DNA of 64,000 nucleotides from an uncultured Pelagibacteraceae bacterium (GTDB taxonomy: Bacteria > Pseudomonadota > Alphaproteobacteria > Pelagibacterales > Pelagibacteraceae): positions 1 to 64,000 of the forward strand of contig CACBMB010000004.1 in the NCBI GenBank assembly GCA_902540275.1, in the 5' to 3' direction. Below, piece after piece: positions 1 to 64,000 of the stretch. The translations under genes and the position numbers were made by a program. How positions within the stretch are numbered: position 1 is the stretch's first letter; each line of letters opens with the position of its first letter. The notes under the pieces were generated by a model. The model did no database searches and was not told the DNA's origin. It worked only from the letters and a program-made list of their open reading frames with translations.

Positions 1-894
1 ATTTCAAATACAAAAAAAATTTCCTTAACAAGGAATGTAGATCAAACTAAATTTGATCAAAAAATTTTAGTAACTAAACTAAACAAAAAAATTATTTACT
101 CTGAAAGTATAATAATGCAAAGTTTATATAAATCTGCAATGAAACAAAAAATACCTGTAAATACTATTATTGAATTTGCTCGTATTTATGGTTTTCAAGT
201 TGATTTTCAAAGAGACATCAAAAAGAGAGATAGTTTTCAAATCATGTATGAGGCATTTACGAATGATAAAGATATAGTAATTGAGACAGGTAATATTATT
301 TTTGCAAATCTTAAATTAAGTGGTGAAAATAATTCATTATATTATTTTGATAAAAAAGGATCTGAAGGTCATTACGACAAGAGTGGAAAAAGTGTTAAAA
401 AAGCGTTAATGAAAACACCAATTAATGGTGCAAGACTTTCTTCCCCTTTTGGAATGAGAAAACATCCTATTGATGGTTTTAATAAAATGCACAAAGGAAC
501 AGATTTTGCTGCACCAATGGGAACTCCAATAATGGCATCTGGGGATGGGATAATTAAAAAAGCTGGCTGGTGTGGCGGTGGTGGAAATTGTATTGTCATC
601 AGACATAATTCAACTTATCAAACTGTTTATGCCCACATGTCAAAATTTGCTAGTGGTATGAAAAAGGGAATAAGAGTTAAACAAGGTCAGATTATTGGAT
701 TTGTTGGCTCTACAGGAAAATCTACAGGACCACATTTGCATTATGAAGTTATAGTTAATGGAAAAAAAATAAATTCACAAACTCTTAAATTGCCTTCAGG
801 TAAAATTTTAAAAGGAGAAAACAGAAAATTATTTGAAACAAAAAAAATTAAACTAGATGTTTTAAAATCAGAAAAAATTCTTGGCTTAAATTAA
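1..894 (+). CDS. M23 family metallopeptidase (LytM/NlpD-like), 5'-truncated by window edge
   Basis: Likely periplasmic peptidoglycan endopeptidase or divisome activator that acts on cell-wall cross-links. The ORF track starts at 115, but the same frame is open back to base 1 with no stop, so the gene very probably begins outside the window. The C-terminal half is a clear LytM/M23 domain: HKGTDFAAP supplies the first zinc His and Asp (HxxxD), and TGPHLHYEV supplies the HxH ligand pair. The GTPI...GDG and YAHMSKF segments are typical of the fold. All zinc ligands are present, so it is probably catalytic rather than a degenerate activator. The upstream part resembles the region that precedes the domain in OapA/MepM-type proteins. 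It converges on the DUF4167 gene with a 4-nt gap. Confidence 0.88.
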   Translation: MSNTKKISLTRNVDQTKFDQKILVTKLNKKIIYSESIIMQSLYKSAMKQKIPVNTIIEFARIYGFQVDFQRDIKKRDSFQIMYEAFTNDKDIVIETGNIIFANLKLSGENNSLYYFDKKGSEGHYDKSGKSVKKALMKTPINGARLSSPFGMRKHPIDGFNKMHKGTDFAAPMGTPIMASGDGIIKKAGWCGGGGNCIVIRHNSTYQTVYAHMSKFASGMKKGIRVKQGQIIGFVGSTGKSTGPHLHYEVIVNGKKINSQTLKLPSGKILKGENRKLFETKKIKLDVLKSEKILGLN

Positions 895-898
895 TGAC

Positions 899-1306
899 CT
901 ATATTTGATTTGTATCTTTTGTGTCTTGAGATTTTTCTAAATTATTATCTTTGTTATTTTCGTTAATAATTATTTCTGCCTCTTTTTTTGGTGATAGATT
1001 TTCTGAAATTTTAGATTTATTATTAATTTCTTTTTCATCTAAAATTCTTGTAAAATGATCTGCATGTTGGAAGTAATTTTCAGATAAAATCTTATCGCCA
1101 TTAGAAAGTGCCTCTCTCGCTAAATTATTATATTTTTCGATTAATTTAGAGGCATTATGATTATTTCTTCCTGGAATTTTTCTTTGAAAATTTTCACTGT
1201 TTGAAAAAGAATTTTTAAATTTTGACCTATCGCCATTAGATTTAAATCCTCTGTCAGTTCTCCTAAAGTTGTTTCTTCTATTGTTATTATTTCTAAAAGT
1301 AACCAT
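899..1306 (-). CDS. DUF4167 domain-containing protein
   Basis: 135 aa. The N-terminus (residues 1-50) is Asn/Arg-rich and low-complexity, with NNNNRRNNFRR-type runs. A compact helical block follows (about residues 50-95) with the family signature around KLIEKYNNLAREALSNGD and ENYFQHADHF. The tail is acidic and Lys/Asn-rich. This layout is characteristic of alphaproteobacterial DUF4167, whose molecular function is unknown; the basic N-terminus suggests nucleic-acid binding (inference). It is the last gene of a leftward run prfA-prmC-DUF4167, 13 nt after prmC, the usual alphaproteobacterial neighbourhood. Confidence 0.85.
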   Translation of the reverse strand: MVTFRNNNNRRNNFRRTDRGFKSNGDRSKFKNSFSNSENFQRKIPGRNNHNASKLIEKYNNLAREALSNGDKILSENYFQHADHFTRILDEKEINNKSKISENLSPKKEAEIIINENNKDNNLEKSQDTKDTNQI

Positions 1307-1319
1307 AATTAATGTCTCG

Positions 1320-2162
1320 TTATATTTTTGTACAAACTATGCATCTGTCATTTTTTGAATAATCTTTTAAAATTTTATTTATATAAAATCCTCTATCTTT
1401 CAGTAAGCTCGTAACTTTATTTTTTTGATCAAAAGCTATCTCTAAAAAAAATTTTCCGTTTTTTTTTATCAGCTCAGATGACTTATTAATAACTTTTCTG
1501 ATAACTGATATGCCATCTAATCCACCATCTAATGCTATTTTGGGCTCAAAATCTATTATATCTTTTTCCAAATATTGTAAATCAATTTTATTAATATATG
1601 GAGGATTTGATATAATTAAATCATATTTGCCGAAATTAAAATTGTCAATATCAGATTTAAAAAATTTGGTCTTGTTAAATAAATTAAGATTTAAAGTATT
1701 TTTTTTGCAAATACTGATACATTTTTGATTTATATCAATACCTACACCATAAAAATTTGGCCTTTCCTTTAAAACAGATAGTAATAAACATCCTGATCCA
1801 ACACCAATATCTAATATGTTAAATTTAGATCTATTTTTTGTAAACTCCAATATATGTTCCACAATCAACTCACTATCAGGTCTAGGTATTAAAGTATCTT
1901 TTGAAACTTCAAATTCATACTTCCAAAAATCTTTTTTTCCAATTAAATAAGCAATTGGTTTACCTTTCTCTCTTTGTTGAACCAGATAATTAAAATTATC
2001 AAAATCCTTTTCAGATATAATTTTATTCAAATTCATTATTATATAATTTCTGTCTTTTTTTATCACATTAGACATCAATATTTCAGAGTCTAAATTAGCA
2101 GATTTAATATTTTTCTTTTTCAATTTTAGATTAGCTTTGTTAATTGCGTTTTGAATATTCAT
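1320..2162 (-). CDS. prmC: Peptide chain release factor N5-glutamine methyltransferase
   Basis: 280 aa, normal length. PrmC methylates the Gln of the GGQ motif in RF1/RF2 using S-adenosylmethionine. The N-terminal helical domain is followed by a Rossmann methyltransferase domain: the SAM-binding stretch ILDIGVGSGCL is at about residues 117-127, and the family-defining catalytic loop ISNPPYI is near residue 185. It lies 4 nt downstream of prfA, which encodes its substrate, so enzyme and substrate are co-expressed. The ATG start fits the N-terminus of the family. Confidence 0.96.
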   Translation of the reverse strand: MNIQNAINKANLKLKKKNIKSANLDSEILMSNVIKKDRNYIIMNLNKIISEKDFDNFNYLVQQREKGKPIAYLIGKKDFWKYEFEVSKDTLIPRPDSELIVEHILEFTKNRSKFNILDIGVGSGCLLLSVLKERPNFYGVGIDINQKCISICKKNTLNLNLFNKTKFFKSDIDNFNFGKYDLIISNPPYINKIDLQYLEKDIIDFEPKIALDGGLDGISVIRKVINKSSELIKKNGKFFLEIAFDQKNKVTSLLKDRGFYINKILKDYSKNDRCIVCTKI

Positions 2163-2166
2163 AAAT

Positions 2167-3237
2167 TTAAAGTTGACTTAAACTTTCTTCTTGAGCTTGT
2201 AATGTTAAAGACTCTATCATTTCATCAAATACTTCCCCCTCTAAAAACTCATCCAATTTATGAAGAGTAAGATTAATTCTGTGATCTGTTACTCTTCCCT
2301 GAGGAAAATTATAAGTTCTTATTCTTTCAGATCTATCACCTGTTCCAATTTTACTTTTTCTGTCTTGAGATCTTTCTTTATCAATTCGTGATCTTTCTAA
2401 TTCATATAACCTTGATCTCAAAATTTTCATTCCTTTAGCTTTATTTTTGTGTTGAGATTTTTCATCTTGTTGAGATACAGATATGCCTGTTGGTATATGA
2501 GTAATTCTAACTGCACTATCTGTTGTATTAACTGATTGACCACCAGGACCACCAGCTCTAAAAACATCAACTCGTAGATCGGAGTCATTTATTTTTAAGT
2601 CTACTTCTTCAGCTTCAGGTAGAACTGCTACTGTCGCTGCTGAAGTATGAACTCTTCCTTGAGTTTCAGTATCAGGCACTCTTTGAACTCTATGCACGCC
2701 ACTTTCATATTTCAGAGTTGAATAGATATTGATACCTTTTATTGATGCAATTACTTCTTTTAATCCACCTGCTTCACTTTTTGAAATAGAAATTATTTCT
2801 AAAGACCATTTTTTTTTGTGACTAACCTTTTCATACATTTTAAACAAATCACCAGCAAATAAACTTGCCTCAAGACCTCCTGTCCCGGCTCTAATTTCAA
2901 TAATAGCATTTTTTTTATCAGCTTCATCTTTCGGTAATAAGAATAATTTTAACTTTTTTTCACTTTTTTCATGTTGAATTTGTAAATCTTTAAGTTCGGT
3001 TGCAGCCATTTTTGACAACTCAGTATCAGTGCTCTGGTCAGCTAAAATTTTTTCTAATTCAGTTTTATTCTTTTCAAATGCAATATATTTTTTTGCATCA
3101 TTAATTATTTCATTTAAATCTGAATATTCTTTAGATTTTTCCGCAAAAATTTTTTTATCTATATTTCCAGAAGATAAATCTTTTTCAAGTGTCGAATGTT
3201 TAATAATTAGCTCTGTAACAGTTTTTTCTGGTATCAT
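2167..3237 (-). CDS. prfA: Peptide chain release factor 1
   Basis: 356 aa, the usual RF1 length. It recognises UAA/UAG stop codons and triggers peptidyl-tRNA hydrolysis. The catalytic loop [16 protein letters not shown] carries the GGQ motif, whose Gln is methylated by the neighbouring PrmC. The RF1 domain with [16 protein letters not shown] precedes it. The C-terminus shows the conserved [25 protein letters not shown] block. It starts 1 nt after the ispG stop codon, so it is translationally close-coupled in the ispG-prfA-prmC run. Confidence 0.97.
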
Positions 3238-3238
3238 T

Positions 3239-4336
3239 TTAGTTATTTTCTAAATCAGAAGCCTTTTTTTCAACTTCGTTTACAACTTTCTCAATCATAT
3301 CTTTTGTTAAAACTTTTTCTGACTGCACTCCTGACAAATACAGCATATTATTTCCTTTTTTACCCCCAGTTATTCCCACATCAGTCAATGCTGCTTCACC
3401 TGGACCATTAACAACACATCCTATTACTGATAGTGTTATTGGAGTTTTTATGTGAGAAAGTTTTTGTTCTAACAATTTAACAGTTTCAATTACTTGAAAA
3501 CCTTGTCTTGCACAAGAAGGGCATGAAATTATTTTTACTCCTCTTTCCCTTAAATTAAGAGATTTTAGAATCTCATTTCCAATTTTTACTTCTTTGACTG
3601 GGTCATCTGATAACGAAACTCTGATTGTATCTCCTATTCCATCTAATAGTAACGTTCCTAATCCAATCGACGATTTTATACTTCCAGAAATAAAGCCACC
3701 CGCTTCAGTAATTCCTAAATGAAGCGGATAATTAGTCACCTTTGATAACTGACGATAAGCTTCTATTGATAAAAAAACATCTGATGATTTTACGCTAATT
3801 TTTAAGTTACGAAAATTCTCATCTTCTAGTATTTTTATATTTCTTAATGCACTTTCAACTAATGCTTCAGGACAAGGTTCCTTGAATTTCTCTAAAATAT
3901 CTTTTTCTAAAGACCCTGCATTTACACCTACTCTGATTGAGCAATTGTTATCTTTTGCAGCTTTAACAACTTCTTTGATTTTTTCCTTACTACCAATATT
4001 TCCAGGGTTTATTCTTAAACAGCTAGCGCCACTCTCTGCTGCTTCAATTGCTCTTTTATAATGAAAATGTATATCCGCAATAATCGGTACATCAACATGT
4101 TTAATAATTTCTTTTAATGATTTAGATGATAACTCATCTGGGCACGAAACTCTTACTATATCAGCCCCCTCACTGTGTATTTCATTTATTTGTTTTATTG
4201 TACCTTTAACATCCGTGGTTAATGTATTAGTCATTGATTGCACTGAAATAGGATTATTTCCACCTACTTTTACTTTACCAACACTAATTTCTTTCGTTTT
4301 TCTTCTTTTGATATCTCTAAAAGGTCTAATACTCAT
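3239..4336 (-). CDS. ispG: 4-hydroxy-3-methylbut-2-en-1-yl diphosphate synthase (flavodoxin)
   Basis: 365 aa. IspG (GcpE) is the [4Fe-4S] enzyme of the non-mevalonate (MEP) isoprenoid pathway that converts MEcPP to HMBPP. The N-terminal TIM-barrel domain begins with [15 protein letters not shown]. The cluster-binding cysteines are visible as [11 protein letters not shown] and, later, [12 protein letters not shown], the bacterial short-form arrangement. The gene starts 2 nt after lysC ends. Its presence implies that isoprenoids are made by the MEP route. Confidence 0.97.
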
Positions 4337-4338
4337 TT

Positions 4339-5553
4339 TTAATTATCCAATTCGAATTCTTTATGTAATGCTATCAATGCTTTTTTTGTATCTTTTTTAT
4401 CAATTAGAACTGAAATTTTTATCTCAGATGTCGAAATCACTTGAATATTTATTTTTTTGTTTGCTAAAGATTGAAACATCCTAAAAGTTACACCAGGAGT
4501 TGTAATCATTCCAACACCAATTACAGAAATTTTTGAAACATTTTTTTTTAACAATAATTTTCTAAAATTAATATTTTTATTTGATTCAATGATTTTTTTT
4601 GTTTTATTTAAATCTTCTGTTTTAATTGTAAATGTTAAATCTGTTTCTTTTCCATTTGCAGAAATATTTTGGACAACCATATCAACATTAATTGAATTTT
4701 TTGAAAGTGGTTTAAAAATAGCAGCTGCAACTCCGGGTTTATCTTTGACTCCAATAAGTGAAACCTTTGAGTCATTTTGAGTAGAAGAAATTCCCGTAAC
4801 AATTTTATTATTTATTATATTTGATCTTTTTGTAATTAATGTTCCAGATTTTTTAATAAATGATGACCTTACCTCAATATTAATTCTATTTAATCTTGCA
4901 TCTTGTATAGATACAGGTTGCATAACTTTAGCACCAAGTGAGGCCATCTCTAACATTTCCTCATATGATATTACTTTAATTTTCTTTGCTTTATTCAATT
5001 TTTTCGGATCTGTTGTATATACTCCTTCTACATCAGTATAAATTATACATCTTTCAGCTTTAAAAAATTTTGCAATCATTATTGCACTTGCATCAGATCC
5101 ACCACGACCAATAGTTGTAACTCTATTCTGATCACTTATACCTTGGAATCCAGTTATTATTGGAATACCACTTTCTCTCAAATATTTGGTTATTCTATTT
5201 TTATAAATTTGATTAATTCTTGAATTCTTGTGTGGTCCTTTTGTAACTATTGGAATTTGCCAAGACAGCCAAGATCTAGATTTATATCCTTTATAAATTA
5301 ATCTTCCAGCCAACAAAGAACAAGCTATTTGTTCACCAGATGAAACTAGCACATCGTATTCCGCTTCTGAAAAATTTTTACTAATTTTTTTTGATTTTTT
5401 TATAAGTTCATTTGTCACACCACTCATTGCTGATGAGATAACAATTACTTTATATCTTTTTTTTAAATAACTACTTATAATATCTGCAACTTTTTTGATT
5501 TTCTCAATTGTTCCTACTGAAGTACCACCAAACTTTAATACTACAATTTTCAT
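4339..5553 (-). CDS. lysC: Aspartate kinase
   Basis: 404 aa monofunctional aspartokinase, the first committed step to lysine, threonine, methionine and diaminopimelate. It begins with the kinase signature [11 protein letters not shown] and contains the aspartate-binding block [12 protein letters not shown]. The C-terminal third has two ACT regulatory domains (about residues 265-400; [16 protein letters not shown] and [14 protein letters not shown]), implying feedback inhibition by lysine and/or threonine. Its ATG is divergent from ubiG across a 68-nt gap. It feeds the dapD/dapE steps also present in this window. Confidence 0.96.
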
Positions 5554-5580
5554 GATAATATTTTTTTTATAATTTAAAAT

Positions 5581-5609
5581 TTGTTGATAAAATACATCTT
5601 AAATATAAA
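5581..5609 (+). promoter_or_regulatory. Putative sigma70-type promoter for ubiG
   Basis: In the lysC/ubiG divergent gap, TTGTTG (5581-5586) and TATAAA (5604-5609) are separated by exactly 17 nt. The predicted start would be about 6 nt upstream of the ubiG ATG, giving a nearly leaderless transcript. This is an inference from consensus match in AT-rich DNA, where chance TATAAA matches are common. Confidence 0.4.
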
Positions 5610-5621
5610 GTCAACTTACTT

Positions 5622-6350
5622 ATGAAAAGTAACACAATTAATAAAAAAGAAATAGAAAAATTTTCTAAAATGGCTGAAGAATGGTGGGATCCACAAGGAA
5701 AGTTTAAACCTTTACACAAATTTAATCCCATTAGAATTGCATACATTAAAGACAATATAATTGAAACTTTAAAACTTAAAAATAAAAAAAAACCTCTAGA
5801 AAAAGTTAAAATTTTAGATATTGGATGTGGGGGTGGTCTTCTAACTGAACCCATGAAGAGATTGGGTGCAAATATTACTGGTATTGATGCCTCAAAACGA
5901 AACATAGAAATTGCAAAACTTCATGCAAAAAAAAATAATCTCGGAATTAATTATATATGTACATCTCCCGAAAATTTCAAAGACAGTGTTAAATTTGATG
6001 TAATACTCAATATGGAAATTGTAGAACATGTAGAAAATGTTGAGCTTTTTCTTGCCTCTTGCTCAAAGCTCTTGAAAAAAAATGGAATTATGTTCGTTGC
6101 AACTTTAAATAAAACTTTAAAATCATATTTATTTGCAATAATTGGTGCTGAATACTTTTTACGTTGGCTTCCGATTGGAACTCATGACTGGGAAAAGTTT
6201 GTAAAACCAGATGACTTAATTTCTATTTTAGAAAAAAATAATCTAAAAATTGATTCTTTAGATGGAATGAAATTCAATATTATAAGTAATGAATGGAAAA
6301 TTAGTTCAGATAAATCTGTAAATTACATAGGAAAATTTATAAAAAATTAA
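5622..6350 (+). CDS. ubiG: Ubiquinone biosynthesis O-methyltransferase
   Basis: 242 aa. UbiG performs both O-methylations of the ubiquinone ring using S-adenosylmethionine. The N-terminal family signature EEWWDPQGKFKPLHKFNPIR is followed by the Rossmann SAM-binding loop ILDIGCGGGLLTEPM and GIDAS, then MEIVEHVENVE, which is typical of UbiG/COQ3. Ubiquinone synthesis fits an aerobic alphaproteobacterium. The 3' end overlaps the convergent DUF1178 gene by 4 nt. Confidence 0.96.
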   Translation: MKSNTINKKEIEKFSKMAEEWWDPQGKFKPLHKFNPIRIAYIKDNIIETLKLKNKKKPLEKVKILDIGCGGGLLTEPMKRLGANITGIDASKRNIEIAKLHAKKNNLGINYICTSPENFKDSVKFDVILNMEIVEHVENVELFLASCSKLLKKNGIMFVATLNKTLKSYLFAIIGAEYFLRWLPIGTHDWEKFVKPDDLISILEKNNLKIDSLDGMKFNIISNEWKISSDKSVNYIGKFIKN

Positions 6351-6775
6351 TGTTTCTTATTTTCAATCCAAGGCAATGTTGACGCTTCAATACCTTCTTC
6401 TTTGAGTTCTTTAATTTCATTATTTGATGCTAAACCATAAATACCTTTGGTTTTCTTCTTATTATTATAGTAAATAGATCTTGCTTCGTAAGCAAAATTT
6501 TTGCCAACATAGTCAAAATTTTTTTTTATAAAGTTTTGATATTCATTAATTTTTTTATAGAATTCCTTAATTTTTCTTTTACTTAAATCAGTTTTTTTAG
6601 ATGAAGCTGGTTTCATTAATTTTGGTGCCATCAAACTTTTTTGAATTTTTTTTGATTTACAATTGTGACAGCTTAAAAAATTTTTTTTTTTTAATTTTTC
6701 ATATTCTTTAGAAGAAGCGAACCAGCTATCAAAAGAAAATTCACAATTTTTACATACTAAATTATACTTAATCAT
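6347..6775 (-). CDS. DUF1178 family protein
   Basis: 142 aa. The N-terminal treble-clef-like zinc-binding pattern has CKNC at residues 9-12 and CHNC at about residues 36-39, flanking the FDSWFASSKEYEKL segment diagnostic of DUF1178. The C-terminal block RSIYYNNKKKTKGIYGLA...EEGIEASTLPWI matches the conserved 'RpIhG-A...EgI-v-pLP' region of the family. Function is unknown; the family is widespread in Alphaproteobacteria. It is a single gene between ubiG (convergent, 4-nt overlap) and argJ (42-nt gap). Confidence 0.9.
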   Translation of the reverse strand: MIKYNLVCKNCEFSFDSWFASSKEYEKLKKKNFLSCHNCKSKKIQKSLMAPKLMKPASSKKTDLSKRKIKEFYKKINEYQNFIKKNFDYVGKNFAYEARSIYYNNKKKTKGIYGLASNNEIKELKEEGIEASTLPWIENKKH

Positions 6776-6817
6776 AATGAACAGTTAATTATTATTTTTT
6801 TTAATTCAAGATTATTT

Positions 6818-8119
6818 TTAACTTCTATAATCGGCGTTAATTTCTATATACTTTTTCGTAAGATCCATTGTATAAGCTGTAAAATTTTTTGAACCTTTCG
6901 AAATATCAACAATTATATCAATAGTATCATGTTTCATGTAATCAGCTGCATCAAACTCATTATAATTGAAGTTTAATTTTCCATTTTGAATAATAACTAT
7001 ATTGCCAAATTTTATTGTTAATTTATCAAAATTAATTGGAACCCCGGCTTTTCCTATTGACATTATTATTCTGCCCCAGTTTGGATCTTCCCCGGCTATT
7101 GCAGTTTTTACTAATGGAGAATTGGCAATTGATAAAGCAATTTTTTTTCCATCGCTTTCAGTTTTGCAATTTAAAACATTTATAGAAATAAATTTAGACG
7201 CTCCCTCTCCATCAGCAACTACTCTTTTAGCTAAATTTAATAAAACTTTATTTAATGCATTATCAAATTCTTTAATCTTTTCATCATTAATATTTTTAAC
7301 TTTTACATGTTTAGATTTTCCGGTAGAGAAAATTGTGACCATATCGTTGGTACTTGTATCTCCATCACAACTAATTGCATTAAATGTCGTAGAAATATTC
7401 TTCTTTAAAAGTTTTTTAAGTAAATTGTTTGGTAAGTCTGCATCAGTAAAGACATATCCCAAAGTTGTTGCCATATTTGGCTGGATCATTCCTGATCCTT
7501 TTGCTAAACCAAATATTTTCACTTTATTATTTCCAATTGAACATTCTTCCATAGCCATTTTTGGTTGAGTATCTGTTGTCATAATGCCAAGCGCAGCCTT
7601 CATCCAAATATATTTATTTTGGGTATATTTAATTTTAGATACTAATTCAGGTATTTTATCTTTTATTTTTGTTTCTGGAAAAGGCTCTCCTATTGTACCG
7701 GTACATCCAAAAAGAATATCTTTGGGCTTTATCTTTCTTGGAACATCTTCATCATCTTTTTGTTTTTCAGATAATTTTTCAGAGACAATCTCAGCTATTT
7801 TTTCTAAACTTTTATAACCTTGCTTGCCAGTGAAACAATTTGCATTTCTGGTGTTTACAATTAAAGAAAATACTTTTTTATTTTTTTGATTTAAATTCCA
7901 TTTAATATTCTCTGACACTATTTTTGATTGAGTATAAACTGATGCAAAATTTGCACCTTGTCTGAAGTAAAACATGACTAAATCGTCTCTAGAATTATTA
8001 TATAAATTTGCACTTACACTTGAGATAGATACTCCATCAATATGGTCTAAATCCTGAAAATCACCCATTCTTCTATTTTTTGATTTAGATGATAAAAAAT
8101 TACTTAAATTTATACCCAT
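6818..8119 (-). CDS. argJ: Bifunctional glutamate N-acetyltransferase / N-acetylglutamate synthase
   Basis: 433 aa. ArgJ transfers the acetyl group from N-acetylornithine to glutamate (recycling arginine pathway), and many members also use acetyl-CoA. The self-cleavage site is recognisable in KGSGMIQPNMATTLGYVFTDA: the catalytic Thr in 'MAT' is conserved, although the usual ATML is ATTL here. Other family blocks are CDGDTSTNDM and GEDPNWGRI. Arginine genes argB, argD and argF are elsewhere in the window, with no sign of argE, consistent with the cyclic pathway. Confidence 0.95.
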   Translation of the reverse strand: MGINLSNFLSSKSKNRRMGDFQDLDHIDGVSISSVSANLYNNSRDDLVMFYFRQGANFASVYTQSKIVSENIKWNLNQKNKKVFSLIVNTRNANCFTGKQGYKSLEKIAEIVSEKLSEKQKDDEDVPRKIKPKDILFGCTGTIGEPFPETKIKDKIPELVSKIKYTQNKYIWMKAALGIMTTDTQPKMAMEECSIGNNKVKIFGLAKGSGMIQPNMATTLGYVFTDADLPNNLLKKLLKKNISTTFNAISCDGDTSTNDMVTIFSTGKSKHVKVKNINDEKIKEFDNALNKVLLNLAKRVVADGEGASKFISINVLNCKTESDGKKIALSIANSPLVKTAIAGEDPNWGRIIMSIGKAGVPINFDKLTIKFGNIVIIQNGKLNFNYNEFDAADYMKHDTIDIIVDISKGSKNFTAYTMDLTKKYIEINADYRS

Positions 8120-8184
8120 AGTATTTAAAAAAATTATTTAATAATTATATTAAAGGTTATAAGTAAATAATAAATCAAAATTTA

Positions 8185-10746
8185 ATGCTAAATCCACTAA
8201 ACTTTATCACCAAACTAGTAAAATCTAAGAATCAGAAAGAACTAGATAGGATTTCCAAAATTGTTTCAAAAATAAATTCATTAGAAGAAGAAACAAAGAA
8301 ATTGAAAGACAAAGATTTCCCAAAAAAAACTCTTGAGCTTAAAGAAAAAATTAAAGGTGGAAAAACTTTAGATGACTTAATGCCTGAAGCTTATGCCTTG
8401 GTCAGAGAAGCATCTAAACGAACCAGGAATGAGCGTCATTATGATGTACAAATAATTGGTGGGATTGTTTTACATGAAGCAAAAATTGCTGAAATGAAAA
8501 CAGGAGAAGGTAAAACTTTAACCATAGCATTAGCTGCTTATTTAAACTCACTTCAAGAAAAAGGTGTGCATATAGTCACTGTAAATGACTATTTGGCTAA
8601 AAGAGACTCAGTTGAAATGGGTGAAATATATAATTTTTTAGGAACAACATCAGGGTTCATTAACAATGACCAAAATGATTTTGAAAGAAGAAAAAATTAT
8701 AATTGTGATATTACGTATGCAACTAATAGTGAGCTTGGTTTTGATTATTTAAGAGACAATATGAAATTTTCAAAAGATGAAATGGTTCAGAGAGATCATT
8801 TTTTTTCGATTGTTGATGAAATCGATTCTTGTTTAATCGATGAAGCAAGAACCCCTTTAGTAATATCAGGTGCATCGGAGGACAAAACCAATCAATATCT
8901 TGCAATTGATAAATTAATAAAACAATTGAAAAAAGATGATTACGAAATTGATGAAAAAGATAAAAATATTCTCTTAACCAATGAAGGAATTAATAATGTC
9001 GAAAAGATATTTTCAAATGTCGGTTTGCTTAAGAATAATAATTTTTATGATCCAGAAAATTTAAGTTTAGTTCATTTTGTCAATCAAGCTTTACGAGCTA
9101 ACCATTTATTTCAAAAAGGTAAAGATTATATTATAAAAGATAATTCGCTCAAAATCATCGATGAATTAACTGGCAGAATTTTAGAAGGAAGAAGATTCGG
9201 AGATGGTCTCCACCAGGCATTGGAAGCTAAAGAAAAAGTAGAAATTCAAGCCGAAAATCAAACGTTAGCATCAATTACATATCAAAATTATTTTAAACTT
9301 TATAAAAAAATTTGTGGATGTACAGGTACAGCAGTAACAGAATCTGAGGAATTTTTTGAAATATATAACTTGCCTGTTGTAAGCATTCCAACAAACAAAA
9401 AAATGATAAGAAAAGATCTTAATGATCAAATTTTTAGAACAGAAATTGAAAAAAATAATGCAATAGTGAATAAAATTTCAGAAGTGCATAATTCAGGACA
9501 ACCGCTATTAATTTTCACATCTAGTGTTAATAAATCTGAAATTTATTCAAAACTATTATCAAAAAAAAATATCAAACATTTAGTTTTAAACGCAAAAAAT
9601 CATGAAAATGAAGCAGAAATAATTGCCAACGCTGGTAAGGAAAACTCTGTGATTATAACAACAAGCATTTCGGGAAGAGGTGTGGATATTCAACTTGGTG
9701 GAAAAAAAGGTTCTATAAATGATAATGAACTTTCTGAAAATAAAAATAAAATTAAATCTCTTGGGGGACTTTTTGTAATTGGCACCGAAAGAATGGAGTC
9801 TAGAAGGGTTGACAATCAAGCTAGAGGAAGATCTGGAAGACAGGGCGACGAAGGCTCTTCAATATTTTACGTAAGTCTTGAGGACGATTTGATGAGAATT
9901 TTTGGGTCAGAAACTATGAATAATATGTTAGAAAAATTAGGTTTAAAGGATGGGGAAAGTATAGACCACCCATGGATCAATAAAGCATTAGAAAGAGCTC
10001 AGCAAAAAGTTGAAGCCAGAAACTTTGATATTAGAAAAACTTTGATTAAATTTGACAATGTTTTGAATGATCAAAGACATGTAATTTTTTCTCAAAGAAA
10101 AAATGCGATGAATAGTGAAAAAATTTTTGATTACTCAAATGAATTCTTAGAAGAAATTTTAGATAAAATTATTAATTTTAAAATTCAAAATTTATCTAAC
10201 CCAAATAATAATGAATTTTTGAATAAATTAAAAAATATTTTAGGTAAATCTTTTGATGAACAAAAACTAACAAATTTACTATCATTAAATAATAATGAAT
10301 TTAAAAAAAAAATTATTGAATTATTTAATGATAAGAGAAATGAAAGAATTGAATTTTTAGGTAAAGAACAATCAATAGAAATAGAAAAAAGAATTTTTTT
10401 ACAAACATTAGATTTAAATTGGAAATCACATATTCAGTACTTAGAACAACTTAGACAAGTAATCGGTCTCAGATCATATGGACAGAGAGATCCTCTTATA
10501 GAATATAAAAAAGAGGCCTTTGAATTATTTGAAAACTTACTAGAGAAACTCAAGATTGATTATATAAAAATTTTAATAAATTTAAAAATAGTTGAACAAT
10601 CTCAAAACAAAGATGAGACTAAAAGGACACCTATCATGGAAAATCCTAAATGTTTGCTAATTTTAAATCGAGGTAAAAAAATCTCAAGAAATGACAGGTG
10701 TGAAGCGACAGGCAAAAAATATAAGAACTGTTGCGGTGCTTTATAG
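8185..10746 (+). CDS. secA: Preprotein translocase ATPase SecA
   Basis: 853 aa, normal length. This is the motor ATPase of the Sec translocon. Walker A is in AEMKTGEGKTL (about residue 105), the DEAD-like box is VDEIDSCLIDEARTPL, and the helicase-II segment is RRVDNQARGRSGRQGDEGSS. The C-terminal tail should be a SEC-C zinc motif (CxC-x8-CC), but here the end reads SRNDRCEATGKKYKNCC: the second Cys is lost and the spacing is one residue short. Zinc binding in the tail is therefore doubtful. The stop region overlaps the convergent accA gene by 6 nt. Confidence 0.97.
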   Translation: MLNPLNFITKLVKSKNQKELDRISKIVSKINSLEEETKKLKDKDFPKKTLELKEKIKGGKTLDDLMPEAYALVREASKRTRNERHYDVQIIGGIVLHEAKIAEMKTGEGKTLTIALAAYLNSLQEKGVHIVTVNDYLAKRDSVEMGEIYNFLGTTSGFINNDQNDFERRKNYNCDITYATNSELGFDYLRDNMKFSKDEMVQRDHFFSIVDEIDSCLIDEARTPLVISGASEDKTNQYLAIDKLIKQLKKDDYEIDEKDKNILLTNEGINNVEKIFSNVGLLKNNNFYDPENLSLVHFVNQALRANHLFQKGKDYIIKDNSLKIIDELTGRILEGRRFGDGLHQALEAKEKVEIQAENQTLASITYQNYFKLYKKICGCTGTAVTESEEFFEIYNLPVVSIPTNKKMIRKDLNDQIFRTEIEKNNAIVNKISEVHNSGQPLLIFTSSVNKSEIYSKLLSKKNIKHLVLNAKNHENEAEIIANAGKENSVIITTSISGRGVDIQLGGKKGSINDNELSENKNKIKSLGGLFVIGTERMESRRVDNQARGRSGRQGDEGSSIFYVSLEDDLMRIFGSETMNNMLEKLGLKDGESIDHPWINKALERAQQKVEARNFDIRKTLIKFDNVLNDQRHVIFSQRKNAMNSEKIFDYSNEFLEEILDKIINFKIQNLSNPNNNEFLNKLKNILGKSFDEQKLTNLLSLNNNEFKKKIIELFNDKRNERIEFLGKEQSIEIEKRIFLQTLDLNWKSHIQYLEQLRQVIGLRSYGQRDPLIEYKKEAFELFENLLEKLKIDYIKILINLKIVEQSQNKDETKRTPIMENPKCLLILNRGKKISRNDRCEATGKKYKNCCGAL

Positions 10747-11835
10747 ATAGTAGATCAAAAATAAAGCTAAAATAAAAATTATACTTATTGGTATAGCATA
10801 TCTTTTAAAATCTTTTATTTTTTCAAAAGAATTTAGCTTTGGTTTGATTGAACTTAATTCTTCAAGATTATCAATAAATCCTTTTTTCCTGCCAATTTTC
10901 AAAAATTTACTTTTTCTGTCATTAAAAATTTCATCAGACGACATGTTTTTAAATTTTTCTAAATTTTTACTTAAAGTTTCTTTTACATTTAAAAGCATTT
11001 GATCTTTATCTCTATGTGCACCTCCGATTGGTTCAGCAATTATCTCATCGATAATTTCTAAATCTAGTAAATCTTTTGCTGAAAGTTTCATAGCCTTTGC
11101 TGCATCTAACATTTTTTTTGGATCTCTCCATAAAATTGTTGCACATCCCTCAGGTGATATAACTGAGTAAATGGCGTTTTCTAACATAATCACTTTGCTT
11201 GATGAGGCTAATGCAATCGCACCTCCTGATCCTCCTTCACCAATTATAATTGATAATGTAGGAACTTTTAATTCCATACAACATTCAATTGATCTTGCAA
11301 TAGCTTCTGCTTGCCCTCTCTCTTCAGCCCCAACACCAGGATAAGCACCAGGCGTATCAATAAACGAAATTATGGGGATATCAAATTTTTCAGCCAGCTT
11401 CATTAAACGTATCGTTTTTCTATATCCCTCAGGTCGCATCATTCCAAAATTACGTTCTATTCTAGAGTCTAAATCCTCACCTTTTTCTTGACCTATAACC
11501 AAAACAGAGTTTCCGTTAAATTTTGCAAAACCAGATATAACTGATTTATCTTCTCCATAATGTCTATCACCTGATAGAGAAATAAAATCCTCAAATAAAT
11601 TATCAATAAAAAACTTTGACTTTGGTCTATCTTCATGTCTTGCGACCATAGTTGTTTGCCAAGGGTCAAGGTTTGAATAAATAGATTTTAACTTATCATC
11701 TAGCTCATTTTGTGTTTTAGAAATTTTTTGTGTATCAACTTCTGAAAGACCACTTTGATTAAAAGGGTCTTTAAGTTTTTCTAACTCATTCTCAAGGTCT
11801 TTTATTTCTGTTTCAAAATTAAGATAATTTTTCAT
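10741..11835 (-). CDS. accA: Acetyl-CoA carboxylase carboxyltransferase alpha subunit with C-terminal membrane helix
   Basis: 364 aa, whereas E. coli AccA is 319. Residues 1-315 are a standard alpha subunit: DPWQTTMVARHEDRP, ISLSGDRHYGED, FIDTPGAYPGVGAEERGQ and the glycine-rich GEGGSGGAIALAS. It transfers carboxyl from carboxybiotin to acetyl-CoA, together with AccD, which is also in this window. The extra tail of about 45 residues ends in a hydrophobic stretch (YAIPISIIFILALFLIYYL) preceded by KDFKR, predicted to be a single membrane helix at the extreme C-terminus. The terminal bases overlap secA by 6 nt. The membrane tail is read from sequence; its role is unknown. Confidence 0.95.
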   Translation of the reverse strand: MKNYLNFETEIKDLENELEKLKDPFNQSGLSEVDTQKISKTQNELDDKLKSIYSNLDPWQTTMVARHEDRPKSKFFIDNLFEDFISLSGDRHYGEDKSVISGFAKFNGNSVLVIGQEKGEDLDSRIERNFGMMRPEGYRKTIRLMKLAEKFDIPIISFIDTPGAYPGVGAEERGQAEAIARSIECCMELKVPTLSIIIGEGGSGGAIALASSSKVIMLENAIYSVISPEGCATILWRDPKKMLDAAKAMKLSAKDLLDLEIIDEIIAEPIGGAHRDKDQMLLNVKETLSKNLEKFKNMSSDEIFNDRKSKFLKIGRKKGFIDNLEELSSIKPKLNSFEKIKDFKRYAIPISIIFILALFLIYYL

Positions 11836-11942
11836 TTAATATAATTTGTTTATTAATTATGAAAAATGACAACAAAATGTCAATATTACTATGCTACTAT
11901 TAATTATTGACTTCATTTTATTAGGGTTTTAGAAAAGATCAA
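11836..11942. promoter_or_regulatory. Divergent accA/glcB intergenic region with small inverted repeat
   Basis: 107 nt between two divergent genes, so both promoters must lie here. A perfect 5-bp inverted repeat, TGACA-ACAAAA-TGTCA, lies near 11868-11883 and could be an operator or weak hairpin. A TTGACT element is at 11907-11912 upstream of glcB without a convincing -10 partner. I see none of the conserved glycine-riboswitch cores, and the gap is too short for a tandem aptamer. Confidence 0.4.
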
Positions 11943-14096
11943 ATGAAAACTAAATATGAAAATGTTAATAATCTAAAAGTTTCAAGTGATTTACTTACAT
12001 TTGTTAATAAAGAATTATTAAATGATACCAATGTCTCTCCAGAAAAATTTTGGTCTGGATTTGATAAAACTGTTCATGAATTAGCACCAAAAAACCAAGA
12101 ATTACTAAAAGTAAGAGAAGATCTGCAAAAAAAAATTGATGATTGGCATATAAAAAATAAAGGTAATAAAATTAATTCTAATGAGTATAAAAATTTTCTT
12201 AAAGAAATTGGATATTTAAAAAATGAAGGATCTGATTTTAAAATTGAAACAAATAATGTAGATGATGAAATAACAAAAATTGCAGGACCACAATTAGTTG
12301 TTCCAATAATGAATGCAAGATACGCTTTAAATGCAGCTAACGCTCGTTGGGTAAGTTTATACGATAGCTTGTATGGAACTGACATAATAGAATCAGAAGA
12401 AGGGGGTAGTGAAAGATATGACCCAAATCGTGGTCAAGAAGTGATAAAATATGTTAGAGAATTTTTTGATAAATTCATTCCAATTGATGGAACAAGTTGG
12501 AAAAATATTGCAGGATTAAAAATATTTGAAAAAAATCTTATAATTCTGAAGGATGATTATGAATATAAATTGAAAGATAAAGAAAAGTTTATAGGTCATA
12601 GAGGAGATGCGAATAAACCTGAGGCAGTAATTCTTAAAAATAATAATCTTCATTTTGAAATTATAATTAACCCAAGAGCCTTTAGTGCTGCTCATGATAT
12701 TGCGGGTATTAGCGATGTGATTGCTGAGTCAGCTATTTCAACTATTTGTGATAATGAAGATAGTGTTGCCGCAGTTGATGCTGAGGATAAAGTTGCATAC
12801 TATATAAATTGGCTTGGTCTAATGAAGGGCAATCTGAAAGTGCAGTTTGAAAAAAAAGGTAAAATTTTAGAAAGAAAATTAAACCCTGATAGAAGTTACA
12901 TTTCAAAAGAAGGGCAAGGATTAAAATTGCATGGAAGAAGCTTGCTTTTAATCAGAAATGTTGGCCACCTTATGACAAACTCTTCTATTCTTTTAAAAGA
13001 CAATAGTGAAATACCAGAAGGAATTATGGATGCATTTATTACAACTGCAGCCGGTTTACATGATTTAAAAAGAAAAAAAAATTCAAAAAAAGGTTCAATT
13101 TATATTGTAAAACCTAAAATGCACGGACCAGATGAAACAGCATTTACTGATTTAATTTTTACAAAAGTGGAGGAAACATTAGATTTACCAAAATATACAT
13201 GTAAGATTGGTATAATGGATGAAGAAAGAAGGACTTCTGCAAATTTAAAAGAATGTATTAGAACACTCAAAAATAGAGTTTTTTTTATTAATACTGGCTT
13301 TTTAGATCGTACAGGCGATGAAATGCATACCTCCATGGAAGCTGGGCCAATGATTAAAAAGGGGGATATGAAATCCTCAAAGTGGATTTCTGCATATGAG
13401 AATAATAACGTAGATATAGGATTAACTTGTGGTTTTTCAGGCAAAGCACAAATAGGTAAAGGTATGTGGGCTGCTCCTGATATGATGAAACAGATGATGA
13501 AAGAAAAAATTGGACATTTAAAATCTGGAGCAAACTGCGCTTGGGTACCTTCACCCACTGCAGCCTCTTTACATTCTTTACACTATCATCAAATAGATAT
13601 TTTTAGTGAACAAAAAAAAATTTTAAATAGAGAAAAAGCAAAATTAGATGATCTTTTAACAATCCCAGTTGCTGATAGACCTAATTGGTCAGTAGAAGAT
13701 ATAAATTCAGAAATTGCAAATTCTGCTCAAACTATTTTAGGCTATGTAGTAAGATGGATAGATCAAGGTGTAGGTTGTTCTAAAGTACCTGATATAAATA
13801 ATATTGGACTTATGGAGGATAGAGCGACACTAAGAATATCTTCTCAACATATTGCAAACTGGATACATCATGGCATTACCACAAAAATTCAAGTTACAGA
13901 AATCATGAAAAAAATGGCAACAGTTGTAGATAAACAAAACGTTGAGGATAAAAATTATGTTAAAATGAGCGATGATTTCGATAATTCTTTAGCATTCAGA
14001 ACTGCATGCGATTTAATTTTTAAGGGAAAAGATCAACCTTCTGGGTATACAGAGCCACTACTACACCTTAATAGAATAGAAAAAAAACTAATCTGA
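11943..14096 (+). CDS. glcB: Malate synthase G
   Basis: 717 aa, the normal length of the G isoform. It condenses glyoxylate with acetyl-CoA to malate. Recognisable blocks include GPQLVVPIMNARYALNAANARW, IDGTSWKNIAG, the Mg/glyoxylate-site segment MHGPDETAFTDLIF, FINTGFLDRTGDEMHTSMEAGP, CGFSGKAQIGKGMWAAPDMM and MEDRATLRISSQHIANW, which holds the catalytic Asp. It stands alone, divergent from accA, and overlaps recR at the 3' ends by 9 nt. In SAR11 it is linked to glycolate/glycine use (established knowledge), but the riboswitch reported in the type strain is not visible here. Confidence 0.97.
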   Translation: MKTKYENVNNLKVSSDLLTFVNKELLNDTNVSPEKFWSGFDKTVHELAPKNQELLKVREDLQKKIDDWHIKNKGNKINSNEYKNFLKEIGYLKNEGSDFKIETNNVDDEITKIAGPQLVVPIMNARYALNAANARWVSLYDSLYGTDIIESEEGGSERYDPNRGQEVIKYVREFFDKFIPIDGTSWKNIAGLKIFEKNLIILKDDYEYKLKDKEKFIGHRGDANKPEAVILKNNNLHFEIIINPRAFSAAHDIAGISDVIAESAISTICDNEDSVAAVDAEDKVAYYINWLGLMKGNLKVQFEKKGKILERKLNPDRSYISKEGQGLKLHGRSLLLIRNVGHLMTNSSILLKDNSEIPEGIMDAFITTAAGLHDLKRKKNSKKGSIYIVKPKMHGPDETAFTDLIFTKVEETLDLPKYTCKIGIMDEERRTSANLKECIRTLKNRVFFINTGFLDRTGDEMHTSMEAGPMIKKGDMKSSKWISAYENNNVDIGLTCGFSGKAQIGKGMWAAPDMMKQMMKEKIGHLKSGANCAWVPSPTAASLHSLHYHQIDIFSEQKKILNREKAKLDDLLTIPVADRPNWSVEDINSEIANSAQTILGYVVRWIDQGVGCSKVPDINNIGLMEDRATLRISSQHIANWIHHGITTKIQVTEIMKKMATVVDKQNVEDKNYVKMSDDFDNSLAFRTACDLIFKGKDQPSGYTEPLLHLNRIEKKLI

Positions 14097-14705
14097 GCTA
14101 GAATTTAATTTTGATCTATTTTTAAAAGCAGAAATTAAAGTTCCATCATCCAAACTCTCAATTTCTCCGCCCACTGGTAAACCTTGGGCTAGTTTAGTGA
14201 TTTTAATATTTAGATTTTTTAGACTATCCTGAATATAATATGCTGTAGTTTGACCCTCTACGGTGGCACTAGTTGCCAATATTACCTCCTCAATTTTATC
14301 TTTTTTAACTCTTTCAACTAAAGAATTTATTAATAAATCCTCTTTTTTTTGACCCGCAGAAGAAATAGTACCGCCTAGGATATGGAAATATCCTTTGTAT
14401 ATATTTGAACTTTCTATACTCCATTGGTCAGAGATATTCTCAACTACACAAATTTTTTCGTATTTTTTTCCGATAATTTTACAATTACTATAGTCACACT
14501 CAATTGAATTAGCTTTTAATGACCCACAAATCTTACATCTAGAAATATTTTTATACACCTCTGCCAATGTTTTCACTAAGGGTTTTATTAATTCATCTCT
14601 ACTATTAATCAATTTTAATACTATGCGCTTTGCAGATTTTGGACCAAGACCAGGAAGTTTTGAAATTAATCTTATTAATTCATCAATCTCATTAATATTT
14701 TGCAT
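14088..14705 (-). CDS. recR: Recombination mediator RecR
   Basis: 205 aa. It acts with RecO (and RecF) to load RecA at gaps. The helix-hairpin-helix LISKLPGLGPKSAKRIVL is at the N-terminus, a four-Cys zinc finger runs from CKICG to CDYSNC at about residues 57-76, and the Toprim domain contains CVVE and the HILGGTISS block, with LATSATVEGQTTAYYI and LAQGLPVGGEIE later. It is immediately downstream (1 nt) of the ybaB gene, the classic dnaX-ybaB-recR operon. Confidence 0.96.
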   Translation of the reverse strand: MQNINEIDELIRLISKLPGLGPKSAKRIVLKLINSRDELIKPLVKTLAEVYKNISRCKICGSLKANSIECDYSNCKIIGKKYEKICVVENISDQWSIESSNIYKGYFHILGGTISSAGQKKEDLLINSLVERVKKDKIEEVILATSATVEGQTTAYYIQDSLKNLNIKITKLAQGLPVGGEIESLDDGTLISAFKNRSKLNSSSD

Positions 14706-15023
14706 CTATAAAGGCCACTTAAATCCTGGAATTCCAAATCCACCAGCTGCTTTTGAAATTTCTTCTGTGGTTATAGATCTTAATTTAGCTTTTGCATTAT
14801 TATGAGCTGCAACGATTAAATCCTCAATAACTGTTTTATTTTCTTTTAAAATTTCATCTGAAATTTCAATCTTTTGCATTTCTCCTTCTCCATCTAAAAT
14901 TACTTTTACGGAATTAGATCCGGAAGCACCTTCAACTCTTATCTTTTTTATCTTTTCTTGGCTTTCTTTCATTTTAGCTTCAAGTTCTTTTGCTTTGTCT
15001 AAAATTTTTGAAAAATCAGTCAT
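14706..15023 (-). CDS. ybaB: YbaB/EbfC family nucleoid-associated protein
   Basis: 105 aa. A small DNA-binding dimer of the YbaB/EbfC family, recognised by the N-terminal coiled helix (ILDKAKELEAKMKESQEKIKKI), the core VEGASGSNSVKVILDGEGEMQKIEIS and the C-terminal GGFGIPGFKWPL. Its start is directly adjacent to the dnaX stop (no gap) and its end to recR. This conserved dnaX-ybaB-recR order strongly supports the call. Confidence 0.95.
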   Translation of the reverse strand: MTDFSKILDKAKELEAKMKESQEKIKKIRVEGASGSNSVKVILDGEGEMQKIEISDEILKENKTVIEDLIVAAHNNAKAKLRSITTEEISKAAGGFGIPGFKWPL

Positions 15024-16679
15024 TTAATTTTTATCATTCTTTTTTATAACTACATCAATTAAGTTTGCATCTGGAAATTTTTCTAATACATCTTTATAAA
15101 TTTTAGAATTTTTAATATTCTTTATAACCTCAATTTTATCATTTTTTTCTTTATTTTTAATTGACATCTCACCTTTTGTTTTACTTAATGTAATTATCCA
15201 TCTCTCATTAGTCCACTCAAAAAGTTTTAAAGATAAATCTTTAACAAAATTCTTATCAAGATCATCATTAAATGAAATTTCAATTCTGTTTTTCTCGAAA
15301 TTCACTAGATTAACATTATTTTCTAATTCATATTTTAATTTTATCTCTTTTTTTTCAAAACAAATTTCTAACAGTTTTTGAAATGAGTTAATTTCATTTT
15401 TTCCCTCAATTTTAAGTTTTTTTTCTAATTCAGGTTTTATTTTTTTTTCCTGAGTAATGTTTTTTATTTGATTTATTGTGTCAGTTTCAAGATTTAGAAT
15501 ATCTTTTTTATCATCTAAATTTTTTTCGATTGAGATTGAAAAGTCCTTTTTTTTTAAATTTTCTTTTTTATCTTTTGAAGATGTGAGATACATTAATCTC
15601 ATCAAATACATTTCTATAGAAAAACTTTGATTTGATATGATGTCTAATTCCTCTAATGTTTTGATTGTAAATTGCCAAAAAAGTATCAATACTTCATTAT
15701 CAACATTATTAGAGATTTCTTTTATTTTAGAAAACTCTTCATCATTAAGTGAAAAATTAGTGCTTTCTAGTGTCAATGAATTAATGTTTTTAAAATAATA
15801 AATCAATTCTAAAAAATCATTTATAAAAACTTTGGGTTCTATTCCCTGATCATAGATATTTCTATAAATTTCTATTACAAGTTTTTCTTTACCTTGTAAA
15901 ATTAATTCAAACATTTCTATAAGTTGTGATTTATCAAAATATCCAAAAATTTTTTTTGCAGAGTTTAAATCAAATTCATCATCTTTATTTAATGTTAATA
16001 AAGCTCTATCTAACAATGAAAGTGCATCTCTTACTGAGCCCTCTGATAATTTAACAATTAATTTAAGAGCATCATCCGAAACTTTTCCATTTTCTTTTTC
16101 TTTAATTTTTTTTATATATTCTAATAACTCAGATGATTTAATTCGTTTTAAATCAAATCTTTGACATCTTGAAACAACTGTTACGGGGATTTTTTTTATT
16201 TCTGTAGTTGCAAAAATGAATTTTAAATACTCTGGTGGTTCCTCTAATGTTTTTAATAGAGCATTAAATGCTTGCTTACTTAACATGTGTACTTCATCGA
16301 TTATGAATATCTTATATTTAGATGATGTTGGCCCATATCTTGAAAACTCAATTAAGTCTCTAACATCATCAACTCCAGTCTTGCTAGCCGCATCCATTTC
16401 TAAGACATCAATATGGTTAGAATTAGTAATTGCGTCACAATTATCACATTTTACTTCACATTGATTTTCCATTCCATTTAAACAATTTAATGATTTGGCA
16501 ACTATTCTTGCTATTGTAGTTTTTCCTACACCACGTATTCCAGTAAATAAATATGCATTAGGAACTTTATTGGATTTAATAGAGTTCATAATAGTTTCTG
16601 ATACTAAATCCTGACCTATAAGTTCATCAAAGTTTGATGGCCTATATTTTAATGCAAGAACTTTTGAATTTTTATTCAT
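15024..16679 (-). CDS. dnaX: DNA polymerase III subunit tau (and possibly gamma)
   Basis: 551 aa clamp-loader ATPase. It starts LALKYRPSNFDELIGQ, the Walker A is GIRGVGKTTIAR, the zinc-binding Cys cluster runs from CLNGMENQCEVKCDNC (about residues 67-82), Walker B is IFIIDEVHML and the SRC motif is VVSRCQRFDL. The AAA+ and collar domains end at about residue 360; the Lys/Glu-rich tau-specific part follows. At about residues 375-378 the mRNA contains nine consecutive A, and both alternative frames stop within about 12 codons, so a gamma-like short product by slippage is possible. The SRP RNA gene ends 11 nt upstream of the ATG. Confidence 0.96.
   Translation of the reverse strand: MNKNSKVLALKYRPSNFDELIGQDLVSETIMNSIKSNKVPNAYLFTGIRGVGKTTIARIVAKSLNCLNGMENQCEVKCDNCDAITNSNHIDVLEMDAASKTGVDDVRDLIEFSRYGPTSSKYKIFIIDEVHMLSKQAFNALLKTLEEPPEYLKFIFATTEIKKIPVTVVSRCQRFDLKRIKSSELLEYIKKIKEKENGKVSDDALKLIVKLSEGSVRDALSLLDRALLTLNKDDEFDLNSAKKIFGYFDKSQLIEMFELILQGKEKLVIEIYRNIYDQGIEPKVFINDFLELIYYFKNINSLTLESTNFSLNDEEFSKIKEISNNVDNEVLILFWQFTIKTLEELDIISNQSFSIEMYLMRLMYLTSSKDKKENLKKKDFSISIEKNLDDKKDILNLETDTINQIKNITQEKKIKPELEKKLKIEGKNEINSFQKLLEICFEKKEIKLKYELENNVNLVNFEKNRIEISFNDDLDKNFVKDLSLKLFEWTNERWIITLSKTKGEMSIKNKEKNDKIEVIKNIKNSKIYKDVLEKFPDANLIDVVIKKNDKN
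15547..15555 (-). promoter_or_regulatory. A9 slippery run in dnaX
   Basis: On the coding strand the run reads TTA AAA AAA AAG GAC. Slippage by -1 leads to a TGA about 12 codons on, and +1 leads to a TAG about 11 codons on, just after the conserved clamp-loader domains. This matches where gamma terminates in species that make gamma by slippage at A-runs. Poly-A runs are common in this genome, so function is only suggested. Confidence 0.35.
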
Positions 16680-16690
16680 TTTTTTCCTTA

Positions 16691-16774
16691 GGAGACTAGA
16701 ACCTGAATAACTGTCTCTACGACTGCTTCCGTTAAGATCTGGTCGGGTTTAAGCAGCACCCACCTCTAGCCTCC
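16691..16774 (-). ncRNA. ffs: Signal recognition particle RNA (4.5S-type)
   Basis: 84-nt small bacterial SRP RNA that binds Ffh and targets nascent membrane proteins. On the minus strand the first 10 nt (GGAGGCTAGA) pair with the last 10 (TCTAGTCTCC), with one G-U pair, closing the hairpin. The tip contains the conserved GGTGCTG, ACCAG and GGAAGCAG elements of the Ffh-binding domain. It lies between pheA and dnaX, with its own -10/-35 directly upstream and only 11 nt to the dnaX ATG, so read-through into dnaX-ybaB-recR is likely. Confidence 0.95.
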
Positions 16775-16781
16775 AAAAACT

Positions 16782-16811
16782 ATTATAGCAGTAATGATTT
16801 CTAATCCACAA
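16782..16811 (-). promoter_or_regulatory. sigma70-type promoter of ffs (and probably dnaX)
   Basis: On the minus strand TTGTGG (16806-16811) and a perfect TATAAT (16782-16787) are separated by 18 nt. The first base of the SRP RNA follows the -10 after 7 nt. Position and quality make this the best promoter in the window. Confidence 0.75.
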
Positions 16812-16825
16812 CAAAAGATTAAAAT

Positions 16826-17656
16826 TTATTTTTCTCTTATTTTGTCAGCCTCAAAAACACCTAGAACGTGAAAATCCATACAATGTAATTCTAAAGATTC
16901 TAAAGATCTTTGGACTTTACTATCTTCTATATGACCGTCTAAATCACACAAAAAAAAGTATGAGTCGAAAGAATTTTTTTCAGGATAGCTTTGTAGTTTA
17001 GTTAAATTTACCCCATTTATAGCAAATCCTCCTAATGATTGATACAAAGCAGCTGGTTTACTTTTTAATTTAAATAAAAAAGATGTTATGTAATTTTTAT
17101 TACCAAACTCAGGTTGGGATATATCTTTTCCCATTATTAAAAATCTTGTAAGATTACCTTTCTCATTCTCTATATTTTTTTTAATAATTTCTAAACCATA
17201 GGTTTGTGCACTTAATGAAGATGCTATTGCAGATTTCTTTTTATCATTACTTTTTGAGACCATTTCAGCAGAACCTGCCGTGTCTGCTCTAACATGTTCA
17301 TTTAAATTATTTGATTTAATGTAGCGCGAACATTGAGATAATGCTTGTGAATGTGAATATACATCCTTTATGTCAGAAATTTTCGCACCAGGTAAAGCTA
17401 GAAGATTATGTTCAATTTTTTGAAAATATTCTGAATAAATATTTAGCCTATACTTAAATATTAAATATTCTATTCCTATGTTACCTGTAATTCTATTTGA
17501 TTCGGGAATTATAATCTTTGAATTTGAGTCTTTTAAAGCTTTTGAAAAACACTCATCAAAAGTTTTACATGGAATAACTTCGGCTTTTGCTTCAACTGAT
17601 AAAGCTGCTAGATGCGAATAAGCTCCAAACGTTCCTTGAAAATATATTTTACTCAT
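16826..17656 (-). CDS. pheA: Prephenate dehydratase
   Basis: 276 aa monofunctional enzyme that converts prephenate to phenylpyruvate for phenylalanine synthesis. The N-terminus YFQGTFGAYSHLAA and the catalytic NLTRFLIMG (TRF motif) are present. The C-terminal ACT domain (about residues 190-270) contains GVNLTKLQSYP where the classical allosteric motif is ESRP; alphaproteobacterial enzymes often have ESY, so the Phe site is altered here. Its start codon overlaps the kdsB stop by 1 nt, so the two are co-transcribed. Confidence 0.95.
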   Translation of the reverse strand: MSKIYFQGTFGAYSHLAALSVEAKAEVIPCKTFDECFSKALKDSNSKIIIPESNRITGNIGIEYLIFKYRLNIYSEYFQKIEHNLLALPGAKISDIKDVYSHSQALSQCSRYIKSNNLNEHVRADTAGSAEMVSKSNDKKKSAIASSLSAQTYGLEIIKKNIENEKGNLTRFLIMGKDISQPEFGNKNYITSFLFKLKSKPAALYQSLGGFAINGVNLTKLQSYPEKNSFDSYFFLCDLDGHIEDSKVQRSLESLELHCMDFHVLGVFEADKIREK

Positions 17657-18390
17657 CAGGATTTATATTCCATAATTTTTTTTATTGCTACAAAATCCTC
17701 TTCCGTATCTACTCCCACTGGAGAATATTTTGTATGTGCAACATTTATTTTAATTTTATTATCTAGAGCTCGCATTTGTTCTAATTTATTCTTAATTTCG
17801 TTGTTTGATTGTTTATAAGAGACAAATTTTTTTAGTGTTTCTAATTTATAACAATAAATACCTAAATGATGATAAATATTTTTTTTCTCACCATTTGTAT
17901 TTCTAATAAAATTTAATGCTTCTGGAAAATTTGACTTATCCAAAGGTTTTTTTGTAATTACTTTAACCACATTTTGATCTTGATATAGTTTTTTATTTGA
18001 TATATTCGAGGCTAAAGTTCCTAACTGTGAATTATTTTTCATCATCAAGTTATTCAAGTTTTTTATATCGTTAACATCCATTAAAGGTTCATCTCCTTGC
18101 AAATTCATGATTAAATCTATATTTGAACTACCAATTATTTGAAGAGCTTCGTATATTCTATCCGTTCCTGTTTTATGGTAGTTTTTAGTTAAAATTGCTT
18201 GACCTCCATTTTGTTTTACATCATCGATTATCTCTTGGTCTTCTGCGGCGACTACTACTTCACCAATACTTGCTTCCTCAGCCTTCTTAAAAACGTGAGA
18301 AATTATAGACAAACCATTAATTTTGAATAATGGTTTTCCTGGTAATCTTGTAGCAGATAATCTAGAGGGAATTATAACTAATGTTTTCAT
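17656..18390 (-). CDS. kdsB: 3-deoxy-manno-octulosonate cytidylyltransferase
   Basis: CMP-Kdo synthetase that activates Kdo for lipid A/LPS inner-core assembly. The ORF track begins at a TTG (18402), but the ATG at 18390 gives MKTLVIIPSRLSATRLPGKPL, the exact family N-terminus, so I use it (244 aa). Other blocks are AEDQEIIDDVKQNGG, LTKNYHKTGTDRIYEA and NLQGDEPLM. It is co-transcribed with pheA and divergent from the cytochrome c gene. Together with kdsD and lptB/C it shows an LPS outer membrane. Confidence 0.95.
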   Translation of the reverse strand: MKTLVIIPSRLSATRLPGKPLFKINGLSIISHVFKKAEEASIGEVVVAAEDQEIIDDVKQNGGQAILTKNYHKTGTDRIYEALQIIGSSNIDLIMNLQGDEPLMDVNDIKNLNNLMMKNNSQLGTLASNISNKKLYQDQNVVKVITKKPLDKSNFPEALNFIRNTNGEKKNIYHHLGIYCYKLETLKKFVSYKQSNNEIKNKLEQMRALDNKIKINVAHTKYSPVGVDTEEDFVAIKKIMEYKS

Positions 18391-18493
18391 TGATCTTTTC
18401 AATTAATATTACAACAGAGGCAAAATTGTACATCAAAATATATAAGCAATTTTTAATTTATAATGTTATACGTTCAAAACAAAATTTTATAAA

Positions 18494-19036
18494 ATGGATT
18501 CTTTTGAGTTAAATAAGATAATTGCTGCAGTATTATTGGTTGCTCTTCTAATAATTGGCATAGGAAAACTATCAAATATAATCTTTTATGTAGAAAAACC
18601 TAAAACACCAGGTTATGTCGTGGAAGTAGAGAATGTGGTTGCTTCAAATGTTGTTTCAACTGCTGAAGCCTCTGTGGAAAAAATAGATATAGGTACATTG
18701 ATGGCGATGGGTGACCTTGCTACAGGAGAAAAGGTTTTTAAAAAATGTGCTGCTTGTCATTCAATTGTTAAAGGTGGTAAAAATAACATTGGTCCTGCTC
18801 TTTATAATGTTGTTGGTAGAAAAGTTGGGGCTATCAATGATTATAAGTACTCTAATGCTCTTTCTGAATATGGCAAAGAGTGGACATTTGAAGAATTAAA
18901 TGGTTATTTAATCAAACCTGCTAAATGGATTAAAGGTACTAAAATGGCATTTGCTGGATTAAGAAAAGAAAAAGATAGAGCTTCTGTGATTAAATATTTG
19001 AATCAAAACTCAGATAATCCTTTACCCTTACCTTAA
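18494..19036 (+). CDS. cycM: Membrane-anchored class I cytochrome c (CycM/c552-like)
   Basis: 180 aa. The N-terminal uncleaved membrane anchor (IIAAVLLVALLIIGIGKLSNIIFYV) is followed by a linker and one haem c domain with the CAACH attachment motif near residue 92. The distal Met ligand is probably in GTKMAF. Blocks GEKVFKKCAACHS, GPALYNVVGRKVG and YLIKPAKWI are typical of the cytochrome c/CycM family that carries electrons from the bc1 complex to the aa3 oxidase. A TATAAT at 18459-18464 lies 30 nt upstream. The 3' end overlaps convergent argF by 9 nt. Confidence 0.93.
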   Translation: MDSFELNKIIAAVLLVALLIIGIGKLSNIIFYVEKPKTPGYVVEVENVVASNVVSTAEASVEKIDIGTLMAMGDLATGEKVFKKCAACHSIVKGGKNNIGPALYNVVGRKVGAINDYKYSNALSEYGKEWTFEELNGYLIKPAKWIKGTKMAFAGLRKEKDRASVIKYLNQNSDNPLPLP

Positions 19037-19957
19037 TTTTCCAAAGCAATAAAGCAGAATAGATTTTTGGACGTGAACTCTATTAAGAGCTTGTTGCCAA
19101 ACTTTTGATTGATTGCTCAAAAACACTTTTTCATCTACCTCACTCCCTCTAGGTAAACAGTGAAGAAAAATACAGTCACGCTTCGCAAAACTCATTAATT
19201 TTTTGTTAATTCTAAATCTTTTAAAATGATTTAATTTTTTTATTTTATTAACTTTGTCATTCATTGATATTACCTTATCTGAAAAAATGACATCAGCTCC
19301 TAATACTGTTTCTTTTGGATCATGATTAATAGAAATTTTATTTTTATTCTTTTTAATATAGCTTAATATTTCTTTACTAGGTTTATACTCCTTTGGACAA
19401 CCAATATTTAATTTAAAAGAGAATTTAATTGATGCTGCTATTAAAGAATTTAAAACATTATTTGAATCACCTATCCATGCGATATTTAATTTTGATATCA
19501 ACTTTTTTTTTATTTCTTCAATAGTAAATACATCTGATAAAATTTGTGTTGGATGTGAGCTTGGACTTAATCCATTAATAATCGGTATTGATAGATACTT
19601 CTTAAATTCTTTTAATTTTTTATCATTGTCTGTTCTAAGCATAAAAGCATTTCCAAAATTTGACAATATTTTAGCTGTATCCTCAATACTTTCACCTCCT
19701 TTTGATAAATGTAATTCATCTGGTCTAAGTGTTAAGGTGCTACCACCAAGTTGCTTAATCGCTAAATAAAAGCTTAATCTAGTTCTAAGACTAGATTTTT
19801 CGAACATTTGCACCAATAATTTTCCCTTTAATGGAGCTCCATTGTCAACTTCTAGAATGTTTAATTTTCCTCTTGAATTTTTTCTGCTCTTAGCGTCTTT
19901 TAAAATTTTTCTTAGATCATTTACCGGAATATCTTTTAAGTCTATAAAATGTTTCAT
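19028..19957 (-). CDS. argF: Ornithine carbamoyltransferase
   Basis: 309 aa. It converts ornithine and carbamoyl phosphate to citrulline. The carbamoyl-phosphate site SSLRTRLSF (canonical STRTR) is near residue 55, with SHPTQILSDVFTI at about residues 136-148 and the ornithine-binding HCLPRG near residue 268. It starts 1 nt after the argD stop, so argD-argF form a two-gene arginine operon. Confidence 0.95.
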   Translation of the reverse strand: MKHFIDLKDIPVNDLRKILKDAKSRKNSRGKLNILEVDNGAPLKGKLLVQMFEKSSLRTRLSFYLAIKQLGGSTLTLRPDELHLSKGGESIEDTAKILSNFGNAFMLRTDNDKKLKEFKKYLSIPIINGLSPSSHPTQILSDVFTIEEIKKKLISKLNIAWIGDSNNVLNSLIAASIKFSFKLNIGCPKEYKPSKEILSYIKKNKNKISINHDPKETVLGADVIFSDKVISMNDKVNKIKKLNHFKRFRINKKLMSFAKRDCIFLHCLPRGSEVDEKVFLSNQSKVWQQALNRVHVQKSILLYCFGKLR

Positions 19958-19958
19958 T

Positions 19959-21137
19959 TTATTTAAATTCTGAACAAACTTTATTAATTATTTTTAAGGC
20001 AAGATTTAGCTCATTCTTTTTAACATTAAGTGGAGGTAATATACGAACAACATTTTCTGATGCACGTATAGTTAACAGATTATTATCCATTAATTTTTTT
20101 ATAAACTCAACTTGATTCCTATGTAGTTGTATTCCTATTAATAAACCCCTTCCTCTTATCTCTTTTATAATATTTGGATATTTTCTTTTTAAATCATTTA
20201 ATTTTAAAAAAAAATATTTTGAGGATCTTTTAACATTATTTAGAAATTTTTTACTTGAAACTATATCCATTACAATATTTCCAACAGCCATTGCTAATGG
20301 GTTACCTCCAAAAGTTGATCCGTGCGTGCCAGGTATCATTCCAGAAGCAACTTTTTTGGTCATTAAAACAGCACCAATAGGAAATCCACCACCAATACCT
20401 TTTGCAATTGGTACTATGTCAGGTTTAATTTTGGACTGTTCAAAAGCAAAAAAATCACCAGATCTTGATATACCTGATTGAACCTCATCGACAATTAACA
20501 AAATATTCTTTTTATTACAAATTTTTCTTAAATACTTTAAACATTTGTCAGGTATGGTTTTAATACCGCCTTCACCCAAAATAGTTTCGACCATTATAGC
20601 TGCTGTATTTTTTGTAATTTTATTTCTAATATTTGGAAATCTTGGTTTTGAATTTCTAAATTGAATATGATCAAATCCAGGCACTTTCGGTCCAAATCCC
20701 TCAGTCATTTTTTTGGATCCACTTGCAAAAATTGCAGCTAATGTTCTACCATGAAATGAATTCTTAATGCATAAAATTCTATTTTTATTAGGTTTGCCAA
20801 TAGAAAAAAAATATCTTCTTGCAACTTTTATTGCTGCCTCCGTAGCTTCAGCTCCACTATTTTGAAACATAACATAATCAGCAAATGTTTTTTGACATAA
20901 TTTTTTGGCCAATTTTTCTCCCTCAGGAATTTGAAAAGCGTTTGAAACGTGCCAAAGTTTTTTTGATTGATTTTTAATTGCTTTAATTAATTCGGGGTGT
21001 GCATGACCCAACGAGTTTACTGCTATACCTTGAACAAAATCTAAATATTTTTTATTATCAGTAGAGTAAAGATAGCTCCCTCTTCCAAATTTAAAAGAAA
21101 TTTTTCTTCTATTATAATTTTTTGCTAAATAACTCAT
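19959..21137 (-). CDS. argD: Acetylornithine aminotransferase
   Basis: 392 aa class III PLP aminotransferase. It forms N-acetylornithine, and commonly also acts in the DAP pathway as the succinyl-DAP aminotransferase; the latter is relevant because dapD and dapE are in this window without dapC. Seen: GIAVNSLGHAHPE, MFQNSGAEATEAAIK, NSFHGRTLAAIFASG, LLIVDEVQSGISRSG and the PLP lysine in PIAKGIGGGFPIGA. First gene of the argD-argF operon, divergent from gcrA over 165 nt. Confidence 0.95.
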   Translation of the reverse strand: MSYLAKNYNRRKISFKFGRGSYLYSTDNKKYLDFVQGIAVNSLGHAHPELIKAIKNQSKKLWHVSNAFQIPEGEKLAKKLCQKTFADYVMFQNSGAEATEAAIKVARRYFFSIGKPNKNRILCIKNSFHGRTLAAIFASGSKKMTEGFGPKVPGFDHIQFRNSKPRFPNIRNKITKNTAAIMVETILGEGGIKTIPDKCLKYLRKICNKKNILLIVDEVQSGISRSGDFFAFEQSKIKPDIVPIAKGIGGGFPIGAVLMTKKVASGMIPGTHGSTFGGNPLAMAVGNIVMDIVSSKKFLNNVKRSSKYFFLKLNDLKRKYPNIIKEIRGRGLLIGIQLHRNQVEFIKKLMDNNLLTIRASENVVRILPPLNVKKNELNLALKIINKVCSEFK

Positions 21138-21302
21138 TTCATAAACTTTTTATAATTAAAATTTTTAGATACAAGTATGGATTGAATACTTTGCATAAAA
21201 AAATTATTTAATGTGCATAACTTGTAAAATTACTTATCAATTTTATTAAGATACCTTTATATAGTATATATAAATTTAACTAACACATTATATAGATAAT
21301 AT

Positions 21303-21797
21303 ATGAGTTGGACTGAAGAAAAAGTAAATAAACTTAAAGAATTATGGGGTAAAGGAAATACTGCAAGTCAAATTGCTGAAATTATAGGGGGTATCAGTCG
21401 AAACGCAGTAATTGGTAAAGCACATAGATTAAATTTATCAGCAAAAATAAAAACTAGAACTGCTACAAGCAACCAAAATTTTGAAAATTCGCAAGATGTT
21501 AAAAATGAGAAATTTAAGAGAGGTAGAAGAAGTAAGTTTAAATCTTTAATAATAGAAAAAGATTTTGAGCCAGAAAATCCAAAACAACTAGAAGAGCTAG
21601 ATGAAAATTCCTGCAAATGGCCAATAGGGCACCCTGATGAAAAAAATTTTTATTTTTGTGGCAGAACATCATTAAAAGATTTTTCTTATTGTAAGTTACA
21701 TTTATTATACGCTTATCAACCTAAGGGTAAGAAAGAGGATTTTTCTGAAAAAGATGAGATACCAGAAATTATTAAAAAGAAAATGCAATCTGCATAA
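21303..21797 (+). CDS. gcrA: GcrA-family cell cycle regulator
   Basis: 164 aa. GcrA binds RNA polymerase sigma70 and, in Caulobacter, activates genes at GANTC sites methylated by CcrM. The N-terminal helix-turn-helix is unmistakable: MSWTEEKVNKLKELWGKGNTASQIA followed by GGISRNAVIGKAHRLNL. A Lys/Arg-rich linker leads to the C-terminal CKWPIGHPDEKNFYFCG...YCKLHLLYAYQP module, with Cys/His residues conserved as in the family. It is expressed alone after a long AT-rich leader. Confidence 0.95.
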   Translation: MSWTEEKVNKLKELWGKGNTASQIAEIIGGISRNAVIGKAHRLNLSAKIKTRTATSNQNFENSQDVKNEKFKRGRRSKFKSLIIEKDFEPENPKQLEELDENSCKWPIGHPDEKNFYFCGRTSLKDFSYCKLHLLYAYQPKGKKEDFSEKDEIPEIIKKKMQSA

Positions 21798-21814
21798 TCA
21801 TAATTATATTTTTA

Positions 21815-22762
21815 TTAATTATATTTTTCAGTAGAATATTGACCTCCTTCTCTCCACATATAAGAATATTTCTCGACCTCCTGATCAAAAAATCTTTTAC
21901 TAGGAACACCTATATCAAAATTAGTCTTGTATTTTCCTGAGGAAATATTGTCATATTTCAATAATCTTAATTGATCTTGAGTTAATAATGGTGTCGGCAT
22001 TAATTCAAAAATTTTCGCTAAAAAATTAGCAAAAATCAAAGGTAAGGGTAGTAAAATTCTTTTTTTATCAATTGATTTTAATAATTTCTCTAGTATTTGT
22101 TTAAATGATAAAGATTCTGGACCTACACATTCTATAATATTTAAATCAATATTTTTAGAAATTACAAAATAAATCACTTCTACTAAATCTGAACAGTGGA
22201 TAGGCATAAATTTTGTTTTTCCATGATAGTAAATAGGAAAAAATGGTAGATTATTTAATAAAGTCATGAATAAGGTTGTAAAACTGTCTGATCTAGAAAA
22301 AACTACAGACGGTCTTAAAATTATAGCACGAGGAAAATTTTTTATAATTTCTAATTCTCCTTCTAATTTACTTTTAGCATATTCAGAGTCTATAGCCTTA
22401 TTGACACCTAAAGCTGACAAATGAACAAAATGCTCTAGTTTATATTCTTTACATAGTTTTGCTAATATTGATGGAAATATTGTATGTATGTTTCTAAAAG
22501 AATTAGCTCTTTTTTCAAATAGAATACCTATTAAATTAATACATATATCTGCATCACTAAAAAGTTCTCTTATTTTTTTTTCATCAAAAATATTTGCTTC
22601 AACTAAATTTATATATCCAGCATTCCCCATAATTTTCATTTTATGGCCTTTTTTGTGAATATTTCTTGTGACTACAGTAACCTTATAGTTGTTTTTAGTT
22701 AACAATCTTACAAGATGAGTACCAACCTGCCCTGTGCCTCCAAAAATTAATATTTTTTTCAT
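21815..22762 (-). CDS. NAD(P)-dependent epimerase/dehydratase, NDUFA9-like
   Basis: Atypical short-chain dehydrogenase resembling the complex I accessory subunit NDUFA9/39 kDa family. The track's TTG start at 22774 gives four extra residues; the ATG at 22762 gives MKKILIFGGTGQVGTHLVRLL, a textbook Rossmann start, so I use that (315 aa). The conserved YAKSKLEGE contains the SDR Tyr-x3-Lys pair. Later blocks RPSVVFSRSD, MPIHCSDLVEVI and VGPESLSFKQILE match the NDUFA9-like group. The C-terminus KRFFDQEVEKYSYMWREGGQY is typical of the alphaproteobacterial members. Substrate is unknown. Confidence 0.85.
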   Translation of the reverse strand: MKKILIFGGTGQVGTHLVRLLTKNNYKVTVVTRNIHKKGHKMKIMGNAGYINLVEANIFDEKKIRELFSDADICINLIGILFEKRANSFRNIHTIFPSILAKLCKEYKLEHFVHLSALGVNKAIDSEYAKSKLEGELEIIKNFPRAIILRPSVVFSRSDSFTTLFMTLLNNLPFFPIYYHGKTKFMPIHCSDLVEVIYFVISKNIDLNIIECVGPESLSFKQILEKLLKSIDKKRILLPLPLIFANFLAKIFELMPTPLLTQDQLRLLKYDNISSGKYKTNFDIGVPSKRFFDQEVEKYSYMWREGGQYSTEKYN

Positions 22763-22814
22763 AATAATTATCAAAAAATAGACATTATTGTTTAGTCTTT
22801 ATATATATAAATAT

Positions 22815-23432
22815 ATGAATAATATCAAAGTTTTTGAAAACGATTTGCCTGAAGATTTAGATTTATCAAATGAAAAGCTTATAGGATTAGACAATGAAGC
22901 TTTAGGGTTAGTTTTGGGAAGAGATCCATTAACGTTAGTTCAATTGGGCTTGGAGTCAAAAAACTTTTATTTAATAAAGCTAAATAGGGAAACTTATCAT
23001 GCACCAAATTTAGTAAAAATTTTATCAAATACTAACACTCAATTTATTATGCATTATGCTAGACAGGATTTACTGTGGTTAAAATATCATTTAAAAGTAC
23101 AACCAAAAAATATCTTTTGTACTAAAGTCGCATCTAAAATCGCAAGAACAGCAAGTTCTTTTCATGGATATAAAGATCTTGTCAAAGAATTATGTGGAAA
23201 AGATATTTCCAAAAGAGAGCAACAAAGTGATTGGGGTAATCCAAATCTTTCAGAAAAACAAATAAAGTACGCAGCTTCAGATACTGAATATCTTTTTGAT
23301 ATTAGAAAAAAATTAATAAACATGTTGGAAAGGGAAAAACGAATTGATTTGTTTAGAAAATCTATGCATGTAATTCCTGTTTTAGTAGATATGGAAATAG
23401 CTGGTTATAAACTTTCTACATTTGAACATTAA
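22815..23432 (+). CDS. rnd: Ribonuclease D-like 3'-5' exonuclease
   Basis: 205 aa single-domain DEDDy exonuclease, short compared with E. coli RNase D because the HRDC domains are absent, as is usual in Alphaproteobacteria. The track start is a TTG at 22788; the ATG at 22815 (MNNIKVFENDLP) fits the family better. Seen: IGLDNEALGLVLGRDPLTLVQLG (the usual first motif DTE reads DNE), IMHYARQDLLWL and YAASDTEYLFDIRKKL, with the final Tyr/Asp pair. It starts the long rightward operon and ends 2 nt before kdsD. Confidence 0.9.
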   Translation: MNNIKVFENDLPEDLDLSNEKLIGLDNEALGLVLGRDPLTLVQLGLESKNFYLIKLNRETYHAPNLVKILSNTNTQFIMHYARQDLLWLKYHLKVQPKNIFCTKVASKIARTASSFHGYKDLVKELCGKDISKREQQSDWGNPNLSEKQIKYAASDTEYLFDIRKKLINMLEREKRIDLFRKSMHVIPVLVDMEIAGYKLSTFEH

Positions 23433-23434
23433 TT

Positions 23435-24409
23435 ATGAAAAAAAAATATAATAATATTGGAAAAAAAGTAATCGAACTTCAAATAAAAGCTTTACAAAAA
23501 TTAAAAAATTCAATCGGCAGTTCTTTCGATCAGACAATAGAAGTTTTAAGCAAATGTCAGTCTAAAATTATATTGTGTGGTGTTGGAAAAAGTGGTTTAA
23601 TTGCTTCAAAAATCTCTGCTACTTTATCATCAGTTGGAACTCCTTCTTTTACAATTTCTGCGAGTGATAGTTCACATGGTGATTTGGGATCTATTTCCCG
23701 AAAAGATATTTTAATTTTGATTAGTTATTCTGGAAATACTGAAGAATTAAAAAATATAATTCAATATGCAAATAGAAATAGAATTAAACTTGTTGGTATT
23801 ATGTCAAAAAAAAATTCTTTATTGTATAAAAGTTCAAATATTAAATTATTAATACCTGAAGTAAAAGAGTCAGGTCACGGAATAGTTCCTACTTCAAGCA
23901 CTACTTCTCAATTGGCTATTGGAGATGCTATTGCAATATCTTTAATGAGCCAAAAAAAATTTAGTAAATTAGATTTTAAAAAATTTCATCCATCTGGAAG
24001 TTTAGGAAAAAAATTAAAAACAGTTGAAGACCTTATGATTGTAAAAAATAGAATTCCTTTTATTAATGAAAATTCAACTCTCAAAAAAACTATTAAGGTT
24101 ATTAATTCAAAGAAACTTGGTGTAGTTGTTGTAAGAAATAAAAAAAAAGAGACAACTGGTATCTTTACAGATGGAGACATTAAAAGAACAATACAAAAGA
24201 AAAAAAATATGGTGATTAATGATTTAATGATTAAATCAATAATGACTAAAAATCCTATATCAATAAATAAAAATGAACTTGCTGCAAAAGCGATTGAAGT
24301 CATGAATCGAAAAAAAATTACAAGTCTATGTGTCCATACTAATATAAATAAAAAAAAAACTATAGGAATAATACATGTACATGACTTAATTAGTGCTGGT
24401 ATTCTTTAA
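23435..24409 (+). CDS. kdsD: Arabinose-5-phosphate isomerase (KpsF/GutQ/KdsD)
   Basis: 324 aa. It interconverts ribulose-5-P and arabinose-5-P, the first step to Kdo. The SIS domain has CGVGKSGLIASKISATLSSVGTPSF, HGDLGSISRKDILILISYSGNTEE and the TSSTTSQLAIGDAIA block. HPSGSLGKKL leads into two CBS domains (about residues 200-324). It works upstream of KdsB, also encoded here. The next gene, lptC, starts 8 nt later. Confidence 0.95.
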   Translation: MKKKYNNIGKKVIELQIKALQKLKNSIGSSFDQTIEVLSKCQSKIILCGVGKSGLIASKISATLSSVGTPSFTISASDSSHGDLGSISRKDILILISYSGNTEELKNIIQYANRNRIKLVGIMSKKNSLLYKSSNIKLLIPEVKESGHGIVPTSSTTSQLAIGDAIAISLMSQKKFSKLDFKKFHPSGSLGKKLKTVEDLMIVKNRIPFINENSTLKKTIKVINSKKLGVVVVRNKKKETTGIFTDGDIKRTIQKKKNMVINDLMIKSIMTKNPISINKNELAAKAIEVMNRKKITSLCVHTNINKKKTIGIIHVHDLISAGIL

Positions 24410-24417
24410 TTATCTTG

Positions 24418-25059
24418 ATGAGAAGGAAATATTTTATTCAAATAATTTTATTGATAATATTAGTCATTTTATCTATTTCAATTTTTAATTATTACTATGA
24501 AAAAAATTCACCAGTAAAAAAAAATAAAATTAGTGATGAGAAAAATCTTTCAAATAACAAATCACTATCAAGCCAACAAAATCTTATTGAAGACATAAAA
24601 TATACAGCAAATAATACCGAAGGTGATGTTTATGAAATTTTAGCAGACTTTGGAGAGGCCAGTTTAGAGGATCCAGAATTAATGTTTCTAACAAATGTTA
24701 GAAGTAAAATTATTTTTAATAATTCAGAAAAAGAAAATATTTATTTGACCTCTAATTTTGCAAATTTTAATACAAAGACTTTTGAAACTACATTTATAAA
24801 AAATGTTAAAATTATAAGACTAAATGAGATTGTAACAGGTGATGAATTATACATGGTTTTAGAGGTTGATAAAGAAAATGCTCAAAATGATCAAAGTAAA
24901 GAACAAAATATATTAAGAATGTCACACAATGTTTTGTTTCAAAAGCCTGGATATGAGATGAAAGCTGATGTATTAGAGATTGATTTAATAACTAAAAATT
25001 TAAAAATATATATGCATAATTCAAACAATAAAGTGATGATTAATTCAGAATTAAAATAG
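24418..25059 (+). CDS. lptC: LPS export ABC transporter periplasmic protein LptC-like
   Basis: 213 aa using the ATG at 24418; the track's TTG adds one residue. One N-terminal membrane anchor (residues 5-25) is followed by a Ser/Asn/Lys-rich linker and a beta-rich periplasmic domain, with FLTNVRSKIIFNNSE, YLTSNFANFNTKTFETTFIKNVKII and a C-terminal MKADVLEIDLITKNLKIYM, the LptC/OstA-like jellyroll pattern. It lies between kdsD and lptB, the standard position of lptC-lptA, but no separate lptA is present. It could therefore be LptC, or a protein covering both roles (inference). Confidence 0.78.
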   Translation: MRRKYFIQIILLIILVILSISIFNYYYEKNSPVKKNKISDEKNLSNNKSLSSQQNLIEDIKYTANNTEGDVYEILADFGEASLEDPELMFLTNVRSKIIFNNSEKENIYLTSNFANFNTKTFETTFIKNVKIIRLNEIVTGDELYMVLEVDKENAQNDQSKEQNILRMSHNVLFQKPGYEMKADVLEIDLITKNLKIYMHNSNNKVMINSELK

Positions 25060-25061
25060 AT

Positions 25062-25841
25062 ATGTCAGTTATTAAAAAATTTAGAATTACAAAAATAAAG
25101 AATAGTAAACCTTTAGTTTCACTAAAAAAAATTTCCCTTTCGTTTAAAAAAAATCATTTAATTTTGGACAATATTTCTTTAGACATCTCTAAAGGTCAAA
25201 TAATAGGATTGTTAGGTCCCAACGGAGCTGGTAAATCCTCATTAATGAACTTAATAACTGGTATTCTTAAACCGAATTATGGAAATATTATTATAAATAA
25301 CGAAGATATAACTGAATATCCAATATATCAAAGAACAAAAAAATTTAAAATTTCTTTTGTTCCTCAAATTGGAGGATACTTTTCTGATTTAACGACTGAA
25401 AATAATTTAAATGCTATTGGTGAAATACAAATCAAAGATCAAAAATATAGAAAATCTAAAATAGAGGAATTAATTTCAAAATTTGAACTTGATGCTGTTA
25501 GGAAAGTTGAAGCAAAGTTTTTAAGTGGCGGGATGAAAAGGCGATTAGTTATAAGCATGTCCTTATTAGGTGACCCTGAAATATTATTGATGGATGAACC
25601 ATTGGCCGCTTTAGATCCACAAACAATTCAAATGTTACAATCTATTATCATACGATTACAATCTGAATATAATCTTACGATTTTGATAACTGATCATCAA
25701 GCAAGAGATCTTCTAGTTGTTTGTGACAAAGCTGTAATACTCTCAAATTCAAAAATTGTGGCTGAGGGAACTCCTAATCAACTTATGAAAAATGAAAATG
25801 CTGCAAAATATTACTTTGGAGAGAACTTTAAGTTTAATTAA
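25062..25841 (+). CDS. lptB: LPS export ABC transporter ATP-binding protein
   Basis: 259 aa ATPase of the LptB2FG complex that drives LPS transport to the outer membrane. Walker A GLLGPNGAGKSS, Q-loop FVPQIGGYFSDLT, signature FLSGGMKRRLVIS and Walker B PEILLMDEPLAALDP are all intact, with a switch His in ITDHQARDLL. The signature LSGGMKRR differs from the usual LSGGERRR. Two nt separate it from lptC, and aroA follows after 8 nt. Confidence 0.93.
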   Translation: MSVIKKFRITKIKNSKPLVSLKKISLSFKKNHLILDNISLDISKGQIIGLLGPNGAGKSSLMNLITGILKPNYGNIIINNEDITEYPIYQRTKKFKISFVPQIGGYFSDLTTENNLNAIGEIQIKDQKYRKSKIEELISKFELDAVRKVEAKFLSGGMKRRLVISMSLLGDPEILLMDEPLAALDPQTIQMLQSIIIRLQSEYNLTILITDHQARDLLVVCDKAVILSNSKIVAEGTPNQLMKNENAAKYYFGENFKFN

Positions 25842-25849
25842 TCTATTAA

Positions 25850-27184
25850 GTGAAAAACTATATAATTATTAAGAATAAAATAGAGAATTTTAAAAAAAAA
25901 TTCATTGAGGTTGAAGGAGACAAATCTCTAAGTATTCGATTTGTATTATTATCTGCTTTAACAAAGGGTAAATGCTCTGCTATAAATTTACTTAAATCCG
26001 AAGATGTTTTAAATGCAATTAATTGTATAAATAAATTAGGTATAAAAACAATTTTCAAAAGTAAAAAAACTGAAATTTTTGGAAGAGGCTTGTTTGGCCT
26101 AAAATTCAGAAAAAATCTTATTTTGAATACTGGAAATTCTGGAACTACAGCAAGATTATTATGTTCGCTATTAATTGATTCAAATTATAAAATTAAAATC
26201 ACAGGTGATCAATCTCTTAAAAAAAGAGATATGAAAAGAATTATAAATCCATTAAAAAAATTTGGAGTTTTTTTTGAGAGTAAAAATGGGAAACTTCCTT
26301 TAGTAATTAAAGGCACTAAATGTCCAAGACCTATAAAATTTACTGAAAATTTAGGCTCGGCTCAGTGTAAATCAGCTGTAATGATTGCTGCATTAAAAAC
26401 TAAAGGGGTAACTAAATTAAAATGTTTGCCCTCTAGAAATCACACTGAGCTGATGTTTAAAAATATTTTAAAAATTCCAATAAAAATATTTAAGAAAAAA
26501 AAATACGAAATAATTAATATTAATGGACAAAAAGAATTAAAACCATTTAACTATAAAATACCAGGCGATATTTCTTCAGCATCATTTTTTATAGTTTTAA
26601 CTTTATTATCAAAAAATAAAATCTTAAAGATAAAAAATGTAAACCTAAACTCATCACGAACTGGAGTAATAAAAATTCTTAAAATGATGGGAGGCAAAAT
26701 AAAAATTTTAAATTTGAGAAATTATAAAGGTGAAAAAATCGGAGATATTATTGTTAAATCTTCAAATAAATTAAATTCAGTTAATCTTGATCCAAGATAC
26801 AACAGCTCTGCTATAGACGAATTTTTATTAATTTTTTTAGTTGCATGTAAATGTAAAGGAATTAGTATTTTTAATAATCTAGGTGAATTAAACAAAAAAG
26901 AATCTAAAAGATTAGATTGGGGAATTAAAATTCTTTCTTTAATGGGAATTAAAGTAAAAAAAATAAAAAATTCTGGTATCAAAATTTGGGGTCAAGAAAA
27001 TTTTAAACTTAATAAAAAAATTATAATTAAAAAATATTTAAAAGATCATAGAATTTTAATGGCTTGTGTAATTGCTGGACTTACATTGGGTGGCAATTGG
27101 AGAATTCATGATCAAAATTGTTATAAAACCTCTTTCCCATCATTTAAAGAAACACTCAAAAAATTAGGAGCCAAGATAAAATGA
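25850..27184 (+). CDS. aroA: 3-phosphoshikimate 1-carboxyvinyltransferase (EPSP synthase)
   Basis: 444 aa, shikimate pathway. The start is a GTG at 25850. Active-site blocks: VEGDKSLSIR (canonical GDKSISHR; the His is Ile), LNTGNSGTTARLL, LGSAQCKSAVMIAAL, the catalytic Asp in SSAIDEFLLI, KKESKRLDW (canonical KESDR, with Asp replaced by Lys) and DHRILMACVIAGL. Core Lys, Ser and Arg ligands are kept, so it is probably active though divergent. The 3' end overlaps cmk by 4 nt (ATGA), as expected for translational coupling. Confidence 0.93.
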   Translation: MKNYIIIKNKIENFKKKFIEVEGDKSLSIRFVLLSALTKGKCSAINLLKSEDVLNAINCINKLGIKTIFKSKKTEIFGRGLFGLKFRKNLILNTGNSGTTARLLCSLLIDSNYKIKITGDQSLKKRDMKRIINPLKKFGVFFESKNGKLPLVIKGTKCPRPIKFTENLGSAQCKSAVMIAALKTKGVTKLKCLPSRNHTELMFKNILKIPIKIFKKKKYEIININGQKELKPFNYKIPGDISSASFFIVLTLLSKNKILKIKNVNLNSSRTGVIKILKMMGGKIKILNLRNYKGEKIGDIIVKSSNKLNSVNLDPRYNSSAIDEFLLIFLVACKCKGISIFNNLGELNKKESKRLDWGIKILSLMGIKVKKIKNSGIKIWGQENFKLNKKIIIKKYLKDHRILMACVIAGLTLGGNWRIHDQNCYKTSFPSFKETLKKLGAKIK

Positions 27185-27828
27185 AAAATTTAATTCAAGT
27201 TGCTATCGACTCTCCTGCAGCTGCTGGAGCAGGTACTCAAGCTAAATTAATAGCAAAACATTATAAACTTTTTCATCTTGATACTGGAAAGATCTATAGG
27301 TTCATAGGTAAGTTAAAAATAAAATATAAAAATAAGTTTAATTATTTATTAATTAAGAAAGAAATGAAAAAATTAAAAATTCATAATTTAAATGATAAAA
27401 GTTTATTATCTAATAAAGTTGCAATGGAAGCATCTATAGTTGCCAAAGATCCAAAAATAAGAAAGATTGTTTATAATTTTCAAATAAAATGTGCTTATTA
27501 CCCTCCAAAAAAATTTAACGGAAGTATTCTTGATGGAAGAGATATTACTAGCGTAATTATGAAAGATGCTATGTTTAAATTTTTTATAACAGCAGAGGTT
27601 AAAACAAGAGCATCAAGAAGATTTAAAGAGTTAAAATCTCTTAAAAGAAAAATTTTGTATAATGATGTTCTTAAAAGTATTAAAAAACGTGATAAAAGTG
27701 ACTATAATAGAAAATATTCACCTTTAAAGAAAACTAAAGATTCAATCTTGATTAATACAACAAATTTAACTAAAAAAGCCTGCTTTTTAAAAATAAAAAA
27801 AATAATGGATAATAAACTTAAAATTTAA
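27181..27828 (+). CDS. cmk: Cytidylate kinase with atypical P-loop
   Basis: 215 aa. It phosphorylates CMP/dCMP. The family hallmarks are present: HLDTGKIYR, the NMP-binding LDGRDITSVI, FFITAEVKTRASRRFKEL and RDKSDYNRKYSPL. The P-loop, normally GPAGAGKGT, reads SPAAAGAGTQAK, so the invariant Walker A Lys is Ala. A Lys three residues after the Thr may compensate (inference). It sits in the conserved aroA-cmk-rpsA-ihfB order and its stop overlaps the rpsA ATG by 1 nt. Confidence 0.9.
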   Translation: MKNLIQVAIDSPAAAGAGTQAKLIAKHYKLFHLDTGKIYRFIGKLKIKYKNKFNYLLIKKEMKKLKIHNLNDKSLLSNKVAMEASIVAKDPKIRKIVYNFQIKCAYYPPKKFNGSILDGRDITSVIMKDAMFKFFITAEVKTRASRRFKELKSLKRKILYNDVLKSIKKRDKSDYNRKYSPLKKTKDSILINTTNLTKKACFLKIKKIMDNKLKI

Positions 27829-29555
27829 TGGAAATTTATAAAGACCTAACAAACCAAGCCTCTAAAGAGTTCGAAAAACTTCTAAATAGCCAGCTTTCAA
27901 AAACAAAAATAGAAGAAGGAAAAATAATTGAGGGAAAAATAAATAAAATTACTGAGAAATTTGTTTTTCTTTTTATTGAAGGTTTAAAGAGTGAACCTGT
28001 GCTTGATATCAATGAATTAAAAAGTATGGGGTGGTTAGATAAAATTAAATTAGGTGAAAAAATTCCTGTGCTCTTAGAACGTATTGAAGACAAAAATGGA
28101 GAGGTTTTGGTGTCAGCAAGCAAAGCACAAAAAATTCGTGGTTGGGATAAACTTGTGGAAGCTTATGAAAAAAATGAACCAATCATGGGGAAGATTACAT
28201 CAAAATGTAAAGGTGGATGTATTGTTGAACATATAGATACTGGCTCGTTAATGTTTTTACCCGGTTCTCAGATAAGTGATAAACCACTTAAGGATATTAG
28301 CCATCTAATGAATGAGCCGCAAAAATTTGCTCTTATTAAATTAGATAAAGTTAGGGGTAATGCCTGCGTTTCAAGAAAAGAAATAATTTCCTCTTTTAAA
28401 AAAGAAGATAAAGCTAAAATTATTGAGAAATATAAAGTTGGAGACATAATTAAAAATGCTGAGGTGAAGGGATATAGTTCTTTTGGTTGCTTTTTTAATG
28501 TAAATAATGAACTTGATGTTTTGGTTCATCTTCAGGAAATATCATATTCTAGAGTTAATCATCCAGATGAAGTTTTTAATATCGGAGAAAAACATGATCT
28601 AAAAGTAATTTCTGTAGATAAAGAAAAACTACAAGTTGGATGTTCAGTAAAACAATTATCTCCTGATCCTTTTGAACATATAGAAAATTATGAGCTTAAA
28701 AAAATTTATAAAGTAAAGGTCATGAAGATCATGGATTTTGGAGCATTTTGTGAATTAGAACCTGGATTAACAACTTTGCTACACTCAAGTGAGCTTAGTT
28801 GGACAAAAAAGAATTTATCTCCAAAAAAAATTCTTAAAGTTGGAGATGAGATTAATTGTATTATAACAGAGATAGATAAAGAAAAAAGAAGAGTTGCTAT
28901 TTCATATAAATTAGCACAAGAAAATCCTTTTGAATTGTTTGAGAAAAAATATCCTGTTGGTACAATAGTTGAAGGTGAAATCGTAAATAAAAATGAATAT
29001 TCTCTTTTTGTGAAAATTAAAGACTTAGATGTAGATGCTTTCCTGCACTGTAACGATCTTACTTATTTAAATAATGGTGAAGAAGAATTAAATATGTATA
29101 AAAAAGGTGAAAAAATAAAAGTTAAAGTTTTAGAAATTAAAGTTTCGGAGCAAAAAATAAGAGTTGGTCTAAGACAAACTAAACCAGATCCTCTTGATTT
29201 TTTTAAAAATAAAGAAGTTAATCAAACTGTAACGGTAAAAGTAATTTCGACTGACAATAAAGGCTTAACTGTAAGACCTGAAGGATGTGAAATGGACTTT
29301 TTAATTAAAAAATCCCAAATAGCAATTAATGCCTCTGATGCTCGTCCAAACAGATGGACAGGTGGAGAAAAGCTAGATTGTGCCATAGCCGAAATTAATA
29401 TGGATAAAAGAAAAATTAGTTTGAGTATAAAGCTTCTGGAAGAAATAGAGAAAAAAGAAGCTTTAGAAAAATATGGTTCAGAGGGCTCAGGTAAAAATTT
29501 ACCATTTTCTTCGTTGTCTGATGAATTAAAAAAAAAGGATAAAGTAAAAAAATAA
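27828..29555 (+). CDS. rpsA: 30S ribosomal protein S1
   Basis: 575 aa with six S1/OB repeats. Repeats 3-6 are clear RNA binders, e.g. GYSSFGCFFNVNNELDVLVHLQEIS (repeat 3), KIMDFGAFCELEPGLTTLLHSSELSW (repeat 4) and GEIVNKNEYSLFVKIKDLDVDAFLH (repeat 5). The first two anchor the protein to the ribosome. S1 helps recruit mRNAs with weak Shine-Dalgarno sites, which fits this window where most genes lack strong ones. Follows cmk with 1-nt overlap; ihfB follows after 21 nt. Confidence 0.97.
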   Translation: MEIYKDLTNQASKEFEKLLNSQLSKTKIEEGKIIEGKINKITEKFVFLFIEGLKSEPVLDINELKSMGWLDKIKLGEKIPVLLERIEDKNGEVLVSASKAQKIRGWDKLVEAYEKNEPIMGKITSKCKGGCIVEHIDTGSLMFLPGSQISDKPLKDISHLMNEPQKFALIKLDKVRGNACVSRKEIISSFKKEDKAKIIEKYKVGDIIKNAEVKGYSSFGCFFNVNNELDVLVHLQEISYSRVNHPDEVFNIGEKHDLKVISVDKEKLQVGCSVKQLSPDPFEHIENYELKKIYKVKVMKIMDFGAFCELEPGLTTLLHSSELSWTKKNLSPKKILKVGDEINCIITEIDKEKRRVAISYKLAQENPFELFEKKYPVGTIVEGEIVNKNEYSLFVKIKDLDVDAFLHCNDLTYLNNGEEELNMYKKGEKIKVKVLEIKVSEQKIRVGLRQTKPDPLDFFKNKEVNQTVTVKVISTDNKGLTVRPEGCEMDFLIKKSQIAINASDARPNRWTGGEKLDCAIAEINMDKRKISLSIKLLEEIEKKEALEKYGSEGSGKNLPFSSLSDELKKKDKVKK

Positions 29556-29576
29556 ACTATTTAGAAGATTGAAAAA

Positions 29577-29870
29577 TTGGCTATTGTAAAATCAAAGCTT
29601 ATAAAACAACTCTCAAAAAATTTTCCTAATTTTCTTAAAAAAGATATTGAAAAATTTACAGATATTATTTTAAAAGAAATTCAACAATCGCTCCGAAGAG
29701 GTGAGAGAGTTGAAATTAGAGGCTGGGGCACTCTAAGTACAAAAATTCAAAAGGCTTCGATCAGAAGAAATCCAAAAACTGGAGAGAAAATTGCAGTACC
29801 ATCTAAAAAGGTTATTCAGTGGAAAATGAGTAAAGAAATGTTTAAAAAGATTAATAATGAAAAAGAATAA
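29577..29870 (+). CDS. ihfB: Integration host factor beta-like HU-family protein
   Basis: 97 aa HU/IHF family DNA-bending protein. The start is a TTG preceded by an AGAAG sequence. The DNA-binding arm is RRNPKTGEKIAVPSKKVIQWK and the core is RRGERVEIRGWGTLSTK. Position downstream of rpsA is the standard location of ihfB. The C-terminal end overlaps the pyrF start by 14 nt. Confidence 0.92.
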   Translation: MAIVKSKLIKQLSKNFPNFLKKDIEKFTDIILKEIQQSLRRGERVEIRGWGTLSTKIQKASIRRNPKTGEKIAVPSKKVIQWKMSKEMFKKINNEKE

Positions 29871-30531
29871 AATATTTATTGCTTGTGATAGTAAAAAAAT
29901 TTCTAAAATAAAAAAAATAATTAGTGAAACTCAAAATTCAAAAATCAAGGTTGGTTATAAATTTGGATTAGAATTTTTAAACTCTAAGAATGGAAGAAAT
30001 TTTGTATCTAAATTAAAAAATAAGATTATTTTTGCTGATCTTAAAATACACGATATTCCAAATACATGTGTTTCAACAATAAAAGCAATTAAAGATCTAA
30101 ATGTTAATTATTTAACAATGCACATAAGCTCAGGTTTAGATGCTCTGAAGACTTCAAAAAAAGTATCAGGAAAAATAAAAATAATAGGCGTAACAATTCT
30201 TACTTCGTTAGATCATAAATCATTAAAAGAAATAGGATTTGATAAAAATTTAAAAAAATTGGTTTTTCATCAAGCAAGGTTAGCCTCTAAAGCAAAATTA
30301 GACGCAATAGTTTGTAGTGCGCAAGAAGTAGAAATAGTTAAAAAAGTTTTTAAAAAGGAGATAATTACACCTGGAATTAGACTTGATTCAAAAAAAAATG
30401 ATCAAAAAAGAACTTTAACTCCGAAACAAGCTTTTAAAAATGGAAGTGATTGGCTTGTGATAGGAAGACCTATTACTCAAGGTAATATAAAAAAAAACAT
30501 GCAAACATTAATTGATCATTTACGTCAATGA
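29857..30531 (+). CDS. pyrF: Orotidine 5'-phosphate decarboxylase
   Basis: 224 aa TIM-barrel enzyme for the last step of UMP synthesis. The catalytic tetrad region FADLKIHDIPNTC keeps the DxKxxD residues. KVGYKFG and the phosphate-binding IGRPITQ are present, and ITPGIRLDSKKNDQKRTLTP matches the loop between strands 7 and 8. It overlaps ihfB by 14 nt and trpF by 4 nt, placing it in the conserved pyrF-trpFBA series. Confidence 0.94.
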   Translation: MKKNKIFIACDSKKISKIKKIISETQNSKIKVGYKFGLEFLNSKNGRNFVSKLKNKIIFADLKIHDIPNTCVSTIKAIKDLNVNYLTMHISSGLDALKTSKKVSGKIKIIGVTILTSLDHKSLKEIGFDKNLKKLVFHQARLASKAKLDAIVCSAQEVEIVKKVFKKEIITPGIRLDSKKNDQKRTLTPKQAFKNGSDWLVIGRPITQGNIKKNMQTLIDHLRQ

Positions 30532-31145
30532 TCCTTAAGTCAAAAATTTGTGGAGTTTCAGACTCTAAAATATTAGATTTTATAGTTAATCACAAACACC
30601 CACCACAATTTATAGGCTTTATTGTAAATTACCCAAAATCAAAAAGATATGTTGATATTAAAAAATTAAAGGATCTTATGAAAATTAAAAAAAAAAATTC
30701 CTTTTATGTTGCAGTCCTTGTAAATCCAAATCAGTATATTCTAGAGGAAATTAAGGATTTACCGTTTGATTATTATCAACTTTATGATTGTGATCTTTAT
30801 AAAGTAAAATCAATAAAAAAAAAATATAAAAAAAAAATTATTACTGCAATAACTATAAAAGATAAAGGAGACGAAAATAAATATAAAAAGTTTGCTGATG
30901 TAACGGATATTTATTTATTTGATAGTAAGGGTTATGAAAATAGTATGTCATTTGATCACGCACTTATAGAAAATTTAAATTTGAATAAAGAAGTTATGAT
31001 TGCCGGTAACATTCAAATTGACGATACTCTTGAAAATTTAAAAAAAATAGCACATATTATTGATATATCTGGTGGATTAGAAACTGATGGATTAAAAGAT
31101 ATTTCCAAAATAGAAATTTTTTTAAATAAAATGAAAAATTTATAA
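30528..31145 (+). CDS. trpF: Phosphoribosylanthranilate isomerase (divergent)
   Basis: 205 aa TIM-barrel enzyme of tryptophan synthesis. The catalytic Cys is present in SKICGVSD, GFIVNYPKSKRYV keeps the substrate-binding Arg, and the general acid Asp is probably in YLFDSKG. Several otherwise conserved motifs are changed: the GGSGKxFDW loop is reduced to ENSMSFDH, LAGGL reads IAGNI, and DVSSGVE reads DISGGLE. The position between pyrF and trpB is standard. Identity as the trpF orthologue is firm; full catalytic competence is uncertain. Confidence 0.85.
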   Translation: MILKSKICGVSDSKILDFIVNHKHPPQFIGFIVNYPKSKRYVDIKKLKDLMKIKKKNSFYVAVLVNPNQYILEEIKDLPFDYYQLYDCDLYKVKSIKKKYKKKIITAITIKDKGDENKYKKFADVTDIYLFDSKGYENSMSFDHALIENLNLNKEVMIAGNIQIDDTLENLKKIAHIIDISGGLETDGLKDISKIEIFLNKMKNL

Positions 31146-31146
31146 C

Positions 31147-32376
31147 ATGAAATTAAAAAAAAAAGTTCCCTTAATTGATCAACATGACAAATATGGATTT
31201 TGGGGTGGAAAATTTGGTGGAAGCTTTATTCCTGAAACTCTCAAAAAACCAATTGAAGATTTAACAATAAAATTTGAAAAACTAAGAAAAGATAAAAAAT
31301 TCATTAAAAAAAGAGATTTTTATTTTCAGAATTACGTAGGTTCTCCAACATCTTTTGTTAAATTAGAAAATCTATCTAGCTATCTTGGAGGAGCACAGGT
31401 CTGGGCAAAAGTTGTTTCCGAAGCTAATGGTGGAGCTCATAAAATATACAATGCTACCGTTCATGCTTTAATATGTAAGGCCATGGGTAAAAAATACATC
31501 GTTGGTGATACCGGGGCTGGATATGCAGGCAAAATGTTAAGCATGGCTGCTAAAAAATTTGGTCTCAGATGTAAAATTTTTATGGGCGCAAAAGATATTC
31601 AAAGACAAAAACCTAATTGTGATGCGATGAGAAAAAACGGTGCTGAAATTATACCTGTTTATTCTGGAAGCCAAACTCTAGTTGATGCTGTAAGTGAATG
31701 TATGAGATATTGGGTATCGAACTGTGATAATACACATATGTGTGTGGGATCAACAGTTGGGCCAAATATTTTTGTTAAAATTTGTGGTTGGAGTACAGCT
31801 CAAATTTCTAGGGAATTAAAGAATCAATTAATAAAAGAATTTAAAAAAATGCCAAAAATAATTAAACTCATCAATTGTGTAGGAGGCGGTAGTTCTGCTT
31901 ATGGTTTTTGGAGTGAATTTATTGATTATAATAAAAAACAGATTGAATTAATTGGCGTAGAAGCAGGTGGTCCAAAAAATTCAAAATTACATGCTGCACC
32001 TTTAAGTAGAAACGCTAAAATTGGAATTCTCCATGGTGCAGCCTCTTATGTTTGTCAAAATAATGAAGGTCAAATTCACGAAACAGAGTCCATTAGTGCT
32101 GGTCTAGATTATCCTGGAGTAAGTCCAATACATTGTTTTTTAAAAGATACTAAAAGAGCAAGGTATACTTTTGCAACTGATGAAGAAGCTTTAAATGCAT
32201 ATAAGTTAGTAACAAAATTTGAAAAATTAAATCCTAGTTTAGAACCTAGTCATGCCTTTGCAGAGGCAATTAAAATTGCTCCAAAATTAAGTAAAGAGAC
32301 AATTTGTATTGTGAACTCTTGTGGGGATGCAAAAAAAGATAGGGATATATTAAAACAAAGGTTAGGAAAATATTAA
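31147..32376 (+). CDS. trpB: Tryptophan synthase beta chain (divergent active site)
   Basis: 409 aa fold-type II PLP enzyme condensing indole with serine. It aligns along its whole length with TrpB (KFGGSFIPETL, NYVGSPTSF, CVGGGSSAYGF, HETESISAGLDYPGV). The PLP lysine is kept in GGAHKIYN. Relative to Salmonella TrpB, E109 is Asp and Q114/H115 are Tyr/Ala (DTGAGYAG instead of ETGAGQHG), the REDLNHTGAHK loop reads VVSEANGGAHK, K167 is Val, and the PLP-nitrogen Ser377 is Cys. Starts 1 nt after trpF and overlaps trpA by 1 nt. It may have altered kinetics or substrate. Confidence 0.88.
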   Translation: MKLKKKVPLIDQHDKYGFWGGKFGGSFIPETLKKPIEDLTIKFEKLRKDKKFIKKRDFYFQNYVGSPTSFVKLENLSSYLGGAQVWAKVVSEANGGAHKIYNATVHALICKAMGKKYIVGDTGAGYAGKMLSMAAKKFGLRCKIFMGAKDIQRQKPNCDAMRKNGAEIIPVYSGSQTLVDAVSECMRYWVSNCDNTHMCVGSTVGPNIFVKICGWSTAQISRELKNQLIKEFKKMPKIIKLINCVGGGSSAYGFWSEFIDYNKKQIELIGVEAGGPKNSKLHAAPLSRNAKIGILHGAASYVCQNNEGQIHETESISAGLDYPGVSPIHCFLKDTKRARYTFATDEEALNAYKLVTKFEKLNPSLEPSHAFAEAIKIAPKLSKETICIVNSCGDAKKDRDILKQRLGKY

Positions 32377-33179
32377 TGAATAATTCTTTAATTCATCAAA
32401 CATTCAAAATTACAAAAAATGAAAATAGACCAGCTCTACTCACATATACTGTTGCTGGAGATAATACAAAAAAAAAATCATTGGAAATTCTCAAATCAAT
32501 TTCTAATTATGCAGATATTTGTGAATTGGGTTTTCCTCACAACACTCCTATTGCTGATGGCGGTCAGATCCAAACTAGTGCTTACCGGGCTATAAAAAAC
32601 GGAATTAAAATAAATGATGTTTTTTCGATTGTAACTCAATTTAAAAAACTCAAGAAAAACAAACCAATTATTTTGATGGGTTATTATAATATGATTTATC
32701 AATATGATGAAAATAAATTCATTAAAAAATGTCAAAAGTCGAAAGTAGACGGTCTCATAGTTGTAGATTTACCATTTCCTGAAAATAAAACTTTTGCTAA
32801 AAAATGTAAAAAAAAAAATATTAATTTTATTCAACTTATTTCACCCACTACATCAAGAATACGTTTAAAACAAATTATCAAAAATTCTCATGATATGATT
32901 TATTATATTAGTATGCTATCCACAACTGGAGGAAAATTGAAAGTTTCTCCAAAAAAAATATTAGAGGAATATTCAAAAATAAAAAAACAAAATTCATCTA
33001 AAAACGTAGTTATAGGATTCGGAATAACTGAAAAAACCATAAATTCTCTTAAAAAAGCTGACGGATTAGTTGTTGGAAGTGCAATTTGTAAGGAAATAAC
33101 TAACTCAATTAAAAAAAGACAAAATGCTGTCACAAATGTTACTAATGTAGTGAAAAGATTAAAAAATAAAATTAAATGA
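32376..33179 (+). CDS. trpA: Tryptophan synthase alpha chain (divergent)
   Basis: 267 aa TIM barrel that cleaves indole-3-glycerol phosphate. The catalytic Glu49 (CELGFP) and Asp60 (IADGGQIQ) equivalents are present, as are LMGYYN, GLIVVDLP and the phosphate-binding IGFGI...VVGSAI. The S/TDP segment between the catalytic acids is NTP, so the Asp56 that signals to beta-Lys167 is Thr; the partner Lys167 is also lost in TrpB. The loop-6 region reads SMLSTTGG rather than TGITG. Overlaps trpB by 1 nt and accD by 4 nt. Confidence 0.88.
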   Translation: MNNSLIHQTFKITKNENRPALLTYTVAGDNTKKKSLEILKSISNYADICELGFPHNTPIADGGQIQTSAYRAIKNGIKINDVFSIVTQFKKLKKNKPIILMGYYNMIYQYDENKFIKKCQKSKVDGLIVVDLPFPENKTFAKKCKKKNINFIQLISPTTSRIRLKQIIKNSHDMIYYISMLSTTGGKLKVSPKKILEEYSKIKKQNSSKNVVIGFGITEKTINSLKKADGLVVGSAICKEITNSIKKRQNAVTNVTNVVKRLKNKIK

Positions 33180-34111
33180 ACTGGATAACAAAAATAATCA
33201 AAGCAGGGGAAAAAATTAAATCTGCTATCCACAAAAGAGCTACTAAAGAGGATATAGCTAATAGTGATTGGACTTCTTGTTGTAAAGGACCAATTTTAAA
33301 AAAAGATTTAGAGGACAACCTTTGGGTTTGTCCTGAACCTGAGTGCAATAAACATCATCGAATAAGTCCGAAACAAAGATTTGATATCTTGTTTGGAAAA
33401 AATAACTATGAAGTGTTTAAAACACCGATTCCAAAAGATGATCCTTTGAATTGGACTGACTCAAAATCATATAAAGATAGATTAAAAGCTGCTAGAAAAA
33501 AAACTGGACTAGATTGTGGAATGATGGTTGTTAGCGGATCAATCAATAATATTAAAATTACTGCAGTAGCATCAGATTTTGACTTTCTGGGTGCCTCAAT
33601 AGCTGCTGCTGAGGGAGAGGCTTTCTTGTATGGAATTCAACATGCTATTGAAAACCAAACACCCTTTTTATGTGTGAGTGCTGGAGGTGGAATGAGAATG
33701 ATGGAGAGTTTAATTTCTTTATCGCAGATGACCAGAACAACTTTAGCAATTAATGAGTTAAAAAAAAATAATCTTCCTTATTTAGTTTGCATTACAGATC
33801 CTACTGCAGGTGGAATTACAGCATCTTATGCAATGTTAGGAGATATTCATATCGCTGAACCCGGTGCTCTAATAGCTTTTGCAGGAGCTCGTGTGATCCA
33901 AGGAACTGTTAAAGAAGAACTTCCAGAAGGGTTTCAAAAAAGTGAGTATGTTGAAAAAACAGGATTTGTAGACTTAATTGTCGAAAGAAAAAATCTATCA
34001 GAAAAAATTGGAACTTTATTATCGATATTGTTAAAGAAAAATTCTGTTATAAGTTCTGAAGAAAATGAAACTTCAGAAAATAGTCAATCGCTTACAAAAG
34101 CTGCATCCTAA
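33176..34111 (+). CDS. accD: Acetyl-CoA carboxylase carboxyltransferase beta subunit
   Basis: 311 aa, partner of AccA (also here). The carboxyltransferase core is standard: DSKSYKDRL, FDFLGASIAAAEGEAF, VSAGGGMRMMESLISLSQM and ITDPTAGGITASYAMLGD. The N-terminal zinc ribbon is irregular: where CxxC...CxxC is expected it reads WTSCCKGP...VCPEPECNKHH, i.e. adjacent cysteines and then a C-x4-C. The gene overlaps folC by 47 nt. The order trpA-accD-folC is conserved among Alphaproteobacteria. Confidence 0.95.
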   Translation: MNWITKIIKAGEKIKSAIHKRATKEDIANSDWTSCCKGPILKKDLEDNLWVCPEPECNKHHRISPKQRFDILFGKNNYEVFKTPIPKDDPLNWTDSKSYKDRLKAARKKTGLDCGMMVVSGSINNIKITAVASDFDFLGASIAAAEGEAFLYGIQHAIENQTPFLCVSAGGGMRMMESLISLSQMTRTTLAINELKKNNLPYLVCITDPTAGGITASYAMLGDIHIAEPGALIAFAGARVIQGTVKEELPEGFQKSEYVEKTGFVDLIVERKNLSEKIGTLLSILLKKNSVISSEENETSENSQSLTKAAS

Positions 34112-35333
34112 AGAAATTGATCTTAGTTTAGATCGTATAAAACTTCTTTGTGAAAAATTAGGAAATCCGCAAGATGAAATAAATTGTATCCAAGTCTGTG
34201 GTACAAATGGAAAAGGAAGCACAATTTCTTTTTTAAGATCAATTCTTAAAGAGGCTAATATTAAATGTAATATTTATACCTCGCCTCATGTCAAATGTAT
34301 TAATGAAAGATTTATATACAATGATGAAATGATAAATGACGATGATCTTTCGAATTTATTAAATGAAATTGAGGAAACTAATAATGGTCAACCTTTAACA
34401 TATTTTGAGGCTCTTACAGCTGCATTCTTTCATGGATGTAAAAAGTATAAACAGAATCTAGTCATTGCAGAATTTGGTCTATTTGGAAGGGGTGATGCTG
34501 TTAATATTCTAAAAAAAAATCTTTGTAATATAGTGACTTCTTGTAGTGAAGATCACTTAGATTGGTTACCAAAAAATCATAGAACTATTGAAAGAATTAT
34601 CTTCGAAAAAACCTCATCCTTACTCAACTCAAATATAGTAGTTGCAAAACAAAGCTCTGATAAAATTACAGAATGTATTAAAAAGAATATCTCTAAAAAT
34701 AGTGCTAATAAATATTACTTTAAAGAAAATTATAACTTTGTTTTAAAAGAAAATGATTTCTTTTATTATGAAGATAAATATGGAAATTTAAAAATTCCTA
34801 GACCAAATTTAAATGGTCAATTTCAAATCGAAAATGCATCTACAGCTATTGCAACATTAAGAATTTTAGATGATATAAAAATTAAGGACCAACACATAAT
34901 TAATGGAATTCAAAAAGCATATAATATTGCTAGATTGGAGGAGATTAAATCTGGTAAAATTAAAGATCTAGTTAAAAACAATAGACTAATTCTAGATTCA
35001 TCACATAACCCAGGAGGAGCAAAAGTTCTTAATGAATATCTGCAAACTCTAGATTGCAACAAGCATGTAATTATTGGAATGATGGCCAATAAAGATCATA
35101 AAAAATATATATCTTATTTCAAAAATATTTCCTCTTTAACAACAATTGATATTCCTAATCAACCAAACGCGATTAGTGGAAAAGAGTTAAAAGATAAATT
35201 TAAAGATTTCCCTAATGTTCAGTACAAAAAAAACATCAAAGATGCTATTCAATCAATACCTTTAAAAGAAAATGATTTATTATTAATTACAGGTTCTTTG
35301 TATTTGAGTGGAGAATTTTTTAATTTGAATTAA
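34065..35333 (+). CDS. folC: Bifunctional folylpolyglutamate/dihydrofolate synthase
   Basis: 422 aa Mur-ligase-like enzyme that adds glutamate to dihydropteroate and folates. The start at 34065 is inside accD (47-nt overlap) but is required, because residues 5-25 (KIVNRLQKLHPKEIDLSLDR) match the family N-terminus. The P-loop is VCGTNGKGSTISFLRS; EFGLFGRGDAVN and SSHNPGGAK are further family motifs. Its 3' end overlaps convergent trxA by 4 nt. End of the long operon. Confidence 0.95.
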   Translation: MKLQKIVNRLQKLHPKEIDLSLDRIKLLCEKLGNPQDEINCIQVCGTNGKGSTISFLRSILKEANIKCNIYTSPHVKCINERFIYNDEMINDDDLSNLLNEIEETNNGQPLTYFEALTAAFFHGCKKYKQNLVIAEFGLFGRGDAVNILKKNLCNIVTSCSEDHLDWLPKNHRTIERIIFEKTSSLLNSNIVVAKQSSDKITECIKKNISKNSANKYYFKENYNFVLKENDFFYYEDKYGNLKIPRPNLNGQFQIENASTAIATLRILDDIKIKDQHIINGIQKAYNIARLEEIKSGKIKDLVKNNRLILDSSHNPGGAKVLNEYLQTLDCNKHVIIGMMANKDHKKYISYFKNISSLTTIDIPNQPNAISGKELKDKFKDFPNVQYKKNIKDAIQSIPLKENDLLLITGSLYLSGEFFNLN

Positions 35334-35647
35334 ATATTTTTTTCTAAAAATTCTTTCATATTACTTTCTGGAACTCCACCAACTTTTCTATCAACCTCAA
35401 TACCTTTTTTGTAGATTATAACTGTTGGCACACCTCTAATTCCTGCGGCACTTCCTGTATTTATTCCACCATCCTCAATGTCTGCATAATAAAAGCCTGC
35501 TTTACCTTTGTATTCATCAGCCAGTTTATCCATGATTGGTTTAAGAGCTTTACAAGGACCGCACCATGCAGCACTAAATTGAATTACTGAAATATCTTCA
35601 TTTTTGATTTTACTATCAAAATCTTCATCTTTAAAATCTGTAAGCAT
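35330..35647 (-). CDS. trxA: Thioredoxin
   Basis: 105 aa single-domain cytoplasmic thioredoxin with the redox site AAWCGPCKALKP at residues 27-38 and the cis-Pro loop GIRGVPTVIIY. No signal peptide. folC-trxA adjacency is the alphaproteobacterial norm, although the genes usually found beside it (addA/addB) are not here. It is separated from the nuclease cluster by 34 nt. Confidence 0.96.
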   Translation of the reverse strand: MLTDFKDEDFDSKIKNEDISVIQFSAAWCGPCKALKPIMDKLADEYKGKAGFYYADIEDGGINTGSAAGIRGVPTVIIYKKGIEVDRKVGGVPESNMKEFLEKNI

Positions 35648-35681
35648 ATGATCTATCTATAATTATTATCATCAATGTCAA

Positions 35682-37118
35682 CTAGGCTATTTCATATTTT
35701 TTTTCAATAGACATTATAAATTGATTAATTTCATCAAGTTTTTTAAGTTCTTCCTCATTGTCATTATTTGATGCTTGATCTCTTAAGTAATCAATTTCTG
35801 TGTAGGCCATATTAACTGTTTGCCACTTTTCTTTATTTTTACTTAAAATTCTTCTCGCAATTTCGCTTTTAATATTTCTATATAAATCAGGTGGTAAAAT
35901 ATGCGGCGCTTCTTGGTAAATAATTTTTTGACCAAACCAACTACATCTTTTATCTGTAAATTTATCTAGCATTCTTAATTTCTCTTCCCAAGATGAACTA
36001 TGCCAGATTTTGAACAAAGCAGTATCTTTATTAGGTATAAATTTTTCGTATAGAGTCTCCTCCGGTAATAAATCTTCTTGTGTTTTAGTTTGTTCTTTTT
36101 CTTCTGCTGCTTCTCTATGAATAGTTTGAATATTTTTACAAAAATTTTCACTATTTCTAACTAAATATGCTCTTTTTTTAATTGTCTCTAAATCTAAATC
36201 TGAATATGGCTTTTGTTTTAAAGCAAACTGTTTATCCAAAACTACTGGGGCTTTATTTGTTTTTAAAACTCTTAGAGCTTTGGGACTCATTTTTTTTAGA
36301 ACATCCTTAAGTTGATTAACAGGTAAATTTAATAATGGTTCTGGATCTCTACGACAGTCCCACAAATATCCCCATGAAGCATAGGATGGATGAAAGGAAT
36401 GTTTGGAGTGTAATGAACAACCAAGATACATCATATTTCTTCCCTTTACGTTTTCAAAAATAGAGTAAATCCCCTCATTTTTTAAAAGTGTTTCTACACT
36501 TGATTTTGTTGATGTTTTTAAAAATTCTTCCCAATTTTCTTTATGTTTATCTTTAATGATCCTTAAAACCTTTAAAGCAGTATATGCATCATGATAAGCT
36601 GTGTGTTGTTGAGAAGTATCAAATCCTTGCATTCTAGCTAATGCTTCTAAAGCTAGGCTTGGATTTCCAGCCTCCGTTAATTCAGTTTTTAAAGTTTCAG
36701 AATTTAAAGTTTGAGCTGCTCTTGCAATATGCAAACCATCATGTTCTTTATTTGGTGAAGAATGAGTAGCATACGGATATCTATTTCCTTTAAAAAAATT
36801 GAAATGAAACATTCTTCTATCAAAATTTAAATTTGACCAACCCATAAACGTTGCAGGAGCACATTTTGTAAAAAAATTCTCAACTGCACCTAAAAAATCA
36901 TAATGTGAATAATTACCTTTTGTTAATAGATCTATACTTGTCGAATTAACTAGTAATGCTTTAGCACTAGGTACTTCTCCCTCGGGCATTCGTCCTCGTA
37001 TGTTTAATTTTCCGATTTCTTTTAAATTCTTATCAACAACAACTGCTCCAACTTCAATTATAGAACCCCAAATAGTACTATTAGTTGTTTCAGTATCGTA
37101 AATTACAATTTTATCCAT
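35682..37118 (-). CDS. sbcB: Exodeoxyribonuclease I-like DEDD exonuclease
   Basis: 478 aa, about the length of E. coli ExoI (475). DEDDh-type ssDNA 3'-5' exonuclease: the ExoI motif YDTETTN at residues 7-13, FMGWSNLNFDRRMFHFNFF at about residues 91-109, and HTAYHDAYTALKV at about residues 174-186 with the catalytic His and Asp. The C-terminal half has ExoI-specific segments such as VFENVKGRN, LGCSLHSKHSF and WDCRRDPEPLLNL. ExoI degrades single strands in recombination and mismatch repair. It is followed upstream in the same transcript by an MGME1-like nuclease and RmuC. Confidence 0.88.
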   Translation of the reverse strand: MDKIVIYDTETTNSTIWGSIIEVGAVVVDKNLKEIGKLNIRGRMPEGEVPSAKALLVNSTSIDLLTKGNYSHYDFLGAVENFFTKCAPATFMGWSNLNFDRRMFHFNFFKGNRYPYATHSSPNKEHDGLHIARAAQTLNSETLKTELTEAGNPSLALEALARMQGFDTSQQHTAYHDAYTALKVLRIIKDKHKENWEEFLKTSTKSSVETLLKNEGIYSIFENVKGRNMMYLGCSLHSKHSFHPSYASWGYLWDCRRDPEPLLNLPVNQLKDVLKKMSPKALRVLKTNKAPVVLDKQFALKQKPYSDLDLETIKKRAYLVRNSENFCKNIQTIHREAAEEKEQTKTQEDLLPEETLYEKFIPNKDTALFKIWHSSSWEEKLRMLDKFTDKRCSWFGQKIIYQEAPHILPPDLYRNIKSEIARRILSKNKEKWQTVNMAYTEIDYLRDQASNNDNEEELKKLDEINQFIMSIEKKYEIA

Positions 37119-37123
37119 TTTTT

Positions 37124-37810
37124 TTAACCCAAGTTATTCATTTCATTAAATTTTTTTAATCTACCTAAAAATAAATTTTGATAAGTAATTAATTCAGGGC
37201 CTTGAATTTTAAATTCTTGAAACAAATTATCTACTGTGCAAACAAGTATAACACAAGCTGTGACATTTGAATTGTAAACAACATTGTGTGCTAAAGAATA
37301 AGCTGCAGTTTGTAAAAACCATGAGTCTATGTATTCAGCTTTTTTTGGTTTATTGGATTGTTTAAAATCAATTATTGTTTCTTTTCCTTCATATACTCCT
37401 ACACAATCAGCAGTGCCTGCATACTTTTCAGGATAATACATTGTGCATTCAACACCATATATTTCGTCTAATCTGTTCGTTAAACCCTTATCAATAATTT
37501 CTTTAGCCATTTTTTTGTATTGTTCATTATCTTCAAAAAAACTTAAATTTTCTCTACCTAAAAGAAAAGACTCTAAATAGCTGTGCATCTGTGAACCTCT
37601 GCTACTTGCAGCTTTTGTAATTGCTTCAGCTTCTTTATGGCCAGTTCTTTCTCTCCAATTTGCTAAAGCAGCTTTATCTTCTTCGGACTTTGTTGCATCA
37701 AGAATTGAAGTAACACTAGGTAACTTCGTTTCTCCTAATACGTATCTTCTTATTCCATCTTCTGTAGCTCTTGATGATGTAGGATAATTGTATTTCTTAT
37801 TCCAACGCAT
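37124..37810 (-). CDS. PD-(D/E)XK exonuclease of the MGME1/RecB-nuclease type
   Basis: 228 aa using the ATG at 37810; the track start at 37888 would put 26 unrelated residues inside rmuC, whereas MRWNKKYNYP fits better. The nuclease core is YGVECTMYYPEKYAGTADCVGVYEGKETIIDFKQSNK: a Glu, the GTxD motif and the DxK, followed by FLQTAAYSLAHN. This arrangement matches mitochondrial genome maintenance exonuclease 1 and related phage and bacterial RecB-like nucleases. The N-terminal LPSVTSILDATKSEEDKAALANWRERTG block is also characteristic. It lies 5 nt from sbcB, so the two are co-expressed. Confidence 0.8.
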   Translation of the reverse strand: MRWNKKYNYPTSSRATEDGIRRYVLGETKLPSVTSILDATKSEEDKAALANWRERTGHKEAEAITKAASSRGSQMHSYLESFLLGRENLSFFEDNEQYKKMAKEIIDKGLTNRLDEIYGVECTMYYPEKYAGTADCVGVYEGKETIIDFKQSNKPKKAEYIDSWFLQTAAYSLAHNVVYNSNVTACVILVCTVDNLFQEFKIQGPELITYQNLFLGRLKKFNEMNNLG

Positions 37811-37847
37811 GTGATTTCTTATAGTCGGTATTATCTGAAAAAAGAAA

Positions 37848-38933
37848 TTATTTTTTAAGTTGTTTATTTCTTTCAACAAAACTCTCAACGTTCTCTGTCA
37901 GTACAGCTTTTTCAACTTGCTCGGGATCCTTTATATTTTCTAATGTTCTGCTAATTGATCTTGCATCAGTACCAAACTTATCTACTACACTCATTGCCTC
38001 TTCTAATTTTTTTCTAAGAGTAATAATATTATCAAAATGTTTTCCAAATCTTGTAGTGATAGTTTTAAGGTGGTTATATATTTCTGTAGCTCCCTTTTGA
38101 ACTTTCAGCGATTGAAAACCCATATGTAAGGATTGTAAATAAGCTGAGAGAGTATTAGGGCCAGAAATTACTACCTTATATTTCTTCATTAATTCTTGAG
38201 TTAATAACTCTTTAGTACTTGGATCTTGATATTCTGTTAGCTCTTTGTAAAGACTTTCAGTTGGGGCATACACTATTGCAAAATCTGTTGTTTTAGGTGG
38301 AACAATATATTTTTCCATAACGCTTTTTGCTTTAGCCTTAAATGCACTTGCTAATTTTGTTCTAGCATCTGCAACTGCTTTTTTATCATCTGCATCATAA
38401 GCATCGGTAATAGCTTTAAATTTTTCTACAGGAAAATGAGAGTCTACCGGAACTAAAACATCACCTTGTAGCTTGATTGCAAATTCCACATTTTCACTTG
38501 TATCTTCTTTCATCTTAACATTCGTCATAAATTGAGATGCAGGCAACAAATCTTTTATTAAAGCATCCAAAGAATACTCTGCTAAAGTTCCATACTTTTT
38601 CACCCCTGCTAAAATTTTAGTTATCCCCTCTTGGCTTTGGTTTAATAATTTTACTTGTTCATTGAAGTTACCAACCTTCTCATCAACTTTAGTAAGAGCC
38701 TCAGTCATATCCTTGGTAACACCAGTTGATAACGAATTAAATGAGTTAGACATAGAACTTAGAGATGTATTAATCGTAAAATTTAAGCTGTCTTTTAATC
38801 TTATAATTTCAGCATTTAAATTTGCTATTTCATCATTATCTACATCTTTTATTTTAGATCTAATATTTAAATATAAACTAGCTAATGTCGCTCCAAATAT
38901 AAGTATTAAGATTATTAATAAAATTGTGTCCAT
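37848..38933 (-). CDS. rmuC: RmuC-family DNA recombination protein
   Basis: 361 aa from the ATG at 38933; the track start is a TTG three codons upstream. An N-terminal membrane helix (DTILLIILILIFGATLASLYL) is followed by a coiled-coil region (about residues 25-95) and the RmuC nuclease-like domain: VDSHFPVEKFKAI (canonical iDsKfPle.Y), FAIVYAPTESLY and VVISGPNTLSAYLQSLHMGF. RmuC limits inversions at short inverted repeats and acts on aberrant DNA structures. First gene of the rmuC-MGME1-sbcB series. Confidence 0.92.
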   Translation of the reverse strand: MDTILLIILILIFGATLASLYLNIRSKIKDVDNDEIANLNAEIIRLKDSLNFTINTSLSSMSNSFNSLSTGVTKDMTEALTKVDEKVGNFNEQVKLLNQSQEGITKILAGVKKYGTLAEYSLDALIKDLLPASQFMTNVKMKEDTSENVEFAIKLQGDVLVPVDSHFPVEKFKAITDAYDADDKKAVADARTKLASAFKAKAKSVMEKYIVPPKTTDFAIVYAPTESLYKELTEYQDPSTKELLTQELMKKYKVVISGPNTLSAYLQSLHMGFQSLKVQKGATEIYNHLKTITTRFGKHFDNIITLRKKLEEAMSVVDKFGTDARSISRTLENIKDPEQVEKAVLTENVESFVERNKQLKK

Positions 38934-38963
38934 GATTCGCAACTTGTATTATAAGGGATTTTT

Positions 38964-39095
38964 ATGGAATATTATCTTATTTTAAAAATAATATTTGGCT
39001 TAGGTATTATAATTGCAGCCTACGCGATTATTAGAAATTTAGATATTATAAAAATTATTCTGATTTATTTTAAAGATAAATTACTCAGAAAGTAG
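38964..39095 (+). CDS. Small single-pass membrane protein candidate (43 aa)
   Basis: 43-codon ATG ORF, below the track cutoff, with an AAGGGA sequence 5-10 nt upstream as a plausible ribosome-binding site. It encodes a hydrophobic helix (LILKIIFGLGIIIAAYAII), a second less hydrophobic stretch (IIKIILIYF) and a basic end KDKLLRK. It fills the divergent gap between rmuC and hisG and overlaps the hisG 3' end by 15 nt. I do not recognise a family. The RBS, start codon and coherent membrane topology support it, but chance hydrophobic ORFs occur in AT-rich DNA. Confidence 0.5.
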   Translation: MEYYLILKIIFGLGIIIAAYAIIRNLDIIKIILIYFKDKLLRK

Positions 39096-39767
39096 TTCAA
39101 TCAAGTTTTTAAATCCCTTTTTTTTACTATTTCTTTTAGAGCTAAAAATACATGCTTGGGACTTTAAGATTTCACCATCTTTCAAAATACGTAAATTATT
39201 TGCTTTAAGAGTTTCACCTGTAGAAGTAATATCAGTAATCAATTCAGCTGAACCAGTAAAAGGATAAGCTTCCGTTGCCCCCAAACTGTCCACTAATTTG
39301 AATTGAGTAACACCTTTTGAAAACAAAAATTCTCTTGTTAAATTTGGATACTTAGTTGCAACTCTCAATCTTTTTTTCTTTTTATCTCTAAATTCAAAAG
39401 CAATTTCCTCAAGATCAGCTATCGTTTGAACATCGATCCAAGGATCTGGTATAGCTACAACAAGATTAGCATTTCCAAAATTAAGTTTTTTAACAATACT
39501 TATCTTATCTTGAATGTTAATTTTACTTTCTTTTAGTAAATCAAAACCAGAAAAACCAATATCTAAAGAACTATCGCCTAATCTCTCAATAATTTCTCTT
39601 GCATGTAAATATAAAATTTTAATATTAGATTTATTTTTAATAGATCCTATTAAATCTCTTTCTCCACGCTCAGAAATAAGCTTTAATCTTTTTTTAATAA
39701 AAATTTTTAAAACATCTTTCCTTAATCTTCCTTTACTTGGTATTCCTATGTTTATTACATTTTTCAT
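39081..39767 (-). CDS. hisG: ATP phosphoribosyltransferase catalytic subunit (short form)
   Basis: 228 aa from the ATG at 39767, two bases after the hisZ stop; the track's TTG at 39773 overlaps hisZ. This is the short HisG that needs HisZ, since the C-terminal regulatory domain is absent. Seen: NIGIPSKGRL at the start, SLDIGFSGFDLL, and ATKYPNLTREFLFSKG. The PRPP-binding segment reads DSLGATEAYPFTGSAELITDITSTGETL. First step of histidine synthesis. Confidence 0.94.
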   Translation of the reverse strand: MKNVINIGIPSKGRLRKDVLKIFIKKRLKLISERGERDLIGSIKNKSNIKILYLHAREIIERLGDSSLDIGFSGFDLLKESKINIQDKISIVKKLNFGNANLVVAIPDPWIDVQTIADLEEIAFEFRDKKKKRLRVATKYPNLTREFLFSKGVTQFKLVDSLGATEAYPFTGSAELITDITSTGETLKANNLRILKDGEILKSQACIFSSKRNSKKKGFKNLIELLSE

Positions 39768-39769
39768 AA

Positions 39770-40822
39770 TCAACTATTTAGATTAAGTGCGGCTCCTACA
39801 GCTGGGATTTTTTTATTAGAACCAAGATCAGAGATTAACTTGTCATAACGACCTCCATTACAACAATTAATAATTTTTGATTTTGATTTAATATCTATCT
39901 TGAAAACCATTCCTGTATAATATTCTAGCTGTCTACCAAAGGCAGAAGAGAAAATTACATTTAATTTTGAAACTTTATTTTTAGAGATTGGAAAATATTT
40001 TTGATCTACAACAAGATTAATTTTATATTTCTTAAAAAACTTATTTAGTTTTATGGCAGCTTTATTTATTGGGCATTTAATTCTTAAAAATTCTTTAATA
40101 ATTTTAGAAATATTTCTACCCTTGCTTGCTATCCTTGGATCTTTAATCTTTTTATCAAATCTTTCTAAAATTTCTTGTATTGTTCTACTTGCAACAATAG
40201 ATGATTGATCATCTTTTAGCATTTTTAGATAACGTCTTTTATCAACTTCAACAATTGTTGGGTCTACATCAGAATTTGTCTCTAATCTTTTAAGCAAATC
40301 GTTGAAATAGTCTTCTCTCCAAAAATGTCTTGAGAGCCTTAATTTCCATCTTTTTGGTATATCTAATTTTGAAATTAAAAGATTAAAAATTTCAACATTA
40401 CCAACGGTAAGGGTGCCTGATGAATATTTAAAGTCTTTTAATGATTTTAACGAAGTGTTTATTATTTCTTTGTCATCATTTTTTTCATCTCGAGATCCTA
40501 TGATCTCAAAGCCAACTTGATCTCTAATTATTGAGTCTTTTTTATTTTGGGACTTTCTATAAGCTTGACCGCTATAAAAAATTTTTTCTTTGCTCTTTAA
40601 TTTATTTTCTAAATATCTTAAACAAGATACAATAGTTAAATCTGGTCTAAGACATAACTCACTTCCATTTTGATCAGTAAAAGAGAAGATAAACTTTCTA
40701 AAATTTTCTCCTGATCTTTGAACGATGTGGTTGGCCTCAATGACTGAAGGTAAATCAATATATTTAAAACCCTTAGATTTTACTGATCTAAGGATTTTTT
40801 CAGATAAGTTTTTTGACTTCAT
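39770..40822 (-). CDS. hisZ: ATP phosphoribosyltransferase regulatory subunit (HisRS paralogue)
   Basis: 350 aa histidyl-tRNA synthetase-like protein without aminoacylation function that forms a complex with short HisG and confers histidine feedback. Class II-like motifs are recognisable: LCLRPDLTIVSCLRYL, FYSGQAYRKSQNK (motif 2-like), and the HisRS-like EYYTGMVFKI near the end. It overlaps hisS by 23 nt and hisG follows directly, forming hisS-hisZ-hisG. The neighbouring hisS and hisZ are two branches of one family. Confidence 0.92.
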   Translation of the reverse strand: MKSKNLSEKILRSVKSKGFKYIDLPSVIEANHIVQRSGENFRKFIFSFTDQNGSELCLRPDLTIVSCLRYLENKLKSKEKIFYSGQAYRKSQNKKDSIIRDQVGFEIIGSRDEKNDDKEIINTSLKSLKDFKYSSGTLTVGNVEIFNLLISKLDIPKRWKLRLSRHFWREDYFNDLLKRLETNSDVDPTIVEVDKRRYLKMLKDDQSSIVASRTIQEILERFDKKIKDPRIASKGRNISKIIKEFLRIKCPINKAAIKLNKFFKKYKINLVVDQKYFPISKNKVSKLNVIFSSAFGRQLEYYTGMVFKIDIKSKSKIINCCNGGRYDKLISDLGSNKKIPAVGAALNLNS

Positions 40823-42194
40823 CGATTAAATTTTCTTTTGGAAATGTTTTGTTATTTTCACCCTTAACACCTTTAAGATTTTTTACGGTCACTGTATTTT
40901 TTTTAAATTCATTTTCTCCACATATTATTGCTACATCTAACTCACGTTTATTTGCTAAGGTTAGTTGCTTACCTAAATTTTTCTTTGTATCTAAAAAAAT
41001 TTCAGCATTTATATTATTATCTCTTAATAGATCTAAAATTTCATAATAATTTTTTAGATATTTTTCCTCCATTACACAAACTAAAACTGGTTTTTGATTA
41101 TCTACTTTTATTTGGTCCAATTGCATTAAAGCAAATAACAGTCGGTCAACTCCAAAGCTAATTCCAGTTCCTGGAATATCTACACCTTTAAATCTCGAGA
41201 TTAGTTTTGCATAGGCTCCTCCTGAACAAATACTGCCTATATCGACCTTTTTACCTTTGTTATTTGTAACTGTAAAATTTAGATTTGTTTCAACAATAAA
41301 ATCTGAGTAATAAGATAATCCTCTAACAATTGCTAAATTAGTTTTAACTTGATTTAAGTTTGTACTGTATCCCAATATTTCAAATACTTGTTCTAATTCC
41401 TTAATTCCTTGTTGAGATAATGGATTTTTTAAAATTTCTTTTAATTCTTTTAAATCTTTAATTTTTAGAAAATTAAGTATTTGAGAGGCTTGTTCATCGT
41501 TTAAATCTGCACCCTTGGTGATTGCACCACTTTTATCTTTTCTCTCTTTTTTAAGAAGATCTTCAACACCTTTTAAACCAAAACCTGGTTTATCTAATTT
41601 ATCAATTGCTCTGATTACTTTTAGTTGTTTATCATCTGGTATTTTCAAATCATCAATTAATCCTTGAACTATTTTTCTATTACTCACATTAATTGTAAAT
41701 TGATCTTTTTTTAGACCACAATCTAACATAGTACTTGATATTAAATTACAAAGCTCTGCATTAGCTTGAGCAAAATTAACATTTCCAACAATATCAAAAT
41801 CTGCCTGCATAAATTCTCTATATCTTCCATTGCCACCCTTTTCATTTCTAAAGACATTTTGAATAGCATATCTTTTAAATATTGATGGAAGATCTTGATT
41901 GTTTTGAGCAACAAATCTAGCTAGCGGACTTGAAAGATCATACCTTAAAGTGATGCTTTTTTCTCCATCTTGAAATGAGAATACGTCAGACATAGGATTA
42001 CTATCATCTTCTGCCAAAAAAGATCCTATGTTTTCACTTATCTCAAACGAAGGGGTTTCCAGAGCTACTGCTCCAAATTTTATAAAATTTTTCTCAATAG
42101 CTTTCAAAAGCTTTTTTTTGAGAAGAAGTTTTTTATCCCAACGATCTTCAAATCCTGAAGGTAATCCAGGAATTAATTTATTATCTTTATCCAT
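40800..42194 (-). CDS. hisS: Histidyl-tRNA synthetase
   Basis: 464 aa class II aminoacyl-tRNA synthetase. The track's start at 42242 runs through a tRNA gene; the ATG at 42194 gives MDKDNKLIPGLPSGFEDRW, like derived alphaproteobacterial HisRS (PRGFxDR type). Motif 2: AIQNVFRNEKGGNGRYREFMQADFD; histidine-A and motif 3 regions: VRGLSYYSDFIVE and GTGISFGVDRLL. Only 4 nt separate the CCA end of tRNA-His from the ATG, and the only SD-like AAGG (spacing 9 nt) is inside the acceptor stem. Expression may therefore depend on tRNA folding or processing. Confidence 0.95.
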   Translation of the reverse strand: MDKDNKLIPGLPSGFEDRWDKKLLLKKKLLKAIEKNFIKFGAVALETPSFEISENIGSFLAEDDSNPMSDVFSFQDGEKSITLRYDLSSPLARFVAQNNQDLPSIFKRYAIQNVFRNEKGGNGRYREFMQADFDIVGNVNFAQANAELCNLISSTMLDCGLKKDQFTINVSNRKIVQGLIDDLKIPDDKQLKVIRAIDKLDKPGFGLKGVEDLLKKERKDKSGAITKGADLNDEQASQILNFLKIKDLKELKEILKNPLSQQGIKELEQVFEILGYSTNLNQVKTNLAIVRGLSYYSDFIVETNLNFTVTNNKGKKVDIGSICSGGAYAKLISRFKGVDIPGTGISFGVDRLLFALMQLDQIKVDNQKPVLVCVMEEKYLKNYYEILDLLRDNNINAEIFLDTKKNLGKQLTLANKRELDVAIICGENEFKKNTVTVKNLKGVKGENNKTFPKENLIDEVKKLI

Positions 42195-42198
42195 TTTT

Positions 42199-42272
42199 TG
42201 GTACCTTGGGTAGGTTCTGCCCCTACGATTTCGGATCCACAAACCGACGTGATACTATTTCACCACCAAGGC
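42199..42272 (-). tRNA. tRNA-His (GTG) with non-canonical elbow
   Basis: 74 nt with encoded CCA. Acceptor GCCTTGG/CCAAGGT (7 bp, including one G-U), D-stem GTGA/TCAC, anticodon stem TCGGT/TCCGA region with a U-U at the bottom, anticodon loop TTGTGGA (GTG) and T-stem GTAGG/CCTAC. Discriminator is A73 with A at -1, so the G-1:C73 pair is not encoded, as known for many Alphaproteobacteria. The D-loop is AATAGTA (no GG pair) and the T-loop GGCAGAA (T54, T55, A58 replaced). It is fused to hisS with a 4-nt spacer. An alternative is a tRNA-like leader controlling hisS. Confidence 0.78.
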
Positions 42273-42331
42273 TCCTTGTATTGTTATTATCTTATTTTAT
42301 GTTTTTTTTAAATTATTTAATAAGTTTTGAA

Positions 42332-42351
42332 ATGCTAGCTTTAGCCAGCAT
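42332..42351 (-). promoter_or_regulatory. Hairpin at stop codon of His-rich leader ORF
   Basis: ATGCTGGCT-AA-AGCTAGCAT on the minus strand forms 8-9 bp with one G-U; the leader ORF's TAA is in the loop. The upstream TGCAT within the His codons can pair alternatively with ATGC of the hairpin's left arm. There is no strong U-run directly after it, so it is more like an attenuator or processing element than a standard terminator. Confidence 0.45.
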
Positions 42352-42409
42352 GGAAGTGATTATGCACACCTTTGCTCGTTCCTTTAAGAGTAAATCCTAA
42401 AGTACTCAT
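42341..42409 (-). CDS. Candidate histidine leader peptide (22 aa)
   Basis: Short ATG ORF of 22 codons ending in VHNHFHAG, so three of the last seven residues are His. Its base composition is clearly less AT-rich than the flanking intergenic DNA. It lies 69 nt upstream of tRNA-His and reads in the same direction as tRNA-His-hisS-hisZ-hisG, all histidine-related. A stable hairpin spans its stop codon. No good SD is visible. By analogy with his-operon attenuators it may sense charged tRNA-His; this is inference, and a chance ORF or a structured RNA are alternatives. Confidence 0.45.
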   Translation of the reverse strand: MSTLGFTLKGTSKGVHNHFHAG

Positions 42410-42480
42410 ATAGTTTTTTTTTGTGTACAATTCTTTAGTCATTAAAGGTCTTTTAGACAAAAAATAAAATTATGCAACCC

Positions 42481-42529
42481 TTAAAAGAAAAAGGATACGT
42501 ATCTATTTTTATAGATTTCGTACCCTTTT
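42481..42529 (-). terminator. Rho-independent terminator of cspA
   Basis: On the minus strand, AAAAGGGTACGAAATCTA pairs with TAGATACGTATCCTTTT around a short A-rich loop, giving a long stem with small mismatches. It is followed by a T-rich tract (CCTTTTTCTTTT). It lies just after the cspA stop codon and separates cspA from the his leader region. Confidence 0.75.
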
Positions 42530-42543
42530 ATAATTTTGAAAAA

Positions 42544-42756
42544 TTAATCTAGTTTTTTTAGATTTACTGCTGAAGGGCCTTTTGGACCATCTTCTAATGT
42601 AAATTCCAATTTATCACCTTCATTTAAATATCTCATACCAGCTGCTTTGACTGCTGATGCATGAACAAAGGCATCTTTTTCTTTATCATCCCTTTCGATA
42701 AAACCGTAACCTTTTTTACCGTTAAACCACTTTACTTTACCTTGTATTGTACTCAT
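42544..42756 (-). CDS. cspA: Cold-shock domain protein
   Basis: 70 aa single CSD protein binding single-stranded RNA/DNA. RNP1 is KGYGFIE and RNP2 is DAFVHAS; the start [10 protein letters not shown] is typical. It is monocistronic: an 88-nt leader lies between tRNA-Phe and the ATG, and a strong terminator follows the stop codon. The long leader may carry cold-responsive structure as in other csp mRNAs (inference). Confidence 0.96.
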
Positions 42757-42845
42757 CTTATTTCTTAGTCCTTTATGTTGTTTATTATAATCGGAAGTTA
42801 GTTTGTTTTAGATTAATTTCAAGATGTTAATTAGACTTTAAATGG

Positions 42846-42922
42846 TGGTGGGACCGATAAGAATCGAACTTATAGCCTAACGCTTTTCAGGCGTTCGTGC
42901 AGACCACTTACACCACAGTCCC
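42846..42922 (-). tRNA. tRNA-Phe (GAA)
   Basis: 77 nt with encoded CCA and a second CCA directly after it. Acceptor GGGACTG/CGGTCCC, anticodon stem AACGC/GCGTT with loop CTGAAAA (GAA anticodon), and T-arm ATAAG-TTCGATT-CTTAT with a fully canonical T-loop. It lies between infA and cspA, reading the same way. Confidence 0.96.
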
Positions 42923-42929
42923 ATATATT

Positions 42930-43145
42930 TTACCCTCTAAAAATGATCCTTCCTTTTGTTAAATCATAAGGTGTCATTTCAACGGTTACATTATCTCCTT
43001 GCAATACTCTTATTCTATTTTTTCTCAATTTTCCTGCAGTATGTGCAGTTACTGTATGACCATTTTCTAATTTAACTCTAAACATAGCATTAGGTAATAA
43101 ATCTGTTACTTTGCCCTTAAATTCAAGTAAGTCTTGTTTTGACAA
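42930..43145 (-). CDS. infA: Translation initiation factor IF-1
   Basis: 71 aa S1-like OB protein: [43 protein letters not shown] and [11 protein letters not shown]. The start is a TTG, decided by an AGGAG sequence 8 nt upstream, one of the best Shine-Dalgarno sites in the window. It follows hisD by 2 nt and precedes tRNA-Phe. The murA-DUF2948-hisD-infA order resembles other Alphaproteobacteria, with a few intervening genes missing. Confidence 0.95.
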
Positions 43146-43147
43146 AT

Positions 43148-44431
43148 CTATTTTCTCCTAATTCTTTTTTTTACAGAGAGAGCATGACCAACTAACCCCT
43201 CATAATTTGCTAAAGTTATAACTGATGGTCCAAGACTTTCAATACCCTTTTTTGATAAATTTATATATGAAATTCTTTTATAAAATTCGTTAACACTTAT
43301 ACCACTTGAGTATCTAGCAGTGCTATTAGTTGGGAGAATATGATTTGAGCCAACATTGTAATCAGTCATTGCCATTATTGCATATTTTCCTAAACAAATT
43401 GAACCTGAATTTTTTATTTTTGTTAGATAAGGTTTGTAGTTTTTTATATTTAATTCTAAATGTTCAGGTGCAATTTTGTTTATAATTTCTAAAATTTTCC
43501 TATCAGAATTGGCATATATTAATATCCCATTATTTAACAAACTTTTTTTTGCAACTCTTGCTCTTGGAATTTTTTTTAGTTGTTTTAATATTTCTATTTT
43601 TACTTTTTCAATAATTTTTTTTTCTTTAGATATTAAAATACATTGTGCGAGTTCATCATGTTCTGCTTGACCAATTAAATCACTAGCTATCCACTCTGGG
43701 TTAGATGATTTATCACTTACAATTAATATCTCTGATGGTCCGGCTGTCATACCTTCAATACCTACATCTCCAAAAACTTCTTTCTTTGCTGCTGCAACAT
43801 AAGCATTTCCAGGACCAACTATCTTATCAACTTTTTTAATCTTTTTTGTTCCATATGCTAAAGCTGCAATTGCTGGAGGTCCTCCAATTGAATAAATTTC
43901 ATTAATTTTACATTTTCTTGCTGCATACAAAACTGCAGGATCTTGAATTCCTCTGTATGAAGGGTTTAAAAGCACAATTCTCTGAACTCCAGCAACTAGA
44001 GCTGGAATAGCATTCATCAATAAACTAGATGGATAGGATACCCTTGAGCCAGGAACATAAATTGCAACTGACTGAATTGGTAAATATTTGTAATCAATTT
44101 TATTTTTAAACTTATCTACGTAAGAGATATCTGTAAATTTTTGTAAACTATGAAATTTAAAAATTCTTTTATAAGCTACATCAATTGCATTTTTAACTTT
44201 TTTATCTAATCGTGAAATTGATTTAGAAATTTGTTTTTTTGAAGGTATTATCGTTTTATTTTTATTATATCTTTTTTCATATTTAATTAATGCTGAATCA
44301 CCTTTTTTTTTTACATCTTTGATAATTTTACTTACAGAGACTGTATTTGATTGTATTTTTTTTTTTCTATTTTCCAAAAAAATATTTAAATTATTATCAA
44401 AGTTTTTTTTATTGGAAAATAATGTTTTCAT
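43148..44431 (-). CDS. hisD: Histidinol dehydrogenase
   Basis: 427 aa zinc enzyme for the last two oxidations of histidine synthesis. Seen: [52 protein letters not shown], the ligand-bearing [10 protein letters not shown] and the catalytic APEHLELN. It sits 8 nt after the DUF2948 gene and 2 nt before infA. Confidence 0.96.
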
Positions 44432-44439
44432 ATTTTTAT

Positions 44440-44826
44440 TTAATTTTGATCTTCTAGTCTTACTTCAATCATTTCTGAAGTTAAAATAATATGAGCATTA
44501 TTCTTGAAAATCAAATTAATCTCAAAATTTTCTTTATTTTTAAAATAATCTATTGCCAAAAGTTCCAAAATTAATTGACTATTATTTTGATCAATGTTCT
44601 TAGATTTAACATTATCAATAAAATCAAATTTACATATACTATTAATTTTTTTTTTATCATTTTCATTTTCTACTGCAATGCGTTCAGCAGATAATAAAAA
44701 AATTTTGTTAGATTCGAGAAATTTTATATCTGTAAGTCTAATTTTTGCACCAGCCATACAAGCTGAGATCATTTGCAAACCTTCTTTATCATTTGCAATA
44801 ATTTTTGCTAAATACCTATTGCTCAT
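44440..44826 (-). CDS. DUF2948 family protein
   Basis: 128 aa. The N-terminal half ANDKEGLQMISACMAGAKIRLTDIKFLESNKIFLLSAERI matches the DUF2948 pattern (D-EDL-viSA-lQDA-v...). Function is unknown. The assignment is helped by position: in Alphaproteobacteria a DUF2948 gene lies between murA and hisD, exactly as here. Overlaps the murA stop by 1 nt. Confidence 0.78.
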   Translation of the reverse strand: MSNRYLAKIIANDKEGLQMISACMAGAKIRLTDIKFLESNKIFLLSAERIAVENENDKKKINSICKFDFIDNVKSKNIDQNNSQLILELLAIDYFKNKENFEINLIFKNNAHIILTSEMIEVRLEDQN

Positions 44827-46079
44827 TAATTAAATCTTCTAATTTTCGCACCAACTTTTTTTAATTTTATTTCAATATTTTCATATCCTCTATCTAAATG
44901 ATAGATTCTATTAATTACTGATTTTCCTTTAGCACTTAAAGCGGCTAAAATTAAAGAAACTGATGCTCTTAAGTCAGTGGCCATTAACTCAGCAGCAGCA
45001 AACTTAGTATTTCCTTTAATGAAAGCTCTATTTCCAATAATAGAAATTTTAGCACCCATTCGATTTAATTCTGAGACGTGCATAAATCTATTTTCAAAAA
45101 TATTTTCTTGAATTATAGATTTTTTATTAGCTCTACATAGTAGTACCATTATTTGAGCTTGAAGGTCTGTAGCCAAACCTGGCCAAGGGGCCGTTTTAAT
45201 ATTAACACTTTTAATATTTTTATTTCCAATAATATGTACTTCATTTTTCTTACTACTCACCTTTGAACCCATTTTTCTTAAAATTTTTATTTCTGATTTC
45301 AAAATATTAGGATTAACATTTTTAATTCTTAAATTTCCCTCAGTTACTGCAGCCGCTATCAAATAAGTTCCAGCCTCAATTCTATCAAACATAACTGAAT
45401 AAGTTGCTTCCTTTATTTTATTTACACCAACAATTTTTATTGTTCGTTTTGAAATCCACTTTAAATTACATCCTATTTTTAATAAAAAATTTGTTAAATC
45501 TTTTATCTCTGGTTCAATTGCACAATTTTTCAAAATTGTGGTGCCCTTTGCAAGGCTTGCAGCTATGATTAGATTTTGAGTTGCTCCAACTGATATTTTT
45601 GGAAAACGAATTTTAGCTCCTTTTAAACCTTGTGGAGCTTTCGCAATCACATACCCATCGACTATTTTAATCTTAACACCAAGTTTAGTTAGTGCATTTA
45701 AATGAATATCAATTGGTCTTACTCCAATACTGCAACCTCCCGGGCTTGAAACTTTTGCTTTTCCAAATTTTGCTAGAAGTGGTCCTAAAACTAAAAAACT
45801 TCCACGCATTAACCTGACAATATTATAATTTGCTTCTGTCTTATTTTGATTAGAATTATCTATAATTATTTTTTTTCCAACTTTTTTTACACTTGATCCT
45901 AATGACTCAAGTAAAATCAACATTGTTTTAATATCTTTTACTTGGGGAAGATTAATTAGTTCAATTTTTTTTTTGGACAGAAGAGAAGCGGCTAATATTG
46001 GTAGAGAGGCATTTTTTGAACCAGATATTTTTAATATTCCAGAAAGTTTTTTACCTCCAACAACCTCTAATTTTTGCAT
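44826..46079 (-). CDS. murA: UDP-N-acetylglucosamine 1-carboxyvinyltransferase
   Basis: 417 aa, first committed step of peptidoglycan synthesis. The PEP-reactive Cys is in SSPGGCSIGVRPIDIHL (about residue 115). Other blocks: ISGSKNASLPILAASLL near the start, RMRGS-like LMRGSFLVLGPLLA, PGLATDLQAQ, and DLRASVSLILAALSA. It belongs to the same family as AroA also encoded here. Starts 2 nt after dcd. Confidence 0.96.
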   Translation of the reverse strand: MQKLEVVGGKKLSGILKISGSKNASLPILAASLLSKKKIELINLPQVKDIKTMLILLESLGSSVKKVGKKIIIDNSNQNKTEANYNIVRLMRGSFLVLGPLLAKFGKAKVSSPGGCSIGVRPIDIHLNALTKLGVKIKIVDGYVIAKAPQGLKGAKIRFPKISVGATQNLIIAASLAKGTTILKNCAIEPEIKDLTNFLLKIGCNLKWISKRTIKIVGVNKIKEATYSVMFDRIEAGTYLIAAAVTEGNLRIKNVNPNILKSEIKILRKMGSKVSSKKNEVHIIGNKNIKSVNIKTAPWPGLATDLQAQIMVLLCRANKKSIIQENIFENRFMHVSELNRMGAKISIIGNRAFIKGNTKFAAAELMATDLRASVSLILAALSAKGKSVINRIYHLDRGYENIEIKLKKVGAKIRRFN

Positions 46080-46081
46080 AG

Positions 46082-46639
46082 TTAAACTTTTGGAAGTGTT
46101 GGTTCTGGTCCCTGGTCCATATATTTACCTTTTCTATCTGCATATGTTACCTCTGGTTTTTCATTTCCTTTTAGAAAAACAAACTGAGCAACACCTTCAT
46201 TTGAATAGATCTTTGCTGGTAAAGGAGTGGTATTTGAAAATTCTAGAGTTACATAACCTTCCCAACCTGGTTCTAATGGTGTGACATTTACAATAATTCC
46301 ACATCTAGCATAAGTAGATTTTCCTAAACAAATAACTAATACATCATCAGGTATTTTAAATTTTTCAACTGTCCTAGCGAGAACGAAGGAGTTTGGTGGA
46401 ACAATACATTCATTAGTTTTTTTAGTTAAAAAATTAGTTGGTTTAAAATTTTTAGGGTCTACAATTTCAGAATTTACGTTTGTAAAAATTTTAAATTCAT
46501 CTGAAACTCTTGCATCATATCCAAATGATGAAAGTCCATACGATATGCTACTGCCTCTAATTTGTTTTTCCTCAAAAGGTGAGATCATGTCATTTTCTTT
46601 AGACATTTTTCTGATCCATTTATCTGATAAAACTGACAT
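46082..46639 (-). CDS. dcd: dCTP deaminase
   Basis: 185 aa trimeric dUTPase-fold enzyme supplying dUTP for dTMP synthesis. Conserved: [38 protein letters not shown] and [13 protein letters not shown] with the catalytic Glu, plus AQFVFLKG. It precedes murA by 2 nt and follows a very small basic gene by 2 nt. Confidence 0.95.
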
Positions 46640-46641
46640 TG

Positions 46642-46749
46642 TTATTTAGATTTTTTTTTATTTTTTTTTTCAAATAATTTTCGTTTTTTCAAATTATTAC
46701 GTAAAGCCAAAGCCTCTCTATTTTTTCTGGCCTTAATTTTACCATTCAT
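46642..46749 (-). CDS. Very small basic protein (35 aa)
   Basis: Too short for the ORF track. ATG ORF encoding [19 protein letters not shown] and a Lys-rich tail; nearly half the residues are Lys or Arg. It fits precisely between the upstream hypothetical gene (7-nt gap) and dcd (2-nt gap), the tight spacing of real genes in this genome. Its composition suggests RNA or ribosome binding. I do not recognise a named family. Confidence 0.65.
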
Positions 46750-46756
46750 TTTTTCT

Positions 46757-47047
46757 TTATTCTTTATCAGGGTTTGTAAGAAAATCTAAAGTTATTGGTT
46801 TTGATGCATCCAAAGTTTTTGGTTTATCTTCATCTTTTTTGTTACCCTCTTTGGCCATTCTTTTTGCTTTTCTCTCAGCAAGTTTTTTTTCTCTTTTTGC
46901 TTGTTTTTCCATTAATTTTGCCGATCTTGTGCTCTTATAATCATAATGAATGCCCATCAAATTAATCACTAAACCCTCATATTGAAAATATTCCTCTAAA
47001 AGAAGATTGTCATTTTTATCTAAAATTATTTTTGTATAAATTTTCAT
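46757..47047 (-). CDS. Hypothetical protein with basic coiled helix
   Basis: 96 aa, no family recognised. The N-terminal 45 residues look folded (alternating hydrophobics: IYTKIILDKNDNLLLEEYF, VINLMGIHYDYK). A long charged helix follows, rich in Lys, Glu and Ala (MEKQAKREKKLAERKAKRMAKEG), and then a short acidic tail. It is first in the run to the 35-aa protein, dcd and murA. No signal peptide or membrane segment. Confidence 0.75.
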   Translation of the reverse strand: MKIYTKIILDKNDNLLLEEYFQYEGLVINLMGIHYDYKSTRSAKLMEKQAKREKKLAERKAKRMAKEGNKKDEDKPKTLDASKPITLDFLTNPDKE

Positions 47048-47127
47048 AAAAAAATTTTTTGTAAATCATATATAAACTAATAAAATAATATGGCAATAAT
47101 TAGCAAATATAACTTTTTGGTTGAATT

Positions 47128-47202
47128 GCTCCTATAGTTTTAATGGTAAAACAAGTCCTTGGTAAGGACTAGTTCCCTGGTCAGTACAGGGTGGGAGCAC
47201 CA
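47128..47202 (+). tRNA. tRNA-Thr (GGT) with non-canonical T-loop
   Basis: 75 nt with encoded CCA. All four stems pair fully: acceptor GCTCCTA/TGGGAGC (one G-U), D-stem GTTT/AAAC, anticodon AGTCC/GGACT with loop TTGGTAA, and T-stem CCCTG/CAGGG. The D-loop TAATGGTA keeps G18 G19, but position 14 is T. The T-loop is GTCAGTA: T54 and A58 are both G, as in the tRNA-His of this window. It lies alone between a leftward hypothetical gene and the VTT membrane protein gene. Confidence 0.85.
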
Positions 47203-47205
47203 AAA

Positions 47206-47928
47206 TTATTTTTTGTAAAAATATTTTCTCAGAAAAATTGTTAAAATTACTAAACAGCCAAAAATAATTAAAGGAAAATAAATTTCTTTAGACAAAATAA
47301 TATCTTTAATACTTGGTGCCGCTAAATTATTTTCTATTATCTTTTCAAGGCCTGATCCTATTGAAACTACAAGAAAGATTTGAGGAATAATCCCAATTAA
47401 AGTTGCCCAAAAAAAATTTACAACCCTTACATCAAATATAGTTGGCAAAACACAACTTAATTGCCAAGGTATGCCTCCAATAAACCGATATAATAACAAA
47501 TAATTAAATTCTGATTTTCTAAATTTTATTTCTAGATTTTGAAATTTACTTAGAAATTTTTCTCTAATTAGCTCCTTAAGAAAATAATTTGCAAAAATAT
47601 ACAAAAAAGTTGCTCCAATACTTAATCCTAAAACAATAATAACAGTTCCCAACCATTTTCCTAAAATAAATCCTCCTAATAAAGCAATAGGTGCGCCAAA
47701 ACCTAAAAAGGGGAATACCCATAAAATTACCAAAAATAGGAAAGATAAAGATAAAAAGAATATATTAGTTCTTTTCAAATCTGAAAAATAATTAACATTA
47801 TTTTTAATAAATTCATAAGAAGTTAATTCTTGAAAACTAAATTTTGAAAAAAGATAAAATAAAAATAAACTTATAAAAATTAGATAGAATAAACCTATAA
47901 ATAATTTAATTTTTTTAGATTTTTCCAT
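47206..47928 (-). CDS. TVP38/TMEM64 (VTT domain) membrane protein
   Basis: 240 aa polytopic inner-membrane protein with about six hydrophobic segments. The VTT/DedA-like core is visible: FLGFGAPIALLGGFILGKWLGTVIIVLGLSIGATFLY, the arginine-bearing YRFIGGIPWQLSCVLPTIFDV and FWATLIGIIPQIFLVVSIGSGL. The N-terminus is Lys-rich, then one TM helix; the C-terminus is a TM helix ending RKYFYKK. The family includes lipid scramblase-like proteins; the substrate is unknown here. Convergent to tRNA-Thr with a 3-nt gap. Confidence 0.88.
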   Translation of the reverse strand: MEKSKKIKLFIGLFYLIFISLFLFYLFSKFSFQELTSYEFIKNNVNYFSDLKRTNIFFLSLSFLFLVILWVFPFLGFGAPIALLGGFILGKWLGTVIIVLGLSIGATFLYIFANYFLKELIREKFLSKFQNLEIKFRKSEFNYLLLYRFIGGIPWQLSCVLPTIFDVRVVNFFWATLIGIIPQIFLVVSIGSGLEKIIENNLAAPSIKDIILSKEIYFPLIIFGCLVILTIFLRKYFYKK

Positions 47929-48019
47929 TAATTGTCATAGTAATTATAAATCTTCTATTTGCTATTTATATATTTAATTATTATAAAGAGCGAAATTTTA
48001 TAAATTTTAACCACGTATT

Positions 48020-48160
48020 ATGAAAAGAACTTATCAACCATCCAAAATTAAAAGAGCTAGAAAACATGGTTTTAGGTCTAAAATGAAAACTAAAGGTGGA
48101 AGAAAACTTTTGGCAAGAAGACGGGCAAGAGGAAGAAAGTCATTAACTGTATCTGGTTAA
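48020..48160 (+). CDS. rpmH: 50S ribosomal protein L34
   Basis: 46 aa, absent from the ORF track because of size. Textbook sequence: [19 protein letters not shown], then [24 protein letters not shown]. It begins the conserved rpmH-rnpA-yidD-yidC operon and ends 4 nt before the rnpA ATG. Confidence 0.98.
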
Positions 48161-48164
48161 ATTG

Positions 48165-48506
48165 ATGAGAAGCAAAATAATTGCTCTTTCGAAGAATGAA
48201 GAATTTAAGACTCTTCTCAAAATGAAAAAAATATCCAATAAGTATGTCACAATTTTTTATGGAAATTTAGAAAATAAAAACGATAAAAAATTTAATATTT
48301 CTTTTGTCACAAAAAGAAAAATAGGTAATGCAGTACAGAGAAACAAAATAAAAAGGCGTCTAAAAAATATTATGAATGATGCTATTAAAAAAATATCAAT
48401 AAAACTTCATTATTCATATCTTGTTATTGCTAAGCCAACTATGCTAAAAAAAGAATTTAATAATATAAAAGAAACTCTATTTCAGGAATTTAAAAAAATT
48501 AAATAA
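48165..48506 (+). CDS. rnpA: Ribonuclease P protein component
   Basis: 113 aa from the ATG at 48165 (the track uses a TTG one codon earlier). It binds the RNase P RNA and helps 5' processing of tRNAs. The RNR motif region [25 protein letters not shown] is conserved. Tight spacing after rpmH; overlaps yidD by 1 nt. Confidence 0.95.
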
Positions 48507-48745
48507 TGAATATTTTTGTCTATCTTTTAATTAAATTAATTAAAATTTATAAATTTTTAATTAGCCCATTATTTGGAAATTCTTGTCGTTATTTTCCAAC
48601 TTGTTCAGAGTACAGTATTGAGTCATTAAGAACATATGGTTTATTCAAAGGTTTATTATTAAGTGCAAAAAGAATTCTATGTTGTCATCCGTGGAGTCGT
48701 GGTGGATTAGATCCAGTTAAAAAAGAAATAAAGGTTAAAAAATAA
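48506..48745 (+). CDS. yidD: Membrane protein insertion efficiency factor YidD
   Basis: 79 aa with an N-terminal amphipathic/membrane segment. Diagnostic sequence: [26 protein letters not shown] and [15 protein letters not shown], with the conserved cysteines. It sits between rnpA and yidC with 1-nt overlaps on both sides. Confidence 0.97.
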
Positions 48746-50424
48746 TGGACTCAAAAAACGTTATAGCTGCAATAGCCTTATCATCAGCTGTAATAGTTTT
48801 ATATTCTTTATTTTTTATACCAGAACAAACTTCTACAAATCAAAATTTAACAAAAAAAGAAAAAATTGAACAAGTTTCTGATACTCCAAGCATTGAAAAA
48901 AAAGAAACTTTAATAGCTATTTCGAGAGATGAAGCGTTAAGTACAAGTGAGAGAATTCAATTTGAAAATGATAATATCATAGGATCAATATCTTTAAAAG
49001 GTGCTTCGATAGATGATTTAACTTTTAAAAAATATAAAGTAAGTCTTGAAAAAGAAGATAGAGTAACTCTATTAGGACCAAGGAATATAAGTGAGGGCTA
49101 TCTAGTAGAAAGTGGTTTTGTAACATCTGATAAAAATATTGATGTACCAAATTCAAAAACGATTTGGTCACTTGAGGGTAATAATAAGCTTACTAACAAA
49201 TCTCCAATCAAACTATCATGGACTAATAATCAAGGTTTAAAATTTGAAAAAAAAATATCTTTAGATGACAAGTATCTTTTTACAGTAAAACAAAAAGTAA
49301 TTAATAAAACAAATAATAAGTATGACTTTTACTCTTATGGCCAAATTATAAGAAATGAAATTCCAGAAATAATTGATTTTCTTATACTTCATGAAGGTCT
49401 AATAGCAACTTTAGATGATGAATTAATAGAAGAGGATTATGATGATATTCAAGAAAATAAATTTACTAAAATAGCTAATAAAGGCTGGTTAGGAATAAGT
49501 GATAAATATTGGATTACATCATTAATTCCTCCCAAAAATACAGAATTTAAAACAACATTTGATTATAAAAACAAATTTAGAGCAAATTTTATTACTACAG
49601 ATCCATTGGAATTAAATGGAAACAGTTCAATTGAGGATGAATTAAAAATCATTGTTGCCGCCAAAAGAGTAGACGTTATTGATGGTTATGCCAAAACACT
49701 TAATATAGAAAAATTTGATTTAGTCATTGATTGGGGTTTCTTATATTTTATCACTAAGCCTCTTTTCTATGGAATTGATTACTTCTTCAATTTATTAGGA
49801 AATTATGGACTAGCAATAATAGCCATAACAATTTGTATTAGATTAGCTTTTTTTCCATTAGCAAATTTTTCATTTAGAAGTATGGCAAAAATGAAAGCAC
49901 TTCAGCCAGAAATGGTTAGACTTAAAGAACTTCATAAAGATGATAAAATGAAATTACAGCAAGCAATGATGTCTCTTTATAAAAAAGAAAAAGTTAATCC
50001 TATGTCTGGATGTTTGCCGATATTAGTACAAATCCCGGTTTTCTTTGCATTATACAAAGTATTGTTTGTAACCATTGAAATGAGACAAATGCCATTTTAT
50101 GGCTGGATACATGATTTGAGTGAGCGTGATCCTACAAGTATATTCAATCTTTTTGGTTTATTACCATATGATGTTCCAAGTTTTTTGATTATTGGAGCAT
50201 GGCCTGTGGCAATGGGTGTTTCGATGTGGGTACAACAAAAATTAAATCCTGCACCAACAGATGCAATGCAAGCAAAAATATTTGCTTTTTTTCCACTTTT
50301 TTTAACTGTAATTCTTGCACCTTTTCCTAGTGGTTTAGTTATTTATTGGACTGTGAATAATATTTTAACTATGGCTCAACAAGTTTTTATAATGAAAAGA
50401 ACGACTGTTAAAACTGTAACATAA
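48745..50424 (+). CDS. yidC: Membrane protein insertase YidC
   Basis: 559 aa. N-terminal membrane anchor (NVIAAIALSSAVIVLYSLFFI), a large beta-rich periplasmic domain (about residues 70-325), then the conserved five-helix insertase core from about residue 340 (GLAIIAITICIRLAFFPLANFSFRSMAKM, with the groove Arg in this stretch). NPMSGCLPILVQIPVFFALYKVL and SGLVIYWTVNNILTMAQQ are typical. Gram-negative type. It works with SecYEG, SecA and the SRP pathway represented here by ffs. argB follows after 27 nt. Confidence 0.97.
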   Translation: MDSKNVIAAIALSSAVIVLYSLFFIPEQTSTNQNLTKKEKIEQVSDTPSIEKKETLIAISRDEALSTSERIQFENDNIIGSISLKGASIDDLTFKKYKVSLEKEDRVTLLGPRNISEGYLVESGFVTSDKNIDVPNSKTIWSLEGNNKLTNKSPIKLSWTNNQGLKFEKKISLDDKYLFTVKQKVINKTNNKYDFYSYGQIIRNEIPEIIDFLILHEGLIATLDDELIEEDYDDIQENKFTKIANKGWLGISDKYWITSLIPPKNTEFKTTFDYKNKFRANFITTDPLELNGNSSIEDELKIIVAAKRVDVIDGYAKTLNIEKFDLVIDWGFLYFITKPLFYGIDYFFNLLGNYGLAIIAITICIRLAFFPLANFSFRSMAKMKALQPEMVRLKELHKDDKMKLQQAMMSLYKKEKVNPMSGCLPILVQIPVFFALYKVLFVTIEMRQMPFYGWIHDLSERDPTSIFNLFGLLPYDVPSFLIIGAWPVAMGVSMWVQQKLNPAPTDAMQAKIFAFFPLFLTVILAPFPSGLVIYWTVNNILTMAQQVFIMKRTTVKTVT

Positions 50425-50451
50425 AGATAAAAATCACACTAATAGAAATTT

Positions 50452-51297
50452 ATGGATTTAGAAAAAATACTTCCTAAAAACGGACCACCAATAGAAGAGG
50501 TTTCTAAATATATTGATAAATACAAAAACGAATTAATAGTTATTAAATATGGGGGTAATGTTTTTATTGATAGAAAAATCTTCGACAATTTTATATCTGA
50601 TATAAGTATATTAAATAAATTGGGTCTTTCTATTGTGGTTGTTCATGGTGGTGGGCCTAGAATAAAAAGAGAATTAGAAAAATCAAACATTCAATCAAAA
50701 TTTATAAGAGGGCTTAGGGTGACTGATAAAAAAATTATAGATATAGTTGAAAATGTTCTAATTGATTTTAATGATGATATTGTAAAATCATTAAAAAAGA
50801 TTGGCTCAAATGCAACCTCAATACACTCAAAAAAAAATAATATTATTGAAGTAATTCCAGAAGCAACAGAACTTGGATACGTTGGTATACCAAATAAAAT
50901 TGATAACAATATTTTGCTTAATGTTATTAAAGAAAATAAAATTCCAATTATTTCACCCTTAGGTTTACAAAAAAATCAAACTTTTAATATTAATGGAGAC
51001 ACTGCTGCTGGAGCAATTGCTAAATCTTTAAAATCCAGAAGATTGCTTTTGATGACTAATGTTGAAGGCGTTTTAGATAAAAAAAAAAAATTAATAGAGG
51101 AAATATCATCATCAGAAATCTTAGAGATGATTAAAAATGAGACTATTACTGGTGGTATGATACCAAAAATAAATACTTGTTTGAATGCAATCAATAATGG
51201 AGTAACTGCAGTTGGAATAATTGACGCTCGACCCAAACACTCTATATTGTTTGAACTATTCACAGATAAAGGTTCTGGAACATTAATAAGAAAATGA
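50452..51297 (+). CDS. argB: Acetylglutamate kinase
   Basis: 281 aa amino-acid-kinase family enzyme, second step of arginine synthesis. Seen: VIKYGGNVF, VVVHGGGPRIKREL, the substrate segment FIRGLRVTD and the C-terminal ETITGGMIPKINTCLNAINNGV. In most Alphaproteobacteria engB lies between yidC and argB; here it is absent. Overlaps the HAD gene by 4 nt (ATGA). Confidence 0.95.
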   Translation: MDLEKILPKNGPPIEEVSKYIDKYKNELIVIKYGGNVFIDRKIFDNFISDISILNKLGLSIVVVHGGGPRIKRELEKSNIQSKFIRGLRVTDKKIIDIVENVLIDFNDDIVKSLKKIGSNATSIHSKKNNIIEVIPEATELGYVGIPNKIDNNILLNVIKENKIPIISPLGLQKNQTFNINGDTAAGAIAKSLKSRRLLLMTNVEGVLDKKKKLIEEISSSEILEMIKNETITGGMIPKINTCLNAINNGVTAVGIIDARPKHSILFELFTDKGSGTLIRK

Positions 51298-51983
51298 ATT
51301 TTGGTGAAAAAAAATATCTTTTATTAGATTTAGATGGTGTGTGTTATGGAAAACATAATAATTACTCATTAGAGCGAGTATTTGGTCAAGTCTCAAAAAG
51401 GATGACAAAATTTATTTCGGAAAAACTAAAAATAGACCAAGAAAAAGCAAAAGAGTTACAAACAAATTATTTCTATAAATACAACACATCTCTACGAGGA
51501 CTAATGATACATGATGGAATATCACCAGATGAATTTTTGACTTATGTTCATCAAATAGATCTATCATTTATGAAAGAGGATAAAATTATGAGAAATGAAC
51601 TTGAAAAATTAGATATGGAAAAATATATATTTACAAATGGTAGTGCAGAACATGCTAAAAATATCTTATCACACCTTGGTGTTTATGATTTATTTGGCAG
51701 AGATAAAGTTTTTGATATAAAAGATGCGGGATATGTTCCTAAACCTGAGGCGGAAACTTTTGACCTAATGGTCAAAAAATTCGGTATAGACCCAAAAGAG
51801 ACGATTTACATAGAGGATATAGCGAAAAACCTCCGAATTGGACATGAACGAGGTTGTATAACCGTTTGGTTAATTAATGATGAGCATTTTGGAAAAATAG
51901 ATGCTGATAAAAATTTTATTTCACACAAAACTGAAAATCTATCTTTATTTCTTAGAGAAATAAGGTTATTAAAAAACCAATAA
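51294..51983 (+). CDS. HAD-superfamily pyrimidine 5'-nucleotidase-like hydrolase
   Basis: 229 aa. HAD motif I is LLLDLDGVCYG, motif II YIFTNGSAEHAKNIL, motif III Lys in KPEAETFDLM and motif IV YIEDIAKNLRIGHERG. The arrangement with a C1 helical cap (residues 20-85) is that of the yeast Sdt1/alphaproteobacterial pyrimidine 5'-nucleotidase group, which lies in the same argB-dapD interval elsewhere. The usual DxD(G/T) is DLDG, compatible with phosphatase activity. Natural substrate unproven. Confidence 0.85.
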   Translation: MNFGEKKYLLLDLDGVCYGKHNNYSLERVFGQVSKRMTKFISEKLKIDQEKAKELQTNYFYKYNTSLRGLMIHDGISPDEFLTYVHQIDLSFMKEDKIMRNELEKLDMEKYIFTNGSAEHAKNILSHLGVYDLFGRDKVFDIKDAGYVPKPEAETFDLMVKKFGIDPKETIYIEDIAKNLRIGHERGCITVWLINDEHFGKIDADKNFISHKTENLSLFLREIRLLKNQ

Positions 51984-51986
51984 ATT

Positions 51987-52814
51987 ATGACCATAGAAAA
52001 AATTATAAACGAGGCTTGGGAAAAAAAGGATCAAATAAATCAAAATTCTGATCAAAAACTTAAAGATACTATTAATCAAGTTATAGCTGATCTAGATAGT
52101 GGAAAATCAAGAGTTGCAGAAAAAATTAATGGAGAATGGGTGACTCATCAACACTTAAAAAAAGCCATCATGTTAAGTTTCAGAATTTATCCAATGGAAA
52201 ATTTAAATGGCCCTTATAGTAGTTGGTATGACAAAGCTCATCTGCTTAAAGGTAAAACTGCTGGATGGACAAAAGATGATCATGAAAAAGCAGGATTTAG
52301 GATGGTTCCAAATTCACCAGTCAGAAAAGGGTCTTTTGTTGGAAAAAATGCTGTTCTTATGCCGTGCTATGTAAATATTGGTGCATATATCGATGAAGGA
52401 ACAATGATAGATACTTTTGCAAGAGCTGGTAGTTGTTGTCAAATTGGAAAAAATTGTCATATATCTGCAGGTTCAGGTGTTGGTGGAGTTTTAGAACCAG
52501 CACAAGCATTGCCAACAATAATTGAAGATAATGTTTTCTTGGGAGCAATGTCAGAAGTGGTGGAAGGTGTTATTGTTGGTGAAGGTTCAGTTCTAAGTAT
52601 GGGTATGTATATTGGCCAATCAACTAAAATAGTTGATAGAAAAACTGGAAAAATTACTTACGGAAAAATTCCACCTTATTCAGTTGTTGTTCCTGGTTCT
52701 TTACCAGATAAAAATAATTCATCTGCACCATCATTGTATTGTGCAGTAATAATTAAACAAGTTGATGAAAAAACGAGATCTAAAACATCCATTAACGATC
52801 TTTTAAGAGATTAA
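51987..52814 (+). CDS. dapD: 2,3,4,5-tetrahydropyridine-2,6-dicarboxylate N-succinyltransferase
   Basis: 275 aa trimeric left-handed beta-helix acyltransferase of the succinyl branch of lysine/DAP synthesis. Hexapeptide repeats are evident around [31 protein letters not shown] and [22 protein letters not shown]-terminal SVVVPGSLP is conserved. It is 3 nt after the HAD gene and 2 nt before dapE. Confidence 0.97.
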
Positions 52815-52816
52815 TT

Positions 52817-53974
52817 ATGCAAAAGTTTAATGAGTTAAAATTAGCTAAAGAGCTAATCAGATTTCCTTCTATTACCCCAGTTGATGCTGGAGTGATCAAA
52901 TTTTTAGAAAAAAAGTTAAAAAAACTTGGATTTAAAACAAAAATACTAGAATTTAAAGAAAAAGGTTTTAGGCCTGTAAAAAATTTATATGCAAGATTGG
53001 GGAAAAAAGGACCAAACTTATGTTACGCAGGTCACTTGGATGTTGTGCCTCCAGGTAATATAAAAGATTGGACCGTAAATCCATTCAGACCATCTGTAAA
53101 AAAGGGCCATTTAATTGGAAGAGGTGCAAATGATATGAAAAGTTCTATTGCAGCTTTTGTTGCTGCTGTGAGTATTTTTATATCAAAAAATAATAAATTT
53201 GATGGATCAATAAGTCTATTAATAACTGGAGATGAGGAGGGTGATGCAGTTAATGGAACAAAAAAGGTTGTAGAATATCTAAAAAAAAAGAGAGAGAGAA
53301 TAAATTTCTGCTTAGTTGGTGAGCCCACTAATCCAAATAAATTGGGTGAAATGATAAAAATAGGTCGAAGAGGAAGTTTAACTGGAAAACTTACAATATT
53401 TGGTATGCAAGGTCATGTTGCTTACCCTCAAAGGGCTAATAATCCATCAACAACAATTGTTAAAATTTTAAATGAAATAAAAGAATTAAAATTTGATAAA
53501 GGCAACAAAAACTTTCAACCAACGAATTTAGAAGTAACCAAAATCAATATAGACAACAGGGCCGATAACATTATTCCTGCAAAAGCAGAGGCAAATTTTA
53601 ATATAAGGTTTAATAACAAACATTCTTCGGTTTCTATAAAAAGAAAACTCAATAATATTTTTAAGAAAATAAGTAGTAAAAATAGATCTAAATATAAAAT
53701 TGAATATAGAGTTTCTGGTGAAGCCTTCTTAACAAAGCCCAATCAGACAACTTTTATGATACAAAAGATTATTAAAAAAATTACTAAAATTAAGCCTAAA
53801 TTGTCTACTACAGGTGGAACTTCAGATTTGAGATTCATAAGAAAATTATCGCCAGGTTTGGAATTTGGTTTAGTTGGGAAAACTATGCATAAAGTTGATG
53901 AGGCTGTATCAGTAAAAGATTTAAAAAATTTAACAAAAATTTATCAAAATATTTTACAAAGTTATTTCAAGTGA
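52817..53974 (+). CDS. dapE: Succinyl-diaminopimelate desuccinylase
   Basis: 385 aa di-zinc M20 peptidase family enzyme releasing L,L-DAP. Metal sites: YAGHLDVVPPG (first His and Asp), the bridging Asp in GRGANDMKSSIAAF, and the catalytic Glu pair in TGDEEGDA. The dimerisation domain (about residues 180-290) starts with GRRGSLTGKLTIFGMQGHVAYP. The STTGGTSDLRFI block is DapE-typical. The stop overlaps the next gene's GTG by 4 nt. Confidence 0.97.
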   Translation: MQKFNELKLAKELIRFPSITPVDAGVIKFLEKKLKKLGFKTKILEFKEKGFRPVKNLYARLGKKGPNLCYAGHLDVVPPGNIKDWTVNPFRPSVKKGHLIGRGANDMKSSIAAFVAAVSIFISKNNKFDGSISLLITGDEEGDAVNGTKKVVEYLKKKRERINFCLVGEPTNPNKLGEMIKIGRRGSLTGKLTIFGMQGHVAYPQRANNPSTTIVKILNEIKELKFDKGNKNFQPTNLEVTKINIDNRADNIIPAKAEANFNIRFNNKHSSVSIKRKLNNIFKKISSKNRSKYKIEYRVSGEAFLTKPNQTTFMIQKIIKKITKIKPKLSTTGGTSDLRFIRKLSPGLEFGLVGKTMHKVDEAVSVKDLKNLTKIYQNILQSYFK

Positions 53975-54900
53975 AAACTGGTTTAATTACTTCAGATACT
54001 TATCAGAATCATGACACGGGTCCCGGACATCCAGAGCAGATCGCTAGAGTCACTGTAATCAATGAAAACTTTAAAAAATTAAATAATAAAAATATTTTAT
54101 GGAAGAAACCATCAATAATTACTGATGATATAATCAAAGATGCCCACGAAGCTAAATACCTTGATTTGGTGAAAAGTTCATTTCCAATGAAAGGTTTTTC
54201 CTCTTTAGATGGAGATACTATTATTTCACCAGGAAGTAAAAATGCTACATTTGATGCGGCCGGTTCAATTGTTGCAGCGATTGATGGTGTGCAAAACAAA
54301 GAATTTAAAAATGCTTTTTGTTCAGTTCGTCCACCTGGCCACCACTGCAATCAAAATAAGGCAGCGGGATTCTGCATTCTAAATAATGTAGCTATAGGTG
54401 CAAAGTATTTGATTAATAAATATAAATACAAAAAAGTTGCTATAATAGATTTTGACGTTCATCACGGTAATGGGACTCAGGATATATTTTATGATAATAA
54501 AAACGTCTTGTTTATATCCACTCATCAATATCCCTATTATCCTGGCAGTGGATCTGAACAAGAAAAAGGTAAATTTAATAATATTTTTAATATTCCGTTA
54601 GCTGCTGGAACAAATTCTGAAGAATATTTAAATGCTTTTGAATTTGCTCTCAAAAAATTAACAGAGTTTAAACCTGAATTTATTCTAATAAGTGCAGGAT
54701 TTGATGGACATCAAGCGGATCCTTTAGCTCAGCTTAAACTTCAAACTGAAGATTTTTATATTATTACAAAAAGAATTTTAGAAACATCAAAGAAATTCTG
54801 TAATGGTAAAGTTGTTTCTATTCTTGAAGGTGGATATGATTTGAAAGCACTACAAGATAGTACTAAGAGACATGTTGATGCATTAATAGAATCCAATTGA
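53971..54900 (+). CDS. Histone deacetylase-family amidohydrolase (class II-like)
   Basis: 309 aa arginase/deacetylase fold enzyme, GTG start overlapping the dapE stop (GTGA). Zinc ligands are visible: DFDVHHGNGTQDIFY (Asp and His) and SAGFDGHQADPLAQ (Asp). The catalytic His pair region is VRPPGHHCNQNKAAGFCILNNVAIGA and the C-terminus has LEGGYDLKAL. Bacterial members deacetylate acetylpolyamines, acetyl-lysine proteins or acetoin-system proteins. A SET-domain gene follows 30 nt downstream. Confidence 0.92.
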   Translation: MKTGLITSDTYQNHDTGPGHPEQIARVTVINENFKKLNNKNILWKKPSIITDDIIKDAHEAKYLDLVKSSFPMKGFSSLDGDTIISPGSKNATFDAAGSIVAAIDGVQNKEFKNAFCSVRPPGHHCNQNKAAGFCILNNVAIGAKYLINKYKYKKVAIIDFDVHHGNGTQDIFYDNKNVLFISTHQYPYYPGSGSEQEKGKFNNIFNIPLAAGTNSEEYLNAFEFALKKLTEFKPEFILISAGFDGHQADPLAQLKLQTEDFYIITKRILETSKKFCNGKVVSILEGGYDLKALQDSTKRHVDALIESN

Positions 54901-54930
54901 TTAATAGCTAATACATTATAAGTAGCCTTC

Positions 54931-55422
54931 ATGAAATTATATAGAATAAAAAAATCAAAAATTGACAATAAAGGTCGTGGATTATATGCAACAAAAAATA
55001 TAAAAGCTGGAACTAAAATAATTAATTATATAGGCAAAATCATAACTAACAAATTTGCTGAAGAGTCTGAAAAATTTGATAATAAAAAACCTATCTATTT
55101 ACTCACCTTAAACAAAAAATATACTCTAGATGGAGATTTCAAATGGAATACAGCGGGTTTGATAAATCACTCTTGTGATAACAATTGTGATTATGAGGGA
55201 AAGGGTTTAAAAGTTTGGGTAACAACAATAAGAGATATAAAAAAAGGTGAGGAATTTACTTGTGATTATGGATTTGGTTTTGATAAAGATTATAAACAAT
55301 TTCCATGTAAATGTGGAGCAAAAAATTGTTGTGGTTGGATTGTAAGAGCTGAAAGTAGATGGAGAATTAATAAAAAATTTTCAATCTCTAATAAAAAAAA
55401 ATTAATAAATAATTTTAAATAA
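54931..55422 (+). CDS. SET-domain protein lysine methyltransferase
   Basis: 163 aa compact SET domain. Start of domain DNKGRGLYATKNIKAGTKIINYIGKI; the SAM-binding/pseudoknot motif GLINHSCDNNCDYEG and the catalytic Tyr region GEEFTCDYGFGF are intact. A post-SET-like cysteine module CKCGAKNCCGW follows. The family methylates Lys on proteins; in a bacterium without histones the target is unknown (HU-like or ribosomal proteins are candidates, inference). It follows the deacetylase gene in the same direction and overlaps truA by 21 nt at the 3' end. Confidence 0.9.
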   Translation: MKLYRIKKSKIDNKGRGLYATKNIKAGTKIINYIGKIITNKFAEESEKFDNKKPIYLLTLNKKYTLDGDFKWNTAGLINHSCDNNCDYEGKGLKVWVTTIRDIKKGEEFTCDYGFGFDKDYKQFPCKCGAKNCCGWIVRAESRWRINKKFSISNKKKLINNFK

Positions 55423-56142
55423 AAATAAACCCTCTGCTGGAGCTGGAGGAGCACACAAGGTTCTTTTTTTAGATTTAATCACTTTATCAAATTTTTTTAA
55501 AGACCACTTTTTTTCACCTACGTATTTTAAACAACCAACCATCGAACGTACTTGTTGCTGCAAAAAAGACTGAGATTTAAATTCTATGATAATTTTGTCT
55601 TTTGAAGATTTGACTTTCACTGACCTCATAGTTTTAATTGGACTTTTTGCCTTACAACTTGAAGCTCTAAATGTTGAAAAATCTTTAGTGCCAATTAATT
55701 TTTTGGCACTTTTTTTCATAATTTTAAGATCAAGTTTTTTCATAATATGCCAACCTCTTTTTTCTTCTAAAACTGGTCTACTAAGGCGATTAATAATTAT
55801 GTATTTATATATTCTCAATTTAGCTGAGAATCTTGCATGAAAATTCTTACTTTTCTTTGTTATCTTAAGAATTGCAATTCCATCTTTATTCAAAAAATAA
55901 TTCGCTGACTTCAAAAATTTATCAGTTTGGTTTATTTTATTTTTGGTATCAAAATGTGCAGATTGTTCAATTGCATGCACACCAGCATCTGTTCTACCGG
56001 AACCATGTAAAATAATTCTATCCTTTAAAAGCTTTGAAATCTTATCCTCAACAAGACCTTGGATAGTTTTTCCTTTTTTTTGAATTTGCCATCCTTTGAA
56101 ATTAGTCCCAATATATTCTAATAATATTTGATATCTATACAT
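55402..56142 (-). CDS. truA: tRNA pseudouridine(38-40) synthase
   Basis: 246 aa. The catalytic Asp lies in LHGSGRTDAGVHAIEQSAHF; YIGTNFKGWQIQKKGKTIQG at the start and HARFSAKLRIYKYII are conserved. It modifies the anticodon stem-loop. Last gene of def-fmt-truA, overlapping fmt by 8 nt. Confidence 0.95.
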   Translation of the reverse strand: MYRYQILLEYIGTNFKGWQIQKKGKTIQGLVEDKISKLLKDRIILHGSGRTDAGVHAIEQSAHFDTKNKINQTDKFLKSANYFLNKDGIAILKITKKSKNFHARFSAKLRIYKYIIINRLSRPVLEEKRGWHIMKKLDLKIMKKSAKKLIGTKDFSTFRASSCKAKSPIKTMRSVKVKSSKDKIIIEFKSQSFLQQQVRSMVGCLKYVGEKKWSLKKFDKVIKSKKRTLCAPPAPAEGLFLFKIIY

Positions 56143-57067
56143 TAGATATTATTGATCCTTTTTTAATTTGAGATCCAAGCATAAACTCTCCTATTTTTTG
56201 AGGTCTTTTTCCTTGTCTCTGAATTTCAACAACTTTGATTGATTGATTATTTTTACAAGCAATTTCTAATTTATCTGATATCACTTCTCCTGCATTCCCC
56301 TTACCGTTTCCAATTTCTGCTTTTAAAATTTTATATCTTTCACCATTAAAATTAAAAAAGGCTCCTGGTGTGGGAAATAAACCATTTATTTTAGCAATGA
56401 TTTTAATAGCTTCTTCATTCCAATAAATTTGACCTTCAGATTTATCAATTTTTTTTGCATAAGTTGCCTTGGAGTGATCTTGTTCTATAAATTTTACTTT
56501 ATCGTCAATTATATCATCAATATTATCTAAAATTTTGTCTGCAGCTAATATTGATAATTGTTCTGATATTTCTTGTGCATTATTTTTATGCTCTAACTTA
56601 ATCTTATAGATGTTACTGATTGGCCCACTATCTAATTCTTCAACTATTTTCATAATAGTAATACCTGTTTCATTATCTAGGTTCATAATTGACCTTTGAA
56701 TTGGCGCAGCTCCTCTCCACTTAGGAAGTATTGAGCCATGTATATTAATAAAACCTTTTCTTGTTAAACCCAAAAATTCTTTAGGAATAATTTGTCCATA
56801 AGCAACTACAATTGCTAGATCAGCATTTAAATTTTTAATAAACTCATATTCGGACTTATTTTTATTTAAAGTATGTGGTGATCTAAAATTTAAATTTAAT
56901 GTTTCAGAAATTCCCTGAATTGCAGATTTATTAATTCTTTGCCCACGATGAGATTTTTTCGGTGGCTGGGTATAAACTGCAGATATGTCGTAGCCATTTT
57001 GATACAGAGATTTTAAAATTGGTACCGCAAACATAGGGGTACCCATGAAAATGATTTTTTTTGACAT
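56135..57067 (-). CDS. fmt: Methionyl-tRNA formyltransferase
   Basis: 310 aa. It formylates initiator Met-tRNA. N-terminal FMGTPMFAVPILKSL, the formyl-THF site YGQIIPKEFLGLTRKGFINIHGSILPKWRGAAPIQRSI with catalytic Asn/His/Asp context, and a C-terminal OB-like tRNA-binding domain. Three nt after def, as is usual, since deformylase and formyltransferase are functionally paired. Confidence 0.96.
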   Translation of the reverse strand: MSKKIIFMGTPMFAVPILKSLYQNGYDISAVYTQPPKKSHRGQRINKSAIQGISETLNLNFRSPHTLNKNKSEYEFIKNLNADLAIVVAYGQIIPKEFLGLTRKGFINIHGSILPKWRGAAPIQRSIMNLDNETGITIMKIVEELDSGPISNIYKIKLEHKNNAQEISEQLSILAADKILDNIDDIIDDKVKFIEQDHSKATYAKKIDKSEGQIYWNEEAIKIIAKINGLFPTPGAFFNFNGERYKILKAEIGNGKGNAGEVISDKLEIACKNNQSIKVVEIQRQGKRPQKIGEFMLGSQIKKGSIISNV

Positions 57068-57070
57068 TTA

Positions 57071-57589
57071 TTAAACAACTATTCGGGTAGATTTTACCTT
57101 AGATAATTTTTTAATAATCATAGATTTTTTTAATTTTGATAGATAATCAATAAAAAGAATTCCTTCTAAGTGATCCATCTCATGTTGAATGCAGGTCGCT
57201 AATAAACCATCAGCTTTAAGAATTTTTTTATCACCATTATAATCTAAATATTCAACTTCACATTTTTTTGGTCTATCTATTTCTGCAAATTGATTGGGAA
57301 CAGATAAGCAGCCTTCCTCATAAGTTGAGTTGGACTTATCTTTATTTTTAATGACTGGATTGACAAAAAACTTTGGTTCTTTTTTATTCTCATCTTTACT
57401 TAAATCCATGACAATAATTCTTTTTGGAATACCTATTTGAATTGCAGCTAGACCAATGCCATTTGCTGCATACATTGTTTCTAACATATCATCCATTAAT
57501 TTTTTTTCGTCAGCACCAACACTTTTAACTGGTTTTGAAATCTGCCTTAAGACCGGATTGGGTTCTGTAAGTATTGTTTTTACTGTCAT
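57071..57589 (-). CDS. def: Peptide deformylase
   Basis: 172 aa metalloenzyme removing N-formyl groups from nascent proteins. All three motifs are present: GIGLAAIQIG, EGCLSVP with the metal Cys, and QHEMDHLEGILFID (HExxH). First gene of def-fmt-truA. Confidence 0.97.
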   Translation of the reverse strand: MTVKTILTEPNPVLRQISKPVKSVGADEKKLMDDMLETMYAANGIGLAAIQIGIPKRIIVMDLSKDENKKEPKFFVNPVIKNKDKSNSTYEEGCLSVPNQFAEIDRPKKCEVEYLDYNGDKKILKADGLLATCIQHEMDHLEGILFIDYLSKLKKSMIIKKLSKVKSTRIVV

Positions 57590-57612
57590 GATATTTTATC
57601 TTAATATAATTT

Positions 57613-59385
57613 TTAAACTTTTAAAGGAAGAACTTTAAGTAAAATTTTGTTTCTTATTAATCCAATATTTAATTGATTTAGTGTGCTGATAATGAAATAG
57701 ATAGTGTCTTCATCCATTTTTTCCAGATCATCTTGTCCAATAACTTCAACAATTCTTAATAAAGCTGTGCCCTTTTCATTATTATTAATCATCACCTGTA
57801 TATCTGTTGGTATTTCAGAATTATTTATTTCATAGAAATCATTGTATTTATCTGAAATTTCTATTCCATCATATTTTAAAGATTCTAAAAAAATTTGATC
57901 TTTTTTTGAAAAAAAATATTTTTTATTCTTTTTAATTTTTTTTAGATAATTATTAACATCTTTTTCAATTTTTGGTTTTGAATAATCTCCACTAAAATAA
58001 TTTAAAAGTTTTGATTGATGAAGAACTTCTTTGTTAAATTTGATTTCACTCGAATTCTTTTTTTTGATTTCTATATTAGTATAATAAAAACTAGTTAAAT
58101 TATCTGGAACATTTGTAGGTTCTATCTTATCTAAAAATTTTCTCAATTCTTCATCAAAAGCTAAACTTTTATCATCACTTTCAAAATTGTTTTTTAATAA
58201 TTTTAATAACTTTAATTTTTCTACTGTTTCTGACTCTAATAAAATTTTTTGATAAATTAAAGCTCTTGCCTCAATATTAGATAAAGATTTATATGATTCT
58301 TCGACATTTAAAAGTTGATTAATGTCAAATTGAAATCGTTTATATATTTTAAATAAATTTTTTTCTGGGTAATTTTTATTATGAGTAGCTTTTTCTAAGG
58401 TAGAGATTTTTTCCAAATCGAAAATATCTATCTTTTCATGAGAACTTAGTAAACCCGAAGAAGACAGATATTTCCAAATAATTTTACTGGTAGTTTCTTT
58501 AGGTTCAAATAAAAATTTTGGATTCGTAATGTGAGCTAAATGAAATTCTAAAATATTTTTTTCTGATATTGTTTCATCAATCTCTGTAGCATAACCTAAT
58601 AAATAATTTATTTTTTTTTCATAATATTTATCTGAGAATCCTAATTCCTTTTTTAAATCAAAAATTAATTGAGCTTCTTCAACTCTGTTATTTTTTATCA
58701 AACAATAAATATTAAACTTAATAAGATATTCATCATCAATTGGTTCTTTATTTTTTGAAAATATTTCACAAGCCTTTTGGACATTAGAAGTAGAAATATA
58801 TTCATCTAATAAAAATTTAGTTAATTTTGGATGAATATTGAAAATTTGATTTTTAATTAAATATTCCTCAATTAAATCTAAATCTGAATTTTTAATAAGC
58901 CATTGCGACCTAAATTTTAAAAAATCTTTTTCAGAAATATTTTTTGTAGGTATGTACGCGTTTGTTAGCATTAATATTTTCATAATGTAAGCTGCGTCTT
59001 TAGATAAGTTAATCTTATCTAATTTTTTAAAAATATTTTTCAACTGATCACCATCAGAATTAGACCACATATTAATATCTAAACTATTTTCTTCAGGATC
59101 ATACAAGCCAAATATTTTAATATCATCAGAATTCAGATCCTCATCTAAATTTATTGATGAAATTTTTTTATCTGACTGCATATTAAAAATTGTTGACTCA
59201 GATTTAATTGTTAAACTGTCATTTGTTTTTTCATTTAAATTTGAATTGAAATCATTACTTTGAATTTTATTCTTATCCACATTCCAAATATCTACAGGTT
59301 CATCTTCAGCATTACTGTTGCCAATAAAAAAAAACAAAAAAATAAGAAAAAAATATTTTTTATTTAATGATCTTAAAATTCTCAT
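57613..59385 (-). CDS. Exported protein of unknown function (590 aa)
   Basis: No family recognised. I choose the ATG at 59385 rather than the track's 59430 because it places a classical signal peptide at the N-terminus: RILRSLNKKYFFLIFLFFFIGNSNA, then EDEP as the mature start. The rest is Asp/Glu/Lys/Asn-rich and appears mostly helical, with recurring aromatic-Leu patterns that could form a helical-repeat solenoid. It lies downstream of a small membrane protein whose gene overlaps it by 26 nt, and next to aroK. A periplasmic or cell-envelope role is inferred from the signal peptide only. Confidence 0.75.
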   Translation of the reverse strand: MRILRSLNKKYFFLIFLFFFIGNSNAEDEPVDIWNVDKNKIQSNDFNSNLNEKTNDSLTIKSESTIFNMQSDKKISSINLDEDLNSDDIKIFGLYDPEENSLDINMWSNSDGDQLKNIFKKLDKINLSKDAAYIMKILMLTNAYIPTKNISEKDFLKFRSQWLIKNSDLDLIEEYLIKNQIFNIHPKLTKFLLDEYISTSNVQKACEIFSKNKEPIDDEYLIKFNIYCLIKNNRVEEAQLIFDLKKELGFSDKYYEKKINYLLGYATEIDETISEKNILEFHLAHITNPKFLFEPKETTSKIIWKYLSSSGLLSSHEKIDIFDLEKISTLEKATHNKNYPEKNLFKIYKRFQFDINQLLNVEESYKSLSNIEARALIYQKILLESETVEKLKLLKLLKNNFESDDKSLAFDEELRKFLDKIEPTNVPDNLTSFYYTNIEIKKKNSSEIKFNKEVLHQSKLLNYFSGDYSKPKIEKDVNNYLKKIKKNKKYFFSKKDQIFLESLKYDGIEISDKYNDFYEINNSEIPTDIQVMINNNEKGTALLRIVEVIGQDDLEKMDEDTIYFIISTLNQLNIGLIRNKILLKVLPLKV

Positions 59386-59539
59386 TTGGAATAACTTTTT
59401 CAATTTTTTTTTCAGGAGAGGGGAAGTCAATTTTATTTAATAAAAAAACAATTCCAATTAAAATTAATATAGCTAAAGACAATTTTACAATTAATCCAAC
59501 AATACTCATTCTCGAACTTGTTTTTTTTATAAATTGCAT
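59360..59539 (-). CDS. Small membrane protein (59 aa)
   Basis: Just under the ORF track limit. ATG ORF with one strong membrane helix at residues 12-34 (SIVGLIVKLSLAILILIGIVFLL), preceded by a basic N-terminus (QFIKKTSSR) and followed by a charged, probably periplasmic tail (PSPEKKIEKVIP). The 3' end overlaps the start of the exported 590-aa protein by 26 nt, suggesting coupled translation. No family recognised. The divergent gap to aroK is 56 nt. Confidence 0.65.
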   Translation of the reverse strand: MQFIKKTSSRMSIVGLIVKLSLAILILIGIVFLLNKIDFPSPEKKIEKVIPNENFKIIK

Positions 59540-59595
59540 ATAGTTTTAGGTAATTTCAAATTAAGACATATTTATGTTTTTTCAATAAAGATTTT

Positions 59596-60102
59596 ATGGA
59601 ATCAAAAAAAAATATCGTTTTTTTAGGTATGATGGCTTCTGGAAAAACTTCAATTGGTAAATTAACTTCTAAAAAACTTAAATTGGATTTCTATGACATA
59701 GATGAATTAATAGAAAATAAACTTAAAAAAAAGATTTCAGAAATATTTACTCTCAAAGGTGAAAAATTCTTCCGAACTATTGAAGAAAAAATAACTTTAA
59801 GAATACTGAAACAAAAACAAAAAATTGTTGTATCTCTTGGTGGAGGCGCTTTTTTAAACAAAAATATCCGAAAAGAAATTTTAAATAATCATATATCTTT
59901 TTGGTTATACTGTGATGACAAGACTTTAATTCAAAGAATAAAAAATAGCCACAAGAGACCTATTGCATTAAATCTAAGTAATCATGAATTATCAAATTTA
60001 ATAAAAAAACGTTCTAATATTTACTCAAAAGCATTATATAAGATCGATTGTGGTAAACATACAAAAATTAAAATTGTAAATAAAATAATTAATTATTTAT
60101 GA
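59596..60102 (+). CDS. aroK: Shikimate kinase
   Basis: 168 aa. Walker A GMMASGKTSIGKL, the shikimate-binding DIDELIE, ISEIFTLKGEKFFRTIEEK and GGGAFLNK are all typical; the LID Arg is in SHKRPIAL. It phosphorylates shikimate, the step before AroA. The stop overlaps the aroB ATG by 4 nt. Confidence 0.96.
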   Translation: MESKKNIVFLGMMASGKTSIGKLTSKKLKLDFYDIDELIENKLKKKISEIFTLKGEKFFRTIEEKITLRILKQKQKIVVSLGGGAFLNKNIRKEILNNHISFWLYCDDKTLIQRIKNSHKRPIALNLSNHELSNLIKKRSNIYSKALYKIDCGKHTKIKIVNKIINYL

Positions 60103-61205
60103 AACCAAAAAGATTAATAATTAAAACCGTTTCTCAAAAATATTCAATCGTAATTGGACCTAATTTAATTCTAAATATATCAAAAACAATGAGAAAATAT
60201 TTAAATGATTTTGATAAATGTTTATTTATTGTTGACAGAAAAGTTCCAAAAAAATTCATTATTTCAATAAAAAAATCATTTCAAAATAAAAATATTTTTT
60301 TTCAATATTTTACAATGAATGAAAAAAATAAGAATTTAAAAACTATAAACAAAATTCTTAAGATTTTATTGGTAAAAAATTTTTCAAGAAAAGATTGTTT
60401 AATTACTGTTGGTGGGGGCATTACAGGTGATGTAGGTGGATTTGCCGCTAGTTTATTCAAAAGAGGTCTTCAATTTATTAATATTCCAACTACACTTCTT
60501 TCTCAAGTAGACTCTTCAGTTGGAGGTAAGACGGGTGTTAATACCAAATATGGAAAAAATCTTATCGGAAGTTTTTACCAACCGCACCTAGTTATAAGTG
60601 ACACTAATTTTTTGAAGACACTTCCATCTAGAGAAATTATTTGTGGATATGCTGAAATATTAAAACATGCTTTAATAGCAAATAAAAAGTTTTTTAAATT
60701 CCTTGATAAAAATTATTTAAAAATTCTCAAATTACAAACTCCTTTTTTAGAAAATGCAATTTATGAAAGTTGTAAGATTAAAAAAAATGTTGTTGAAAAA
60801 GATGAAAATGAAAAAGACTTTAGAAAAATTCTAAATTTTGGGCATACATTTGCACATGCATTTGAGGCTACACTTGGTTATTCAAAAAAACTGAATCATG
60901 GTGAAGCAGTTTTATTAGGAATGTATATAGCTTTGAGTTTTAGTAATAAAAATAAGATTTTAAAAAGAATTGAATACTCATTAATTGTAGATCATTTTAT
61001 AAAATCTTCTTTGCCATCAAATATAAAAAAATTTTTTTCTAAAAAAGATATAAATAAAATCTTATCATTCATGCAAAAAGATAAAAAAAATATTTCAAAA
61101 AAAATAAATCTTATTTTATTAAAGAGTATAGGGTTACCAATAATAAACAATAATTATAAAATAAATTACATCAAATCATTCTTAAAAAAAGAGTTAAATA
61201 ATTAA
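60099..61205 (+). CDS. aroB: 3-dehydroquinate synthase
   Basis: 368 aa NAD- and metal-dependent enzyme for the second shikimate-pathway step. GGGITGDVGGFAASLFKRG, PTTLLSQVDSSVGGKTGVN, the metal ligand regions CGYAEILKHALIA and LNFGHTFAHAFE, and LNHGEAVLLGM are all present. aroK-aroB is the conserved order; the 3' end overlaps the convergent bolA gene by 12 nt. Confidence 0.97.
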   Translation: MKPKRLIIKTVSQKYSIVIGPNLILNISKTMRKYLNDFDKCLFIVDRKVPKKFIISIKKSFQNKNIFFQYFTMNEKNKNLKTINKILKILLVKNFSRKDCLITVGGGITGDVGGFAASLFKRGLQFINIPTTLLSQVDSSVGGKTGVNTKYGKNLIGSFYQPHLVISDTNFLKTLPSREIICGYAEILKHALIANKKFFKFLDKNYLKILKLQTPFLENAIYESCKIKKNVVEKDENEKDFRKILNFGHTFAHAFEATLGYSKKLNHGEAVLLGMYIALSFSNKNKILKRIEYSLIVDHFIKSSLPSNIKKFFSKKDINKILSFMQKDKKNISKKINLILLKSIGLPIINNNYKINYIKSFLKKELNN

Positions 61206-61454
61206 TATTTGTAACGAATGAATAAATTTTTTCATTTCATAATCTAAGATTTTATAAATTTTTTTATTGCTATTTAGTCTACTTATTTTTTTTAATTGAT
61301 TAGACTCTATTGTAATCTTAATATGAAATTTGTTTGGATTATTTCCTGCATGTTTTGCATGAAGAAAAGATTTGTCTTCTATAACAATATTTTCAACCAA
61401 AATTTCTTTTTGTATTTTTTTTTTAATTATTGCAATTAATTCATTTATATTCAT
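61194..61454 (-). CDS. bolA: BolA-family protein
   Basis: 86 aa class II KH-like fold. The family signature is visible in VIEDKSFLHAKHAGNNPNKFHIKITIESNQLKKISRLNSNKKIYKIL: the conserved His of 'H.gH' appears as HAKHAG, and the FHI strand and RH..iy..l are present although somewhat degenerate. BolA proteins pair with monothiol glutaredoxins in Fe-S metabolism. Divergent from the J-domain gene with a 16-nt gap, as commonly seen in Alphaproteobacteria. Confidence 0.9.
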   Translation of the reverse strand: MNINELIAIIKKKIQKEILVENIVIEDKSFLHAKHAGNNPNKFHIKITIESNQLKKISRLNSNKKIYKILDYEMKKFIHSLQILII

Positions 61455-61470
61455 AAATATTAACTATATC

Positions 61471-61998
61471 ATGAAAAATATTTGTGACTGGAATAATTGT
61501 AAAGAAATAGGTCAATATAAAGCACCTATTGAAAAAGATAATAGCAAGAAATTTAGAATGTTATGTTTAGAACATGTCAAAGAATTCAATAAAAACTGGA
61601 ATTATTTTTCTGGTATGAATGATGAGCAAGTTATTAACTTTTTAAAATCAGATATGACTTGGCACAAACCCACACAAAGTTTCAGTTCCTCTGATAATTT
61701 TTTTAAGATCTTATGGAACAACACACTTAAAGATGAGTTTGATAAAGAAAAATTTAAAAGTAGTTTTAATCACATGCGTCAATTTAAATTTGACCATAAA
61801 GATATAAAAGCTTTTGGTATTTTGGGCATTTCAGTAGGTTTAAAATGGAATAAAATTCAAGAAAAATTCAAAATGCTTGTCAAAAAATTTCACCCTGATA
61901 TGAATTCTGGTAATAAAAAATACGAAGAAAAACTTAAACTTATTACATTGGCATATACGCAATTAAAAAACACATATAGAGAAAAAATTGACTCCTAA
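61471..61998 (+). CDS. J-domain (DnaJ-like) protein
   Basis: 175 aa from the ATG at 61471; the longer track ORF starts inside bolA and is unlikely. N-terminal [19 protein letters not shown]...[20 protein letters not shown] forms a Cys/His region typical of the alphaproteobacterial BolA-linked J proteins. The J domain is at the C-terminus (about residues 120-175), with the HPD tripeptide in [18 protein letters not shown]. It would stimulate DnaK; the client is unknown. The cobS start overlaps its last codons by 11 nt. Confidence 0.88.
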
Positions 61999-62962
61999 TT
62001 TAAACATTCAACCTGATATTAAAGTTTCAGTAAAACAAACATTTGGAATTGATACTGAAATGGAGGTTGATGCTTTTTCAAAAAAAAATGAATATGTACC
62101 TGAAATTGATAAAAACTATAAGTTTGATAGAGATACAACATTAGCTGTTATCTCTGGTTTTGCATTTAATAAACGGGTTTTAGTCCAAGGTTATCATGGA
62201 ACAGGTAAATCAACTCATATAGAACAAATTGCTGCAAGATTAAATTGGCCATGTATAAGAGTAAATCTAGATAGTCACATAAGTAGAATCGATTTAATCG
62301 GTAAAGATGCCATAGTCTTAAAAGATGGAAAACAAATAACACAATTCAATGAAGGAATATTACCTTGGTCAATACAAAATGCTGTTGCTTTAGTATTTGA
62401 TGAATACGATGCTGGAAGACCAGATGTAATGTTTGTGATACAAAGAGTTTTAGAAGCTGAAGGAAACTTTACTCTTCTTGATAAAAATAAAGTCATACAA
62501 CAAAATAAATTTTTTAGATTATTTGCAACCTCAAATACAGTTGGATTGGGTGATACGACTGGACTATATCATGGTACTCAACAAATAAATCAGGGACAAA
62601 TGGATAGATGGAACATTGTCACAACATTAAATTATCTAAGCCTAGATAAAGAAATGGAAATTATTTTAGCTAAAAATAAAAGTTTAAATAATCAAAAAGG
62701 CAAAGAAAAAGTTTCAAATATGATAAAAGTGGCTTCCTTAACTAGAAAAGGTTTTATCGCTGGAGATATATCAACAGTAATGAGCCCAAGGACTGTATTA
62801 CATTGGGCAGAAAATACGGAAATTTTTAAAGATGTTGGGTATGCTTTTAGGGTTACATTTTTAAATAAGTGCGATGAAATAGAAAAAAATACTATCGCAG
62901 AATATTATCAAAGATGTTTTGGTGAAGATTTACCTGAGTCATTGGTAAATATTCAAATTTAA
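61988..62962 (+). CDS. cobS: CobS-like AAA+ ATPase (cobaltochelatase small subunit type)
   Basis: 324 aa MoxR/CobS-class AAA+ protein with a TTG start preceded by AGAGA and overlapping the J-domain gene. Walker A is [23 protein letters not shown], the Walker B acid region [22 protein letters not shown], and sensor-like [30 protein letters not shown]. This matches CobS, which with CobT and CobN inserts cobalt in aerobic B12 synthesis. SAR11 is not known to make B12, so the pair may act on another target (inference). Confidence 0.9.
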
Positions 62963-64000
62963 ATGAGTAATAAAAAAGAAACAAATCTCAAAGAAAAACT
63001 CAAACAAGCACTGACCTCAACCGCTAGAGTAATTTCAGACGATTTTTCTTTAAAAAAAAAGAATGAACAAAATAAGAGTTCAAACGAATTTGATTTTTTT
63101 AATTTAGAAAATTTTAATTCAAAAAGTGATTTTATAAAAGCTAGAGCGGAATCAGATACTGCAGCTCTTAAAAAAAAATTTTCTAATGAAGAAATTCATA
63201 AAAAAAATTTACCATCAAATTTATCGTGTAAAAGCCTTTATTCGATTGCAGAAAAAGTAAGATATGAGGCTTTAGGTTCCTTAATGTTAAAGGGAGTAAA
63301 AAAAAATCTGCAAGACAACTATAATCAAATTGTTGGATTAAAAAGAAAAGATCAACTTAAATCTAAAGATGATGTTCCTATAATTGAAGCTTTTGAGCTA
63401 TATATGCTTAAGAAATTTCACGGTATAAAATTAAATTCTCTGACTAACACAATGTTAAATTTTTGGGAGAAAGATTTTGATCAAGCTATTGAGAAACATA
63501 TTAATTTCTTAAAGGAAAACTTGGAGGATCAACAAAAGTATTCCTCAAAATTTTCAGAAATACTTCAAAAAATGGATATATTGCAAAATGAAGAAGATGA
63601 GCAAACTAATGAGGAAAATCAAGATAATGATCAAAATAATTTATCAAATGATGATCAAGAAAATAACTCTGATGAAAAAAAAGATCAAAATAAAGATGAA
63701 GAAACCGAAACTAGCTTAGACTCAGACTATGATATTGATGAATATAAGCTAGAAGAACAATTAGTTGATACTGACTCTGATCAAAACTCTGATGAACAAG
63801 TTATTCAGAAGAGAAATATAAATGATTTAAATTTAGAATATAAGATATTTACCAATCAGTTTGATGAAATGACTAAAGCAGAAAATTTAGAAAATTCAGA
63901 TGAAGCAATAAAATTACGTAAAACCTTAGATCAACAACTCATAGGGTTTCAAGATGTCATAACTAAACTAGCAAATAAACTTCAAAGACAATTATTAGCA
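62963..64000 (+). CDS. cobT: CobT-like cobaltochelatase subunit, 3'-truncated by window edge
   Basis: 346 codons in the window, frame open to the end; missing from the ORF track. It begins directly after the cobS stop. The N-terminal part has CobT-type segments: KQALTSTARVIS, KARAESDTAALKKKF and LYSIAEKVRYEALGSLMLKGVKKNL. A long acidic Asp/Glu/Asn/Gln linker (about residues 210-275) follows, as in CobT. The C-terminal VWA domain with its MIDAS site would lie beyond the window. Partner of CobS. Confidence 0.88.
   Translation, partial: MSNKKETNLKEKLKQALTSTARVISDDFSLKKKNEQNKSSNEFDFFNLENFNSKSDFIKARAESDTAALKKKFSNEEIHKKNLPSNLSCKSLYSIAEKVRYEALGSLMLKGVKKNLQDNYNQIVGLKRKDQLKSKDDVPIIEAFELYMLKKFHGIKLNSLTNTMLNFWEKDFDQAIEKHINFLKENLEDQQKYSSKFSEILQKMDILQNEEDEQTNEENQDNDQNNLSNDDQENNSDEKKDQNKDEETETSLDSDYDIDEYKLEEQLVDTDSDQNSDEQVIQKRNINDLNLEYKIFTNQFDEMTKAENLENSDEAIKLRKTLDQQLIGFQDVITKLANKLQRQLLA

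Follow-up and report, generated by a model that had tools for sequence, protein, structure and literature searches.

Replacement of catalytic-loop and subunit-contact residues in the tryptophan synthase of SAR11 bacteria

As a textbook case of allostery and channelling, tryptophan synthase is described mainly through residues of the Salmonella enzyme that are treated as essential. Few bacterial groups on Earth are as abundant as SAR11. In the Salmonella beta subunit (TrpB), H115 and F306 line the boundary of the indole pocket, E109 stabilises charge on the nitrogen of indole, and in the closed state Q114 is hydrogen-bonded to N145 and R148 (PMC9512447). A 2008 survey of the Sargasso Sea (Genome Biol) assigned trpB genes like that of Pelagibacter ubique to a distinct, early-split trpB_1 cluster with a shared gene order, and argued that the P. 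ubique gene is functional as it is the only copy (PMC2395257). The trpB section of that survey, which deals with the tree and the gene order, is silent on active-site and interface residues, on any accompanying change in the alpha subunit (TrpA) and on replacement of trpBA in place (PMC2395257). A residue-level rewiring of SAR11 TrpB was not found in the open-licence literature, and what is new below is the description of this rewiring, the divergent group itself being known.

The locus studied here lies in a window of 64,000 nucleotides, by which we mean the whole stretch of DNA that was analysed, from a Pelagibacter (SAR11) genome of ~1.2 Mb. All genes of the locus are on the forward strand. 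The trpB gene (positions 31147-32376, 409 aa) and the trpA gene (32376-33179, 267 aa; TIGR00262, 209 bits, above cut-off) overlap by one base in the sequence TAATG, and are preceded by pyrF (29857-30531; NF001273 / TIGR01740) and trpF, encoding phosphoribosylanthranilate isomerase (30528-31145; PF00697, 7e-23), and followed by accD (33176-34111; TIGR00515, 3.6e-81) and folC (34065-35333; TIGR01499, 1.3e-76). The upstream flank of this split trp operon is a himD/IHF-beta-like gene (29577-29870; NCBIfam NF001222, 3.5e-24). The trpFBA-accD-folC context and the open reading frames reported in a first-pass annotation of the window were thus both confirmed, with pyrF as an additional upstream member. 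A trpD gene is present elsewhere in the genome, and the genome search for a second trpB that the annotation had proposed returned none, leaving the gene at 31147-32376 as the sole copy. The encoded TrpB is 98% identical to that of Ca. Pelagibacter ubique strain SCGC AAA795-D22, and trpB groups with the SAR11-like cluster of 2008 and shares its gene order, pyrF-trpFBA-accD-folC.

Residues were numbered by alignment to E. coli TrpB and TrpA (NC_000913.3), and each position was checked at the codon level. In TrpB the position of E109 is occupied by Asp (codon GAT, 31507-31509), that of Q114 by Tyr (31522-31524) and that of H115 by Ala (31525-31527), as the first-pass annotation had claimed. Its central observation, that both partners of the bridge between the subunits are gone together, also stood, with Val at beta K167 (31681-31683) and Thr at alpha D56 (32544-32546). 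As the E. coli alignment is gapless through the key regions of both subunits, these changes are not alignment slips, and shifted equivalents of E109, K167 or D56 are ruled out. The annotation had further listed GGAHK as an altered loop, but this is the normal E. coli sequence, and the real change at this site is from H82 to Asn (31426-31428). Three other replacements had been overlooked, namely N236 by Ser, R379 by Asp, in a segment where S377-G378-R379 reads Cys-Gly-Asp (32320-32328, with the Cys codon at 32320-32322), and R148 by Ala (31624-31626). R148 pairs with Q114 through a hydrogen bond when the enzyme is closed, and as both have been replaced, a second interacting pair has been lost. 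The PLP lysine K87 (31441-31443), R141, N145, D305, E350 and the GGGS phosphate loop are kept in TrpB, as are the catalytic E49 and D60 in TrpA. The term "rewired" used in the annotation therefore has a limit, as neither the closing bridge R141-D305 of the beta subunit nor the catalytic residues of the alpha subunit are affected.

The extent to which these residues vary in ordinary enzymes was assessed in a sample of the 30 best-scoring Pseudomonadota TrpBs, which is biased towards typical members, and here E109, H115, K167, H82, N236 and R379 were each present in 30/30, while alpha D56 was present in 15/15. The constraint at position 114 is looser than that at 109, 115 and 167, with Q in 24/30 and M in 6/30. 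These six canonical TrpBs with M114 (among L203-L232) keep R148. The Cys at position 377, which the first-pass annotation had rightly read, is not unusual, as it occurs in 19/30 of the Pseudomonadota TrpBs. The 26 alphaproteobacterial TrpBs sampled from outside the order had E109, Q114, H115, K167 and alpha D56 without exception. On these counts, chance does not account for the SAR11 changes at 109, 115, 167 and alpha 56.

The TrpB of the window gave a full-length match to TIGR00263, the TrpB1 family, with 389.5 bits (E 1.6e-116) against a curated cut-off of 392.45, which 239 of the 249 sampled Pseudomonadota genomes exceed. Membership of TrpB2 (TIGR01415) was ruled out by a score of 90.8 bits against a cut-off of 518.85; TrpB2 belongs to the common PLP fold family, but appeared as a distant match in the PDB search. 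An AlphaFold2 model built with 35 relatives had a pLDDT of 92.4 and a pTM of 0.92, and its best PDB matches were entries of Pyrococcus furiosus TrpB with TM scores of 0.90-0.92. Compared with TrpB1 as known from Salmonella, E. coli and P. furiosus (5dvz), the SAR11-type protein shares the fold, ~40% identity, K87, the GGGS loop, R141 and D305 with their closing bridge, E350 and the operon link to a trpA that encodes E49 and D60. It differs by E109D, in which the Asp keeps the carboxylate, Q114Y/M, H115A/N/F, H82N, R148A, K167V, N236S and R379D, and by alpha D56T/A/C, so that the inter-subunit K167-D56 bridge is absent (V167, T56). On this likeness, SAR11-type TrpB should work like TrpB1. The catalytic-glutamate region is also altered in engineered TrpBs, such as the tyrosine synthase TmTyrS1 (8egy). 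Those enzymes are laboratory variants selected for other nucleophiles, whereas the Asp of SAR11 is natural and order-wide.

In a maximum-likelihood tree of 72 TrpBs the SAR11-type proteins formed one clade with support of 100/100, which spans both sampled families of the order and has a stem of 1.02 substitutions per site. D109 and V167 are found in all 35 rows of this clade, and the tree indicates that both were in place before the order diversified. Asp109 is present in every SAR11-type sequence readable at that position, except for three frameshifted copies. Y or M stands at position 114, and A, N, F or Q at 115. Apart from the deepest branch, where M114 occurs with R148, every readable SAR11-type sequence has lost both Q114 and R148. 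The residues at 141 and 305 are R and D in 146/146 SAR11-type sequences with data; in TrpA, E49 is kept throughout the alignment and D60 in nearly all sequences. One TrpB (L113, genome G035) scores low, with 47% identity in the search, yet lies beside L126 in the tree; several of its active-site positions read X, which suggests ambiguous assembly bases and not real divergence.

A separate observation concerns another SAR11 genus, here g4, in which 13 of the 397 genomes of the family carry one extra base in the trpB catalytic loop (L190-L202, and L186-L188). The sequence reads GTG GGG GAT ACC (A or C) GGC GC, with the +1 change inside GDT|GAGYAG. The frameshift site is GTGGGGGATACC-AGG-CGC, and the product would be GDTGAG for a shift at ACC-AGG or GIPGAG for a slip on GGGG; the latter alternative would lose residues 109 and 110. 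A perfect GTGGGGGATACCMGGCGC block is common to the 13 genomes, with an all-or-none and patchy distribution; a search allowing two mismatches recovered the same 13 genomes and no intermediates. Both halves of the frameshifted gene are under purifying selection (dN/dS 0.049 and 0.037). A single origin by descent of the 13 genes was rejected on the flanking trpB sequence (AU p = 0.0024), and in one sister pair the divergence is 27-50% across ~45 bases at the block, against ~10% in the rest. These features fit a candidate programmed +1 frameshift, perhaps similar to that of prfB and with GGGGG as a Shine-Dalgarno-like stretch, that is carried on a short cassette spread by recombination. A general reassignment of AGG was ruled out, because this codon has a frequency of 3.9 per 1000 codons in that genus. 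No RNA structure was found at the frameshift, and no convincing match to the block was found in phage records, while a 17-base motif of it also occurs in three viral contigs. An account of this frameshift was not found in the open-licence literature. The gyrB gene of genome G111 is frameshifted at an A8 run (G111:C1, ~38910, in L234), probably by a homopolymer indel or slippage.

The residues at beta 167 and alpha 56 were compared at the 184 loci with both genes. Where residue 167 is K, alpha 56 is D or E (33 loci); where it is V or L, alpha 56 is T, A or C (151 loci), and there were no mixed pairs. This perfect match rests on only two changes in the tree, which leaves a test of significance without power. 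Another trpBA was found in the same place at ten of the fetched SAR11 loci, always swapped as a two-gene unit between unchanged flanks, which comprise accD, together with pyrF and folC where the locus reaches them and trpF where it was detected. The replacements are of three kinds: they have E109, L167 and alpha T56 and a very long branch at L118-L121; have K167 and alpha E56, with D305 lost to Q or N, at L114-L117 and L174; and are an ordinary alphaproteobacterial pair at L173. These modules thus retain differing subsets of the classical allosteric bridges. In the TrpA of L114-L117 and L172 the catalytic D60 is Glu and E49 is kept. The 184/184 pairing and the joint displacement of the two genes point to co-adapted alpha and beta subunits, and exchange in place as a pair argues that the native pair still makes tryptophan; joint swapping is in our view the best sequence evidence for both.

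Very probably, then, the trpBA of the window encodes a working SAR11 tryptophan synthase with a re-engineered catalytic loop and subunit contact. TrpA would cleave indole-glycerol phosphate by means of the normal E49 and D60, and TrpB would join the indole to serine bound to PLP on K87. On this proposal, what was rebuilt on the SAR11 branch is the catalytic loop of the beta subunit (E109D, Q114Y or M, H115A/N/F), along with R148 and the contact between K167 and alpha D56. Polarisation of the indole N-H most likely still depends on a carboxylate, now that of Asp109. A larger residue at 114 together with a smaller one at 115 probably gives the indole pocket a new shape, and for the switch between open and closed states the enzyme would depend on the R141-D305 bridge that it has kept, the K167-D56 bridge between the subunits being absent. 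In the Salmonella enzyme the change E109D is strongly damaging, and activity in SAR11 must therefore be either compensated or low. Retained activity, a reshaped pocket and altered allostery are what we infer from the sequences.

The first-pass annotation had read the locus as co-evolved change in mechanism or function rather than as decay. Streamlined genomes do lose genes, but relaxed selection or pseudogene formation is hardly credible for frames that are intact and conserved across the order, and it was refuted by the dN/dS check that the annotation had suggested. In comparisons with close relatives this ratio was 0.025-0.067 in trpB and 0.04-0.10 in trpA, with synonymous sites close to saturation in the wider pairs. 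Strong purifying selection, order-wide fixation, the sole TrpB and its predicted TrpB fold all argue that SAR11 trpBA is not decaying. The co-evolved part of the annotation's claim holds in the form of the co-adaptation described above. A change of function, by which this TrpB-derived PLP enzyme would serve another nucleophile or amino acid and tryptophan would be made elsewhere or taken up, could account for the long stem branch and for the replacement of E109, H115, Q114, H82, R379 and R148 alike. It is improbable, however, for the only TrpB of a genome that also has trpD, encoded next to trpF and to a TrpA with intact catalytic residues, and displaced in sister genomes by other tryptophan synthase pairs. 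On these grounds the reaction is most likely unchanged.

Over-reading of a divergent sequence, with ordinary drift common among TrpBs as the cause, was one of the conditions under which the annotation would have given up its claim. It describes S377C and GGAHK correctly, and Q114M in part, but is very improbable overall and is refuted within Pseudomonadota, the phylum surveyed, at 109, 115 and 167; E109, H115, K167, H82, N236 and R379 are invariant in the phylum sample, whereas the SAR11-type clade has D109 and V167 throughout. A different matter is the origin of the pair, which may have been acquired from an unsampled lineage by ancient replacement in place, its role unchanged; this concerns origin only and is compatible with a working synthase. 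Other SAR11 genomes carry at least three further kinds of trpBA at exactly this locus, and in the tree the SAR11 clade does not clearly fall within the TrpBs of Alphaproteobacteria. Such an acquisition is on balance unlikely, given that grouping with Alphaproteobacteria was neither supported nor rejected (AU p = 0.51) and that no donor was found outside the order, where the best matches have 44-47% identity and the canonical residues.

For the working synthase that we favour, a broader proposal is held tentatively, at somewhat short of evenly balanced. SAR11 may use a different allosteric scheme, with no inter-subunit salt bridge, Asp for the catalytic Glu and a remodelled indole pocket, and trpBA may be an exchangeable module whose versions carry R141-D305 only, K167-E56 only, or K141-D305 without K167-D56. 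An order-wide version that lacks several residues held to be essential, and is apparently functional, would be a natural experiment on which parts of tryptophan synthase are dispensable, and the alternative trpBA modules at one locus would offer a ready set for testing the co-evolution of the bridge residues.
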